Shown here: positions 1-64,000 of the stretch, piece after piece
Layout: every line of letters begins with the position of its first letter
How positions within the stretch are numbered: the stretch's first letter is position 1
DNA from: Candidozyma auris
Lineage: Eukaryota > Ascomycota > Pichiomycetes > Serinales > Metschnikowiaceae
Direction of reading: 5' to 3'
Assembly: GCF_003013715.1 (NCBI RefSeq)
Contig: NC_072815.1
Span: 1-64,000, forward strand
DNA: 64,000 nucleotides
The notes under the pieces: model-generated
The model's input: only the letters and a program-made list of their open reading frames with translations
What the model was told of the DNA's origin: nothing
Databases searched by the model: none
Program-made: the position numbers and the translations under genes

Positions 1-18
1 GTTCAGTTACATGTTGCT
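1..18 (+). other. Probable residual Oxford Nanopore adapter
   Basis: GTTCAGTTACATGTTGCT matches the end of the Nanopore ligation adapter as I remember it (GTTCAGTTACGTATTGCT) at 16 of 18 positions. It sits directly outside telomeric repeats, where a terminal read would begin. This is most likely untrimmed adapter and not yeast DNA. It also implies that the window starts at a real contig end assembled from long reads. Confidence 0.8.
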
Positions 19-305
19 CCAGACACCACCTAAGAAACAGACACCTAAACAGACACCACCTAAACCCAGACACCACCTAAGAAAACCCAGACACCACCTA
101 AAAAACCCAGACACCACCTAAGAAACCCAGACACCACCTAAGAAAACCCAGACACCACCTAAAGAAAACCCAGACACCACCTAAGAAACCCAGACACCAC
201 CTAAGAAAACCCAGACACCACCTAAGAAACCCAGACACCACCTAAGAAAACCCAGACACCACCTAAAAAACCCAGACACCACCTAAAAAACCCAGACACC
301 ACCTA
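19..305 (+). repeat. Telomeric repeat array, C-rich strand
   Basis: About 15 tandem copies of a 20-22 bp unit, AGACACCACCTAAGAAACCC, varying mainly in the length of the A and C runs. Two outer copies are shortened. Read on the minus strand, each unit contains GGTGTCTGGGT, which fits the budding-yeast Rap1 consensus (RRTGTNTGGGT). The C-rich strand on + is the orientation expected at a left chromosome end. A minisatellite is the alternative, but the adapter outside it and the Rap1-like core favour a telomere. Confidence 0.85.
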
Positions 306-420
306 GAAATCTGACGATGGAAGAGTCACAGTGTACTCTTCCATCGTCAGAGTAAAGCGTAGTGGTTGTTTGAGCAATTGCTGGTGCAGCCAAGGCAAGA
401 AGAATTGTGAAGGGCAACAT
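283..420 (-). pseudogene. Truncated secreted-protein gene capped by telomere
   Basis: On the minus strand an ATG at 420-418 opens a 45-codon frame starting MLPFTILLALAAPAIAQ, a typical signal peptide with cleavage likely after AIA. The mature part begins QTTTTLYSDDGR. After about 30 codons the frame enters a fold-back inverted repeat, then telomeric repeat, and stops at 283. Only the N-terminus of the ancestral gene remains. The Thr-rich start is common in fungal cell-wall proteins, so a subtelomeric adhesin or wall protein is plausible, but too little is left to name the family. A TATA-like element lies about 40 bp upstream. Confidence 0.7.
310..351. repeat. Perfect 17-bp inverted repeat, fold-back junction
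   Basis: Arms 310-326 and 335-351 are exact reverse complements around the 8-bp spacer CACAGTGT. The right arm belongs to the truncated secreted-protein gene. The left arm is an inverted copy of it, and telomeric repeat begins within a few bases. This is the expected footprint of a broken end that folded back, was extended, and was then capped by telomere addition. Confidence 0.85.
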
Positions 421-461
421 CTTGTAGATACTTGACTCGTACTTTAACTTTCACTGGCCCC

Positions 462-471
462 GTTATATATC
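462..471 (-). promoter_or_regulatory. TATA-like element of the truncated gene
   Basis: GATATATAAC on the minus strand, about 40 bp upstream of the ATG at 420. No other promoter element was evident. It suggests that the promoter survived the loss of the gene body. Confidence 0.4.
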
Positions 472-1464
472 ATCGTGTGAGGGATCGGTGGGGAGTGGTG
501 CCCATGGTTGTGTGTCTGACAATACGTTTTTGAGGAGGCTCGCAACGCCCTAGGTACTCACTAAAGCTGACCTCGAATGGTCTTCAGGGGCGGTGATCTT
601 TTTAGGCAGCCGTTGGGGACTCCATCAAGAAAGCCACCGAGGCGGAATTTGTACCCTTTTCGGGGTGATACTACATGGGCTCAGGGAGCCCCATCGCGCC
701 GGAAAGCCGACAAGGCATTGTGGAGTTGACTTGGTTGCTACGAGAATATGAAGTCCAGAAATCCCACTGGCTGTCTCTGACATCTTTGACATCTTCTAAA
801 GAAAACGACTCGATCAAAGGGTAGTGGGCTCGTCGTCTAAGCCCCACAAAACTTCCATGACACAAAAATAACCATCACCAAATGAAGTGTCGGCACAGCT
901 CGAGGTCACTAAGGCCAAGGCCAGGCTGTTGCTACGCCTTGCTATGTCTTGCTACGCCCTGCTACGCCTTGCTCTGACATCTCACAAGGTGAAACGGTAG
1001 CAATGTGGTCGGGGCTCTGTGGGCCTTGTGAGGGTAGTGTGGGGATTGGGTGGCCTCCTATTCGCAATGTGGACAACCCATTGTTAATCGACGATTTTTG
1101 GGGCTAAAGTAGGCGATTTATCTTCAATAGCAGCTTTTGGTGTGATTCGCAATCAAGCACATTTAATTGGGCAGATGTCAGTGATGTTGGTTGCAAAAAA
1201 GCTTGGTAGCTGGTGAAATGCTGAGCGCATCGTGACGCACGGCGGTGCGCGCATGCCCCAGGGCTGCGTTGCAAATCTCACCAACCAATTACACGAACAG
1301 GAGGGTTGCCCAGGAAGGTAAAGTAATTACAGGCATTGCGCAAATGGCTTTAGACGTGAAGAAGATGTGAATTTTGTGAATTACAACAGTTTTATAAATG
1401 GCAGGAAAACTAGAACGAATAAGCTCGTCGCTCAAGTGTGAGCAGGGACACGCACCTAGCACGT
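472..1464. other. Intergenic, no gene seen
   Basis: This is the stretch between the capped gene and the GPI-protein gene. Short open frames exist but none has a recognisable domain or signal sequence. The only structure noted is the short tandem repeat at 931-980. Confidence 0.6.
931..980 (+). repeat. Short 10-bp tandem repeat
   Basis: Five imperfect 10-bp units of the type GCTACGCCTT follow one another directly. They are non-coding as far as can be seen, and no function is suggested. Confidence 0.7.
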
Positions 1465-2139
1465 CTAGAAAAGACCGGCGACGAGAAGAGCAGCACCAGC
1501 AGCAGCACCGTAGGCGCCAGCAGTGACAGCGTCGTTGGAGGCAGTACGAGTGGAAACCGAGGCTGAACCGGAAGCTGAACCAGAAGCTGAGCCCGAAGCT
1601 GAACTCGAAGCTGAGCTCGAAGCTGAGTTAGAGGCAGAGCCAGAGGTTGTAGCGGAACCTGAGCCGGAAGCTGAAGCAGATCCTGAGGCTGAAGCAGAGC
1701 CAGAGGTTGTAACAGGAGCTGAGGAAGAAGCAGAACCGGCAGAATTGCTAGCAGCGTGGGAGTGGCCGTCGTGGCTCTCAGAGCCATGGTCGTGGTCATG
1801 GTCGTGGTCGTGGTCGTGGTCGTGAGAAGCAGACGCCGAGGCGCCAGAAGCAGTGGTGGTGGCCAGGCCGTGGTCGTGGCCACCATGGCCACCGTGGCCG
1901 CCATCCTCCTTGACGAACTCAGCTTCCTCCTGACCGTTCATGCAGAACGTGTTGCTGCCATGAAGATGGCAACCAGTGTAAGTGGAAGGAGCATTGGCAG
2001 TGGCAGTTGGACCTGGAGTCACGTAACCTTCATTTCCCTCCTCATCGATACAGAATTGAGTGGCACCGTGGAAGTGGCAGCCTGTGATGGAGGCAGCGAC
2101 AGAAAGACCCGAGAAGAGCAAGGCAGACTTGAACAACAT
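1465..2139 (-). CDS. GPI-anchored His-rich surface protein with CHxHG repeats
   Basis: This 224-residue protein starts at the ATG at 2139, because the upstream extension lacks a signal peptide and crosses promoter sequence. Residues 1-16 are a signal peptide (MLFKSALLFSGLSVAA). Two modules of the form TGCHxHGxxxFC follow, the first continuing into a GNEGYVTP-type stretch. Next come a GGHGGHGGHDHG segment and an alternating His-Asp run (HDHDHDHDHDHDH), then a long Ser/Ala/Gly/Thr-rich stalk. The end (ASNDA, then about 20 hydrophobic residues) fits a GPI-anchor signal. His/Asp runs and Cys-His modules suggest surface metal binding, most likely zinc. The neighbouring divergent gene is a ZIP zinc transporter carrying the same module. 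The zinc role is inferred. The domain layout is directly visible. Confidence 0.85.
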   Translation of the reverse strand: MLFKSALLFSGLSVAASITGCHFHGATQFCIDEEGNEGYVTPGPTATANAPSTYTGCHLHGSNTFCMNGQEEAEFVKEDGGHGGHGGHDHGLATTTASGASASASHDHDHDHDHDHDHGSESHDGHSHAASNSAGSASSSAPVTTSGSASASGSASASGSGSATTSGSASNSASSSASSSASGSASGSASGSASVSTRTASNDAVTAGAYGAAAGAALLVAGLF

Positions 2140-2913
2140 AGCGAGTGGGGGGTTAAGCTTGCGGTAAGTTGAAAGTTTGTGAAAAAGAAAATTTTTGAAA
2201 AAAAAATGCACCCTTAGCGTGGTATTTAAGTCGAAACGGCAGCCTTGGAGGCATTTGCCCAATTGGGCACGGGGCCGCCCAGTGGCTAATCCCACATTAC
2301 GACGGTACAATGGCTTTTTCCCAAGCGAACAATTATGACCACCACGGTACCTCGATTCCATGTCGTACGGCCATGCTGGTGCATAGTGGAAAGAGCATTT
2401 TTTGACTGGTTTTATGCCTAGGCGAGACGAATTGACGCATCACGATGCATGGTTCTATATGGGTGGGTATTCGCACGTGCCTGTATGCAGGCACTCGTTC
2501 AAATCTTTCCCTCGCAGTCCCCTACCTTTTTTTTTAGCCGTGCCACTTCTGCAAAGAAACCGACACGTTAGATCTGTGATCCTTCTGCGCATATTCATGC
2601 ACTTGAATACTTGCCAAGTTCTTCTTCAAAAGAGGTCATCTCAAAAAAGATACCTCTCCTCTCTTTTTCTCTCCGCAACCACTATACAAGGTACCTCTGC
2701 AAATCCCCCTCTGTCCTTGTGCGGCGCAAATGTTGTCATATTGTCTTCGGTCTTGGCAAAGTCTTCTTTCCTGAGTCAAAAAAACACCGCTGTGGTTGCA
2801 AAAAAGTCTTGGCATGGTTATGATGGGACACCTTAAAGGAGCATCGAATTGGTTGCAATTTTTTTTCACTTCCCCATCGACTCCCACTTTTTCTCTTCAA
2901 GACTCCTTCAACG
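2140..2913. promoter_or_regulatory. Shared divergent promoter of the surface protein and ZIP gene
   Basis: These 774 bp separate the two divergent start codons. They contain a strong zinc-element match at 2830-2840, a weaker one at 2242-2252 (GCCTTGGAGGC), and a perfect 12-bp palindrome GCCCAATTGGGC at 2257-2268. The arrangement allows joint control of both genes. Confidence 0.6.
2830..2840. promoter_or_regulatory. Candidate Zap1-type zinc-responsive element
   Basis: ACCTTAAAGGA matches the yeast zinc-responsive element ACCTTNAAGGT at all specified positions but the last. It lies 73 bp upstream of the ZIP start codon, a typical activating position. It is supported by the identity of the downstream gene, but binding is not shown. 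Confidence 0.6.
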
Positions 2914-4512
2914 ATGCAGTGGAAGTCCTTGTACACTTTGGCGTCGCTTTTGGCAGCTGTTTCTGCCGCCGACATCACCGGCTGCCACTACCACGGAGCT
3001 ACGCAGTTCTGTATCGATGAAGATGGGAACGAGGGATATGTCACTCCAGCGCCTTCTCAGACGGCCGATGCGCCTAGCTCGTACACTGGATGTCATCTTC
3101 ACGGTTCAGAGACTTTCTGTTTAAACGGTCAAAACGAGGCTCAGTTTGTGGTTGAGACTGCCCAGGCGACTTCTGGTAGCGCTTCTGCGTCAATCACCAG
3201 TGCCACCGCCAGCTCCAGCTCTGTGGCTGCTCAGACCACCGCTGTCACGGGCTGCCATAACCACGGCTCTAATCTTTTCTGCATTGATGGAAATGGCAAC
3301 GAAGGTCAGATCACGCCTGCTCCATCGGGAACTGCCGCTCCTGAGAGCTTCACCGGCTGCCACAACCACGGTACCGAAACATTTTGTTTGGATGAGGCTG
3401 GACTGGAAGTTCAATTTGTTAACGAGGAAGATGTGGGTTCTCACGACCCTGCCGACGTGGACAACCCGGAAATGGACTGCCACTACCACGCTGGTGTTCC
3501 TCACTGTATTCCCAAGGAGGAAGTGACACGTTTGGTGCTCAGGCTCAGTCTTGTGACCGTAACGAGGCCGAATACAAGATCCCATTGAGAATCGGTCTTC
3601 TTTTCGCCATTCTTGCCACCGACTGCATTGGTGTGTTTCTCCCTTCTTCGTCCACAGATTCTTCAACAGCCACATGGATGGTGTCATTGTCACTTTGTTC
3701 AAGCAGTTTGGTACTGGTGTTATTCTTTCCACCGCTCTTGTTCATTTGATGACCCACGCCATGTTGATGTGGAACAACTCGTGTATCACTTTGAAATACG
3801 AGTCCACTGCCACATCTATCACCATGGCGGGCCTTTTCATCGGTTTCCTCATTGAGTACTTGATGTCGAGAATCTTGAACAGCAGAGTCGAGAAACTCAA
3901 GAGTGCTGCAGGTGCCCAAGTTAGCTCTGAAGAGGAGGGCAGATCGTCGGAAGATGAGAAAGTTGCTCGTGAAAACAATGGTCACGAGCACACTAGCCAC
4001 GACCACCATGACCTTGACATTGCTGCCAAACAGGATAAGACTGCCGTGTCTCTTTTGGAAGCTGGTATTGTTTCCATTCCGTTCTTATTGGTATCACTTT
4101 AGTTGTCACCCCTGACAAGGACGGTGCTCATCACATTATTTATCGTTATCATCTTCCACCAAGCTTTTGAGGGTGTTGCTTTGGGTACCAGAATCGCTGA
4201 GTTGCAGAAGGTCAACATATGGATTAAGATTTTGATGGGTTTGATATTTGCCATCACTACTCCTCTTGGTATGGCCATCGGTACTGGTGTGTTGCAAAAT
4301 TCAATGGTAATGACCCAAGCACCATCATTGCCTTGGGAACCTTGGACTCCTTCTCTGCTGGTATTCTCTTGTGGGTTGGTCTCATTGAGATGTTGTCTCA
4401 TGACTGGCTCCATGGTAGCCTTGTTCGTGCCTCCTGGCTCAAGGTGGCCATCGGCCTCTTTGGCTTGGTTGCTGGTATGATCTTGATGAGTTTCATCGGT
4501 AAATGGGCATAG
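2914..4512 (+). pseudogene. ZIP zinc transporter with CHxHG ectodomain, frameshifted
   Basis: The reading frame starts with signal peptide MQWKSLYTLASLLAAVSA. Four TGCHxHGxxxFC modules follow, then a fifth variant (DCHYHAGVPHC). After it comes a complete ZIP-family membrane domain: first helix near 3580, a His-rich loop (HEHTSHDHHD) near 3980, the core FHQAFEGVALGTRIAEL near 4155, and a C-terminal FIGKWA ending at TAG 4510-4512. The domain is spread over all three frames, with breaks near 3523, 3632, 4073, 4125 and 4303. Four behave as single-base losses, mostly in or next to short homopolymers. The protein would import zinc at the plasma membrane. Either this is a decaying gene, or the breaks are uncorrected long-read indels. 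The dense conservation between breaks makes the second a real possibility. Confidence 0.85.
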
Positions 4513-5526
4513 TCTTGCTGTGAGATTGCTACTCAAGACTCAAACTTAATTCATTTTAATCATTAGACTCGCATGAAGAAGCAACCAATTCGTTTATGTT
4601 GCCCGAGGCGTTGTCTCATCAAAAAAAATATAACATTTCATATCCTTCAAAAGGTATATGCTTTCATTCAATAATCTAATAGATTTAGTTTCGAGAAAAC
4701 ACCCTTATCGAGTATGTATTTACGTGGGTCTTTCAAGACGTATCAGGTCATTAATAATTCGAAAGTCAACATTCTGTTAGTAATTTCATCACATTTCAAG
4801 CCACATCCCATTTGGAAGTGTACGCACGGATATCTACAAAATTTGAAGCTGGCATCATTATTGGTCGAATCCTATGCTGTAAGGGCGAATACGAAAAATT
4901 GGATACGAGTTCAAACAGCTCTTGTTGTGACGCATCTATTCTGATACGATGACTAGTATTTCAAAAAGAATGAAGATTACATTTCATTTGAGGATCTTGC
5001 AATTGCGTATTTGTGTAGCGTTCAGCAGCTGACTCTGGCGGCATTTGCCTGAGATCTTGGATGACTAACCTGTCTCAGCCTAATTTGTGTATATGGATTA
5101 CCTGAAGCGTAGAGTCCTGGAAGGAAAGTAGACATCATTCAATTACCCGCATGTACTGTCTCTCCCATACTATTGTTACGAGACCTATTTTGGGGTGGCA
5201 GGGGGGTTTGCGGACCGAAGACATTGCCCAAGAGTGATCCACCACACCGCTACCATCAGAGCCACATACACCTCCAATAACTTAAAATCGGAACATATAT
5301 CATGACTGAGCTGTTCAGTTGGAAATTAAAACCTTTTTCGATTTTTTGGTGTCACTTAAGCAAATGCATTTTGTTTCAAGATGGCCAAATTACGAAATAA
5401 TTGCGGCGGTTATAAATGATTCGCAACTTCTTAGCACCCTTTGATGGTATTGATATAAATCATTTCATATAAATGTACTGTCAAATCATCAAATCTGATC
5501 ACAACATTTGCCGAGAGGCGAGTGGT
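4513..5526. other. Intergenic, possible relic at 5030-5290
   Basis: There is no intact gene. On the minus strand from about 5290 to 5030, reading-frame pieces with coding-like character (for example GPQTPLPPQNRSRNNSMGE) are interrupted by stops and frame changes. They could be the tail of a dead gene, but no family is recognised. The rest is AT-rich. Confidence 0.35.
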
Positions 5527-7450
5527 CTACTCTCCAACATTGAGGAAGATCTTCTTCCAATTTCGTTTGCTTCCTTTCTCTCCAAGTAAACTATCCTTGA
5601 TTCTTTGCTCCTCAACTGGAATCATGTTGCCATTCTCATCCTCGACAGCATTGTTTGTATCACCAAGATAATAGTTTCTCTGGAAGTACACTGCAGCAAG
5701 ACGAATGGCTTGCAAAGAGAGGGCAACAGGGTAAAAGTAGAAATTCACTTCCCTGTATGCTCTGGTGCCACCTTGTCTTATTTCACTGTTGTAATCATAC
5801 TTATGAAGATTGCTGATGTTGCTGAAAAAGCTTTTGACCTGCTCATTTGATACAGTCGCTGGTAAATGTTTCCTCAAAGCTGCTTCCATTTTGCCTTGCC
5901 ACATGGCGGTGGATATTGCTGAGCCAATAGAAGAGCCAATGGATGACGACAAACTCAAAATAGAGATGGACACCGCCATATCTCTATGAGGAATGGAAGC
6001 TTGTAGCGCAACACTTGACGCCGGGACACTGAAGCCGCCGCCCATACCAGAGAGTAACCGCGACCATACCAATCTGACAGTGCTATCACTAGCAGTTCGA
6101 CCATCAATCATGATGCCCGCTCCCACTATAGCCAAGAAGATACCAAAGTATTGGTACACCTTGAAACTGTGGATTAAACGCATGAAGATACCTGAGACAA
6201 CGCCAAAAACGCACAATGCCATAGTCAATGTATTGTTGAAATAGGTCCACTGTTTATTAGACCAGTCTTTGACAATCCATACAAAGGATGAAGTGTAGAC
6301 AGATGGAATGCCTCCAGCTAATTGGTAAACGAAGTCAATTATAAGGGATGCCACAAGAGTACGGTTCAAACATCTTTTGGGAAGGATAGGGAATGGTGCG
6401 TAGTACCACTCATGGATGAAAAAGAATACGAGGAGAAGTCCTCCAACGACAAACATTGCAATCAAACTTGAATTTTTCCATTGGTAGTCAGCATTTTTGT
6501 ACAAAGAAAATGGCAACAAAAGCAAAGCAAATGCAAATCCCAAGAGAAGTAACCCCAATGCATCCACTTCAACCATCAATCTCCAAATGAGCTTCTTCCA
6601 ATTCTTTTTAAAGCCCAAATTCTCATTGTAATCAATGAGCTCCTGATTTTGTAGCTGTTTGTGGGCTTTCCTTTCATAAACGAACATGATAATCGTGGCC
6701 GGAGAAAACGGGCATTATGATACAGAACATACCATAACCCCATCTCCAACCACCAGGACCCAAATCCAGAACAATATAGCCAGCATACCAAGTGTTAATT
6801 ATGTAAGGTGTACTCAAAGCCGAAGTAGCAAGAGCTCTCCATTTCAAGTTCGTCATATCAGCAACAACAATTCGGTTGAGAAACGTTACACCCGCATCAC
6901 CCGTTGCAGCAAAGGCAGATCCCACAATATAGGCTGATATAGTACTACTTGAAGCCACAATCACGTATCCGAGGACGTAAAAAATCGTTGATATCAAGTA
7001 TGTCGATGGTCTTGAGACGATGTTCGCTATCCTCGCCCACACTGGCTTTGAGATGGCGCTAATTAGCTGGGTTGCAATCCCAAGGGCACCAAGGCCCATA
7101 GAGTGCTGATTAAAAGCAGAAGTAGCCCAAGGCTCGAGGTTGGTCGTCACAGACCAATCCAACGAAGAGGCCCAGGCACACAAAAGAACGGAAATACCCA
7201 AAATAAATCTCATTTGGAGACCCTTTTTGTGAGAGTACAAAGCATCTCTGACTGCCTCCACTCGATAAACTCCTCTATCTTTAATTATCTCAGCGTCGGC
7301 ATCAACACGAGCAGGAACAGGTCTGTCGTCAGGGGACCTTTCACTAACCTCACGTCCTTCAAAAAACTCAGCACTTTTCTCGCAAGCATCACTGGAGAAT
7401 TCGTTGCAGATAGAAGTATCAGTCACGTTTTTCCTGGTATCCTTTGACAT
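5527..7450 (-). pseudogene. Siderophore-iron transporter (ARN/SIT1 type), one frameshift
   Basis: Two overlapping frames, 7450-6674 and 6687-5527, together encode about 640 residues, the usual ARN/SIT1 length. The product is a major-facilitator protein with about 14 membrane helices, which would take up iron-siderophore complexes by proton symport. Family features include the first-helix region VLLCAWASSLDW, the segment NTWYAGYIV before the break, a Gly-rich LLSGMGGGFSVPASSVALQ stretch, and the near-terminal FQRNYYLGDT followed by an acidic tail. The break lies at about 6697-6709 and is repaired in concept by one extra base in a C/T run. This is either a recent null allele or an assembly indel. 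It lies close to the zinc pair, in the same metal-uptake segment. Substrate specificity cannot be read from the sequence. Confidence 0.85.
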
Positions 7451-9560
7451 GATCTGTAAATCTCAAATTGTAATGGCGACTCCACTTACTTTAAATAATG
7501 GGTCGCAAGAAGGCCGAGAAAAGGCTCTTGCATTATGAGCCTATGAAATAGATTCAAGGACCATGGGGAGGCTTTCGTCGTGGGGGTCCTTCAATTGTTT
7601 TAATATCCCTCACATCCTGCGCCAAATCTTGGGGTACCACAACATATCTAAGATGATGTCGATATTTTGTTAATAGCGACGGCTACACTAGGCTTATTTG
7701 ACTGATTTACATCATTTAGCCATTTTATATATGCTTAATGCCTTCATGACAAGCAAAGTGACCATTTTTCCCGCCGTTTTCGGTGTTGACGCCAAGACAA
7801 AATGTTATCAAAACCATCTGAGCACTATGTCGAACTCCTGTCAGAAATGTGGACGCATGCAATTAACATTTCGCAAATTTGATGAGGCTTAGGTATTTTC
7901 TAAGCGACCAATATTGAAAAGATTTTCGTACACATAACAGGAACTCAGATCCACACATCTTTGCTTTTAAGTTATATCATGAGGGGTTAAAGTGTTTAAG
8001 TGAAGATGGTTACTATGCCTGAAGAATCACATTATGTTGCCAATATGCGGCTTGCCATGAGGATGTCGAGATTGGCGCGTCAATGAGTGTCCTGCTTGAA
8101 TGTGATCTTCCACTCAGATGGGTTCCAGGACTTCTGTATTGAATGTACCAAAGTTTACGGCCGCCACCCTACGTTCACGAAAAGTCCTTTTGATGAGGAG
8201 GTACTGAAGGTTTTCAATGGATATTCCTCAGGATATCGCTGAACTATCACAAAGACAATCACAGATAAAGATCCATTTGAGGTACATGTCCATAGTCTCT
8301 GGTTAATAGCTATCTCCTTTAAATTTCTTCTCCAACTAAAGTTGTTGGCTAGCACGGGTCTTCCCTGTTAGCAAGAGCATATTGATAGAATTTGTACTGT
8401 GGTTCACCGATATCATCGGCTTAATTGGGGTGATACTTACAAATGGTGGGATTGGGAGCAAGTCACAAGCAATAGTAAGTACCATTGCTCCGCAAATTAT
8501 CGATCTCGTCTTTGTTGTTCCTCTCCTCTTGGATGAGATCGTTGAGTTGACATGGACCCTGGTTGACTCTACAGCCCTCAGATGTTAGGAATTTTTGGGT
8601 GTCATTTTGATACATTGATCAGCTATGCATCCTTCTTGTCATGATAGCTATTGAGACTTCGAATAAAGCTGCAGCATGAATTTGTCCTTTGTCAGTGTGC
8701 CCAAGTTTTCATTCTCTGAATACTGCGTGGTTTGCTCATGATGTTGTGGTACTCTTTGAGGTTTGGTTCTCAAATCAATAAAAGCGAGTCTGAAATATTG
8801 CTTTATCAACACACAGTTCGTTGTTAGTTATTATCAACTTATGTTTCACAAGGCTTTTTAGGCTTTCTTATCTGTGAGGTGCTTCGCAGAATCACATGTT
8901 AACTTCGTAAACCACTGCTGATGTTTGCTTCTGCATTGTTTGTCGAAACCGGTCCTATTTGTTGCCCTTCTGATTCCTCGGACTAATAGCGCTTGAAATT
9001 GATAAACAATCACTAATTGCAAGAAAGATGAGTGACTACAACGGCTCGCAAGGCTCTCATGGATCGCGATGAACAAGGATGCTTGTTTCGACAGCGAGAA
9101 TAGCCTTTCATAGGCACGTCATCGTAGATGCCTTTGCATGTCAAGCTTTTAAGTTATATCGAGTGACATTCAATGGGATAGTTCATAATACGTCTTAAAG
9201 ACTCTTTGGAGCCAATTAGCGTGTGGTCGGTTGGTCTAATGTTGAAGTACTGTCAAGCACGAAGTAAGAAGTGAACAAAGCTTACCTTCTCTTGCAAGTG
9301 GCATCAACTGATTGCTGAAGACTAGAATTCTTTGAGGCATTGATGCGAGAGGCAAAATGATCGATCTTAACTCAATCTGGTTTCTAGTCAAAGTTTTCTC
9401 ATAGTCAGCAGTCTCTTTGCAGAAGTTCAAGAGCGCCGGCAAAAAAAAAAAAAAAAAAAGCTTAATAAATCGTCGGATAAAAGTATTAATTAGCTCCAAT
9501 TTCATCTAATCTCTTGCATAGATTCACACGATACATTCAAGCCTTCACTCCACAATCCAC
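7451..9560. other. Intergenic, no convincing gene
   Basis: This 2.1-kb stretch lies between the siderophore-transporter start and the end of the arrestin-like gene. Small frames, including a hydrophobic one at 8382-8588, have no supporting features. A run of about 19 A occurs near 9441-9459. Confidence 0.5.
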
Positions 9561-10976
9561 TCACCCTTTCTCATCCGTCATGCTATCATCGTCATAGTCT
9601 GCTGGTGCGGGCATATAACGTGGAAGGTGCTCCACTTGGTTGTACAACGGCGCATCCGGGCCCTCTTGTCTGTAAAATACAATGGGGGACGTGTTCTCAA
9701 TCTTGCGCTCTTTCGCAGGATTGCCCGCAGATGCTATCCTCAAGCAAATATACAAGCGGGCTGTTTTATGAATATTGCATAACATAAACGTTTGGCCGAT
9801 ATCGCTCACATAACAGTCCCACCACGAGCGGTCAAGGCTGAGACGATAGCAAACATTTTCATCGAGTTTTTCGCTGTATTTTGAGGGTGATTTTTTAGAG
9901 AGAAGGGGACTGTAGTTTTCGACCTTCTCGAAATCGCTTAGATCGACCTGAAGCTCGAGAGGGTGCTTGCGAAGGACAAAGGACGATTCTAAAACAGATT
10001 CCCGTGTACCTTGATACCTCACTGTCAGAAGAAGTTTAATCTCGATGTGAGTAAATTTAATGGCAGGCGGGGGCACGGATCCTCTCTTGTCTAACTTGTT
10101 CATTCCTAAAGCGTCCATTAGGTTCAGGTATGAAAAGGATGTAGATAAGTCAAGATCCACAAATCTGGAAAGCCTACTGCCTGCTTGGAGCACACGGTTA
10201 GTTGTGCCCTTCTCGGTTTCGATTGGGATGACTTCTTTAAATCGCACATTAAGATCAAACGGTACCTCCACTGCGTTCGACGAAAACAACAGTCTGAGAA
10301 AGCTTTTATTTTTTTTCAAATCACTGTCAATAGCATACTTTACTTTTTTGCAAGCGTGGCTCTCGTCGGGTAAAAGGTCTTTGCTCGACGCGTCGCAGAG
10401 ACTCAATAGACTGAAGAAGCTGTCTGAATTTCTGGGCGCAAAGTAAATCGGCACCGACTGCTTGATGTTGAACCGGAAACTCAGCGCCATCTTCACCCGG
10501 GCCTTGACACTGTACTGAACAAAACAATAATCACTTAAATTTACTCCATCGAAGAAGCTGCCGGGGAGTGTGGCGTGGTAACGACGTTCGTTCCAAAGGT
10601 ATTCCCTCTTGTGGAGGATTTTCTTGTCCTTCACACACTGGATAACGTGCTCTTTTCCGGGAAACACAAACTCAAACGGATAATTGTATCTGCCACTGGT
10701 CAAGGTGTAACTTTTCAGCATGGCCACATTCTGGACATGTGGAGGCGGGAAGACCTTGTTGGTGATATGGAGGAGCTTGTGGCTCTCCTGTCCTGAAAGG
10801 CGCACGCCATTGTTGTATTGATAGTTTTTCGACTTGGCCAATCCAAAAAGTTCGACTTCCACAGCCTCCAAGTTAAGCCTGTCCTTCACTAACACTTGGG
10901 CAATACCTTCAACTTTGCTGCCACTTGTGTAGAGCTGAGGATTAGTGATGTTTAGAAAAAGGGAGTTTCCGACCAT
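9561..10976 (-). CDS. Arrestin-like protein, possible ubiquitin-ligase adaptor
   Basis: This 471-residue protein is intact. Its first half resembles the arrestin N-terminal fold: MVGNSLFLNITNPQLYTSG opens a beta-strand domain, followed by VLVKDRLNLEAVEVELFG and a conserved-looking YPFEFVFPG segment near residue 100. The second half (from about residue 200) continues with beta-strand-type sequence. Near the C-terminus are APLYNQ and PRYMPAPADYDDD, which only loosely resemble the PxY motifs that fungal alpha-arrestins use to bind Rsp5. The expected role is recruiting Rsp5 to membrane transporters for ubiquitination and endocytosis, or a related trafficking function. I cannot assign it to a specific ART or ROG protein. 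It is the first fully intact gene after the frameshifted metal transporters. Confidence 0.6.
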   Translation of the reverse strand: MVGNSLFLNITNPQLYTSGSKVEGIAQVLVKDRLNLEAVEVELFGLAKSKNYQYNNGVRLSGQESHKLLHITNKVFPPPHVQNVAMLKSYTLTSGRYNYPFEFVFPGKEHVIQCVKDKKILHKREYLWNERRYHATLPGSFFDGVNLSDYCFVQYSVKARVKMALSFRFNIKQSVPIYFAPRNSDSFFSLLSLCDASSKDLLPDESHACKKVKYAIDSDLKKNKSFLRLLFSSNAVEVPFDLNVRFKEVIPIETEKGTTNRVLQAGSRLSRFVDLDLSTSFSYLNLMDALGMNKLDKRGSVPPPAIKFTHIEIKLLLTVRYQGTRESVLESSFVLRKHPLELQVDLSDFEKVENYSPLLSKKSPSKYSEKLDENVCYRLSLDRSWWDCYVSDIGQTFMLCNIHKTARLYICLRIASAGNPAKERKIENTSPIVFYRQEGPDAPLYNQVEHLPRYMPAPADYDDDSMTDEKG

Positions 10977-13900
10977 TTTGCCATCTCAAAAAGGTCTGGC
11001 GCCAGCGGATACATATATGTGTAGCTTGTCACGATTTTACGAGATATAGTCTATTGATAGAGGGTCAGCCGTGTGGCTTTCTGTCATGAGAATGGATTGG
11101 TAACCATACAGGGCCATCGTCTCCAGAAATGGAACGGGATCGGAGAAGTGGCGGTGAGGATGGCGGAACGACAGAGAGGTGGAGATCTCAAATCTTGATT
11201 TTGAGGTTTTGAGGGGCTTAGTCGCAAACGTACATGAAGATTTCGTACTTTTATATGCATATCCCTCATTGTACGTTCCAAATTGAGAAAAATTTATAGT
11301 ATTTAGGAAATACACTTCTCGGTGCCCCCTGCGTGAGATGACGGTGTTGACACCCCCTACTCCCTCAGTGTGCGGTGACTATTTGATGGTGCGCACAAAA
11401 AATTGGCAGCCATTTATCGACTTCAAAATTAATGCTGAGTGAGAGCAGTTGAAATGCTTAAATGGACTCTATAAGTACTTCAGTGGCTGTGAAATCCAGC
11501 TAGGCTTTCATAAAGAGGTCTGGCCTGAAACGTGAATTTTAGTGACTTGATGCATTCTTTAGATCATGCACAGGCTTGCATAAGTGGTCCAAAAATGCGA
11601 TATAATAGTGGTGTTCCGTGATACATGCAAAATTCTAGTGGATCATGAAACAAGTAATGCAGATCCAAATGTTGTGAATTTTGAATATTGATGTGCCGCG
11701 AATTTCCTTGCCTTGTACCACACTTCTGATTTGTGAAAATTATTGATCTGAATCCTACAGTGCTTTTGTTAAAGGATCAGAGTAGTCTGAAGATGTTGCT
11801 TCTTATACCCTTTTTTTTTTTTATAACTTGAATCAAGTAGTCATATCCTCCATCGAATTGGTTCGTCGTTGAAAAATACTTCGTCGGCATTCATCACCAA
11901 ATGAGATGCACCTTCTAACTTTGTACATCACAAATCTGACGAAGCACAGATTCCTTCGCTTCAGCTCTCTTAGCGCGCCTGTTGGTTCGAAAACTGGGGG
12001 GCCTCCCATAGCAGCGGTTCTAAGAATATGGGAGGTAATGCAGACGACGTAGCATGAGTTGGTGATTTATAAAGAGGTTGCAGCGTGATTCAATACTGAC
12101 GTCTGTATCAAAGCTTTCGGTTCTAAAATGACTGTTATTTGGACCAGTGCTTGCTCTTTAAAAATTGTGAAGTAAAACTAGATATACTGTTGTCTTCAGA
12201 TTACTCACCAACAAGGAAAGGTACACTCCACATCAATAAGTTGTCATATTCACCGAAGAAACTCGTCATGTATTGCAAATTTGAATGGCTATGACGTCTT
12301 GGCGTTCTTCCAAATATTTGCGAAGCTTACCGGGTTAATAAATACCAGATGATTTCTTTCACTACCGGCAGGCAGTAAACGAAATGAGGAAGATTTGCTA
12401 GGCATAACCAACTGTGGTGGAAAACCTTTGTTCTTGTCAAACCTCCTGATAACAGTTCTGACTTCCCCACACCTTTGCAAAGTGCGCTTTGCTTTCGCCG
12501 TCGCCACATACGGCATCCTCAACCCCTTTTTCAAACGAGAGAAAAGGGTTATGGTTCAATAGAGAGATAAGTGGAAGGGCTTAACGGTCATTCCAGGTAC
12601 AATGCCAAGAGGACAACCAAAACCACTGGCCACTGCATTTTTATTCATTCAATGGCATGGAGTGACAGGGAGCGAGATGAAGGCGGGACCCAATAGTATA
12701 AAACAGCGATAAAGAAGCCAAATATGCGCTGCTGTTAGGTTAGCACGTATTTTAGTGATACTTATATTCCTTAATGTAAACCACGTACTAGCCGCTTCAA
12801 AAGGTATAAAGAGTCGAGAGGCGACGCGGTATAGCTCCGATTATCGGGCATAACCACGAAAACTCACCCGTGCTTTTACTGTTAATGATTCGCCATAATC
12901 CTAACAGCTGCATTACCCCCTTGTTTCAATTTGTGCGTCTCGATAGCTTCTCTGAAGGCATCGGATTTTGATGTTGAACTCAGGAGAGAGGTTCAAGAGA
13001 GAGTTTTCGAGCCCATCGAGCCGAATGGCGCTTTCTTATTCTGGTTGCATGAAAAATCCACATTGGTTAGGTTAACTGAACACTATTCGATGAACGAGAT
13101 TGAGGTGTGTGGATTTCGTCGCAAGTATCATAAAGCACCTTGCATCAAGGTGTGCTAACTCTCCCTTACCCCATTGTATCTATATTTTTTATAAAGAGGA
13201 GATAGGTTGGGGTATGCCAGTGTGTAGTGGCATTCGCTAAATTGGAGTTTATTTTGCGCGCCAAGCGCAGACAATAATACGAAAGGTTACGAGTTTGATG
13301 CGGGATACATCGTATATTTAGCCGAACCACATAGATGCGAGGCAATTTTTATTCGTCGAGTCTCTAAACGGGTAGTTTGCCCTAGGCAAAGGATAATCAT
13401 CTTTATCAAAGATGTAACTTGTAAATAAGCTTCTTAGATTTTTAAACATCTCCTAATGTCATCTAGAATCAAAGAATTGGAAATGAATAGGCACTCTTAT
13501 ATTCAACAACGATTTCTGTAAATACATCGATGAGACCCGTGTCACGATAAGATGGTTACCTGAACCCATTGTGCATTTGCAAGAGCCACATTAGTTTTGT
13601 GACTGTCCTTTATTGGTGAGTAAAAGGGGCATTTATCCGAGATAATTCCAAAAAGCTCCCAAATTCAATGATCTCTTTACTTTCTACAGTCCTTATCCTA
13701 CCATTGAGATTTTAATTGCGTTTGATGTTGGAAATGCTTTAAAAAGTGTCATTGTAGCCGTGACTGGCATCGGCATCGGTTTTTCAGATCCCCGTCAAGA
13801 ACCTGTGGCGCTACTCGCAATTGTATGCCAAACCAAATTTAAATCTTGGAGCAAGGCTTGTTCACTTAGTCCGAAACCCAGAGGCGAAAATTTACTCGCT

Positions 13901-15112
13901 TCGAGAGTTGCGAGGGAGGCTTCATGCATTGTGGTCCATGGAGTGCCTATCAAAATAACATCGCTCCGTACAAGAATGCAGAGTGCCGGTCGTACAATTA
14001 TGGCTGCTCGAACAAAGAAGGCCGCAACTAAGCATTGCATATTTTTTTTAGCTACACAAAATGGTTTTTTCAGATTTTAAGAATAACACAAGTCGAATAA
14101 AAGGGGCTTTGCTTTCTCATCACCAACCCCCTCGTTGTCTTGTCACAAAATTCTCATTTTGGATAATTATTCAAAGATTGTTAGAGTGCGCCGCTTTCTA
14201 CAAACGGCTGGAAGATAGAGCCGCTTGGAAGGAAGGCACCATGCAACCTGTCGCGGATGCCTCTAGTGGGCACTCCACTTGCGCTTCCACCAATCAAGTG
14301 GAGATAAGCTATCGACATCAAGGTCATAAAGAGGGCGAGGAACAATACAATTATACTACACTTCTTGTTTGTGGCAACGAAAATATGCAAATGGATAGTG
14401 CAGCATGACACATGCACAAACGATGGGCTATCATAAACGCGTAATAAAGATTTCCTTGCATCTTTTCATCAGTTCCGATGAAATATAAATTGACTCATCG
14501 TCCTCATGCTCTTGATCTCTCCATCCCCTGATATCAGTACATCATGACATATATGCGATGTCCCCAGCCTTCAAACTCTACTACTTTGGCATATGATGTG
14601 GACCAAACACTCCCCGTTATTTGTCAAGGCGGTACTGCCTTCGTGCCGGGCTCCACATGGAACTTTTCGCCAAAGGCTTCTTTGTCGGGCTCATTGATAG
14701 CAATACTGGTAATTATCAACTACATATTTCAATGAATGAGTAGAAATATCGATGTAAACATGCTTTCATGGGTGCGGAGCAGTTGAAGATCGAGAAAAGA
14801 AGGGAGGGGTAGGATAGTTACTTGCCGGATTGGCGACTTCCATTTTTTTCCTTTTCTACAATTAAAATCTCACTTTGTTTCTTTGAGGCAACATTCTCAC
14901 GTCCAAAATACACTGCTCAACGGACTCGTGATTGGTGGCAAGCAGATCCTCCTTCTTCTTCGATAGACTTGAATCTGTGTCAGGCATTTGACGCTACCCT
15001 TCGTCTTCACACTGTCAATGCTTCATGTTATTCAAATTGGATTCAGGTGGGTTCCAAGCTCCATAAAAGTTAGTATTCGTTACTCTAGGTGCAGCGTGTG
15101 GGCTTCGCAAAC
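10977..15112. other. Gene-poor 4.1 kb, possible decayed genes
   Basis: No intact gene was found. Composition is AT-rich with scattered short frames. Coding-like fragments on the minus strand near 13.75-14.42 kb are listed separately. I see no tRNA, transposon end or tandem array here. Confidence 0.5.
13750..14417 (-). pseudogene. Possible relic of a type II membrane protein gene
   Basis: A minus-strand frame opening at 14417 has a short hydrophilic start, then a strong membrane segment (CSIIVLFLALFMTLMSIAYL), then a stop after 78 codons. Downstream on the same strand, coding-like stretches in other frames continue to about 13750 with many stops (for example PRFKFGLAYNCE and DADASHGYNDTF). 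A signal-anchor followed by a lumenal domain is the layout of Golgi glycosyltransferases, but no diagnostic motif is present. This is a weak call based on reading-frame character only. Confidence 0.3.
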
Positions 15113-16339
15113 CTAGTGTGTTACTTGAATCACTTTTCTTTTGAGTATGTCAGACCCTTCGTGCTCGCGGCCAGTGCTGACGGCGTTGGCTGCGCTAGAA
15201 CTTCTACGTTCGTCTCCGTTACCTTGAATATTACCTTGAACATTATCTTGATCATTAATTTGAACGCCCTTTACGTCATCCATGGAAGCTCTCCCAAGCA
15301 GGAAGCCATGATGGGGCAAATACTGTGTGGCAAGGGATAACGCCAGATAAACAGCAAGGAGAAAGACCGAGAAGGAACAGTGTCTCCGGGGATCATTCTC
15401 GAAGAGGGTGTACATTGTTATAGCAACACTCAACATGAACAATAATGTGATTAAGTGGCTCACAATAGCCCACATTTCTTCCTTGTGAGATAGATTTTGG
15501 CATGCTCTCGGGTGCCTTCTCTGAGAAATTATTCGCCAGTCGCCAATGAACATGCTTATTCCGTAAAACAAAGAGCACATGTGAATTATCACCTCACAAA
15601 TTTGAGACACGTTCTCCTTGGCGTATCCTTGTAAGTATCTTGCTTGCCATTCAGTGAGACAGCCCCCGAGAGAGTAGTCGTAACACTTTCTGGTCTCATC
15701 AATCTCACATCGAGACTTCTCGCTGTACAAACAGAAAATCCAGAAGCAGCTTGCGTAATCACATTTCTCCCCAACTTTGCTAAGACAATCTCTACGCGCA
15801 TCCTTGAGACATTTGACCCTTTCTTCATTCAGATATGTGGCGGTGAATCTACTTTCCTTCAAGCGGACAACCGCACCTGTGTTAGTTTTTAAATTTGGTA
15901 GCGAGGCCAGGACCGACACCGTCACGTCAGCTGTCTCATTATTGGTGGTTGATCCTGGAGCATTCTTTTGTTTGAAGGTGTTCATCATTAAGACGATGAA
16001 AAGAGGAACCAAAAGCAACAGCCAGAAAAAGACCCGCTTATTGACGTGTCCGAAAAAGTTTTTATAAAATTTTCTCCTCCAGCGCTTGTTATTCTATGGG
16101 TTAGTATTTGAAGAACCCTCTATAATTCCAGATCGACATACCGAAGAAGCCTTGCCATTGGCGGCACCATCTTGGTTGGTGGAATTCGGGAAGTGTTGAG
16201 ATCGATAGTTGCCAGATTGCTCCTTAGAAAAAAGGGGTTCAGGAATCTGATTGTTACAAGACTTATTGTAAGGTGGGTTTGGAGCCTGATGAGGCGAGTT
16301 GCCCTGACTGGGAACAGGGTTTCGGTGATTTGCTGACAT
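15113..16339 (-). CDS. Orphan four-TM protein with Cys-rich loop, one intron
   Basis: The coding exons are 16339-16142 and 16093-15113, giving 392 residues. A 48-bp intron with GTATGT, TACTAAC and a terminal TAG joins them in phase 0, and without splicing the frame stops at once. The N-terminal 85 residues are hydrophilic and rich in Asn, Pro and Ser. Helix 1 lies at about 87-106 (FFWLLLLVPLFIVLMMN). A Cys-rich region follows at about 160-215, with paired cysteines (CDYASCFWIFC and others) and nearby N-glycosylation sequons, suggesting a disulfide-bonded lumenal or external loop. Three further helices lie near 230, 271 and 305, and the tail is hydrophilic. I do not recognise the family. The Brr6/Brl1 nuclear-envelope proteins also pair Cys-rich lumenal loops with helices, but their signature is absent. 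Confidence 0.75.
16094..16141 (-). other. Spliceosomal intron, 48 bp
   Basis: On the minus strand it starts GTATGT and ends CCATAG, with a perfect TACTAAC branch site at 16106-16100, six bases before the 3' end. The intron itself contains an in-frame stop, so splicing is needed for the 392-residue product. Confidence 0.85.
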
Positions 16340-19300
16340 TTTTGTTGATGATCGGAAAATAGTTTGAGGAAAGAAGAAAAATTGAAGTAGTGGAAAAAAT
16401 TGAGGACGTGTAAGGGATCAGAAGGGGGGGGGGCAGACATGAAACTAGGTCCTCGACAGCCGCACGCGACGATTTGGAATATAACTGATCTGAACTATGA
16501 AGGTCGAGGTCCCATGCGAAAGAATTCTGTAGGTGAATCTTGCCTTATAAATAGTGGCTGTTTCAAAGGAGGAAAGAGTGGTTGCTTGAAGAGGAAGAGG
16601 AAAATAAACGGAATCAGGCATTTTTTTAGTATTTCTTCTTTTTTCTTTCCGCCGTTAAGGTTTTTCGCTAGATCGCTTATCTTTTCCACGCAGATATTGT
16701 GCGCGAGGCCCTTGCATGTTCCTGGAACCACACAAGTTGACCAGATGCTTGCGTAGGGAAGTCACAATTTTGCCTTTGAAGTATTTTATGTCAGTTGCGT
16801 CGTTGCATTTACTATATTCTGGGTGACTGTGCAATGTAACGTCAGCTTTCTCGCCTTGAGATGGAAACATGAGAAAGAAGACTGCTTTCACAGACTTGAT
16901 TGAGACAAGCGGTCTCCTCTATTCGGACAATTTGACGTTTTTGACATATCAAGTCAAGTTATGTCAATTCTGCCTCTACCATAAATATCCCATCAATACA
17001 TGCTCTCTTCCTAGCGAGTTTACTTTATCTACGTCGAGATGGGTCCTTGTGAGAGAATGCATGAAGATGCCTCAATCACCAATTCCAGTTGAAAGAATAC
17101 CATGTTTGACAGCCACATAGTACAGCACGGCTCATGAAGTCATCATACAACGATAAATGCTAAAAATCGTGTACCTTTGCGCTCACGGGTCGTGGAGTCA
17201 TATTGACACTCCAGAATGACAAGGCAAGACCACAGTTGCTCAAAGTTTTCGAAAGCAGCACTTTGAAAGAATGTACTAGCAAAGCTGCTTATTCATGGAG
17301 TACCTTATGTGCGATCCATCCCGACTTGCGTGTAAATATTGAGAACTTTCGGAGTTCTTGGCGAAATGTTCCAGTGATGACCATTGTGTGGGAATAGTAG
17401 GCAAAATATTTCATGGGCCAAACGTGATGATATATAGCAAGCTCGAGATATTCTCTCTTTGTTGTTTCTGGCGTCGTATATTTCATGATTTTACCATTTT
17501 CTGGATATTGGAATGGACAGTGGGACATCGTCAGATCTGTTCACAGCGAGATTTCATTCACTAATCATCTCTTTGTCAAGCGTACAGAATGACGCCTTTA
17601 AAGCCTCATTAATCTCAAGCTTCGATCCACAATGCCGAACCATTCTTTAAACTCCACCCATTTGACGTCGTATCAAGGCTGGGTGTCATGAGGGGTGATA
17701 AAACAGGCATCGGGCATACTCAACAGTATCCAGTGTATTCAATAATGTAAACAATCGAGGTCCAGGGACATCTTGTGCTTGTTTAGATGACAATATCTGA
17801 AATCGAGGTCATTTTGAACAAAAGTGGTCACAGCTCAACTTCTGACAGCCTGCTGCCGGACAACGCTACTACATTGAGTAGCTTCCCCAGAATATTATCG
17901 CTCATCATCATTAGATTGCTGCCAGATGGTTATATCATGATCTATAGCCGTCGGCTGTTTTCGCCCGTAATACTAGTGACTCTCAACGCAGAAGACTCAA
18001 ACTTTGTTTCAGATCGAGATCATCAGTCGTAGATATCGTATTCTGGCAATCCAGTGGCCAAATTATGGAGAAATTGAGGACATTTGTGTTTTCAGCTTCA
18101 GAGAGAAGTGTTGTCTGTTGTGATTCGGGAGTGGAATTTCTGAGCGCGTCGAGAAATGGCAACCTCGAGACGAGTTACTTAGCGGGGAGAAAACTAAACA
18201 CAAGGAGATAAATTAAAGTGATAAAGTCTTGATGTAGATGTGGTGGTATTAGGTTGACGTTATTGGTCAACTGGCTTCCAATAAAGTCGAAGAACTGCAA
18301 TGCCCATTCCTGAGCCTCTTCCAATCCTCAATGAAACCCTACGTCATCTACAGCATAAGCTTAGAATATGTGATTCATGTCTATACAATGGTACACATGA
18401 AAGGGACGGCGCCACGTCCAGCGTGCTTGTTCAAGTTGTTGTCCTTTGGGGCGTTGTTCTTGTTTTGAGTAGTCTGAGCGGCCATATTGAATATTGAAGT
18501 TGATGAGGATGGAGACAAGCGAACAGCCCTCCTTATATACCCCTTGAGACCATAATTCCTGCTGCTTTTAGTACTCTGATTTCCAGTGAAATTGTGTCAT
18601 GATGATACCGCTTTTGGAATTGCAAAGGGCTATGTTTGACAGTGTTTCCGTTTTCGGCGTGGCAATGGCACGGGAGACTGGATCTTGAAAAGCATCCTGA
18701 TTTATTGGCCCAATTATTTACCAAAGATCTTCTTTGCGTCTCTCATGTAGATTACCAAAATATTTTATCTTGTTTCTTGGAACCTTCTTCCAGTCGTGAA
18801 TTCCCAGTAAACAACTATCGTCGATTTCACACAAGACAAATAGCATAGGCACCTCAACTAGAGGGTTGTAATTAAATACATCTTAAATGAGCGTTTGCCT
18901 TGTTTCATGAGCTTGTGTTGTGTTTGGAATAACTTCTATACCTCTAGTAGCAAATTCGTTCGTAGTACGTCCTATTTCATTCGAGCACCTACACTGCTGA
19001 AATTCGACTACAGTACACTTATAAGCAAATATATTTGCCAACTCACATCTCAAAGAGCTGTGGAAGTTTTTAGAACGATGTATTTACGGAATTCTTGTAG
19101 GTGTCATCTTTGAACCATGTGAGGGCGTCAATTGAACACTCAAGAAGCAATAGCAGTATGAGCTTCACCAATGTATTTTAAAGACTAATACTATTCTTTT
19201 CGTTGGGAGCATACCTTAGATCAAGCTTGTATGCTCTTTTAGGCTTCATCACTGACGCGTCTCCGATACCAACAGCACTGCGACTCATACAACACCACAG

Positions 19301-21930
19301 ACAAACTGATACAGCTTCGGGCATCACTTTATATAAAACCAAGGTTATTCAGGCTATTTTTACTGAAGTTGATACCAAACCTGATTTTTGGTGATGTTTA
19401 TAAAATACTCATTTCTGATCACCTTGTGAAAATGTATTATGGATGCAAAATACATGGTCGCATTCCACCAAACCACTGAATATTAAAAACGGGTTATATA
19501 TATAAAGAAAAAAGAAAGTAATGGAACAAATAGTAGCATGTCTTACCCGATGAAGAATAGAGCTATAAAATATTTACTTTCCAGTTCTGTGCAATTTGTT
19601 GATCGTATGTGCTTTGCATTGACAAAACATGTTATGTTCGCTTCCAGTGGTCCTAACACAGCCATCCTTTTGGTACAAGCCAGCTTACAGGCGTTTGGAG
19701 GCCAGTAGTTGATAACAGAAGTCAATTCTAGATAATTTTCTGCTATCGAACCTTAAAATCAAAGCAAAGACGTACAACGTTATAATCACAGCAGCATAAG
19801 AGGGAGAGTTGCACAATCATGTCAACAAACTTTTATAAAAACAATTCTTTACCTTTAACCTGTATGGCTACCCAGAAGGGAACAGTAAATTGGCTGCCAA
19901 GGAACTGTCAACAAGACTTGAGAAAGCATTGCTTGTACTTGAGTCAGCGACACCGAGTACATCCGCCTTGAAAAAGGTTTTTTTTGTTCGTTTATAATTA
20001 TACTGAAGAGGGCTTGTTAACCCTTTTGTAGCAACCTCTTGCAATAGAGCAAGAAACTAATTACACCTTAAACGGCTTTAACGGTGTTCCCCCGTACTCC
20101 ATTCTACATTGGATAATAAATTGATTTATTTAATTCACGTTAATGACCACTTTTGTATTCAATCGGATATAATCAACGCTCAGTATAGCAAAACACGACG
20201 AAAGAAGAGAAGCGAGTAAAATTCGACATCTTGTCGAAATTTTGTCTGGAAATGTGTTATTAGTTTTAGTCTGAGAAATGAAGGACTTCGTGTTTGCTTA
20301 CTCAATTTATCACTTATTACAATTTATTCTGCCGATAACTGCTACTCAGTGATGTATTTGCCAGCATGTCCTTTCACTACGATAAAAGATAATGATTCGA
20401 ATATTGCACAACGACTTAGATGATTAAAATCATAGAATGATAAAGAATGACTCTCATCACTTGGTGAACTATTTACTGCTGACCTGTAAGGTCTTTTCTC
20501 AAGAAAGTATGTGCTTCGTTTGTCGATGTCACAAAAAAATTACGGACATGTTGGAGACTATCAGCGCTGATTAAAAGCATAGATAATTTACGTGAACCTT
20601 TCAAAGTGTGAAACAGAAGTGGAGAGTATGATGATGGCTATTTAAAAAAGAATTTTTCTCATTCAAGCATCGCTTCAGGTCAAGCAAATATGAATAAAAG
20701 CAAAATTGACATGAATATTTTGTGATGAAGATCTTACAGAAAATGAGGAAAAGAGAAATTATAAAGTCCTTGATAGTAGGCACAGACCAAAGGGTTTGGA
20801 ACTCCAAGTCACGATTTTAATAATTTTCAGGCTCACATTGTGCCGTCATTTCGGAGAATGTATGTGTATTTTTAAAAGATAATAAAAGATTTATTTAGGA
20901 ACTATAGCACATCACAAACACAAATAAGGACTGGAGAGAATCATCAATCTGACGTTGTGAGAGAACAACTCGTTGTCGACAATCCATCTGGCCAACTTGT
21001 CCCACTCATCTCATCAGCTACCATAAATGGTTCTTTCATTTGATACTTGAAATTCTTAAGATCTTCGAATAGCTGTTTGGTGATTTCGATATAGTATAAC
21101 GTTGAAGTTTTTTTTTTATCAACAGTAAGTAGCTTGCTCAGGTATTACAAGAACGAAACACTACACACGAGGATTAAATGAAATAAAACGACGTCCATAT
21201 TATGTAGTTTAATGAACTTGTATAAAATAGAAGAGTATATTGTATGAAGTGTGTCCATCAATTATGGATCACTCAGCCAAATGAGACGAAGAGTAAGGGA
21301 AGCCACCTTCGAGGTCACAAGGACAGCAGTATGACTGAATTACTTACTTAAGTTTTTGTTTTGAATATACTGAAAGACAATCTGCTTATTTTGTGGGAAG
21401 CAAATGACAAATAACTACTTGATCGCACCCATTCTATATCTCTCAAGTATCTCAAACTAGCACAATAGCAAGAGAAGAGGTGAACACTACGTTGGTCATA
21501 GGGCGTCGATGTATCGATATGAACAGCTTACAACTACCAAACACCCTCAAAAGCACTCCATTGGCAGTGCCTGTGATAGTCAGGTTTCAAATCTAATTGA
21601 GTGAGTAATAACATGACTACGAACTAAATGAGACAAAATCAATACGAAGTAGCCGAAGACTGTAATCCAGCATTCAATGAATCACGCCTAAAGCAACCTC
21701 GACTACTTTGAAACATAGCTTTCTTGATTTAGAAGAAAGTTTTGTCTACAATCATCCTCAGCACAATAGCAAGAAAGTATAGCGACTACAACTACTCGTG
21801 AAGCTCTGATTAATGATAATGAACTATTTAGAGGTAGCCATGATGCTTGATCTAACAGAAACTCAAGCCTTTCGAGGACACCCTAAGTGGCACAACTCTT
21901 CGTATGATATTGGGCGACTAGCAACTACTG
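16340..21930. other. Gene desert, AT-rich
   Basis: These 5.6 kb contain no frame above about 120 codons and none with recognisable features. The stretch from about 18.5 to 21.9 kb is the most AT-rich of the window and lacks obvious repeats. It could be decayed subtelomere. A regional centromere is an unlikely alternative so near an end. Confidence 0.55.
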
Positions 21931-22600
21931 ATTGACCAACGATCGCGTCCTGCACCCACTGTGCGCGGCCGAAAAAAGATTTTCCATCGGGCCACACTCT
22001 CCTCCTGCACCCACTGTGCGGCCGAAAAAGATTATCCATCGAGCCAACACTTCCGTCCCGCTGTCCCCAACGGCCCTTTTTCCCCATTTCGCCGACGCGG
22101 CCACCTTTTCGCCTCAAACTTTCGGCCCGGGGTGATTCCACCCGCCGCACCGCCCCTGTGCCACCCGTTCCTCTGTATCTCCCTGCTTGACCCAAAACGC
22201 CCGCCTATCTCGCCAACCAGACCCCCAGCCAAATTCCAACACCACCACCGTGTTCCCCGGCCCAAACTACCCCTCCCGAAAAAACCTCCTCCATCCCCGC
22301 TCAACCACCCCCATTCGCCCCGAAAGCCACCCTCCACTCACCCAAATTTACATTTTTTCGCCATCCCACCAAAATCAAAAACAACAAAACCAACGTGAAA
22401 AATCACCTTTTTCACAAATCCTCCCTGAAACCTTCGCCAGAGGGTTTTCGACCCTGCTGAATCCATTCCCGGCGTTAGTGAGCCCATCCTCGGCACTGCC
22501 CCTGCCCCTGCACCCCACCTGCACTCCTCCCACCACCCAACTATAAAACCCCCAATCCCCCTACTTCCACCCCCAGCGGACCTCCTCCGCATTCCTCCCC
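21931..22600 (+). other. C-rich strand-asymmetric block next to telomeric repeat
   Basis: Composition changes abruptly from AT-rich to C-rich, with the + strand strongly favouring C over G (many CCACC, CCCC and CACCC runs). It opens with a duplicated 44-47 bp unit and ends directly at the telomeric array. Open frames on both strands are Pro- or Gly-rich, as expected from biased composition, and are not convincing genes. It resembles a subtelomeric element. Confidence 0.6.
21948..22046 (+). repeat. Two 44-47 bp direct repeats
   Basis: Copies at 21948-21994 and 22003-22046 share TCCTGCACCCACTGTGCG, GGCCGAAAAA and CCATCG-type blocks, and differ by small indels. They form the distal edge of the C-rich block. 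Confidence 0.75.
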
Positions 22601-22602
22601 AC

Positions 22603-22775
22603 CAGACACCACCTAAGAAACCCAGACACCACCTAAGAAACCCAGACACCACCTAAGAAACCCAGACACCACCTAAAAACCCAGACACCACCTAAGAAAA
22701 ACCACCTAAGAAACCAAGACACCACCTAAGAAAACCCAGACACCACCTTAAAAAACCCAGACACCACCTAAGAAA
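22603..22775 (+). repeat. Interstitial telomeric repeat array
   Basis: About nine copies of the same unit as at the contig end (AGACACCACCTAAGAAACCC and variants), in the same orientation, with one copy truncated. Lying 22.6 kb inside, it marks a former chromosome end, a telomere-seeded repair event, or an assembly join. Confidence 0.9.
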
Positions 22776-23403
22776 CTGCTTTTTCCTACCTTCCGCCTGT
22801 GATGAAAATCAATCCAGCGACTGTTAAATCAAGAGTGCGGTCGAGGTTTGCCGAAAAAAGTTGATCCAAAAACGTGGTGTCGGCGCCGTCTTCGGTTTTG
22901 CACCGCTCATTTTGAGATATAGAGCCAGATACTTGGTTGGCTTCAACGTCTGGATCATCAACCGACGCGTAATTCTAAATCCCAACTCTGTTCTTCATTT
23001 GGGACGTGCTCTGCAAGCTTATATCGATTGGAATTACTATCACTTACATGGCTATCTTCTCTTTTTTGGACTACGACCAAAAAGATCGAAGTCTCAGTGA
23101 AGGAAGCTTCATAGCACGACAAAGCTAGCTTCGAAGGTGCCTGCTCTTCTACTAAACCGGCCAAGAATGGTGGATGTTATATGAGAGATTATGGCCATCA
23201 TTGCGACAGGGAGTGAAGCACAGCGCTCAACTCCAACAGTACCTTGTTTATAGTCCAGGAATCTGACGAAAGATTTGCGTGCACCTACTTTGTGAAGACT
23301 CTCACTTATCATAAGTTTCGGAATCAAATTTACGGGCAAAGCTTAGTAAAGGCGAAGTTGTACATTGCTCTATGGCTATCATAAACGTACACAATAAATA
23401 AAA
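22776..23403. other. Intergenic, no gene seen
   Basis: This 0.6-kb stretch lies between the interstitial array and the end of the MFS gene. Its short frames have no recognisable content. Confidence 0.6.
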
Positions 23404-25161
23404 TTATACCCTAACAGGGTAGAACATGCGGATGAAGTAATATGCAATATTTGCTTGTAGGAGCCTGTCGTATCGTTCAATTCTGATCCTTGGGCGGTCA
23501 TCATCTTCGGAATTTACAAGATCTTCTGCCTTGAGATATCTAGCAGCTGCTTGTGCTTGGAATCTTCTCTTTTTGAACTTCATCCTCACAAGATACTCTC
23601 TGTTGAATAATAAAAGCAAGAATGCGAGGAAGAACATGCAACCAGTGAAGATTTGTGCATTATTGTAGATGTTTGATGCATCTTCCTTTCTCAACGCAAT
23701 TGCGATCACCTCAGATGGAAGTGAAAAAATGGCCACCATAATGTTGAGTCCTGACCATGCTGCAGGCATAAGCTCAGGTCTCTCTTGGGCATCAAGGATA
23801 TCCGCACCTAAAGACTGGGACATGATGGAACCGACACCTGCGGGTCCGCCTAACAAAATTGATAAGACAATTAGAGCGCCATATGAAGAGGCATGTCGCC
23901 AAAATGCTAGGATGAGAATAGCCAAATACGCGCAAAAGAAAGCTGCCGTATTACTTCTGCCGCAGTAATCGGCAATGTTACCAATACAAGGTCTTCCGAC
24001 AACCTGGGCGGCGTTCAAAATTGCCAACAAGTTATTAGATTGGCTGTGGGTCAATCCTCTAGATGAAGCATATGGCGAGAACGAGTATAGGCAAATGACG
24101 TACCCGAGGAGACATAAACCAAACCATACCCCTAAGACCAAATAATGTAAGCTTTTGAAGAGGCTTGCATTGAAGACAACTTTTAAAATCATGCGAATAC
24201 GTTCCCTAGTTACTGCTGATGTATTTATATCGATGGTTTTCTTGTTTCTCGGTCTTAAGAAGCATAAGGCAAAAGCAGTTGTCCCTAGAGTAACAAAGCC
24301 AACCATTCTCAATGGCCAACGTTGATCGCCCGTCTGAGATATGAGTCTGTTTAAAGATAAAGTGAATATTAAACCACCTAAGCCAGCACCAGAGACGCAT
24401 ATTCCCATTGCTGTGGACTTACGCTTCTGAAACCAGGTGGGAAGAACCAACGTTCCTGGAATAAATATCAAACTGAATGAAGCACCGACAAGGACACCTT
24501 GGCAGCAATAGATTTGCCAAAGTTTAGTGCAAAAGGAAGCAAGGATATAACCCGCAGTCTGGAGGACCAAGCCTAAGACAAGAACAGGGGTTTGACCGAA
24601 CATGGTGACACAAAAACAACACAAAGGTGCAAGAATTTGTGCCAAAAACACAACGATACCTCCTATAAGAGCAAAATCGTAATTGGTGGCCCCTGGAAAA
24701 GAGCTATTGGACATGTAGTAATTCAAGAACACACCAAAAGCTGCGTTGGCACCCCACGTCAGAAAAACCAAGAGCATCGCCAAAACAGCCTGCCACATAG
24801 CAAACAACCCGTCAATTGGGTGATCGTTCACCTCAGGCTCTTCCTCCGGCAGGGATTCTCCCAGAGACTGTATGCTCGGTGCCTTCTCTCTGCTCTGCAA
24901 AGTAAGCTGCCTAGAGACTCTCTCCAACTCGTCCTGAATGGCCTCCTCTGCCACAGGGATTGCTGACTTCACAGCGTACTCTTCGTTGTCTAGTTCATGA
25001 TCGTCCTTGATTCCCTCCAAGATCCTCGACACCCCAGAGCTGTTGGAGGCCAATCTATGCAACGGATTATTCGATGGGGATGCCATCTCAAGAGGCTTGG
25101 GGTCGTAAGATTCATTGGCCACTGCCGAAGCCATTGTCGAAGAGTCCAGATACTCAGGCAT
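23404..25161 (-). CDS. MFS permease, monocarboxylate-transporter-like (MCH family)
   Basis: This intact 585-residue protein has a 125-residue hydrophilic, acidic and Ser-rich N-terminus followed by about 12 membrane helices in two groups, split by a cytoplasmic loop near residues 305-335. Helix 1 (VLAMLLVFLTWGANAAFGVFLNYY) and helix 4-5 sequence (GVLVGASFSLIFIPGTLVLPTWFQKRKSTAMGI) have the pattern of the fungal MCH proteins, which resemble mammalian monocarboxylate transporters. Yeast Mch5 carries riboflavin. Other members have unclear substrates, so the cargo here is unknown. The C-terminus is basic and charged. It is the first gene inside the interstitial telomeric array, with its 3' end 0.6 kb from it. 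Confidence 0.8.
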   Translation of the reverse strand: MPEYLDSSTMASAVANESYDPKPLEMASPSNNPLHRLASNSSGVSRILEGIKDDHELDNEEYAVKSAIPVAEEAIQDELERVSRQLTLQSREKAPSIQSLGESLPEEEPEVNDHPIDGLFAMWQAVLAMLLVFLTWGANAAFGVFLNYYMSNSSFPGATNYDFALIGGIVVFLAQILAPLCCFCVTMFGQTPVLVLGLVLQTAGYILASFCTKLWQIYCCQGVLVGASFSLIFIPGTLVLPTWFQKRKSTAMGICVSGAGLGGLIFTLSLNRLISQTGDQRWPLRMVGFVTLGTTAFALCFLRPRNKKTIDINTSAVTRERIRMILKVVFNASLFKSLHYLVLGVWFGLCLLGYVICLYSFSPYASSRGLTHSQSNNLLAILNAAQVVGRPCIGNIADYCGRSNTAAFFCAYLAILILAFWRHASSYGALIVLSILLGGPAGVGSIMSQSLGADILDAQERPELMPAAWSGLNIMVAIFSLPSEVIAIALRKEDASNIYNNAQIFTGCMFFLAFLLLLFNREYLVRMKFKKRRFQAQAAARYLKAEDLVNSEDDDRPRIRIERYDRLLQANIAYYFIRMFYPVRV

Positions 25162-25862
25162 GGCAACTGAGAGGTATTGACAGCCTTTTATGTGGTGACT
25201 CAGGGGAAGGGTCTTGAGCCTTCTCCACTATTTACTATGACTAATGCAAAGTCGCATTTGAGATAAAAAATCCCGAGGGTATTCTGTAATCTGAATACAG
25301 GAAATACGAGGGTCACACGAAAACGGCTTTGGCGACCGGCATCTTTTAAACTCCCATTAGTGTTATTTACGATCTTGCATTTTTTTTTCTATTTTCTTAA
25401 ATTACTCTCCTTAACTTTGAACCATAGTTTACTTCACACTTCTGACAAATATCCTTGAGTGATGGCCTGCACGGCTGGATGGAAATGGCGGCGCTCCTAA
25501 CCGTATAGCCGAGGTAAAGGGCTTTCCGCCGAAGTCACCGAGATGTCTATTTCTCGTAAAGAAGTTGCAAGATGATACATGTTCGGAGGACTTTCGAGCG
25601 GACTAAAGGATATGCTCTCAGCAACCTCGTCGATGACGGTGCCGTAGATACGGAGCGTTCGCCCCTCCGCATATCGCTTATGAAGACCATATTCTGGCTA
25701 TCGGTATCACCTGTCAGTGTACTTTTTGCAGATTTTCATCATTGTGAACTCAGAAACTCCGTCAAGTAATCTACAACGTGCAAGTGTCCTATTAATGCTT
25801 AGATTAATTATGGTATGTAGGGTAACTCGAGTACATCTCTTGATGATTGAAGATTAGATATA
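25162..25862. other. Upstream region of the MFS gene
   Basis: These 0.7 kb precede the MFS start and follow the end of the next minus-strand gene. It is AT-rich with a 10-T run near 25379-25388 and holds no recognised gene. Confidence 0.6.
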
Positions 25863-28421
25863 TTAAACCTTGACCCTAGCAGCAGCAAGTGAAACGACGA
25901 AGGAAAGAAGAGGGAAGTTTGTAAACAACGCACCGGTCAACGGGACAGATTTGCAACCAATACTCATCTTTGCTTTCTCTGTGGTGGGCCCGAAGTCCAC
26001 AAACGTTTTCCCTTCCTTGAGAGCGATTGCAATGGTTTCTTGCATCATTACGAAGTAACCTTTCATAGGTCTTGCAAACTCATGGTCCAAGCCTTGGATG
26101 TCAGAAGTAATGGTGTCACCAATTCTAAACAAAACGCATGAGGCTATCACTTTGCCGTCAACCTTGAGAAATAGTAGCGACCTGTCAGATGACTTGTTTG
26201 AAATCAGCAAGATCAGCTTGATAAACTCCTTGCTAGGAGCAGCAAGTATCGCTGTGTATCCGCCTTCGGATCTTCCCTCAGCGATCTTGTTCCAAAGATC
26301 AATGATCAATTGGCAACTTTCATCATCTGGTTCCTTGACTTCGATCACTTCACCATTACTTCGTTTGAACTCACCATCTTGATTTCTGTATTTGACTGCC
26401 TTGAAATATTCAGTAGCAGTCTTGCCCTTATGTGGTTTCATATTGATAATATGTGATGCGGGAAGGTTGATGTCGTACCATCCTCCAAGACGAATAGCTT
26501 GTTCAGCGGGTGTATTCTTGATTGTGGGGTCTATCATGACGCTGCATCTATCACTGGAGGGCTTTCTCTTATTCCATTTGCCAATAGCGTGCATGACAGC
26601 AGCGCTTCTAGCGACTGGCTTCTCAGAATGTTGACAGTAGAATGTGGATCTGATGAATGGCCAATGAAATCCAAGCAAGCCGATCCTGAAGCATAAAAGC
26701 TTCGACTTTGAATTCTTTCCAAACTTTCTCTGTAGGAGCCTGCCAAATCTTCCAGTAAGGGTAGAGGTGATGTCGTACTCTTCAATAGTTGTGAGAAGGA
26801 CGAGTGCTTCAGTTGCCATCAAGTCAGCATGAAACTTAGTTTGTTCTCGGATATCTTGCTCTGTAGGAAGCTCGAGAGGATATTGTGTACCCTCGGCTGC
26901 TGCTTTCTTTGCAAGCTTCTTTCTCTGATTTTTCGACAAAGGCTTAGGGGCCTTAACTATGGATTCGCTGTCATACAAGGTCGCCTCCTCATCAAAAATT
27001 GTGCCCTCTCTATCAATGACATCCCAAGTATCCTTATCAGCGAGACCGGAGCGAGCTTCGTCTTGCTCCTGCTGCTTGATTTTTTCCGACTTGTATACTC
27101 TTAATACGGTGCAATGCATATTATCAAGTTTGCTTTGGCTATAAGCTTCCATCATAGCAATGACAGACTCGCCCGAAACCCCAGGGTTGGCATTTTTGTT
27201 GTAGGTGATTAATTTTGCGTAAGCAGATTTTTGTGCATCTGTAAGGCGTGAAAGGTCGAGCTCCTCGACCTCGAACGAAGGAGGACGCCTAGACCTCAAA
27301 TATCTGGAACATGTGATGAGAAGAATGCAAAGCGCAAATGTGAAGAAGTAAAAAACATTCAAAGCAGTCGGAACCAGTTTATCGTGGACATGCTGACGAA
27401 CCACCGAGTCAATAGCGCTTACCAAACTCAAGATGGCTAGCACTAGCATGAAGCCGTCGTGCAAAAAAAGGAACTGGCCCACTGTCTCGGAAAGACGATT
27501 CTTATCGTTGACGATAGCGGCGACGGAAAGACCAATCAACGAGCCACTTACGGAAAAGGACTCAGTGTATATGTAGAGCATCGGCAATGCTGTCATGTCA
27601 AGGTCGTCGGACCAGGCCAAGTTGGTGTTGGCACTTGTGCTGATCTTGATTTCTGCCACACTGATAACAAAATTCACAATGCAAGCCAAAGCTATCAAGA
27701 TCTGCACCTTGCCCTTCTTGGAGATCTCCCACACATGGACAAGGACAAGAAGGTTTGTCAACATGCCCACAATAGACATGACGACTATAGCGACACGGTT
27801 ATTAAGCAGAAGGTTGAGAGAATGAAGGTGTTCATGAGAAAGACTGAGCGGGTTTTTTATGGTCCCCGTCACTAAGGTGACAATGTACCCGATAGTAAGC
27901 CCCAAGTAAACGATGACCATACCGTACTTGATAGCAGACCAGAGCTGGAGATAGACGTCCCGTTTGGAAATGACCCTTTGAAACTTGTTCTGGCGACGAA
28001 CAATCTCCATGACGAGCACAAAGACGGTGAAAACAACGCTTAAGAAGGGGACTACGCCGATCACGCCGATGCCCTTGCCTAAGACGCCCTCGATGACGAG
28101 CACAGCGAAGTTTGTCGAGAGACTGAGGGCGAAAGCAAGCCACGGCGATCGCAACACCTTCAATGCAAAGTCGAAGGTGCCACAGAGCAGCGACTTGAGC
28201 GACCTGTCGGACTTTCTCCGGTCCTCTGGCGGCGTTTCTTCCACCATGGGCTGTAGAGTAGGAGGGTTTGGCGACACCGATCGGCTTTTGGCCGGTTTTG
28301 TGTCTTTTTCCACCTTGTTTTTCTTCTTGTCGTTAACTTTGTTGCCAGGGACCTCACGGGCGCCATTTTGCTCAGTTGCACCCAGTGCATCGGAACTGGC
28401 ACCGATAGTAGCAGGCGACAT
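25863..28421 (-). CDS. Polytopic membrane protein with C-terminal GNAT/FemAB-like domain
   Basis: This 852-residue protein is intact. Residues 1-90 are hydrophilic (Lys- and Pro-rich). About eight membrane helices span roughly 90-375, followed by a charged linker with LSKNQRKKLAKKAAAEG. The last 300 residues look like an acyl-CoA N-acyltransferase fold of the FemAB/BioF2-like type: LGGWYDINLPASHIINMKP near 640, then SLLFLKVDGKVIASCVLFRIGD, DIQGLDHEFARPMKGYF and FVDFGPTTEKAK. The pattern of a second beta-strand set, followed by an aligned Gly/Pro turn and FDFG-like end, is typical of that superfamily. Membrane helices plus an acyltransferase recall bacterial MprF in layout only. The acceptor, donor and compartment are unknown. 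It could modify a lipid or a wall or membrane polymer. Confidence 0.6.
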   Translation of the reverse strand: MSPATIGASSDALGATEQNGAREVPGNKVNDKKKNKVEKDTKPAKSRSVSPNPPTLQPMVEETPPEDRRKSDRSLKSLLCGTFDFALKVLRSPWLAFALSLSTNFAVLVIEGVLGKGIGVIGVVPFLSVVFTVFVLVMEIVRRQNKFQRVISKRDVYLQLWSAIKYGMVIVYLGLTIGYIVTLVTGTIKNPLSLSHEHLHSLNLLLNNRVAIVVMSIVGMLTNLLVLVHVWEISKKGKVQILIALACIVNFVISVAEIKISTSANTNLAWSDDLDMTALPMLYIYTESFSVSGSLIGLSVAAIVNDKNRLSETVGQFLFLHDGFMLVLAILSLVSAIDSVVRQHVHDKLVPTALNVFYFFTFALCILLITCSRYLRSRRPPSFEVEELDLSRLTDAQKSAYAKLITYNKNANPGVSGESVIAMMEAYSQSKLDNMHCTVLRVYKSEKIKQQEQDEARSGLADKDTWDVIDREGTIFDEEATLYDSESIVKAPKPLSKNQRKKLAKKAAAEGTQYPLELPTEQDIREQTKFHADLMATEALVLLTTIEEYDITSTLTGRFGRLLQRKFGKNSKSKLLCFRIGLLGFHWPFIRSTFYCQHSEKPVARSAAVMHAIGKWNKRKPSSDRCSVMIDPTIKNTPAEQAIRLGGWYDINLPASHIINMKPHKGKTATEYFKAVKYRNQDGEFKRSNGEVIEVKEPDDESCQLIIDLWNKIAEGRSEGGYTAILAAPSKEFIKLILLISNKSSDRSLLFLKVDGKVIASCVLFRIGDTITSDIQGLDHEFARPMKGYFVMMQETIAIALKEGKTFVDFGPTTEKAKMSIGCKSVPLTGALFTNFPLLSFVVSLAAARVKV

Positions 28422-30130
28422 CTTGAGGCATCAACAAGTAGGGTGTGTCTCACAAAAGCGGCCTGAAGGAAGTGGTAAAAGAAGAGTGAGTACACAAAAG
28501 TAAAAAAAAAGGGTGGATTCAGCCTTTTGTATGCATTTGTAAGCCTTTCCGTTGAATAACCGGCTCCTCCGCCTCTCCCAATGCTAAGGCTAGGTGCGGC
28601 GCGAAAAAACCCTGTCAAGAGAGAAGACCCTGGCACTTCCGAATCCGAATGACCGTTTGCACCGCGGACGAGGTGGGCCAACCTCTTCATTGTGTCGGAC
28701 CCTTCAATAATTTGGTCTTTTTTCGCTCCCGCCCATGTGGCCTCCTTCAACAAGGACGACACGCCCCCACTTGCGGCCTTTAGCTGTAAAGCGGGAGAGG
28801 TCTCGGGCCGTTTTCTCGCGCGCAGAGGTTCCAGAAAGCTGCTGTGTGCGCAAGCTGACGGGAGAAAAAGACAGGGTAGAAAAGACGCCTTCCGCAGGCC
28901 GCAAAAACACGCTCGCCCGTAAATGGCTGAGAAAGTGAGGCTCTGGCCAAGGCTCGGCCTCCGCTTGGCCACTGCCTTGCCACCACTATATCAACATAAG
29001 ATTAACGGGGGAAGGGGATGCTCCAAAAATAGCCGGCTGCACGGGCAATCCCCCTAAAAACGGCCCCGAAAACCGTCTGGCTAACAGGCAGGGCTCAGGG
29101 CTCCATATTTCTCGCATTGTTCTGGCGCTCGGGGCCAGGCTGTGTGCATGGGTGACTTTATTGTTGTGGTTTTCGTATCCTGTTCCATTTGCAGAGCGAA
29201 GAGAGCTGTGCGCCTGGTCGTTGGGGGCTGTGGAGGATACGGCTGTCATTCACAGGGAGGCTCCATTTTCTGTGTCTTTATCAGTGGCTTATTCTGTGTC
29301 TTTTTATTTTTGAGTCTTGTTCCCTCTACCCCACTGCATGGGCAGTGCTGCCCGTGCTTTGCGCTCGCTGCTCTTAAAGCCATAGCTCTTAGTCGGCCTC
29401 TTTGGCCGTTTTCCCCGGCCGGTTCTCACATGTCTTAAATTTTTCATCAATGCTTGAGGATGGATTCTGCTATGCTCATTATCCGCTCATTTGTCGCTTC
29501 TGTTTCTGTGCGGCGGCTGTCATATGCTGTTATTCGTCGCTTCTGTAACTTTCTACTTGGCATGCGCGACTAAATCGCTTTCTCTCGTAGAGTTGCAACT
29601 GTTGCATGGACAAAAGTGTGGAGGGAGCAGTGGCTGCAAAGATGGATGGCTGCGACAAAGTTCGGTTGCACGAGGCTGCTGGGTGGAACCTGTGAAGGCG
29701 ACTGCGGATGCTACGTAGAAACCAAGGGAGGTGGAAGTATTTGAGACGCATTGGCGGAATTGACGGAATTTGGCCAGTCCGAGCTGGGTGGGGGGGCGTA
29801 GTGACTACAAAGAACTCCCTACTTCATCAAATTCAGTTTTTAGGAAACAATTGTTACCACCTAAAAAAAGAATAACAGAATAATGTAGGCTCGATGTTAT
29901 ATCAGTTCATTTCGTCTGACTTGTCAAAAATATGGCGAATCTTACGATGAACATTAGCGACGTGCTGTCTGCGTTTTTAACAAACGAAAACATAGCACAA
30001 GCCATCCCTACAATCCTGAAACTTAAATCGTATATCATAATCTGTAAACACGTAGCTAGTGTCCCGCCCGCGGCAATCTCCGTGTGTGTGTGTCTGCGTG
30101 TGTGTCAGCTTTTTGACCGTGAAGGTACGT
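28422..30130. other. Intergenic, no convincing gene
   Basis: This 1.7-kb gap holds the promoter of the GNAT-like gene and the 3' region of CSR1. The 28.5-29.4 kb part is G+C-richer, with overlapping frames on both strands that look compositional. A TG-rich run occurs at about 30080-30105. Confidence 0.5.
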
Positions 30131-31441
30131 TTAAACCCCGACCTTGATAGTCTTGTCTCTGTCGAATTGACCACGAGTCCGGATGTATGGGTCAAGCTGG
30201 ACATAGTTCTTGGCCAATTCGGCACCGAGGAGAATCTTGAGCTTCATGAGTTTGGTCGACTCCTCCTTCGTCGCAGCCTTGATCCAAGCAAGTGTGGTCT
30301 CGATGAAGTACCTCAGGAGCTCCTCACGTCTCTCGATTAGCTTCTCGAACTTCTCATCCTTGGGCTTTGTGGCGGCACTTTCCTCCGTTGGTGGCACATA
30401 CTTAGGATGGTACTTGTCGTTACCACCGACAAACTCAGGAATGTACTTGCGGTCGGTGAATTTCTCCAAGTCCTCGACTGAGTTTGTGAAGTGAATCTTC
30501 GACGCGACGACTGGGTCCAACCATCCACGAATCAACTTCCAAACGGTGAAGAACACCCATGGGGCATTATGGATCCAAATAGCATGCAAGCACTCCGGGT
30601 AGTTGGCCTCAAAAGCCTTGGCCAAAAACTTCACGGCATGAAGATCGATATTCTTCAAAGAAATTCCAGTCAAGTCAAAGAGAATGTTGGCACCGTCGCA
30701 ACCCGTGGTGTACGGTCTAAGGCCGAGTCTAAACCATTCAAGCATGAGCACAATGAACCTCTCGAAGTCGTGGTGAGGACACTGGGAGCCAAAATGCTTT
30801 CTCACACGAATCACACAAATGGGACCGCCTTCACGGTCATGGCCTCTAAGGTAAACCTTTCCCATCGTGAATGCCTCGGCAAGCTGCTCGAGGTTCTTGT
30901 CCTTGCTGATCTCATAGTCACCCGCCGCGAGCCACTTTTCCACAGGGTATGCCGTGCTCTTCCAGTCCAAGCACTTGAGCGCCATATGGATGATGTCCTC
31001 CACCTTGAACTTACGAGCCCTCACGAAACGAAGAATGTCGTTGTCGGGAGAATCGTTACGAGGCGTCACAAGATAAGCCTGGTGCAAGCGAGGGATGTTG
31101 AACTTGGCGATCTTGTGCCACACGTCCTTGGGATTCTTGATGCTATCGTCAAACTCTCCCTTGTGGAGAACTGCCTTACCCACCATTTGCTTGTAGTTCT
31201 TGCGAGTTCTCTGGGTAATGGGAGGGCATTGGCTCTCGACAGCGGTATCCAGGATGTCGGGAAGCTCGTTTGGCGCTTTCCCCGAGACAAACGTCTTGGG
31301 GTCGAGAATCTGCTCGTACGTGTACTCGTCCATGTCGTAGCCAAAGCTCTTGAGACAAATGGCCCACACCTGCTTGAACACAATCTCATGTTCGCCCTCG
31401 ATGGACCACACACGGTCGGGTCTAACTTCTTTAATGGTCAT
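30131..31441 (-). CDS. CSR1: Sec14-family phosphatidylinositol transfer protein, Csr1/Sfh2-like
   Basis: This 436-residue protein starts at the ATG at 31441 (MTIKEVRPDRVW). The longer open frame has no upstream ATG. An N-terminal region (FKQVWAICLKSFG) is followed by a CRAL-TRIO N domain with ILRFVRARKFKVEDIIHMAL near 155-175, and a lipid-binding CRAL-TRIO domain containing ANILFDLTGISLKNIDLHAV, FEANYPECLHAIWIHNAPW and WLDPVVASKIHF. The C-terminal ERREELLRYFIETTLAWI and YVQLDPYIRTRGQFDR match the tail I recall for yeast Csr1. The protein is soluble and expected to exchange phosphatidylinositol with other lipids. It is linked in yeast to lipid metabolism and secretion. I consider the Csr1 assignment good and exact cargo unknown. 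Confidence 0.85.
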   Translation of the reverse strand: MTIKEVRPDRVWSIEGEHEIVFKQVWAICLKSFGYDMDEYTYEQILDPKTFVSGKAPNELPDILDTAVESQCPPITQRTRKNYKQMVGKAVLHKGEFDDSIKNPKDVWHKIAKFNIPRLHQAYLVTPRNDSPDNDILRFVRARKFKVEDIIHMALKCLDWKSTAYPVEKWLAAGDYEISKDKNLEQLAEAFTMGKVYLRGHDREGGPICVIRVRKHFGSQCPHHDFERFIVLMLEWFRLGLRPYTTGCDGANILFDLTGISLKNIDLHAVKFLAKAFEANYPECLHAIWIHNAPWVFFTVWKLIRGWLDPVVASKIHFTNSVEDLEKFTDRKYIPEFVGGNDKYHPKYVPPTEESAATKPKDEKFEKLIERREELLRYFIETTLAWIKAATKEESTKLMKLKILLGAELAKNYVQLDPYIRTRGQFDRDKTIKVGV

Positions 31442-32299
31442 TGCAAAAAAGGTAATCCAATTGGGATAGAAAGAAACGGGATGCAACCACGCTGCCTTAA
31501 GTAACTAATGGGGGGCCCCTGAATTCACCTGCCCCGGAGCCCTCCCAACGCCTATAAGTATAGTTTGCCTCAAGCAGCATGCTTACGTCTGGGCCCCCTC
31601 CTGCCCTGTATCCTCTGGGAAAGGATACAATGGGAAGAATAGTGGTGAGGAGAACGCCTCCGGTAGGAAAACTACTAAACTCGGACTTCGCGAGCTATCT
31701 CTCCCCGCTGCGAACAAAGGGCTAAGGGGCAGCGCGGTAGAGGTTTAGCGATAGCCTTCAAACGATACAGTGTGAGGCTATAATTTAGTGTGGAGAACCG
31801 TCCGAGCCCAACGGTTTTCACTCTCGGCTAGGCAGGACCGAGATGGTTTTCTGGGACATGACAGAGGTCTCTCTACTTGCAAACGACGTCTTCCTCGCAT
31901 TGTTCTTATCCAACAGAGGGATCTTCAGGAGGAGACGTCCGTAATAATTTTCTTATTTTGGGGTCCTACATGGTCGTTGGTCTCCGATTCCTTTTATTGT
32001 TTTGACGGCAGTCAGGTGGGTTGCTATGTGTAGTAGGCGGATATCCTCAATTTGCATCTGATAAACGCACTTCCCCTCAGTCGATACAATTACCTGAAGA
32101 GACTCTCAAGAAGATGGAACAATGGCGGAGCCGCCACTTCCTGCTAGGGAAACTTTTATGTTTTTCGCTTTTGGGGCCGAAGTTCATTAGTCAAGTTGAA
32201 CCAACAAAAAAACTATGAAAGACACGTGAAATTTTGTGTCCTGCATATAATCCACTTTAAGAGCTCATATTTGCCTCTTCCTTCTACTGATGCATACGC
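31442..32299. other. CSR1 promoter region and upstream of tRNA-Gln
   Basis: These 0.86 kb hold no gene I can support. The part near CSR1 is G+C-rich with a purine/pyrimidine-biased stretch. Short frames at 31788-32218 lack features. Confidence 0.5.
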
Positions 32300-32371
32300 G
32301 GTCCTATAGTGTAGTGGTTATCACTTTCGGTTTTGATCCGAACAACTCCGGTTCGAATCCGGATAGGACCT
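32300..32371 (+). tRNA. tRNA-Gln (UUG)
   Basis: This 72-nt cloverleaf has acceptor stem GGTCCTA/TAGGACC with discriminator T. The anticodon stem is TTCGG/CCGAA around the loop TTTTGAT, giving anticodon TTG. The T arm contains GGTTCGAATCC, and the A box (TAGTGTAGTGG) and B box are intact. No intron is present and CCA is not encoded, as usual in eukaryotes. Confidence 0.95.
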
Positions 32372-32374
32372 TTC

Positions 32375-32379
32375 TTTTT
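32375..32379 (+). terminator. Pol III terminator
   Basis: A run of five T on the coding strand, four bases after the tRNA-Gln end, fits RNA polymerase III termination. Confidence 0.8.
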
Positions 32380-32672
32380 GCTCACAGGGCTTCGACATAG
32401 TGCTTATCAAAGAATGAAAGTATTCATCTCAATTTTTTACAATTTGCGGGATGTTACAATAGGCTCTACTCAAAAAAGTCCATGGCAATTCTTGCTAGTG
32501 TGCACGGCTACAACGTTTTCTACTTGCAAGTGATTGTGGTATGAGGAGTGCATTGTTCTTCGTGATGTGGAGTAATCGTCTAATCAACCACGACATCCTT
32601 TCGTCCATGTGCAAAGTATTTAGAAACGTCGCAGTGAATTCTTATCTTGTGTTATAAATGATGGTCGTGGAT

Positions 32673-35255
32673 TTACTCGACAACGATAACGTCGTCATTG
32701 TTCTTCTTGGGGGACCTCGATTTTGGAGGTACCAAGGGAGGAGCGTCCTCCTCATCTTTAGAAAGACTCTGGCGACCCGATTCCGTCTCTGATGCGGCGG
32801 AAGCGAACTCCGATGAGTCGGAAGATTGTGTTCTAGAGAGTTTTTTGGCCGTCTTTTGATTTGATGTTGGCTTTTCCGTCAAGAGGCTATTAAGCTTCTT
32901 CTTGTTGGGAGATGTTGACCGCTTCAAGCCCTTCGTAGTCTTGGTGGGGGTTTTGGGTGGCTCCGAATTTGAACCTTGGGCGTTATTCTCCTTGTTTTCA
33001 TCACTTTCTTTCTCGTGTGTTGCTTTACTCACTGCTCTCTTCAATCGACTCTCTAATCTCGATTTGGACGAGGCGACAACAGCCGCCTTTGGTGTCGATG
33101 ATTCTGCTTTGCTCAGCTTATGCTTGGAGCCGTCTCTCAGAACACTGGATTTGTTTGAGCTCCTTCTTCTCAACTCACCAAAAATCGTATCCTTATGCTT
33201 GAAAAGATCCTCGATGAAGTGCTGCTGGAGCAACTCAGTGGCAGCACTGTGAGAAATTCGACTGTCGGACAAGCCACTTCCATCCTCCTTTGGTCTTAAG
33301 AGTAGAGAGCCGAATTCTTTACAAATCCTTCCTCTTAATTCTGACCCTAGAGTTTTGTTTTTTGAGCCAATGATGTTGACGAGACGGTTGAAGTGAGTCA
33401 AAATGGCATCTAGAGTGGCCAAGTTGCTCACAGGTAGTTCAGAGATAGTATTCTGCAAGCCATTAACTCTAGTTTTTTCGATGTTTTCATCGTCACTGCC
33501 GACTGGATAGCTCAGATATAAAGTCTTAATCAAGTCGAAGTAGCTGTGAGGAACAATCGAGTCCGGTAATTCGAGGAAGTAGAGCTTGAACACATTGGTG
33601 ATGACAATTGGATCTGATGCCTTCAAAACCTCTTGTATCTTTGACATTTCAGTAAGCTCATTGAGTTGGAAACGAACCTTGTGCACTTTGGATAAGTGCA
33701 CAGGATGAGTCCACAAGTTGGTTCTCTCATCATCATCCTTGAGTTCGGGGTACACATTATCAAGGTACGAAAGAATGCCTTGCACCAAAAGAGGAACGGC
33801 CTTTCTATCGAGTCTTGCTTTCACATTGAGATCGACACCGAACGTCTGTTTGATATTTGAGTTGTAGTAATTGTCGTAAAGCGTCACCTTTGGATCAAAC
33901 TTGCCGGTGGCGTAGTTCTCTATGAGGAATTTGAGATCATTGACTGGATTGATAGTCTCCTCCACCACGTACATTTCCTCGGAAACTTGCTTCATGGAAG
34001 TTACTCTGTTGGAGAATGTGGAAACAAAATCGAACATGACCTTTTTGATTGCTTTCATACGATCGAGCTCGCACTTGTGCATGAACGTCAAGTGGTCCAT
34101 AACAATTTCCTCAAACTCGCACCTTAGCCTATCGAGCTCTTTGGTGGTTTGGAAGTACTGTAAGTCAAGCGTGTCTACTTCCTTGACGAGCTTTGCGTAT
34201 TGAGATCTGTCATTGTAGTCCACTGTTGTAACACCCATGGCCTGTTTGACGTCATCAAAATAGTCAGCGAAATGGTTTGCACGGCTGCTCAGGGAGCTGA
34301 TTGGATCGTAGTTAGCTGATTTCTTAGATTGGGAAAGATCAAATTCGAAAAGCTTCGTTATCTCGAATACAATAGGCTTCCACTGATAATAGAATTGAGA
34401 CGAGTTTATGAAGTTCTTCAGAGCACTCATGGAGCCAATGAGACGAATAAAACCGTTGTCGAGAAGATCCTGGCCAAACTGCTCAGCACGGTCGATGCTG
34501 CCCTTGTAATCTTCCAAATTGTCCAAGACCCATTGTGTTATCTTGCTTCCAGTTGAGACGTTGTAGTAAGTTCCCAAGATCGGAACCTTGTGTGAGGTCA
34601 ACTCAATATTCGAAAGAATGCTTGATAAGAGGACCTTGGCGTCTTTACGGTCACATGGCTTGTTGTCAAAAAAATAGGTCTCATCATCCTCATACCCTTG
34701 TTCTTCCTGAATGGACTGCTCACTCAACGATGTGTTTTGCGCCTCTTCAAGCATTTCCTCTAGCTCTTCCTCGGGATAGTGGGCCTTGAAGTCTTCAAGC
34801 ATTCTGCACTTATTGAAATACTTCTTCTGCAACTTCTCTAAGCTAGTTTTTGCAGATTTGAAAGCTTTGTACTTATCCAGAACCACCAGTTCAGAGTAAG
34901 CAACCCTCTGTTCGTGCTCAGAACACCACTTCAGAAATGGCTCCAACACCAACGTCTTGATGCTCCCCGCAATCTCCAAGTGAAGCAGGCCCTGCTTGGC
35001 GAAATTCTCGTTTATCTTTTCGTACCCGTTTTTGATTGTAGATACATAGTCGTTGTCTGTGTGTCTCTTGCTGGATTTCCTTACTGACACGCCCATATTG
35101 GTCAACTGGCTACCGTAAGCATGTTCAGCGTCCATTCTTTTGGTGAACAATTGGATGAAGTCATCGTTTTCCTTGATACCTTCGTAGAGTTCATTGAAGA
35201 GCGTCTCGAAGCCCAGATGGTAGTCGTGGGACCAGAAGCGCTCGGCGAATGACAT
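32673..35255 (-). CDS. RGD2: F-BAR/DEP/RhoGAP protein, Rgd2-like
   Basis: This 860-residue protein starts at the ATG at 35255 (MSFAERFWSHDYHLGFETLF). The F-BAR region covers about 1-400 and contains an inserted DEP-like segment (GTYYNVSTGSKITQWVLDNL, DLLDNGFIRLIG) near 230-285. The F-BAR, DEP and RhoGAP combination is the Rgd2 layout. The RhoGAP domain spans about 490-700 (KAVPLLVQGILSYL, FKLYFLELPDSIVPHSYFDL, LATLDAILTHFNRLV, SLLLRPK). A 160-residue Ser/Lys-rich tail follows and ends in a Pro motif (APPLVPPKSR) that could bind SH3 domains. Yeast Rgd2 acts on Cdc42 and Rho5 at membranes. At the place where the arginine finger usually sits (GIFR), this protein reads TNLWTHP, so the catalytic Arg is not obvious. 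Confidence 0.85.
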   Translation of the reverse strand: MSFAERFWSHDYHLGFETLFNELYEGIKENDDFIQLFTKRMDAEHAYGSQLTNMGVSVRKSSKRHTDNDYVSTIKNGYEKINENFAKQGLLHLEIAGSIKTLVLEPFLKWCSEHEQRVAYSELVVLDKYKAFKSAKTSLEKLQKKYFNKCRMLEDFKAHYPEEELEEMLEEAQNTSLSEQSIQEEQGYEDDETYFFDNKPCDRKDAKVLLSSILSNIELTSHKVPILGTYYNVSTGSKITQWVLDNLEDYKGSIDRAEQFGQDLLDNGFIRLIGSMSALKNFINSSQFYYQWKPIVFEITKLFEFDLSQSKKSANYDPISSLSSRANHFADYFDDVKQAMGVTTVDYNDRSQYAKLVKEVDTLDLQYFQTTKELDRLRCEFEEIVMDHLTFMHKCELDRMKAIKKVMFDFVSTFSNRVTSMKQVSEEMYVVEETINPVNDLKFLIENYATGKFDPKVTLYDNYYNSNIKQTFGVDLNVKARLDRKAVPLLVQGILSYLDNVYPELKDDDERTNLWTHPVHLSKVHKVRFQLNELTEMSKIQEVLKASDPIVITNVFKLYFLELPDSIVPHSYFDLIKTLYLSYPVGSDDENIEKTRVNGLQNTISELPVSNLATLDAILTHFNRLVNIIGSKNKTLGSELRGRICKEFGSLLLRPKEDGSGLSDSRISHSAATELLQQHFIEDLFKHKDTIFGELRRRSSNKSSVLRDGSKHKLSKAESSTPKAAVVASSKSRLESRLKRAVSKATHEKESDENKENNAQGSNSEPPKTPTKTTKGLKRSTSPNKKKLNSLLTEKPTSNQKTAKKLSRTQSSDSSEFASAASETESGRQSLSKDEEDAPPLVPPKSRSPKKNNDDVIVVE

Positions 35256-37520
35256 GTCCAACTTTAAGTAGACTGGTTCCTTAGTGAATAAATAGAAAGC
35301 TTCTACAACGCGGGTATCACTGGAGAATGTTTTCGTCACGTGCCGCAAGTGGGACTTGGGCCACTGCTGTCACTGCTTGGCCACTAGCCAGCCAAGTTAA
35401 AGCTTCATGGTAGAGCAAGACTTTTGGCAATTTTCTCTCAATTAATTGAGGCCGTGAAGTGTGTTTCATGATATTTGCAGCTCAGGCATTCTTCAAAGTG
35501 GACATGATGAATAATTTCCTAAGTGGGAGCAAACGGCTGCGAAATGACGCAAGGAAGAATGTGGGACTAGTCAAGGCGACACAGTGCTTGACGTAGGTAT
35601 ATATGAAAGAATGGAGCATTCAAACTATGATTCTGTCAAATTTCGGTACTTTCAATTGTTTATCTCTTTTTTCATTATCGTTTCATTACTGTGCCTTGCT
35701 TGTTGAATGCTTGTTCCTCAACTACCTGTTCACGAGGCTATAACTCGTTACCGTGTTGTTAGGTTCGCACATAATACCTCTTGACGCACTTAATTCTCTA
35801 GGCCAAAAATCGGTGCTAGCGTACTCTAGATACTTATATAAATTTGATAACCACAGTCGTACGGCTCTTAGACCGGTACGGCAAGATCAAGTCCGTGCAT
35901 GTGACTCTCCCTTCTTACAATTTTTCGTGGTCCTTACAAGTAGAACAACATAATCCTCAAGCTCATTTGTGAAATCCTGAATCTCTTCCTTTGACAAAAA
36001 CGATTGTGCCTTTTTGACACATTCGATTGATTGACCTCGTTATCCGTTTTGACCCATAAGATGCAGCTTTTGTAACTCTGGAGCACGCAAGAACTTCCCT
36101 TTAATATATCAGACAGACTGTTTGGACCGTGATGAAGCCACAATGATGAGATTGCCGGCCTGACCACGGACTGAAAATTGGAGCTACGGCGCGTTGTCCC
36201 TCAACTATATACCTTTAGAACCCGCTAGTAACTAGTTAATAATAGGGAATAAAGTACCACCTAAGCTCACTCGTGCTAACCTACCATCGACTTAATAGGT
36301 TAGCGGTGGAAAATTCATTGCTATAATTCTCCATTGTACATGTCATATACTATTTGAATGGATCAAAAAAATCCTTCAATTTCCGTTTATTAAAGGAGCA
36401 AAATACTCACGAATGGCGTATTTATGGCATTTTTGTTTGAGATAGAAGATCCATCTTAGCTTGACAATTCTCTACTGCTCATAGAGTAAGGCGTAAATCA
36501 AAATACATGTCTGCAAAGGTAAGGAGGAGCATCAGGATGAGGACAACTGCTTTGAAATCATAATAAGTTTCCTTGATGATCTAGGTACCCTTGGATGTCA
36601 TTGTGACCCGTCCTCTTATTTCAAAATTCCATTGGGTCACTACTAACTGAGAACCTATTGAACTTTTTAATGTTTTGCCTCTAAAAAGCACTTTTATATA
36701 GTGAAGTAGTCACCAAGAAAACGTAAATCTCTTTTGTAAGGTGCACTACGCTGACCCACTTTGTTGAAATATCAAATCATAGGAGTCCTAAAGCTACTTC
36801 CTTAGGGTAAAGTACTTGCCAGACCAACTATGGCATCGTATTCAAGTGTTTCTCGTGTGATACAACATTGGTTGGTTAAGCCCCGAAATTAATGGCTTCG
36901 AATGCTTTCAATGTCCATATACTTAAAAATTGTGTACTTTTACCGGAATCAACTCTATGACGCCGAACCAATAAACATTAACGAGAAATCAAAGCCACAA
37001 TAGGCGTACCAGTCCTTTTGATACTTCCAAGTCACTAGTACGATGTGTGTATGAAGTCCCCAGTGAGCGATGCGAGTAGATAATGTTCTGTTAATTCGAA
37101 AATTTATTTCTTGACTAACAGCCTACCTCGATCGTCTTCTGAATCACATCTTCACAAGCTTATGTCTTCACAATTCACTGTGCTTTAGACTGCCCTGGTT
37201 AACAGGCATCGCGTTTTAAGGAGTCGCGACAGACGCGCACATCTCTCCAGTTTGCAAAGTTTCTTCACTTCTGTCTTCTACAACGAAGAAATAAAAACGT
37301 CTTCAAAAATCAGAATTCCACAAAATCCTCGGGAAAACTACCGAAGTCAATTGCAAAGGCATCAAACACGTGAAAATTTTCGATATTGGGTTAATAATCC
37401 TTCCCTGGGGTCCCCTTCCACTTACAGAGTCCAAATCCTCATCCACGCTAGAGGTACTGGTGCTCACTTCAACCACGTCTTCACTGATCCTTGTTACAAC
37501 TTTCATCACCACCACTTGCC
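35256..37520. promoter_or_regulatory. Long intergenic region upstream of SIC1/SOL1
   Basis: This 2.3-kb stretch separates the divergent RGD2-like and SIC1/SOL1-like starts. No gene, tRNA or repeat is recognised. It is unusually long for this dense part of the window, so it may hold extended cell-cycle promoter elements. I could not find a clear Swi5/Ace2 site. Confidence 0.4.
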
Positions 37521-38315
37521 ATGATTCCGCCTTCGACGCCGCCACGAAAAACTGTGGCCATGCAGCCTGTGACGCCTTCTTCGTCGAGGTGCCACAAAAA
37601 ACATTCCCGATCTCGCCCTGCCACGTCTCCCTTCCTCACGCCTCGAAGTTCTAGAAAGCACGCTGCAGACGTGATCATTCCGTCTCCCAAGAACCCGCTT
37701 GTAAACTTTCTACCCACGCCGCTGACGGTTGGGCGTGGACGGAAAAACTTGAACTTTGGCGTGGCGATACCGCCCTCGTCGAAATCGAGAAACCTCACGG
37801 CTGCTCTTGAGGCACTCAGTGAGCCAAAGGAGGCTCTTCCTGTTGAGCAACCAGCAACCTCACCTCCAAGGCCTTCGACTCCTGAGCAGCAGATCGTGCA
37901 CGAGGCGTCAACACCTTGCAGCTCGGGCTTGGGTATTTTACATTCTGACGACAGCAGCATTCAAGTTGTGGATGTGGGCTTTCTCAAACGCATACCTCGT
38001 AAGAAACTTCCGAACCCATTTCTAGAGCTGGACTCGTCAAGGCCCACAAGTGTAAGGAGTGATGTCGATTTAGCCACTCAGATGGAGCTTGTCAATCACA
38101 GAACGGGAGAGAGAAAGGTGCGTACGTTGCTGGAGGAGCAACGGAAATTCAAGCCTCGCAAGCTAGATTTCACGCTGGCAGTGAAACAACCGGTGAAGGT
38201 GAACTATAATGTGACTAATAAGTTTGTTACTAAGAACATGGGAAAGGCGTTTACTTTGGAGGACACTAACAAGCTGGGCTTCAGTATTTTCAGTGATGGC
38301 GACTCATCTAGTTAG
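37521..38315 (+). CDS. SOL1: Sic1/Sol1-type CDK inhibitor
   Basis: This 264-residue protein starts at the ATG at 37521 (MIPPSTPPRKT), which parallels the Sic1 start (MTPSTPPRS). The N-terminal half is disordered and rich in Ser/Thr-Pro sites (VTPSSSR, ATSPFLTPRS, PSPKNP, LPTPLT, ATSPPRPSTP), the phosphodegron style that targets such inhibitors to SCF-Cdc4. The C-terminal half matches the inhibitory region: NPFLELD, ATQMELVNHRTGERKVRTL, then EEQRKFKPRKLDF, corresponding to Sic1 NPF, the VNKKGEVVEKRRL stretch and GRFKPKALF. It would inhibit B-type cyclin-CDK at G1 and mitotic exit. A further conserved-looking end (NMGKAFTLEDTNKLGFSIF) extends past the Sic1 C-terminus. It is convergent with the next gene at a 38-bp spacing. 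Confidence 0.8.
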   Translation: MIPPSTPPRKTVAMQPVTPSSSRCHKKHSRSRPATSPFLTPRSSRKHAADVIIPSPKNPLVNFLPTPLTVGRGRKNLNFGVAIPPSSKSRNLTAALEALSEPKEALPVEQPATSPPRPSTPEQQIVHEASTPCSSGLGILHSDDSSIQVVDVGFLKRIPRKKLPNPFLELDSSRPTSVRSDVDLATQMELVNHRTGERKVRTLLEEQRKFKPRKLDFTLAVKQPVKVNYNVTNKFVTKNMGKAFTLEDTNKLGFSIFSDGDSSS

Positions 38316-38353
38316 CAAATGTAACGAAACGAATTATTTATTAACAATAAACG

Positions 38354-40132
38354 CTACGCCTCGCGATATTTCTTGATATTGTCCCACGCCAAAGAATTGG
38401 CGTTGGGTAGTTTGACAACTTCGATCTGATTGAGCACCTCGGGCATCTGCTTGTCGGGATACGTGGCCAAGTATCTAATAGGCTTGCTAATTTGCGACAC
38501 TGGGTCCGCCAGGTCTCCACGTAGCTCAAGAGGCAACTTTTGCATTATCTCCACATGGTCTGTAGGTAAGGTGAACCTCTCAGTTAAGTTAGGCTTTGTG
38601 AGTTCGGCAAGTTCCTTGGATGGCTGCGGTGGCAATCCTCCCAGTGCTTCGGCTTCTTCCCTTGCTTTCTTGAATTCCGCAAGCAATTCTTCCTTTCTCT
38701 TCATTTGTCTTGTTTCCTTTTCTATCAGGTAAAGTTTTTCGAAATCGATCATGCGGAACTTATAGTAGCTTGCCCATGTTTCCTGAGACACTTCCCTGTA
38801 AGAATTGGCAAGAACATTAAATAAAACAGTACTGTGAAGCACTTCCAAGTTAGTGAAGTCTTCAGTGAATTGACGTTGCCGGTTCACCACAACCTCGAGG
38901 TTTTCAGGAGAATAGCATTCATGTATCAACCCCTTGACAGGACGATTGAATCTCCTTTTCATTGGTTTTCGGACTTTATGCGCGGGTAGATGAGTTACCG
39001 CATTTGAAGATGGGGCGTTCTCCTTGCTGAACATCCGTATCTTATTGATTTTATTCACCAAAGCAGCGTCCTTATAGTTACCCGATCCTGGCCCTCTATA
39101 GGATTTGTAGTAGTAATACTTGGAATGGAGGGCTTCTTGATCATTGTTCAAAAGTAGCTGCTGCACCTGCTTGGATACCTTGTGGTCAGCAAATTTTAGC
39201 TGCAACTTGCCAAGGTGTGGTCGCTGAGCGTTTAAAAGGGCTGCCTGTTGCATCGAGTTCATCAGTCCACTCGTCACAAAATAGTTGGGAACTCTACATA
39301 GAGGGCCCACCAGAAACTCTGGAATTGTGCCATTTCCGGGAAGAATATTCTCAGAAACGTCAAGAGAGTTTGGGTCGACACTTCCCACCTGACGCTTAGA
39401 CCTTCCTAGAGGTTTCCTGCCAGAGTCTCCTTTCTCGTTGACATCAGCATCGGTACCTGGGTTGAAGTTAGCGTAGTTATTGTTTCTGATGATAAGCTCA
39501 CGCTCCAGAGCGCTAAGTGAACTTCCGTAGACCCTCTTATAGGTTCCCTCATGTTTGTAGACCTGCAACTTCGTGAGGGGAGTCAAAGTAAGGAAAGTAG
39601 CGTGATCTTTTCGTAGGGAAGATTCCACATGTCCGTACAGAGGGAAGACCTGGGAGACGGTAATATGGTCCTCGTCGTTGGCTGGTATCATGAGTTTTTC
39701 AGGAGATTCGGTATTTTGCACGATCGAATCCTCTCCTACCAAGACATCGACATTCTCAATTATTGAATATAGGAATCGAAATGGTATGTAGAATTGTTGC
39801 TTGTCAGCGTCATTTGATGAAAGTAAGCCTTCCGCAAGAAGCAGCTCATTAAGCGATTGTGTTGTCTTGAACAAAAAGTCAGATTTAGGAATTCCCGATT
39901 TTTTGACGATCCTAGCAATGAGTTGATACGAACTGGGGTAATTCCATAATTTGGCTAGCAGCTTCACTAGAACATATTCGGTTTTGTTCAACACAAAGTA
40001 GTCTACTCTGAAGGGAAACGACGAGGAGAAGTCCTTCTCCTGAGGCGGCGTGAAAGCCACTGGAATCTTGGATCGAGAAAATCCATGCTCATTTGTTGCG
40101 CCCCTGGCACGAACCACACTGACTGAAGCCAT
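38354..40132 (-). CDS. Nuclear-type protein, possible SWI/SNF-RSC subunit
   Basis: This 592-residue protein is intact and soluble. The N-terminal third (YFVLNKTEYVLVKLLAKLW, LFKTTQSLNELLLAEGLL) is helical and could be a winged-helix-like unit. The middle has FLVGPLCRVPNYFVTSG followed by a helical LMNSMQQAALLNAQRP, and later VLHSTVLFNVLANSYREVS then WASYYKFR. These two areas recall parts of yeast Swp82/Rsc7 (a RVPxY segment followed by a helical stretch, and a Trp-x-x-Tyr-rich segment near the end). The central CRC signature of that family is not evident. It may be a Candida-lineage remodeller subunit, or something unrelated. I do not claim a firm identity. Confidence 0.35.
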   Translation of the reverse strand: MASVSVVRARGATNEHGFSRSKIPVAFTPPQEKDFSSSFPFRVDYFVLNKTEYVLVKLLAKLWNYPSSYQLIARIVKKSGIPKSDFLFKTTQSLNELLLAEGLLSSNDADKQQFYIPFRFLYSIIENVDVLVGEDSIVQNTESPEKLMIPANDEDHITVSQVFPLYGHVESSLRKDHATFLTLTPLTKLQVYKHEGTYKRVYGSSLSALERELIIRNNNYANFNPGTDADVNEKGDSGRKPLGRSKRQVGSVDPNSLDVSENILPGNGTIPEFLVGPLCRVPNYFVTSGLMNSMQQAALLNAQRPHLGKLQLKFADHKVSKQVQQLLLNNDQEALHSKYYYYKSYRGPGSGNYKDAALVNKINKIRMFSKENAPSSNAVTHLPAHKVRKPMKRRFNRPVKGLIHECYSPENLEVVVNRQRQFTEDFTNLEVLHSTVLFNVLANSYREVSQETWASYYKFRMIDFEKLYLIEKETRQMKRKEELLAEFKKAREEAEALGGLPPQPSKELAELTKPNLTERFTLPTDHVEIMQKLPLELRGDLADPVSQISKPIRYLATYPDKQMPEVLNQIEVVKLPNANSLAWDNIKKYREA

Positions 40133-41214
40133 GATGTTTATGGTCTGTTGAGCGTCAAGATTATAGCCAGCCCGGCTTTATCACGTGCATAAGATCACAT
40201 GAAACCTACTCACGTCGGCTCTAGTAAATGGGCCTTCATTCACTTCAAAAACTAAAAGTAATAATAAAAAGTGTCAGTCTTTACTAAGATGCTAATCAAG
40301 TCTTTATGAGATATCTCATAGACGTGGTGTGGAGAAGACAAAGTTCCCGTAGGTTTATTGACTAGAAGAGGATCCCGTTGCAGCCATCCCCACAGCTGAC
40401 CAACAAGACTAGCACTAGTATTACATACATGTATGAGTGTCATCAATCGAATCAAAAAGTCAAGAATATCATAGAGCCTTATTGTGCGAACATTTCCGAG
40501 GATAGATAAGATAGTCCTCCCAGTCGAGCATAAATCTAATAAAGACATTAAGACAATGTAGGGTAGAATAATAACAAACGAGGAATCTTGTAGATTTGAA
40601 CTAGTCTTGATTAGAGGGTCATGAAAGCGCTACAAATGGTAATTGCCAAACGTTACACTCTTTTTGGTCTGAGTGAAACCACATTCCTCTGTGAACATCT
40701 CACAAGTACTAGTCAAAGTTCACAAAGTCACCGAAATGATGCAGATTGCTCTAGAATCGTGATATCTGAACCTTCGCACTCGCAAAGACACCCATCTCCG
40801 AGTCTACGACTTTCTGCTCCTCACTAATCAACTTGTCTCGTGCAACCCACAAGCTATCTCCTAAAGGACCCTTTCGCAGCCAATTACGTGCATACTCGGA
40901 TACAGCCATGGGAGACGCCGAAGATAAATGGTCATAGAAAAGTCAAAAAATCGTATTGAAAATAGCCTTGGAAAGTAAAGTAGTTATATCAAGAAATCCG
41001 ATGATCTCATCCGGGAAGGGTTCTCCTCTGTTTTCGATTTTTCCTCTTTCTTTCCAAGGCGTTTTCCGCGACCTCGGTTGTTGCATCCAGATACCCCACA
41101 GAAGTAGCACATGAAGGTGCGATATATAAACCCACAGTGGAGCCTCACCACAAATTCCGGACTGCTTCTTTTTTTTTTTTGTTTCCAAGTCCACCCCCTA
41201 AATCTTCACCAAAC
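40133..41214. promoter_or_regulatory. Divergent upstream region of ECI1 and the remodeller-like gene
   Basis: This 1.1-kb region lies between divergent starts. A minus-strand frame at 40548-40252 (98 codons) has no recognised content and is not called a gene. A CCTCGG element at 41072-41077 is listed separately. The 11-T run at 41170-41180 precedes the ECI1 start. Confidence 0.45.
41072..41077. promoter_or_regulatory. Candidate fatty-acid regulator site (CCTCGG)
   Basis: CCTCGG, 138 bp upstream of the ECI1 ATG, equals the core bound by the FarA/FarB/Ctf1 regulators of fatty-acid genes in fungi. Six bases occur often by chance. Position and gene identity are the only support. Confidence 0.35.
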
Positions 41215-42048
41215 ATGTCCGACGACGAGTACACTGATATCCTTTACGAGGTGAGAGACAGAATCACTACCATCACCATCAACTTGGACTCCAAGTTGAA
41301 CGCCTTGAACGGGCCCCAGTACCTTCAGCTCGCCAAGTTCATCGACCAGGCTGACAAGGAGGAGGACACCGTGGTGACGATTCTCCAGGCAAAGGGTCGT
41401 TACTTCTCGGCAGGTGCAAATGTAAGAGACATTTCCGTGGCGAACGCGGACCCCTCAGAGATCTTCTCCCATGAGTTCTGGCTCAAAAATTTCACCGGCA
41501 GAAACGTCTACTTGACCGACTTGTTGCATAACCACTCCAAGGTGTTGGTTTGTGCGCTCAACGGACCTGTCATTGGCTTGTCGGCTGCCATTGTTGCCTT
41601 GTGTGACTTGGTGTACGTGAACGATGAGAACACCGCCTACATGTTGACTCCCTTCTCCAACTTGGGGTTGGTCGCCGAAGGAGCCACCTCCGCCACGCTT
41701 TTCTTGAGATTGGGCTGGTCCAAGTCTGCTGAGGCGTTGTTGTTTGCCAAGCCCATCCCAGGTTCCGAGCTCAACAGGTTGGGTTTTTTCAACGGCACTT
41801 TCACCGGTAAAGGCTTGACCACCGACCAGTTCAACGAGGAGGTGCACAAGTTGGTCTTGTCCAAGTTCGAAGGCTTGTACGAACCCTCGATCTTTGCCAA
41901 CAAGGCGTTGCTCAGACACAACCGTGACCAGCTTATCAACAGCGCCAACGCCAGAGAGTCCATCATTGGCTTCAACAGATGGATCGAGGGCATTCCTCAG
42001 CAAAGATTTGTGCAGATCGCCAACAAGGAGATCAAGCACAAGCTCTAA
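41215..42048 (+). CDS. ECI1: Peroxisomal delta3,delta2-enoyl-CoA isomerase
   Basis: This 277-residue protein starts at the ATG at 41215 (MSDDEYTDILYEV). It is a crotonase-fold enzyme of unsaturated fatty-acid beta-oxidation that moves a 3-enoyl double bond to the 2-trans position. The oxyanion-hole regions are FSAGANV near residues 65-71 and LNGPVIGLSAA near 118-128. FSNLGLVAEGAT carries Glu155 at the place of the catalytic glutamate in yeast Eci1. The last residues, HKL, form a type-1 peroxisomal targeting signal. The length matches Eci1/Dci1 (about 270-280). Regulation by fatty acids is suggested by the CCTCGG site. NPR3 follows on the same strand after 112 bp. It is unlikely to be Dci1-like, but this was not tested. 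Confidence 0.9.
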   Translation: MSDDEYTDILYEVRDRITTITINLDSKLNALNGPQYLQLAKFIDQADKEEDTVVTILQAKGRYFSAGANVRDISVANADPSEIFSHEFWLKNFTGRNVYLTDLLHNHSKVLVCALNGPVIGLSAAIVALCDLVYVNDENTAYMLTPFSNLGLVAEGATSATLFLRLGWSKSAEALLFAKPIPGSELNRLGFFNGTFTGKGLTTDQFNEEVHKLVLSKFEGLYEPSIFANKALLRHNRDQLINSANARESIIGFNRWIEGIPQQRFVQIANKEIKHKL

Positions 42049-42160
42049 GTATTTAAATTTATTTATCTAGACATTTGGTGTATACTGTCTTAATGTAAGG
42101 TAGAAAGTATCAAGTATCAAGCACTGCGCGAACGTTTCATCCTCAACTACTACTCATGCT

Positions 42161-44476
42161 ATGTCCTTCAACCTTCCGTGCCCGAGCCTTGTAGGGCTTA
42201 TTCTTGTTGCCTCGACCCACAATGGCCCGCATTTCTCCTTCAGCTATCCTCCTGAATTGTCCAACGAGGATCTCTTTCGCACAAAGTCTGTTTCTGAAGA
42301 TCAGCTCAACGATGAAGACTACATTCAAGACGACCAGTCAGAGGACAGTCTAGATGAGATTGCCTTAGACGGTATCCATCCAAACTCCTATTTGGTGACT
42401 AAAAAAGATATCTTGACGGTCCTTGATAAACAGGAGAGACTCAAGAAAGACTCTGGTGCTGATGCAAACTCCTTCTCCAGCGCTTTCAACTGCACTGGAA
42501 GAGCCTCTTTACGGCAAGTAACATCCAATTCGAGCAAAGGGTCTTCAGCAAAAGTTTCTGAAGACTCAAACAAGGTATTGGGGTTCGAGCGGGAGTATCT
42601 CAGTGAGATGCTCTGCCCTCCTCGTCTGATGTGCAATAGCCGTTTTGAGGTGATGATTGAAAATCGGGTGTTTTTGGGGCTTCCAATTCACATCGACGCT
42701 AACGGTTGTTGGAGACCGGGAAAGCAGCCGAAAAGTCGAAACAAGCCTGCTGACGAAACCAACGACAATGGGGATGAAAGCCTGTCCACAAATGCAATGT
42801 CGATGTTTCATTTGGTTTTTGTTCTCAATCCCCCAAAAATTGAACGAAACTATAGAATTGATGAGATGTTTTACTACGTCACTTCAAAGTTGTCTCTTGT
42901 GCTACGGTACGAGCAGCTGAAGCGAGACTACGTGTGGAATCAGATTCGGCTCATCCTGAAGTCCAGAGAAGAGTGGAGATCACAGGCTTCCCTTCAAAAC
43001 ACCCTTCTTTCTGACTACCTCATATCAAAGCTGTCTCTTTGCAAGCTCATGGCTGATTGCTACGAGTCAATTTCGACGAGCAAGATCGCCACCCTTACCA
43101 TAAACAACAAACGCAAATCATTTCAAATACCAACTAAAATGGAATTCTCGTCATTGCCCGACTCCACGGTTCCATATATACCGGGATCATACCTATCTTC
43201 CACTGCAAATATGCTCTCATCTACAGGATTAGTTAATTTGGGCGAAACTACTAGGTACCACGACAAGGGCCTCATGAACTTACTTTTGGATGGAAGGCTC
43301 AATTCAGGCAATTATGCAGCAGCTGATGAGGTTAATTCACTGGACAACGAGGAAGCAAATGCCACCTCGTATGAAGATGTGATATATTTTGCCTTGTTAC
43401 TTTTGGACAGCCCTGAGGTGATCATCAAGGACATCAAGGCTGAACCGCAAAGTCAGCTAGCAAAGTTTATTCGGGTTATTAGGCCCACTGACTCGCTCCT
43501 TAAACTCACAAATAGGATGAGGGCAGCTAATCTGTCCATCAACATCTCGCATATTAAATCATTTGCATTTCAATTAATTTACTGGAGAAAAGCAAGAATT
43601 ATACCACCTATTAATTCGAAGGCAATTTACATAGTATCACCGATGGCGCCGTTGGAGACCAACTACAGAAGAGATGTCAAACTTTTTAAAGCAAAATTTT
43701 CAACGCTTCCTTCGCTTCCTCTGTTCTTGAAGTTGCTTTCTACAAGGTCAAAGAAGCCAAAGCAATTTGCAAGCATTATACCTTCCCGAGATCATAAAGA
43801 ATTGTATCTTTCAGCTTTAGCGTGGCTAATTCGGTATGGCTATGTGACACAATTGCACACCTACATATGGCTCAAAATACCCAGAAAAGTCAAGATGAGG
43901 GTTGAAGAAGAGTTGGAAACCGAGGTAGACAAGTCAAAACGGAGAAAACTGATGGAGGAACCCAAAAATGAAAGTATAGTCGACAACAAAGTCGATAATA
44001 AAGTCGATAACAAAGTCGATGACAAAGTCGATAACAAAGTTGATAACATAGTCGATAACAAAGTCGATAACAAAGTCGATAACAAAGTTGATGATAAAGT
44101 CGACGAAAATGTCGACAAAAAGGATGACGCAATCGTCTCGTCGTCACCGAGTAGAGCAACAAATACAAAAGGTGGCCTGAGCTATTTGGATGAAGAGGTT
44201 GAAAAATTTGACATCGTTCTTGAGGAAGAGGACGACACCATCTTGGTGGATCCTGGAAGGGCTTCAAGTCTTGAAAGAAGATGGATTAACCGGGTAATCT
44301 ATGATGAGTGTAAACTCTCACCGGAATTGACAACGATATTCTTTAAGCTTCTCAAGTACATGAATGGGAAAAACTCCCTAGAGCTTTTGTTGCTTAAAGA
44401 AAACGTCTCTCGAGTAGAGTTGAGAAAATTACTTTTGGCCATAGAGGACTACATCATTTCAGTCAGGCACTGGTAA
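42161..44476 (+). CDS. NPR3: Npr3, SEACIT/GATOR1-type TORC1 regulator
   Basis: This 771-residue protein starts MSFNLPCPSLVGLILVAST. The longin-like N-terminal domain includes HNGPHFSFSYPPEL, and FHLVFVLNPPKIERNYRIDE then YYVTSKLSLVLRYEQLKRDYVW are family hallmarks. The C-terminus holds winged-helix-type segments (LYLSALAWLIRYGYVTQLH, NGKNSLELLLLKENVSRVEL). With Npr2 and Iml1, Npr3 inhibits TORC1 at the vacuole when amino acids are scarce. Residues about 607-654 are a run of VDNK-type tetrapeptides encoded by 12-bp repeats, an insertion in an acidic linker. It is convergent with PRP8 at a 28-bp spacing. It is shorter than yeast Npr3 (over 1,100 residues), as the linkers are short. Confidence 0.85.
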   Translation: MSFNLPCPSLVGLILVASTHNGPHFSFSYPPELSNEDLFRTKSVSEDQLNDEDYIQDDQSEDSLDEIALDGIHPNSYLVTKKDILTVLDKQERLKKDSGADANSFSSAFNCTGRASLRQVTSNSSKGSSAKVSEDSNKVLGFEREYLSEMLCPPRLMCNSRFEVMIENRVFLGLPIHIDANGCWRPGKQPKSRNKPADETNDNGDESLSTNAMSMFHLVFVLNPPKIERNYRIDEMFYYVTSKLSLVLRYEQLKRDYVWNQIRLILKSREEWRSQASLQNTLLSDYLISKLSLCKLMADCYESISTSKIATLTINNKRKSFQIPTKMEFSSLPDSTVPYIPGSYLSSTANMLSSTGLVNLGETTRYHDKGLMNLLLDGRLNSGNYAAADEVNSLDNEEANATSYEDVIYFALLLLDSPEVIIKDIKAEPQSQLAKFIRVIRPTDSLLKLTNRMRAANLSINISHIKSFAFQLIYWRKARIIPPINSKAIYIVSPMAPLETNYRRDVKLFKAKFSTLPSLPLFLKLLSTRSKKPKQFASIIPSRDHKELYLSALAWLIRYGYVTQLHTYIWLKIPRKVKMRVEEELETEVDKSKRRKLMEEPKNESIVDNKVDNKVDNKVDDKVDNKVDNIVDNKVDNKVDNKVDDKVDENVDKKDDAIVSSSPSRATNTKGGLSYLDEEVEKFDIVLEEEDDTILVDPGRASSLERRWINRVIYDECKLSPELTTIFFKLLKYMNGKNSLELLLLKENVSRVELRKLLLAIEDYIISVRHW
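43979..44122 (+). repeat. 12-bp coding minisatellite in NPR3
   Basis: Twelve in-frame units of the type GTCGATAACAAA encode VDNK variants (VDDK, VDNI, VDEN, VDKK toward the edges). The central copies are identical, which indicates recent expansion or homogenisation. Length is likely to vary between strains. Confidence 0.95.
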
Positions 44477-44504
44477 CGATTAGCTTTTATTTTATTGAAC
44501 GTCT

Positions 44505-47500
44505 TCATGCAAAATTATTCTCTTGCGTAGCTTCAAGCTCATTTCCTTCAATTTCATTGAAGAGACTGAAGTGAAGAGGGCGATGCGATTCATGATAGAA
44601 TGGAAGCGGGATATCAATCACCAAGTCGAATGTACCAGCGGGGTCCCAAACCGGACCAATGAAAGCATAATTCCAAATTTTGTCGTCAGGAACCAAGAAT
44701 GTGCCTGTTATGCGATCCGACATGATGAGCTGCTTCTTATCACTGAACGTCGGACTGAAGCCTGCTGGAGCATTCGATATCATGTCTTTGTTTGTAGCTC
44801 CCCATTCGTAACCCTCCTTCTTCAATCCGAATGCAGTTAATGTCACCGATCCTGGCGTTAGTGACACAGTCAACGTGATCATACGTGGGTTCCATACATC
44901 CTCATTCTGTGAGTAGAATTTAGCAAGAGTGGTGACATCAACGGGACTGAGCATGTCAAGATTATGATTTTGAGTGTGAATCCATCCCAAAAGCTCAAGG
45001 TCTTTGAGATATTCATGTTGGGATTTGTCGTAGATCATTTTCGGAAACTGAATCGAGTGGGAGTTTCCAAGCTGTGGAACGATGGCTATAGCTTTGATCT
45101 CCTTGATTTGATCATTATCAGACGGGGAGGACCCGTATACAAATGCTCCGATCTGAGTTCTGGTATCCGAAATCTGTACAAACTTCTTAAGGATATTCTT
45201 TGGCATGACATAAGTGAAACTCTCGTCATCCTCAAAACTTTCAGAAGAGACATATATGTTCTTTGTACGCAGATGTAAATTACCCGCAGCAATGGCTCGA
45301 CTTTGCCATTCATTTCTGGAGCTAAATGCCAGCTGTTCATAATTAGTAGTGGTAACAGTCGTGATTTCCTCTCCATGCACATTCTGAGTCTTTGTCTTCA
45401 AGGCGGTGAGTTGTTGATTTGCGTTGGCGCTGTCAGGATCTTCCCTGTTGGCATTCTCAAAGTCCGCAATTTGTTGTCTTCTAGCAGAAGGAGCCTTGAT
45501 TTCCTGACCCAAGATTAAGTCACGCACCTCTGACTGTGTCAACGATTGTACATTAACATTGTTCTTTTTAGCATAGTCGTTCAAGATCAAATCTCTCAAC
45601 TGTGTCTCAACGTCAATCCATTGTTCATCTGACAATGATGGCCATATGTGATTACTTTGAGTCACCACGCTAGCATCAGGGCGAAGAATCATATTTGTTC
45701 TCTCCTGATTTATACCTAGAGCACGTAAAAGCAAAATGGTCCTCGAGAAAGCTGTGTATGATGATATGCTTTCGAGCCAGTCGTCGTAAAAGTTGAACAA
45801 CACCATCTGAGGCTCAGTTGCATTCATCACAACATCAGACAATTTGTCAATCTTGAGAGATGCGGCGAAAGGCAATTGAAGTTCTGAGGAACGAATGCTG
45901 ATATTAGGATGATCTAACATATGCACCTCAAGAGGATCAAGCATTCCCTTCCTACTAGCGATCAACTGCTTTGGTTGTTCTTCTCGAGGCAATGATCTCA
46001 CTAATGCAGCAACCTCTTCTGCCGTCTTCCATTTCGCCAATTGTCCTAGTCTCTTTTGACCCGCCCACACTGAGACGTGAATAATTTTCAAAAACAACTG
46101 CCCTGTTTTTGGATTGAGAATGAATACAGCACCATTGACGGGTTTTGTCGTCATATTGCCTTCAATTGTTCGGTGAATCGTGACTCTGTAAACGTTGGTA
46201 TCGTCGATGAAGAGCTGGGTTTCGTCGTTAAACAATTCTCCATAATTTGACGAATTCAACAAAGCAACTTGAGGCTGTGACTGATACAACTGAAGCCCCT
46301 TCCTGATACGCTCGCGCAAGACGTAAAGAGCAGGATTGGCCTTCATGATCTCCTTCATTGCATTTTGCATAAGTGGCTTTAAGCCGCTAAACCAATTCCC
46401 ATAAATATCGTAAACATTGTAAGCAAGGTCAACACCTACCATTGCACCCGTTGGGGAGGGGTAACTGCTAGTACTATCGGTCGTGTAGTCCAAGAACTTT
46501 GCACGAGTGTATCTAGATATATCATGTGAATCGTAGTCACCAAATCTCAACTGAACGTCTATCCAATACTTTGTAGCGGTGGCACTATCAAGAGAGTCAT
46601 TTTTATCATGTAATAAAGACGGACGTGAAACATTCCACTTGTAAGTGCTTGTCAAGACAATATCAGCACAAGATGAATTCATCCTGTAAGATTTCCTTGG
46701 ATGAATTGCCTGCTTCTCCACTGAGTCCACGTGTAAGATCTCGAGCTCCTTGTCAAGTACCTGGCAGATGTCTTGTACCAAACTTTCATGAATTTTTTGC
46801 CACAAATGAGCTCTAAAAATTTGAATCAAAGATATCTTCAACGTTGGTATCTTACCATGAAGGAAGATACCCGTTAAATCAAGTTGAACGAGGAAACCAA
46901 CGTATACATTTGCTCTGTTGATGGTTGGGGACCACCAAAGAGTGAACCGACGGTTAGGAATTTGACTCAATCCCGAACGTTGGGCGTTGGTCAATTTCTT
47001 GAACTTCAAGGAATCCTCAAAACCGGAGGCTTTTTCCCAAAACAAACCTTCCCAAGAGTCAAAACCGGTTCCTTTGAACAAGGTATGCTCAAGAATCGTA
47101 TCAATCCCGCCAAGAGCTTGGATGACATCTGTTCTGTAGGAGGCTAAGTTCCACAACTTACCATCATGATGACTGTTGGTCCACCAAAATGGATTGGCAC
47201 GGGTCAATGAGAAGCTCTTAAATTCTCTTCGGACACGATGTCCCTTGTCATATGCAAGTGTTTGTCTATCTTTTTGAAACAAAGTACTGATTCTCGGTAA
47301 GCCACGATCCCAGCTGGCCTCCATATCTTCGAATGTAATTCTGCGATTTTGCTCCGCAGCTTCTTGCCTCTTGATTGCGTACTCAGCCCAGACCCTTTGA
47401 GAATCCAAGAACTCATTCTCCCATGTTGTCATGTACCTAAAAATTGTAGGTATCATTCTTTCTTCTTGATGACTCATTCCAGCACGGAAATGTGTTATGC

Positions 47501-50500
47501 CCGTATCAGTTTGCTTCGACCATTTGAGGTCCGAGGCAGGAATCAATATGTGAGAGGCACTCAACATACCAAGTCCTCCCAACTCCTTGGGCGTGTAGAA
47601 TACAGCTGGAGGGAAACGTGAAGGCATCTTGGAATTCAAACCCATCTTCACTCTGTTCTGGATTTTCGTCTCACACTTAACGAGGACATCAAGGAGCGGT
47701 TCCGTAGCAACGATAGCTTCTCTATAGTAGGCAAACAAAGAAATAAGAGCAGTATTCCATTTTGCAGCAACCTTCGTGAATGTCGCAGACCCAGAGGACA
47801 TAAGAATTTGTCTAATTCTATTTTGGAATTTGTCAACCTCCTTTTGTGATACCTTAAGATAAGCCTTGGCTGTACGTTCTTTGGTTGTGTGATTGACTAG
47901 ATCCCACACTCCTTCTTGTGACGACTGATCCTCAGTCATGCGAACCTTAGGTAGTATTCGTACTTCGAATCCACACATGGAGAAAAGCAAATTCGGATTC
48001 TCCGGAGAGTATACTGAGGCATAGGATTCGGTCCAATCCATCTTAGCAAGAGTGGTAGGAACTCTATTGGATACCTCCCAGAACACGGCCTTCCCCAAAT
48101 TGACATCTGATCGCATAAGGCGCATTCTGGAGTCTCTTGGCCAACATTTATGGTTATTGTAGCCAATAATGTTGGAATTGTTTGGGTCGGGATTTTCGTC
48201 CAAGAAATCAGATACCAAACCCTCAGCATCTTCATTATCGAATCTAAAGAAGATATGAATTTTATCCATATATCTGCAATACATTCTGATCGGATTTGCC
48301 TTCTCTGTCTCGACATCCTTGAAACTAAGGAAAGCGTTTGGTTGCTGAACAGGACCGGCAATCTCAGAAGCCCTATCTAAGCCAAGAATCAACAAATCGA
48401 TCGCCAAACAGTAGTATTGAAAAACAAAAGAGGAAAAATGCAACCCGCGAACCAAACCAAGCTGATTGACGTGATTCATGTCCTTGTAGGACAATGAGAC
48501 ATTATTCTTCGACGTGATATAGTCAGCAATATTGGGATCAACAATCAATCGAAGTAACCTGTTAAGCAATGTGAAGTCAACATTTTCTGCGACTTTTTGA
48601 AGCGACGTCTCCAACATGACATTACTTTGTCCATGCGAAGTGTCCCACACGTCCTCCAAATTATTGATGCCTTGACACCATTTGTAAACGAGTAAAGGCG
48701 GTATTTCATCATCAGAAGGCTTAACCCAATTTGGGAAGAGCTGCCTTTTCTCCGCCTCGTACCAAAGGTACTGATCCAAGTAGGCATCGGTGATTTTCTC
48801 CAATGGATCAACGGTATAGACAGGAGACAAATGATCATAATGATCGACCAATTCCAAACCGACCTCTTTGAAGATTCGCTGAGTCAAAAGGTATTTCTTG
48901 ATTCGAGCTAGGCATTCATTAGGGTTGTCGTAAGACTGCTCTATCAAAGCAAGTTCCTCCCTTTGAGCTGAGTTAAGTCTTGCATTAGCATTGAAGTTCT
49001 CCTTGAGGTTTTCTAGAGCCAAAACAAGAAGCTTCGTGTCATGCTTGTACGAAATTGGAGGGAACGGAATGGGGTTGAACTTTCGACTTTCTAACCACTG
49101 TATCATTGTCTGGAAGACAATGACAGCTTGATCGGGAGTGATGTAGGGGCCATCTTTGGAAAATTTTTGTTGTCTCTCCTGTTCGTTCTTTATCCAGAGC
49201 CTAGTGAGACGTCCGAGGTTTTTCTTCACCATAGACTTTTCAACAGTGGCACCCCGCATGATCTTGTCACGATTGTAATGGGCAATTGAAATCCATCCAT
49301 CTGCTTTTGCTTTGATGTAGTGCTCAATAATCTTCTCAATCGGTTCAGGCAAACCCGGAACTTTCCATGGTATATTTGCCTTCCAACATCTCCATGCTTC
49401 ACTTAGATGCTGTAAAATTAATGCGGATTTATTCTGTTTTAAACCTTCCGGTATCATATCCAAGATGTCATGCATAACCTGCGCTCTCAACTCTAAATCG
49501 TAGTACGAGTCTATTCTCTGCTTTGTGACAGTCTTTGCAACATCGTTACTACGCCTACCTTCAAATTGACGGGCGAGTAAATTACCTAACCACCTCTCCA
49601 ACATAGGTATTGTGCCCCTGATAAAGGATAACCAGACCCTCCAAGCAGGTTGCCAAAATCCACAACCAGGGCCCTTGCCTATGGATGTGTTAAAATTTGA
49701 GTAAACAACATGCTTCAAATCTTTGCAAGCACGTATTTGATGCATAACTTTGTACTTGTAACGGTATATGCCCGTGAGCTGACCAACGTGGTTCAAAGTG
49801 TAGTAGATACCATCAGCTAATTGGAAAGCATCCACATTACCTAATCTAAATTGAACATGTGAATCCACGATAATCTTGACAATCCTCAATAGCTCTCGAA
49901 TGAGGTGGAATGCGTGTCCAAATCTCGACTTTTTCCTTTCTTTTGTAGTCAACGTCTTGGTGGGCTTAAGATTAAAGTTGTAGTCAAGATGTAGATAAGT
50001 TAGACCACGCTTATGCAATAATAAATTAAGCATATTGTGACCTTGTCTGCAAAGTTGAAGACCAGCTTCGACCCAGTCGATGTTAGTTTGCTGAAAATAT
50101 TTTGTATTTTTCAAACTTTTGAGCAAGCTCACTTTCTTTCTGTTCGCCAGTGTCAGTCTCTTGCTAGAACCTGGTGGGTTCCTAAGCTCGTTGTGAACAT
50201 ATCCCTTTAGAAGCTTCTGGTAGGATACGCGTACTTTAATAGGAACGTCTCGTGGAGGTCTCTCCTTGTACCAAGCTTTCACAAGAGCAACATCTTGTGC
50301 TCTCACCGTCGCAGAGGAGCGGCGATTGAATGGATAAGGTGCCCACCATAGCTGGAGAGCGTCAGCTGTGTGTGTTGGTTCCAATGGCAAGGGAATATCT
50401 GCATCTTCTTTTTCGTCATACGTCGATGACATGAGGGGGGCGAATCCCTCTGGTAATTGAATCTCATCGAGATCAAAATCTTGAAGATCAGCTTCAGCCT

Positions 50501-51848
50501 TTTCGATTGAAAATTTGTGTGGCTCGATCGGATTGTAATCTCTCGAGAAAAAGAACCCAGGTCTTTCTCCTTCCTCAACCTCTTTCTTAGGGATGGTACG
50601 AATATTGTCATGGTACCACGGCACCTCAACGTTTTTAACAAATGAGTTATACAAGTATGGGAACGCAACCCTATACTCGGTTTTGACGGGAACTCTGAAT
50701 ATGATTCTATCAATGGCATTAAATTCCGTGAAATCCTCGAGATCTTTATTATTGACTTTGTCTTTGAATAAAGGCTCGAATTTGGGTCCACCCGGGACTA
50801 CAACATTCAAGCTTTTAGCAGTGAAAAAAGCCTCCTTGTTGAAGAGGTAGTAATAATTTGGATCAGTAACATGCGGTAGAATTGGTCTTGACATGCGGTA
50901 GAGAGAAGCCATGGTAGGGATATCCAATTTCCAAAATCTGTACGATTCTCCATTCACACTGCCACCTTCGTTATCCTCGAACGGTCTCTCATCATATAAG
51001 ATGTCTGCAACGGCCGAGTAGTCTACATTATCATCGGTGTCCAACTGGATAGCCTCAGGAGGAGTGACGTCTTCTAGATTCTCTGACCAGTCAATTGGAG
51101 GCTCATCATCATCAAAGGGGGGAAACCGCATTCTTTTGAAGCGCCTTCTGTCTCGCTTCTCTCGTCTCATCATTGTCCATGCAGCAGCCCACTGGGCGGT
51201 GTACACAGGCTCTATAACTCTGGGGACTTCATCCACGAACGTAATGGCGCCTGTTATATGGTAAAGTACAGAAACTTCCTTTTCTTGCTCCCACGGTTGG
51301 GGCATGTTTTCTAGAAGCTTAAGAATCGCGTGAGGCATATACTTCAACGAGCCCAAATGGGACCTCTTATCCAGAGCAACTTTCTTTGAGGATAGGTCTC
51401 CGTGATCAAGCATAATCTTTCGTAGATGCTCAGGTGGCATTTGAGCTTTTTGGGGTCTCACAATTCCTCCCTTCTTTTTGGTGGAGGTGCTATCTCTGAA
51501 CTTGAGTTTCTGGTGTTGAAGCCAGTCTCTCTTTCTGACTTCAAGCTGCTCTTTATTTGAGGTGGTCAGAGAAAAATTCACCTTTTGTATCTTTCGTGGC
51601 CGCTCCTCCGCAATTGGTGGAGGAGGCGGAGGCCTTGATGCTGCTGGAGGCGGTCTGGGAGGTCCATTTCGTATACTTGCTGGAGGCGGAGGCGGAGGGG
51701 GCGGGGCACGTGCCGAATTCCCATTCCTACCACCTCTGCCTGGCGGAGGAGGGGGCGGAGGGGGTGCTTTTGGAGGCATAGCGGGCTGTAAGCAAGTTGT
51801 TTTAGTGTACTTACTATTATCGTTAGTAGTGGTATCTGAGATGCTCAT
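44505..51848 (-). CDS. PRP8: Prp8, core spliceosome U5 snRNP protein
   Basis: The frame codes for 2447 residues. An internal ATG at 51779 ([17 protein letters not shown]) would give 2424 and is the likelier start, since the 23 extra residues have no family counterpart. A poly-Pro N-terminus precedes MPPEHLRK and [10 protein letters not shown], then the long conserved body. Later come the reverse-transcriptase-like and linker regions, the endonuclease-like and RNase-H-like domains ([16 protein letters not shown]), and a C-terminal Jab1/MPN domain ([20 protein letters not shown]). Prp8 holds the catalytic RNA core and regulates Brr2. There is no intein, although several fungi carry one in this gene. 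Intactness over 7.3 kb shows that the assembly is accurate here. It is convergent with NPR3. Confidence 0.97.
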
Positions 51849-52092
51849 CTACTATTGGTGCACGGGTGTCAGAGCGGGACAACCAAATGTCGAGAGAAAT
51901 GCTACAATCTGTTATAGACCTCGAGGGTAATATGCATGCCACATCATCTGCATCAAAGTGGAGTCTCCCTTTAAATAAAATCGCTTGTCTCAACTTGATT
52001 ATGAGATAGACTCCCATAGCAAGAGCAAATGAATAACGTTTAGTATAACCCATGAGCATATTTGGATCGATTCCTAAGTTTTGGTGTTATCA

Positions 52093-53083
52093 ATGTCTCT
52101 GCTTTGCAGCCAAGGCCTCAGGCAGAGCGCCTATTCTCGAACTTGTTTTATAGATGGTGACACCCCTTATCATCGAAGAGAACTCACAATCCCATTCTAT
52201 CTTACCCATGAGAAGGACTATTCGATATGGATCTATAAGCTTATCAAAGAGATCAGTAAAGTTGTTGGCTACAACAACAGACATTTTTTCGTGAAGAATC
52301 TTAAGAATGAAGAGTTGGCCCTTGAGTTTATCAAGGATCTCTCTGAGGAGCCACAAAACCTACTCAATAATATGAAAGGAATGGCAATCGAAGTGGTAAT
52401 TAAGGGTGTCGACTCAAACTTTTGCGGGGGTGTTAGTGACATGTTGGACATTTTCAGATATTCCGTTATAATTGTACCAAGTTTCGTGGGGAAGATTTTG
52501 TTGATTACCTTTCCGCTTGGTCGACGAAGCTCATCAAACTTATATCCAACCACACCACAGACTCAGAAGCATACTTTGAACTTTTGACATGTAATGGGTT
52601 TCTGAATGATGAAGTCGTTATTATGATGCTGATCAGCCTCGAGAAGTATTGTCCCAAAGGAGTTGTTAAGAATACTTTAAACAGTTGGGCGTTACAGAAG
52701 TCGATAGGGTCATCAAAGTCAACGGAGAGAACCATCTGAATTTTCTTACAATGAAACCTTCGAATCTTAATACCTCATCGTGGTAACCCCACGAAATATC
52801 TATGACTTCCTTAGTCTCAACATCATAGATACCTAGCAAAGCGGTTTTTCGAACGTATCTACATCATGCTGTTTACCTGGCTTTGCTGCGTCATTTTCAC
52901 ATCAGGCTCTGGGCTGCAGACTGAAAATTATACTTTGCGGTTACCATATTCGGTCCATTTCAAGTTCTCGACAACTCTTCTCTCGGCTACACGACCATTG
53001 ACGAAGACTTCAAGCATAAGGTCATGGGGAAGGAAGGGCCTGGTCTTCTGACTGATAAAATTACTAATAAGCCGAAGGCTTAA
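52093..53083 (+). pseudogene. Decayed gene of unknown family
   Basis: From ATG 52093 a frame of about 130 codons reads as plausible coding sequence (LTHEKDYSIWIYKLIKEISK, NEELALEFIKDLSEEPQ), then breaks near 52495. An adjacent frame resumes with VDYLSAWSTKLIKLISNH and KYCPKGVVKNTLNSWALQK, and stops at about 52738. After further breaks, a last piece (GPFQVLDNSSLGYTTIDEDF, GPGLLTDKITNKPKA) ends at TAA 53081-53083. Together these look like one protein of roughly 320 residues with several breaks. No domain is recognised. It may be a lineage-specific gene that has been lost. Real short genes plus chance frames are the alternative. The next 500 bp to 53590 hold the ASI promoter and no gene. Confidence 0.5.
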
Positions 53084-53590
53084 TGTCCACGTGAACTTGA
53101 ACTCAAGGATGATAATCACAAGAGATGAGCACAAAGATGGCAAGAAGGGTAAGAACCTGGGTGCGGGTTGTCATAATAACGAACACCCAAAGGCCGGCCC
53201 AGTATTTCTGTTGTTTTTTCTATGTAGACTAAGTCAAAATCTGTTAAGTAAAGTCTTTACTAATGCTCATGTTAATGGATGATTTACCCATGTCAAGGAC
53301 TGCTTAGTAGTGCTGTGGACCACACGAACTTTTCGCAGCCATTATATCACAGAGTCGCTCCCTGGTAATCACAATAACTCGCCAAGGAAAAAAATATGGG
53401 TTATTGAGCAATTTGAGTGAGTTGAAATTAACAACGTGTGTCAATAATTCAAAGTGGGCGAACATGACGGCTGATTCTTTTATCCTCTCTATCGTCACTA
53501 AGAAACTACGAGTACTGAGGGATCCGCGAAACGAGATCACATTCACTTCGCTACTCGCTCACACTACCACATCCTACCCTTTGACCCCAG

Positions 53591-55876
53591 ATGGTCGACA
53601 ATACGCCAGACTCCCTCAACCCGTCCAACAGCTTTCTAGGAGCCATCCGAGACGCCATAGCTGAACAGTCACAGTATGCTGACGACCACCTGATCACATG
53701 GGATCGCTTCGGATCGTTATCGGCTTATGTGTGCTCCTTCTACGGGTTCTCCACGATGTTCCTTGCGTTTATCCTTAATCGTACGGCAATCTTTGCCACG
53801 GCTCGTTCAAGCAACTGGCCAGGACTCAGATTGGCCCGCAGTCGGAGCGCCAATTCCCGCTCTCAGTGGCTTTTCACGATCACTACCACTTTCCTCAGGC
53901 TCTCTGCCGCTGCTGCGTTGCTTTACGCGATGAAAAATGTGCTTGTGACGCTAAAGATTATCAAGGATAATGCTCAGGACCCTGACCTGCTTCCACTTTT
54001 GATCCGGCTCATTCCTAGTGACTGGCTTCAGTACGACCCGGTGAAATACGCTACCGACCGATATATGAGTATGCCCAGAACAGAAGTACGCTTTGGTCCG
54101 ACATCAGATATGCTTTGGCCCGTGTACTTAGCTGCAAGCTACCTGGAGTTTATCGAGGTGTTCGTCTCGGCGATCTCCGGGAAAACTCCGAAAGTGGGCA
54201 GAGCGATCACCATTCTTGAGCTCTCTGTGTCTCTTCAAGAGGTGAGCTCCGGGTTGAGCTTTCTCAGGAAGTATAACACAGCAAAGAGACCCACAGAGCA
54301 AGTGTTGATGGTGTGCATGTTTCTGTTGGCAGACCACCTTCTTTTCCACTTCGGGACCCTCTTGTACGGCAGGAGGTACCGTTTGATCCCCCTGTCGATA
54401 ATTAGCATCATGTTCCTCAGCTACCACTTGCGCTGCTTAAGGAACGGTTCATGGATCAATTTTCCCGCTGTGATCATTTCAGCTTACACTTCGCTACTAT
54501 TCTTGTGGGCGGTGATTATCCTGTGTGCATTGATCTTCCTTCTTGCTATCATTGCCAAGGGATCCAAGTATGAGGAACTCCAGTTTGCCAGTTACTTTTC
54601 TACCTCCGAAGAAGGCAACGAGTTTTTCTCGAAGCACATTGGTTGTTCTCTTGACGATGACTTTTTCCTGTTCTCTCTGAAATTGAGTTTATTTGCAATC
54701 ACGCTGGCCGGCAGATCAAGTTACATTACAGAGTATAATTACGTCACGGGTTCTCAGAGCACCTGGATCGAGCAGTCTTTGGCAGATAAATTGTCATCTA
54801 TCTTTGGCGCTGGTAGCCTTAGTAGAGATGCCGATTCGGTGAAAAGCGGGAAGATTCTTGCATACCTCAAGGCGAACCGAATGTCAGGATACGGGAATCT
54901 CGTAGACAGGCCACCTCTTCGTCTCATCTCGATGGCAAGAGACGAAAAGTTCAACTTCAAATTACAAGGGGCTTGGAAACAAAGGTACCACTACTTCCGC
55001 GAGTCCATTGTGCGCTTGTACCAGCTCGTGTCAGCGTTGATTAGCTCATTCACCTTTCAGTTGATACCTAACCTATTCCGTAAATATATCTTGAGAAGAC
55101 CAGTCAGTCTCTGGGGCAGTGATCACGAAACAGAGGAAGAATACAGACAACGCCAGAGCAGAGCACCTAAGTTTGTGCAGCAGTTCATCAAGAAGAGAGA
55201 ACCGAAACAAAGTTCTGGTTCCAAATTCAACATCAACGATCTTCAAGATGACGATATCGCTGCCCAATACTCAACTTTACTACAAAGTGTCGAGTTCAAT
55301 GAGGAAGATGAGTCTCCAGACTACGTCATTGAAGACCATGAGCTGGAATATGAGACGGATTCAGAAGCAGAATCTATTGACCTCACGCATGGCCAAATAA
55401 TCCCAGGAAGAACGCCCTTGCAAGCCACAGCGGTAACTCTGGCGCTTGGGGAATTGATGACAGCAGAAAATTTGCTTGAGATGCTTCAGGAGGACCCAGA
55501 TTTGCTCATGCAGCACCTTAATTACGACAGTGCCAAAGAAGGAATAATGACCAGATCCCGTTATCGTGCACGCAACCGGAAGGGGTTCCACGAGGCCGAG
55601 GAGCTTTTGGACTTGCTCTTGACGAAAAGGGCTCGAGAGGAACGCAAAAACACCCGATCAGGCCAAGATGGCGGCGACGACGACGACGAAGACTTGCTAG
55701 ATGCAAGATTAGCATGTGTCGTCTGTCAAGTCAACATAAGAGAAATAATTACATGGCCATGCAAGTGTTTTGCCATATGTGAGAGCTGTCGTCTCAGTCT
55801 CATGGCAAAAAACATGGAAGGCTGCGTGTGTTGTCGAAGAGATGTTGAAGGTGTATCCAGAGTTTATCTTCCTTGA
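53591..55876 (+). CDS. Asi1/Asi3-like inner nuclear membrane RING ubiquitin ligase
   Basis: This 761-residue protein has several membrane helices in the first 400 residues: near 45-65, 95-120, 230-270, 285-325 and 350-370. A cytosolic or nucleoplasmic acidic region follows. A C-terminal RING-type motif spans about 705-755: CVVCQVNIREIITWPCKC, CESCRLSL and CVCCRRD. That helices-then-end-RING layout, and the WPCKCFAICESCR pattern, match the yeast Asi1/Asi3 proteins. These form the Asi complex, which degrades mislocalised and unassembled proteins at the inner nuclear membrane and keeps Stp1/Stp2 nutrient signalling off. The single copy here cannot be assigned to Asi1 or Asi3. Its neighbour NPR3, 9 kb away, is also an amino-acid signalling gene. 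I see no operational link between them. Confidence 0.75.
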   Translation: MVDNTPDSLNPSNSFLGAIRDAIAEQSQYADDHLITWDRFGSLSAYVCSFYGFSTMFLAFILNRTAIFATARSSNWPGLRLARSRSANSRSQWLFTITTTFLRLSAAAALLYAMKNVLVTLKIIKDNAQDPDLLPLLIRLIPSDWLQYDPVKYATDRYMSMPRTEVRFGPTSDMLWPVYLAASYLEFIEVFVSAISGKTPKVGRAITILELSVSLQEVSSGLSFLRKYNTAKRPTEQVLMVCMFLLADHLLFHFGTLLYGRRYRLIPLSIISIMFLSYHLRCLRNGSWINFPAVIISAYTSLLFLWAVIILCALIFLLAIIAKGSKYEELQFASYFSTSEEGNEFFSKHIGCSLDDDFFLFSLKLSLFAITLAGRSSYITEYNYVTGSQSTWIEQSLADKLSSIFGAGSLSRDADSVKSGKILAYLKANRMSGYGNLVDRPPLRLISMARDEKFNFKLQGAWKQRYHYFRESIVRLYQLVSALISSFTFQLIPNLFRKYILRRPVSLWGSDHETEEEYRQRQSRAPKFVQQFIKKREPKQSSGSKFNINDLQDDDIAAQYSTLLQSVEFNEEDESPDYVIEDHELEYETDSEAESIDLTHGQIIPGRTPLQATAVTLALGELMTAENLLEMLQEDPDLLMQHLNYDSAKEGIMTRSRYRARNRKGFHEAEELLDLLLTKRAREERKNTRSGQDGGDDDDEDLLDARLACVVCQVNIREIITWPCKCFAICESCRLSLMAKNMEGCVCCRRDVEGVSRVYLP

Positions 55877-56510
55877 GCTAGACCTCAAGATAATGATTGT
55901 GGTCCCCACGAGGCGTAACCACTATTGGGTGCAAAAAAAGACCTTAAGAAAGAGAAGCAGGGCAGAATTGCGAAAAAGCGAAATATTGCAAATTACCACA
56001 AAAGCGGGATCCTCATTCGCATCTTTTGCCCGTGGGGCAACCTGGAGCCACATTTATTCAGTATTTCGGAATCTTCACCACGGGCAGCTTTATTGTAAAA
56101 TGAGGTCGAACGCAAAGTTCTCACCTAGGGGAAATCTCACGCGGGAGCGCAAAATACCACCGGTGCAATTGAGAAAATCAATGCTCGCCCCTAAGTAAAA
56201 AAACCCATTTTTCCTCCCGCGATGCGTCTTTTTGCCTAGCCTGCTCACTAACAAAAACGTAAAAACGGACTTTGGCATTGCCCACCCGTGCACCGCGACC
56301 ACACATTCACAATTACAGCCGGGTACATTAAATAGCGTGTTAGGCCCCAGTGGAATCCCAGTCTTGTCAACCAAATATTGGAAACTGGATTCAGGGAGAT
56401 AAAAATCTCACTGGTTAAGCTATTGGTATTTACATTTTTCATCTGCCTCGCTCGCGTGCCTTGAATTTTCCAAGGCGCCCCCATTCAAAATAACGTTCAA
56501 GATTTTTAAC
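55877..56510. other. LCB1 promoter region
   Basis: A 0.63-kb intergenic stretch between two tandem plus-strand genes. A weak frame continues past the ASI stop but has no features. No specific element is recognised. Confidence 0.5.
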
Positions 56511-58226
56511 ATGTCAACTATTGAAACCGTCACCTCCACGACAACGGCGATACCGCCCACGGCGGAGTTGTTGGAGGCTGCCTTTAGAAAATATGTTCTT
56601 CGCTATTTGAACTTATTGGACCGGGTCCCGGGAGGAGCGGTTCTTTTGCGCTACATCAAGTCGTCCTACAGAGACGACCCAATTCGGTCGTTAATTGAGT
56701 TTTCGTTGGTGATTTTCGCCGCCACTTACTTTTTCTCTTCGAAGAAGAAAGAAAACAGAAGGGATTTGTTGACCTTGTCGAAGCGGGAAATCGATGAGCT
56801 CATTGAGGACTGGCAGCCTGCCCCGTTGGTAGAGCCAGTAACAGAAGCTGAGAAATGGAGACTTGAGGATATGGTTGTCAAGGGAGAGAATTCCTCTCAC
56901 ATTAGCATCGTGCAGCACCCTGAGATTCCCCTGGCGGTGAACTTGGCCGGTACAGATTTTCTCAACCTTAACGCTGATCAAAGAATGAAGGACGCCGCCA
57001 GACAGACCATCAACTCCGCTGGTGTGGGCGCCTGTGGGCCACCAAACTTCTACGGTACTCAAGATGCTCATGTGCGTTTGGAGGAGGACTTGGCCCGCTA
57101 CTTGAACACAGAGAGCGCCATTCTCTATGGTCAGGATCTTGTCACTGCTGGATCTGTCATTCCTGCTTTCTTAAAAAGGGGTGACTTGGCCGTCGTGGAC
57201 AGCGGTGTCAACCAGGCAATTCAAAAAGCCTTGATTGTCAGCAGATGCGATATTGTGTGGTATAAGCACAATGATATTGATCATTTGGAGCAAGTTTTGG
57301 GCGAACTCCAAGGTGTTTTGGCGAACCAGAAGCCATTGCGTAGGAGATTCATCATTACGGAAGGTTTGTTCGCCTACTCTGGTGAGCTTGCCAAGTTGCC
57401 TGCCATCGTCGCTTTGAAGAACAAGTACAAATACAGATTGTTCTTGGACGAGACCTTGTCTATCGGTACCATTGGCAAGTTGGGCAGAGGTGTTTGTGAG
57501 CATTTCGATATCGACAGAGACGAGATTTCCATCACCATTGGCTCATTGGCAAACGCTTTCTCTTCTTCTGGAGGATTCTGTGCGGGAGTAGAACCAATGA
57601 TTCACCACCAAAGAATCAACTCCAACGCCTACGTCTTCAGTGCTGCGCTACCACCTTACTCTGCTAGAGTTGGCTCAGAGGCCATAAAGTTGATCTCTGA
57701 GGATGTTACCGGTGACGGCGAGTCAAGGCTTCTTCAGGTGTTGCATCAACTCCTTAGACAAGCATACGATAAGTTGACGGATAACTTAAAAGATTCCAAG
57801 TATTTTGAAGTCAAGTCAAGCAGGTGGAGTCCTATCATCCATTTGGGTTTCAAAGATGAGTACCGCAATGTTCTAGAGCTCCCTGAGGTATACGGAAACA
57901 ATGTGTTATTGACCACGGGCAAGCCTTCGAAAAAACAGAACCCATTCAACGTCAAGTACACGTTAGAATGTTATATTCTTCAAAAAATTATCAACGCAAC
58001 ACTCTCTAAGGACCACGTTTTGCTCAACAGGACAAGAATCGTCTATGAACAAGAGAATCTTCCCGTTTTGAGCCCCAGATTGTTGATCCACCTCAACATC
58101 GGCGTCACTTGGGAAGAGTTAAGTGCTGTTCTTGACGACTTGCCCTCTGTTATGAATGCTATTTGCAAAGAGGTCGAGCTGCCCGCTGACTTAGACAGGC
58201 TCTACAATGAGATGATCAGCCAGTAA
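56511..58226 (+). CDS. LCB1: Serine palmitoyltransferase subunit 1
   Basis: This 571-residue protein has the fold of the alpha-oxoamine synthase family (PLP-dependent) and forms the non-catalytic partner of Lcb2 in the ER, making 3-ketosphinganine from serine and palmitoyl-CoA. A membrane helix lies near residues 60-78 (IRSLIEFSLVIFAATYFF). GVGACGPPNFYGTQDAH contains Cys175, which aligns with the cysteine that is mutated in human hereditary neuropathy (C133). RLFLDETLSIGTIGKLGRG is the cofactor-domain segment. The Lys that binds PLP in Lcb2 is absent in the equivalent TIGSLANAFSSSGGFCAG. Length is close to yeast Lcb1 (558). It is convergent with CDC23. Confidence 0.95.
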   Translation: MSTIETVTSTTTAIPPTAELLEAAFRKYVLRYLNLLDRVPGGAVLLRYIKSSYRDDPIRSLIEFSLVIFAATYFFSSKKKENRRDLLTLSKREIDELIEDWQPAPLVEPVTEAEKWRLEDMVVKGENSSHISIVQHPEIPLAVNLAGTDFLNLNADQRMKDAARQTINSAGVGACGPPNFYGTQDAHVRLEEDLARYLNTESAILYGQDLVTAGSVIPAFLKRGDLAVVDSGVNQAIQKALIVSRCDIVWYKHNDIDHLEQVLGELQGVLANQKPLRRRFIITEGLFAYSGELAKLPAIVALKNKYKYRLFLDETLSIGTIGKLGRGVCEHFDIDRDEISITIGSLANAFSSSGGFCAGVEPMIHHQRINSNAYVFSAALPPYSARVGSEAIKLISEDVTGDGESRLLQVLHQLLRQAYDKLTDNLKDSKYFEVKSSRWSPIIHLGFKDEYRNVLELPEVYGNNVLLTTGKPSKKQNPFNVKYTLECYILQKIINATLSKDHVLLNRTRIVYEQENLPVLSPRLLIHLNIGVTWEELSAVLDDLPSVMNAICKEVELPADLDRLYNEMISQ

Positions 58227-58243
58227 GCAAATAAGCTCGGCGT

Positions 58244-58279
58244 CGTTGGACTTATCGTGGCCGTTGGACTTATCGTGGC
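58244..58279 (+). repeat. Tandem 18-bp duplication downstream of LCB1
   Basis: Two exact copies of CGTTGGACTTATCGTGGC lie directly after the LCB1 stop (58224-58226), with a third partial copy following. It probably lies in the 3' untranslated region. No function is suggested. Confidence 0.9.
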
Positions 58280-58371
58280 CGTTGGCATTTTAATAACTAT
58301 AAATAATTCTCTAGACCAATGTGGCCCTCCCCTACATAGAACGCTTGAACGCAGACCTACCCTGTTTTTAA

Positions 58372-60111
58372 TTAATACGTCATTCTCTCCCTGGCATCCT
58401 TCGCTATAGCTCTTGCCTCTTCCACATCGTGAGCGTTATCAAAGTTAGATTCCCTGGCAAGATCATATGCCTCATTGTACCTATGACTCTCCAACGCATG
58501 TCTTGCAAGCCATAATCTGGCTTTCGACGTTTCGTCACTGAGACCCCAGTCGAACTCTTGTTCCAAGCACATGCGCATATACTTGTATGTTTCCTTCGAG
58601 CGACCAAGTTTTTCTGATATGGTGGCAAGCTTGTAACAAATATGAGGTTCCACACTAACTTGAGGCTCTCCTTCCTCTGTGTTAATCTCGTTGAGACTAT
58701 CAATAGACAAGGCTTTTTCAAACGAACGCACAGCTTCTTCCAACTTGTCAATCTTCTCGTAGCAGTTCCCAATGGCCTGCCACATACGTTTATCCATGGG
58801 TTGCAAGTTCGTCGCTCGTTGGTAATAGTAAAGTGCATACAAGTGCATATCCAACACTTCATATGCCTGTCCCAAACCATACCAGGCTCTGAAGTCTTTG
58901 GCATTGATATCGACAGCCCTTCTGTAGGACTCTATTGCCGCATGCGAGTTCTTGAGCTCCACGAACTCGTGGCCCATCAATGTCCATGCACTAAGACAAA
59001 GTTTATTAAGTAGGAGAGCCCTTCTAAAATACATCACTGCCTTTTCGTGTTCACCTTTCATGGAGTGGTAGTTTGCAACGATGCAACACGTCTCTGAACG
59101 GTAGTTATCAATCTGGGTGGCATGGTGGGCAAGGTACGCTAGCTTGGACTTGTTTTCCATAACATATAGCATGTTGGAGTATGTATCTAAGTCATCAAGA
59201 CGTACCGGATCTTTCGCCAAGATCTCATCAAACATTTGCTCTGCCTGAAAGTAATCAAGCCCATGATATGCTACCAAGAATTTTTGTATCTTGAGGAAAA
59301 CAAAGTCAGGGAAGAGCTCGACCAAGCTGGTGAATTTCTCCGTGAACATTGCCAGCTGCTGATAAAACTCCTGCAAAAGTACCACCTCGAAGAGGGTGAA
59401 CATAACATGCCCTGCTAATGTTGGTTCCTTCTTCTTGACATGCGTGACAAATTTGTGGGCCTCCTCAAATGTGGAGAATGTAGCAATAAGCTCCTGCCAA
59501 CAGCTCCAATTGTACGGGAATAACTTCACCGAGCAAAATAGCAGTTGCTGAGCCAACTGGTGTTTCTTCTTCTTGTTGTACGTGAGACCTGCCAAAAAAT
59601 GTAAGTGGGCATTCTCTTCGCCAGCTTTCTCATGATACAGATCAACTTTGGCAACAATCTTCCCCAAGGTGCTGTTGAGCTCTTCCAAAGTCTCTTGCCG
59701 ATGCTCCTGGTCACTTTCATCCGAAAAGCTTTCTTGCGCTTTGAGCATGCTTTGCTTGTGGAACGAATTCACAGACCCATCATTGTCCTCCGTCGCTTTC
59801 TTGTCTATACTGATGAACATTGAGTACAAGCGCAAGAAAAGAGCGTCTCCAGATACGCAATTCCGAAGCGTGTAAGCCGCACGCGAGAACTCTTTGTTGT
59901 TGAAGTAGTTTTTCGCTAGCATAAACTGGAATCGGTCCCGTTTCTGCTGTGTTGATAGCGTTGGATGCGTATACTCGAACTCCTCCTCCGTAGATGCCAA
60001 CCCAACAAGCGCTTCCGTAGCCCATTTGGCCGCATTATACAAGCACAAATCATCTAGTAGAATAGCCGCCTGGTAGAGGTCATGACGTAGTTTATGTACT
60101 TCTGTGGGCAT
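58372..60111 (-). CDS. CDC23: Cdc23/Apc8, anaphase-promoting complex TPR subunit
   Basis: This 579-residue protein starts at the ATG at 60111 (MPTEVHKLRHDLYQAAILL). The longer frame begins at GTG and has no family match upstream. The N-terminal third resembles the Cdc23 N-domain (LYNAAKWATEALVGL, NKEFSRAAYTLRNC). About nine tetratricopeptide repeats follow, including CIVANYHSMKGEHEKAVMYF, SAWTLMGHEFVELKNSHAAI and DFRAWYGLGQAYEVLDMHLY. Cdc23 dimerises in the APC/C arc lamp and binds coactivator Ile-Arg tails. It shares a 70-bp divergent promoter with the next gene, an unusually tight arrangement. Confidence 0.95.
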   Translation of the reverse strand: MPTEVHKLRHDLYQAAILLDDLCLYNAAKWATEALVGLASTEEEFEYTHPTLSTQQKRDRFQFMLAKNYFNNKEFSRAAYTLRNCVSGDALFLRLYSMFISIDKKATEDNDGSVNSFHKQSMLKAQESFSDESDQEHRQETLEELNSTLGKIVAKVDLYHEKAGEENAHLHFLAGLTYNKKKKHQLAQQLLFCSVKLFPYNWSCWQELIATFSTFEEAHKFVTHVKKKEPTLAGHVMFTLFEVVLLQEFYQQLAMFTEKFTSLVELFPDFVFLKIQKFLVAYHGLDYFQAEQMFDEILAKDPVRLDDLDTYSNMLYVMENKSKLAYLAHHATQIDNYRSETCCIVANYHSMKGEHEKAVMYFRRALLLNKLCLSAWTLMGHEFVELKNSHAAIESYRRAVDINAKDFRAWYGLGQAYEVLDMHLYALYYYQRATNLQPMDKRMWQAIGNCYEKIDKLEEAVRSFEKALSIDSLNEINTEEGEPQVSVEPHICYKLATISEKLGRSKETYKYMRMCLEQEFDWGLSDETSKARLWLARHALESHRYNEAYDLARESNFDNAHDVEEARAIAKDARERMTY

Positions 60112-60181
60112 GCGGGATCTCAAGTGATTTTGGAGTGAGACATATGTTCGCACTACAGAATCTCATCAACATACTTCAATC

Positions 60182-61318
60182 ATGGTGAAGGAGGAAGACT
60201 TGCTGACGTCATTGAAGCAGCTCGAGGGGTCTTTGGATTCAACAAATGAATTGTTGCTGCTTGTGAATAAGATTGCAGGGGAGAAGGAGGCCAACATGGC
60301 ATCTTTAAGACTGGCTCAGAGAAAAGCGATGTTGGACTCACTCAACGTGAAGAGAACGCATAAACAGTACAAAGTGTGGGAAAACGAAAAACGGGACAAC
60401 TTCATCGCCAGCGAAATTAAGGCGTACAACAAGAAGTACGCTCAGATGTCGAGGTTGCACACAGAATTGAGCGAGTTGGAGGAGAAGTTGAATGATACTA
60501 GAAAGCAGGTGTATTTACCCAATTTCAGATTCTCCATTCAGACGTTACAAAACTACGATAACGGATCTCTTTTGAAGTACGTTAAAAAAGACGAGGCAGG
60601 TACCTATCCTCTGCTGGTACGTTTAGGTGAGCTATTCAGCCTTGAGCCAAACTCAACTCAGTTAGCACCAGACTTCCAAACTTTCAATAAACTTGTGAAT
60701 TTGGAATTCCATCTCCGAACGCTCTGCCAAATCAAATACGAGGTGCTTCTACGGATCAAGGCGCATCTTGATAACAAGAACTCTCAATGGGCCAAACGAG
60801 ACAACTCACTTAATGCGTTTATTACACGAGATCTCCGCGAGACGATAGATTTGGTGAAGAAGATCAGGGCCTCAGAGACACAAGATTTAAGGGACATTGA
60901 CGTTGACTCGGAGTTTGACTACGATGGAGAGCGTGACGAGGAGAGAGATGATGAAGACGAAGAGAAGGATCCTGAAGAAAATGGCGAAGAACAGAACGAG
61001 GACCAAGGCGAGAACCAGAATGAGGAGAGAAGTCACGAGGGGAAGGATCATGAGGAGAATTACAACGGCGAGGATGACGTAGCAAGATCTGGCGATGATG
61101 AAGAAATTAGGGAAGTTGAAGAGTCACAAGCAGATGGGGATGCCCAGGACAAGATGAATGTCGATCAAGAGGAGGGTGTTCTGGAGAAGCAGGTCGAGGA
61201 CGACGAAAATGAGGAAGAGGGCCTCCAACAAACCGAAATTGGTGCTCAAGCAGACGAGGCTAACGACGCAATGGATGCGGTTGGAGATCAAGAGTCTACG
61301 GAAATGCTTATCGACTAA
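60182..61318 (+). CDS. Coiled-coil protein with acidic tail, possible THO subunit (Mft1-like)
   Basis: This 378-residue protein starts MVKEEDLLTSLKQLEGSLDS. Residues 1-120 are predicted coiled coil (many Leu/Lys/Glu heptads, EIKAYNKKYAQMSRLHTELSEL). A helical core runs to about 235, and residues 240-378 are extremely acidic with Glu/Asp/Asn/Gln runs and end in STEMLID. The coiled coil plus long acidic tail and length are close to yeast Mft1, a THO/TREX subunit of mRNA export (392 residues). The similarity is of layout, not of clear sequence, so this is a suggestion only. Low complexity in the tail explains the shadow frames on both strands. Confidence 0.4.
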   Translation: MVKEEDLLTSLKQLEGSLDSTNELLLLVNKIAGEKEANMASLRLAQRKAMLDSLNVKRTHKQYKVWENEKRDNFIASEIKAYNKKYAQMSRLHTELSELEEKLNDTRKQVYLPNFRFSIQTLQNYDNGSLLKYVKKDEAGTYPLLVRLGELFSLEPNSTQLAPDFQTFNKLVNLEFHLRTLCQIKYEVLLRIKAHLDNKNSQWAKRDNSLNAFITRDLRETIDLVKKIRASETQDLRDIDVDSEFDYDGERDEERDDEDEEKDPEENGEEQNEDQGENQNEERSHEGKDHEENYNGEDDVARSGDDEEIREVEESQADGDAQDKMNVDQEEGVLEKQVEDDENEEEGLQQTEIGAQADEANDAMDAVGDQESTEMLID

Positions 61319-61338
61319 ATGTAATGGGCTTATATATC

Positions 61339-61743
61339 TTATTGCTGGACAGGTTCCGTCTTAACCGGCTCGGCATTGGCAGCCAGCCCGTTGAAAATAT
61401 AGTGGAACACCTGGCTGGCGTTGTCGCCCTGTGCTCTTCTATAGTTGACAATCCTTGTGAGCTGATAGCCTGCAACACCACCAAGGAAGAAATTTACAGA
61501 TGCCAAAAGATAGTTTCTGGGTCTGATGGCGAAGCCAGCCCATCTCGTCCAGATGGCACCGGTGGCGAAAAGTGCCAATTGTTGTGTTCCCGACAACTTC
61601 TCGACGGGTCTTTGAATGTCATTGAGACCGGCAATAACTAAACTCCATTTAAACACAGGTGCCCAGAAATGCACAGTTTTCGGTCCGGTCTCTGCGTTGA
61701 GAAAACGTTGAAATTTAGATGCGTGTCCAGCAGCAGAGGCCAT
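61339..61743 (-). CDS. MPC2: Mitochondrial pyruvate carrier subunit Mpc2/Mpc3
   Basis: This 134-residue protein begins MASAAGHASKFQRFLNAETG. Family landmarks are the ETGPKTVHFWAP motif, WSLVIAGLNDIQRPVEKLSG, WTRWAGFAIRPRNYLLASVNFFLG and the YQLTRI end, giving three short membrane helices. With Mpc1 it forms the inner-membrane heterodimer that imports pyruvate into the matrix. Length is close to yeast Mpc2 (129). Its stop lies 20 bp past that of the convergent neighbour. Which of the fungal Mpc2/Mpc3 paralogs it is cannot be told. Confidence 0.92.
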   Translation of the reverse strand: MASAAGHASKFQRFLNAETGPKTVHFWAPVFKWSLVIAGLNDIQRPVEKLSGTQQLALFATGAIWTRWAGFAIRPRNYLLASVNFFLGGVAGYQLTRIVNYRRAQGDNASQVFHYIFNGLAANAEPVKTEPVQQ

Positions 61744-61943
61744 GGCGATGTGGGAGTGTTTTGTGTGTTACGCTATTTGCTAGGAGCAGATTGGTGTATA
61801 AGTACGGAATACTCATTTCCACCTTTTGATATTTTCCTGCAGACAAGCGGCTCACCCTCTCGCTCGGTAAGAAGCACTCCTATCAACTCCGACTGCCACC
61901 AATTTTTGTAATGCTACAGGTTCTTTAACAAAAATCTATGAAT

Positions 61944-64000
61944 CTATTTATTAGCTTCGCACATGCTTCGGAATTCACTGTTGGGGTCTCGAAGAAGGCG
62001 GCCAGGCGTATCAAACTCCTTGACCTCTCCATGATCCAACACTAATATGCGATCGCTATCCATAACAGTATCCAAGCGATGTGCAATTGTAATGATTGTC
62101 TTTTCTCTAAATTCACGACGGATTGTCTCCTGTATTATTTTGTCTGTTTGCACGTCCACAGCCGCAGTGGCTTCGTCAAGAAGTAAAACCCTGGATGGGT
62201 TTAGGAGAGCTCGTCCCAAACACATGAGTTGTTTCTGACCAGCAGAAAAGTTGCTTCCTCCTTCACTTACCCGACTATCCAAGCCTAGGCCACCGTCAAG
62301 GCGCTCGACGGAAGTTTTGAGGTTAGAAAGCTCCAAAACGTGCCATAGTTTCTCATCGCTATGTTCACAGAAGGGATCGAGATTCTGTCTCAAGGTGCCT
62401 TCAAATAGGTGCGAGTCCTGAGGGATAATACTGAGATTGTGTCTGAGGTCAAAAAGACGCATCTTCAGAATATCTATATTGTCGATGCGAATAGTTCCCT
62501 CACTGGCAGAGAGCATGCGGAATATGGCCAAGACCAACGAGCTTTTGCCAGCGCCAGTACGTCCAACCACGCCGATCTTCTCTCCAGGCTTGACGTCAAA
62601 ATTCACTTGCTTGAGTACCAAATCAAGATTCTTCGCATATCTAGCAGAGTAATCTGTGATCTTTATCTCTCCATGCTCTGGCCACAATGGGATTCTCTTG
62701 ACGTATTGAGTGTCGGGGTTTTCCTCAGGTTCCAATTCTGCGTACTCAAGACACCTCTCTACCGAAACGATATTCGACTCCACTTCAGCAGAGAAGCGGA
62801 CAATCAACCTAAGCCAGCTGGTGACTTGCAAAGAATAGCTCATCACAAATCCCACCATACCAGCACTCAATGGTTTGGCAGAAGAAGCCCTGTAGATCAA
62901 AAGTGATGAGGAGATCCAAATCAAAAGAGATCCCATCATTTGCAATCTGACTGAAAGCCACCTATTCACAGAACGCAACATGTAGAGACTTCGAAGGTTG
63001 AAGTCCACGTTGGCATCATTGATGAAAAGAAATCTATCCTGTTGTCTGTAAGCTCGTATCGTATCCGCACCAGTCAAGCTTTCGTGGAAGTGTGCAAAGA
63101 TTGGAGACCGAGACACTGAAACTAGCCTCTTGATTTCTCTCTGCACAGCAATGTAATATATCTGGAAGTATCTGTACGAGAATGCCGACACAACCAATAC
63201 AAAGAAGGATGGAGGGATTGCGAAAACCACAATCACAAGGGTCATCGTGGTTTTCAAACAAGCATTGAGGAAGTTGTTGAATGATCTGGGTAAGGCATCA
63301 TCGACTTTATTCACATCGTTACTGAATCGGTTCATGATTCTTCCAACAGGGGTTCTCTCGAAGAAAAGCATGGGAGCTTTCATAATACGACGAGCCATTC
63401 GCTCATGTATAACTTTACCACCACGAAGACCCAAGAATGCCCAAAACAAGACGCCTCGGGCCAGGGTCAAGATACTTGTCGTGAGGCCCAAAGCTGCATA
63501 TATCAGTATAAACCTGAACGCTTCGGAGTTGTCCCCGATGGAGGAGTTTCTCTCCGCCCACTCTTTAAGCCAGTATGTTGTACGAACAGAAATGAGAGTC
63601 GATGCGATAAAAATGGCAACCCACACAAGTACGCCACTAAGAGAACAGGCCTTGATATAGTCGTAATAAATCTCCCACTTTACTTTGCCCTTTGCAGAAA
63701 CCTCTGCTGATTGCGCTGTTCTCTTTGCAGAGGTATTCTTCTTGAGAGGATCCCACTCAAATGGTGCAATACTTGCTCTCTTCGGTAATGGTACCTGGAT
63801 CACTTCGGAGTCGCTGTCATCAGAAAACGAACTGATTGATTCTGAGCCTGAACCAAATTCGCTAATCAAGCTGTGAAGCTTGGGGTAGCTATCCAGATTG
63901 ATTTCGTTGTATTTTGCTTCTTCTCTCATCCTTCCATTCTCTAGATAGTATATTTTTGTAGCGTACAGCAATACAGGGATATTGTTTGTTGCTAGAACCA
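61944..64000 (-). CDS. ABCC (MRP-type) transporter, C-terminal part
   Basis: The gene is cut by the right edge and 685 residues are present. They begin inside the first nucleotide-binding domain (VLATNNIPV, then YYLENG, as at the end of ABCC NBD1). A Ser/Asp-rich regulatory linker follows (SISSFSDDSDSE), then TMD2 with six helices and the conserved PMLFFERTPVGRIMNRFSND loop. The complete second NBD contains Walker A GRTGAGKSSL, Q-loop IIPQD, signature FSAGQKQL and Walker B RVLLLDEAT. ABCC proteins move glutathione conjugates or organic anions, often into the vacuole (Ycf1, Bpt1, Ybt1) or out of the cell (Yor1). The subtype cannot be settled without the N-terminal TMD0 region. Confidence 0.9.
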   Translation of the reverse strand, partial: VLATNNIPVLLYATKIYYLENGRMREEAKYNEINLDSYPKLHSLISEFGSGSESISSFSDDSDSEVIQVPLPKRASIAPFEWDPLKKNTSAKRTAQSAEVSAKGKVKWEIYYDYIKACSLSGVLVWVAIFIASTLISVRTTYWLKEWAERNSSIGDNSEAFRFILIYAALGLTTSILTLARGVLFWAFLGLRGGKVIHERMARRIMKAPMLFFERTPVGRIMNRFSNDVNKVDDALPRSFNNFLNACLKTTMTLVIVVFAIPPSFFVLVVSAFSYRYFQIYYIAVQREIKRLVSVSRSPIFAHFHESLTGADTIRAYRQQDRFLFINDANVDFNLRSLYMLRSVNRWLSVRLQMMGSLLIWISSSLLIYRASSAKPLSAGMVGFVMSYSLQVTSWLRLIVRFSAEVESNIVSVERCLEYAELEPEENPDTQYVKRIPLWPEHGEIKITDYSARYAKNLDLVLKQVNFDVKPGEKIGVVGRTGAGKSSLVLAIFRMLSASEGTIRIDNIDILKMRLFDLRHNLSIIPQDSHLFEGTLRQNLDPFCEHSDEKLWHVLELSNLKTSVERLDGGLGLDSRVSEGGSNFSAGQKQLMCLGRALLNPSRVLLLDEATAAVDVQTDKIIQETIRREFREKTIITIAHRLDTVMDSDRILVLDHGEVKEFDTPGRLLRDPNSEFRSMCEANK

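What the first reader, a model, noticed from the sequence alone, without database searches (positions are those of the whole stretch)
1465..4512. Divergent zinc-scavenging pair sharing a CHxHG module, an unrecognised parallel to PRA1-ZRT1
A GPI-anchored surface protein and a ZIP transporter are transcribed from one promoter. Both carry TGCHxHGxxxFC modules (two and about five copies), and the first modules are nearly identical to each other. The surface protein adds long His-Asp and GGH runs. The layout copies the logic of PRA1-ZRT1 in Candida albicans and aspf2-zrfC in Aspergillus, where a secreted zinc binder is encoded next to a zinc importer. Here the binder is anchored and from a different family, and it shares its binding module with the transporter's ectodomain. 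This could be a surface relay passing zinc from the wall protein to the transporter.
Basis: partly seen in the sequence, partly recalled or inferred. Interest (0 to 1): 0.88.

Follow-up and report, generated by a model that had tools for sequence, protein, structure and literature searches.

The report
Wall-anchored copy of zinc-importer ectodomain
In this yeast, apparently Candida auris, the gene next to the ZRT1-type zinc importer is not the usual secreted zinc scavenger but a predicted wall-anchored, histidine-rich protein built from the importer's own outer domain, which suggests an undescribed way of holding zinc at the cell surface.

Summary
The pair is real. The importer (+, 2914-4512) is the ZRT1/ZrfC orthologue itself, not a parallel to it. 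Its divergent neighbour (-, 1465-2139) is a predicted GPI wall protein made of the same ~63-residue CHxHG unit as the ZRT1 ectodomain, plus GGH and His-Asp runs. The unit is old: the 120 listed Zrt1-type ZIPs all carry it (A. fumigatus included), and AlphaFold2 folds it confidently. The wall protein is thus a detached, anchored ectodomain. PRA1 is present on another chromosome, so the slot beside ZRT1 has changed occupant. A Zap1-type site lies in the shared promoter; the pattern also occurs twice upstream of ZRT2, not upstream of PRA1. ZRT1's first unit groups with the wall protein's unit rather than with ZRT1 orthologues, implying past exchange. The window's ZIP frame is broken, but its coding region differs from the second copy by indels alone, and a 99%-identical intact protein is public. 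Zinc binding and hand-over are inferred. Verdict: a new variant of the zincophore locus; the relay is plausible and untested.

The parts
1465..2139 (-). Predicted GPI-anchored wall protein, 224 aa: hydrophobic N-terminus, one CHxHG double unit, GGH run, His-Asp run, Ser/Ala-rich stalk, hydrophobic tail. Start set at 2139 (the ORF runs to 2361).
   Evidence: homologues; no Pfam family
1903..2085 (-). CHxHG double unit of the wall protein (61 aa; modules at 2050-2079 and 1942-1971)
1876..1902 (-). GGHGGHGGH run
1786..1824 (-). HDHDHDHDHDHDH run
2140..2913 (.). Shared intergenic region between the two start codons (774 bp)
2338..2348 (-). Zap1-type site ACCGTGGTGGT (C. albicans Zap1 motif 1 is ACCTTGGTGGTTA); also in the C2 copy at C2:3187
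2914..4512 (+). ZRT1/ZrfC-type ZIP zinc transporter gene; frame open in this copy only to residue 224
2977..3165 (+). ZIP ectodomain unit 1 (79% identical to the wall protein's unit)
3247..3432 (+). ZIP ectodomain unit 2 (68-84% identical to unit 2 of the four nearest ZIPs)
3478..3507 (+). Membrane-proximal CHYHAGVPHC, counterpart of C. albicans Zrt1 CHFHAGVEHC
3632..4497 (+). ZIP domain (PF02535) in pieces
322..5167 (.). Segment repeated in the opposite orientation at the end of C2 (C2:379-5214), 98.5% identical by blastn; holds both genes
20..309 (.). Telomere-type repeat array (about 20-bp unit) at the contig end

Best explanation
The locus is the ZRT1 half of the known fungal zincophore locus with a new partner. 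ZRT1 is a plasma-membrane ZIP whose extracellular N-terminus carries two folded CHxHG double units and a membrane-proximal CHxHAGVxHC motif. The divergent neighbour is a predicted GPI-anchored wall protein made of the same unit at its exposed tip, a His-rich middle and a Ser/Ala stalk: in effect a detached ZRT1 ectodomain fixed in the wall. Most likely both are induced together by zinc starvation through a Zap1-type site in the shared promoter; the wall protein captures or concentrates zinc in the wall and so supplies the like-built ectodomain of ZRT1. Secreted Pra1 is still encoded on another chromosome. Shown here: identity of ZRT1, shared unit, apparent linkage in three relatives, presence and unlinked place of PRA1, position of the motif. 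Inferred: GPI anchoring, zinc induction, zinc binding by the wall protein, transfer to ZRT1.
For: ZRT1 identity: 523 homologues (120 listed), including named Candida ZRT1s and an A. fumigatus protein, with CHxH[A/G/S]GVxHC in 120 of 120 listed. Shared unit: its HMM scores over 40 bits in 120 of 120 listed ZIPs, 92 of them not used to build it; it also covers the window's wall protein and the 12 wall homologues, but those were used to build it. Independently, a profile of six wall proteins finds ZIPs as 7 of its 19 hits. Linkage: wall homologue and ZIP have the same longest contig in three cases, 54784 (P0005/P0012), 29620 (P0129/P0018) and 34565 (P0136/P0115). PRA1 on C1, none of nine ZIP matches on C1. 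Motif: of 32 genome sites of ACCNTGGTGGT, two are the two copies of this promoter and two lie within 600 bp upstream of ZRT2; one further site is 304 bp upstream of a CobW-type GTPase. Zinc binding by kindred motifs: peptide sites of C. albicans Zrt1 and Pra1 and of Aspf2 bind Zn(II) (PMC9780748, passages). The N-terminus of ZrfC is said to underlie its role in virulence (PMC4343018, passages). The unit is a confidently predicted fold, block pLDDT 88-94.
Against: No zinc-binding, expression or localisation data for the wall protein were found. In the predicted hairpins the two Cys of a module lie on consecutive strands and may form a disulfide, leaving two His per module as ligands. The motif is not enriched genome-wide (32 sites; reversed control 74); PRA1, the second ZRT2 and the ZRT3-like gene lack it upstream; and at eight other sites outside long ORFs the scanned neighbours were mostly of no evident zinc role (DUF846, proteasome, 2-hydroxyacid dehydrogenase, subtilase, four proteins without a family; one alcohol-dehydrogenase type). 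The S. cerevisiae-type element is at chance level (139 sites against 156 in the control). With Pra1 still encoded, a second scavenger is not obviously needed.
Confidence: 0.55

Rival explanations
1. Pra1 docking: the wall protein displays the ectodomain units with which Zrt1 holds secreted Pra1, so it is an extra wall-borne receptor (or decoy) that keeps Pra1 at the surface rather than a zinc carrier of its own.
For: In C. albicans Zrt1 is essential for soluble Pra1 to bind the cell surface (PMC3386192, passages including the abstract). PRA1 is present here. The unit is a folded domain, as a docking module would be. ZRT1 unit 1 groups with the wall unit (99/93) and its placement with other ZRT1 first units is rejected (AU p 0.002 and 0.004), as if the two must stay alike.
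Against: Which part of Zrt1 binds Pra1 was not found in the passages read. The long His-Asp and GGH runs are better explained by metal binding. Unit exchange between neighbouring repeats can be neutral recombination.
Confidence: 0.15
2. Zinc buffer or sink: the wall protein stores or excludes zinc or other metals (protection, wall stiffening, metal-dependent cell-cell contact) and hands nothing to ZRT1.
For: GGH and His-Asp runs are generic metal binders (recalled); 18 His in 224 residues, 15-27 in the 12 homologues.
Against: Linkage to the importer, the promoter site shared with ZRT2 and the ectodomain unit point to uptake.
Confidence: 0.2
3. Wall protein without a zinc role: the pair is a chance neighbourhood, and the unit serves as a stable disulfide-rich beta domain at the tip of a GPI stalk.
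For: The two Cys of each module sit on consecutive strands in the model; weak resemblance to thyroglobulin type-1 (16.8 bits, under the 20.6 cut-off).
Against: Apparent linkage in three relatives whose ZIPs are 47-62% identical to the C. auris one, and 15-27 His in each of the 12 homologues.
Confidence: 0.07
4. Decaying subtelomeric pair: the frame breaks in this genome are real and the locus is being lost in this strain.
For: ZIP frame broken in C4; wall gene and the first part of the ZIP broken in C2; C. auris Clade II is known for subtelomeric loss (PMC8128392, passages).
Against: The copies differ in the ZIP coding region by 7 gaps and 0 mismatches, a pattern of consensus error; an intact ZIP with 26 member sequences is public.
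Confidence: 0.08

Closest known systems
PRA1-ZRT1 (ZRT101) of Candida albicans
   Same: The transporter is the orthologue; divergent layout on one intergenic region; a zinc-regulator motif in that region; a metal-binding surface or secreted partner.
   Different: The partner here is a predicted GPI wall protein built from the ZRT1 ectodomain unit, not the HRXXH protein; PRA1 is on another chromosome.
aspf2-zrfC of Aspergillus fumigatus
   Same: The A. fumigatus homologue found here (P0122) has three CHxHG modules plus CHFHAGVEHC in its ectodomain, the same architecture.
   Different: Aspf2 is a soluble Pra1-family protein; no anchored ectodomain copy beside zrfC is reported in the passages read.
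ZRT1 and PRA1 of C. auris B8441 (B9J08_000003, B9J08_002992)
   Same: Probably the same genes; the tag numbers also place them far apart, and tag 000002 is listed as a SIT1-type gene on chromosome 2.
   Different: The listing (PMC13028451, Table 2, passages) names the genes only; the wall partner is not mentioned in the passages read.

Membership tests
Zrt1/ZrfC-type ZIP (fungal zincophore-locus cluster) | ZIP domain with eight TM helices | tested here: met
   PF02535 in the window copy and the C2 copy; eight helices and BbZIP-like fold in the model of the 99%-identical public protein
Zrt1/ZrfC-type ZIP (fungal zincophore-locus cluster) | Long extracellular N-terminus with CHxHG modules and CHxHAGVxHC | tested here: met
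Zrt1/ZrfC-type ZIP (fungal zincophore-locus cluster) | Nearest named homologues are ZRT1/ZrfC proteins | tested here: met
   (names as given by the sources); no separate tree of whole ZIPs was built
Zrt1/ZrfC-type ZIP (fungal zincophore-locus cluster) | Gene adjacent to PRA1 (usual but not universal) | tested here: not met
   PRA1 on C1, none of nine ZIP matches on C1
Zrt1/ZrfC-type ZIP (fungal zincophore-locus cluster) | Induced by zinc limitation via Zap1 | tested here: inconclusive
   Zap1-type site in the promoter; no expression data
Zrt1/ZrfC-type ZIP (fungal zincophore-locus cluster) | Transports zinc | not testable with these tools
   -
Pra1/Aspf2 zincophore family (for the wall protein) | HRXXH domain (PF13933) | tested here: not met
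   0 Pfam families for the wall protein; the genome's only PF13933 match is on C1
Pra1/Aspf2 zincophore family (for the wall protein) | Secreted and soluble | tested here: inconclusive
   hydrophobic C-terminal tail and Ser/Ala stalk suggest anchoring; no GPI predictor
Pra1/Aspf2 zincophore family (for the wall protein) | C-terminal CHTHxxGxxHC | tested here: not met
   absent from the 224-aa sequence; present in PRA1 of this genome
GPI-anchored fungal wall protein | Signal peptide, Ser/Thr-rich stalk, small-residue omega region and hydrophobic tail | tested here: inconclusive
   features seen in the wall protein; the C-terminal tails of the 12 homologues look hydrophobic; no predictor or experiment

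The most novel reading that the evidence does not exclude
A fungal importer has shed a wall-anchored copy of its own zinc-binding ectodomain, and recombination keeps the transporter's and the wall protein's units matched, so that zinc (or zinc-loaded Pra1) is passed along a ladder of like domains from wall to membrane.
Probability: 0.25. Interest if true: 0.82.

Novelty: new variant of a known kind. Interest (0 to 1): 0.62.

Why it matters
PRA1-ZRT1 is the best-known fungal zincophore locus, and how Pra1 passes zinc to its transporter is still open (PMC12663325, passages). A relative in which the transporter's neighbour is an anchored copy of the transporter's own ectodomain gives a natural experiment: it isolates the ectodomain unit as a free-standing domain and asks directly whether it binds zinc, binds Pra1, or both. 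It concerns, in all likelihood, Candida auris, called a WHO critical-priority fungal pathogen (abstract start of PMC12717273 in the listing). The CHxHG unit is a folded domain for which no Pfam model passed its cut-off in the two window proteins and no solved structure matched by sequence.

Tried and rejected
Independent parallel to PRA1-ZRT1: rejected, the ZIP is ZRT1 itself. PRA1 absent: rejected. S. cerevisiae-type zinc element ACCTTNAAGG: 75+64 sites against 75+81 in the reversed control; one lies in this promoter at 2830, none of the other places that were listed is at a zinc importer, and only part of the places was listed; dropped. Unit in PRA1 or in the neighbouring Ser-rich GPI-like gene of C2: not found (1.8 bits and no hit). 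Other CHxHG-unit genes in this genome: none beyond the two copies of the pair (7 matches, all at C4:1903-3426 or C2:2130-3621). Recent gene conversion between the two genes: not supported, third codon positions agree in only 22 of 48 conserved codons. Exchange in the reverse direction (ZIP unit 1 into the wall protein of the haemulonii-like group): in the tree (97/97), but site counts are even (8 against 7 for P0005, 6 against 7 for P0002, 9 against 7 for P0128), so not claimed. Wall-protein model: poor (mean pLDDT 48). Beta-propeller-like Foldseek hits to the model: weak and of poor fit (E 0.008 or worse, rmsd about 15 or more), not used. Solved structures by sequence: 0 for the ZIP and 0 for the unit.

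Not in print, as far as searched: none of the ten library searches listed a paper whose title or abstract start describes a wall partner beside ZRT1; some lists were cut, the library lacks most subscription papers, and of 14 papers opened I saw passages only (one section whole in one of them).
Full report
What is there. The window is the start of contig C4 of a 12.25-Mb, seven-contig genome. A telomere-type repeat also lies inside the window at 22602-22776. This matches the internal telomeric array reported 22.7 kb from the end of chromosome 4 of Candida auris B11220, Clade II (PMC8128392, section 13 read), so the genome is very probably that strain or a close one. Two divergent genes share 774 bp: a 224-aa protein on the minus strand (1465-2139) and a ZIP transporter on the plus strand (2914-4512).

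The ZIP is ZRT1. Its domain is Pfam Zip. The open frame of the second copy (P0001) finds 523 homologues among 8000 scored candidates, 120 of them listed; named ones include ZRT1 of C. metapsilosis, C. oxycetoniae, C. theae and others, and an A. fumigatus protein at 43%. All 120 listed carry the membrane-proximal CHxH[A/G/S]GVxHC, and 109 of 120 a strict CHxHG..FC module. The A. fumigatus protein has three such modules plus CHFHAGVEHC, which fits the 'four putative zinc-binding motifs' of the ZrfC N-terminus (PMC4343018, passages); that these are the same four is my inference. In C. albicans the region with CHFHAGVEHC is named the most probable Zrt1 zinc site, and the Pra1 and Aspf2 C-terminal peptides bind Zn(II) (PMC9780748, passages). 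C. auris B8441 ZRT1 is listed as B9J08_000003 and PRA1 as B9J08_002992 (PMC13028451, passages).

The wall protein is the ZRT1 ectodomain set free. The modules come in pairs that form a unit of about 63 residues. An HMM of the unit scores over 40 bits in 120 of 120 listed ZIPs, 92 of which were not used to build it. It also covers the window's wall protein and 12 of 12 non-ZIP homologues found by two searches, but those went into building it; the independent link is that a profile of six wall proteins returns ZIPs as 7 of its 19 hits, and the direct identity of the window's two first units, 79%. A 13th, weaker non-ZIP hit from Cercospora (26.7 bits) was left out of the trees. ZIPs have one to four units, wall proteins one or two. 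AlphaFold2 on the 99%-identical public ZIP with 71 relatives predicts each unit as a six-stranded beta domain (block pLDDT 88-94) ahead of eight helices that match BbZIP (E 2.9e-5). The wall protein's own model is poor (48) apart from its first hairpins (76-77). The 12 homologues hold 15-27 His each and end in tails that look hydrophobic.

Linkage and the place of PRA1. In three cases a wall homologue and a ZIP share the same longest-contig length: P0005/P0012 at 54784, P0129/P0018 at 29620, P0136/P0115 at 34565. I take these to be single contigs; distance and orientation are unknown. For the other 9 of 12 wall homologues no match was listed, but only 120 of 523 ZIPs were shown, and two of the nine lie on contigs of about 1.5-1.6 kb. 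The genome has one PRA1 (PF13933, E 1.7e-95) on C1, whose frame holds an HRLWH core and ends in CHTHADGEVHCE; none of the nine ZIP matches lies on C1. Loss of PRA1-ZRT1 adjacency is known in some CUG-clade yeasts (PMC3386192, passages). What is new here is what stands in PRA1's place.

Regulation. C. albicans Zap1 motif 1 is ACCTTGGTGGTTA (PMC2688839, passages). ACCNTGGTGGT occurs 32 times in this genome (reversed control 74), so it is not enriched overall. Two of the 32 are the two copies of this promoter; two lie upstream of ZRT2, at C2:1597431 and 1597770 with the start codon at 1598015. By my arithmetic, about 0.002 sites are expected in any given 600 bp. I chose the pattern after seeing the site in this promoter, so the ZRT2 pair is the independent part. 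Thirty of the 32 sites were fetched; eight others lie outside ORFs of 150 aa or more. Of the ten nearby ORFs scanned at those eight, one is a CobW-type GTPase (site 304 bp upstream), one an alcohol-dehydrogenase type, four are other families and four have none; that CobW proteins include zinc chaperones under Zap1 control is recalled, not tested. PRA1, the second ZRT2 and the ZRT3-like gene have no such site upstream. In C. auris, PRA1, ZRT1, ZRT2 and ZRT3 are repressed by caspofungin (PMC8244764, passages); the wall gene is not named in the passages seen.

Exchange between the neighbours. ZRT1 unit 1 of C. auris is 79% identical to its own wall unit but only 52-61% to unit 1 of the four nearest ZIPs, although the part from the membrane-proximal motif on is 66-76% and unit 2 is 68-84% identical. 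In 36 control comparisons among the nine other ZIPs, unit 1 minus the rest ranges from -10 to +13; the nine comparisons with C. auris range from -23 to -4, so the ranges overlap but all nine are negative. In a 39-unit tree the wall unit and ZRT1 unit 1 are sisters (99/93), and forcing ZRT1 unit 1 together with the other first units is rejected (AU p 0.002 and 0.004), as is one clade of all wall units (0.006). In a larger tree of 82 units the same sister pair has less support (94/90, not starred). Site counts agree: 14 positions match the wall unit alone against 6 matching relatives' first units alone; for unit 2 it is 1 against 22. The groups were named after seeing the data, the alignment has 64 columns, and codon identity is low (71.7% nucleotide), so the event is old.

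The broken frame and the double copy. Window 322-5167 reappears reversed at the C2 end. C4 reads telomere, wall gene, ZRT1, MFS gene; C2 reads telomere, ZRT1, wall gene, another GPI-like gene. In B8441, tag 000002 is listed as a SIT1-type gene on chromosome 2 (PMC12717273, passage), so the native order is probably SIT1-ZRT1-wall gene on chromosome 2. Over the whole segment blastn counts 8 mismatches and 51 gap openings, and a global alignment 33 mismatches and 43 gaps; in the ZIP coding region there are 7 gaps and 0 mismatches, in the wall coding region 5 gaps and 2 mismatches. The ZIP is broken in C4; in C2 the wall gene and the first part of the ZIP are broken. This is what unpolished duplicated ends would look like.

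Judgement. The gene identities are firm, the detached-ectodomain origin is strong, zinc co-regulation is likely, and a relay to ZRT1 is one of several open functions. This is a variant of a known locus, not a new kind of system.

Noticed in passing
22602-22776: Internal telomere-type repeat array; the outer 22.6 kb looks added outside an old chromosome-4 end (reported for C. auris B11220, PMC8128392).
   Followed up: partly
322-5167; L009:379-5214: The duplicated segment is oriented oppositely to the telomere on C4 and C2 and ends near a telomere array in each, as if one chromosome end had been copied and both pieces capped; the C4 break falls inside a second GPI-like gene whose 5' end remains at about 310-425.
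   Followed up: partly
5527-7450: MFS transporter gene (perhaps the SIT1-type neighbour of ZRT1) is split into two overlapping ORFs; possibly another consensus error or a real break.
   Followed up: no
window:2914-3585, residues 114-136: Weak thyroglobulin type-1 resemblance of the CHxHG unit (16.8 bits, under the 20.6 cut-off); one Zasmidium ZIP (P0112) carries that Pfam label.
   Followed up: no
L009:5114-5722: Ser/Ala-rich GPI-like protein next to the pair on C2, without CHxHG units.
   Followed up: no
L052:1815-3011: CobW-type GTPase gene with a Zap1-type site 304 bp upstream; a candidate zinc-regulated metallochaperone.
   Followed up: no
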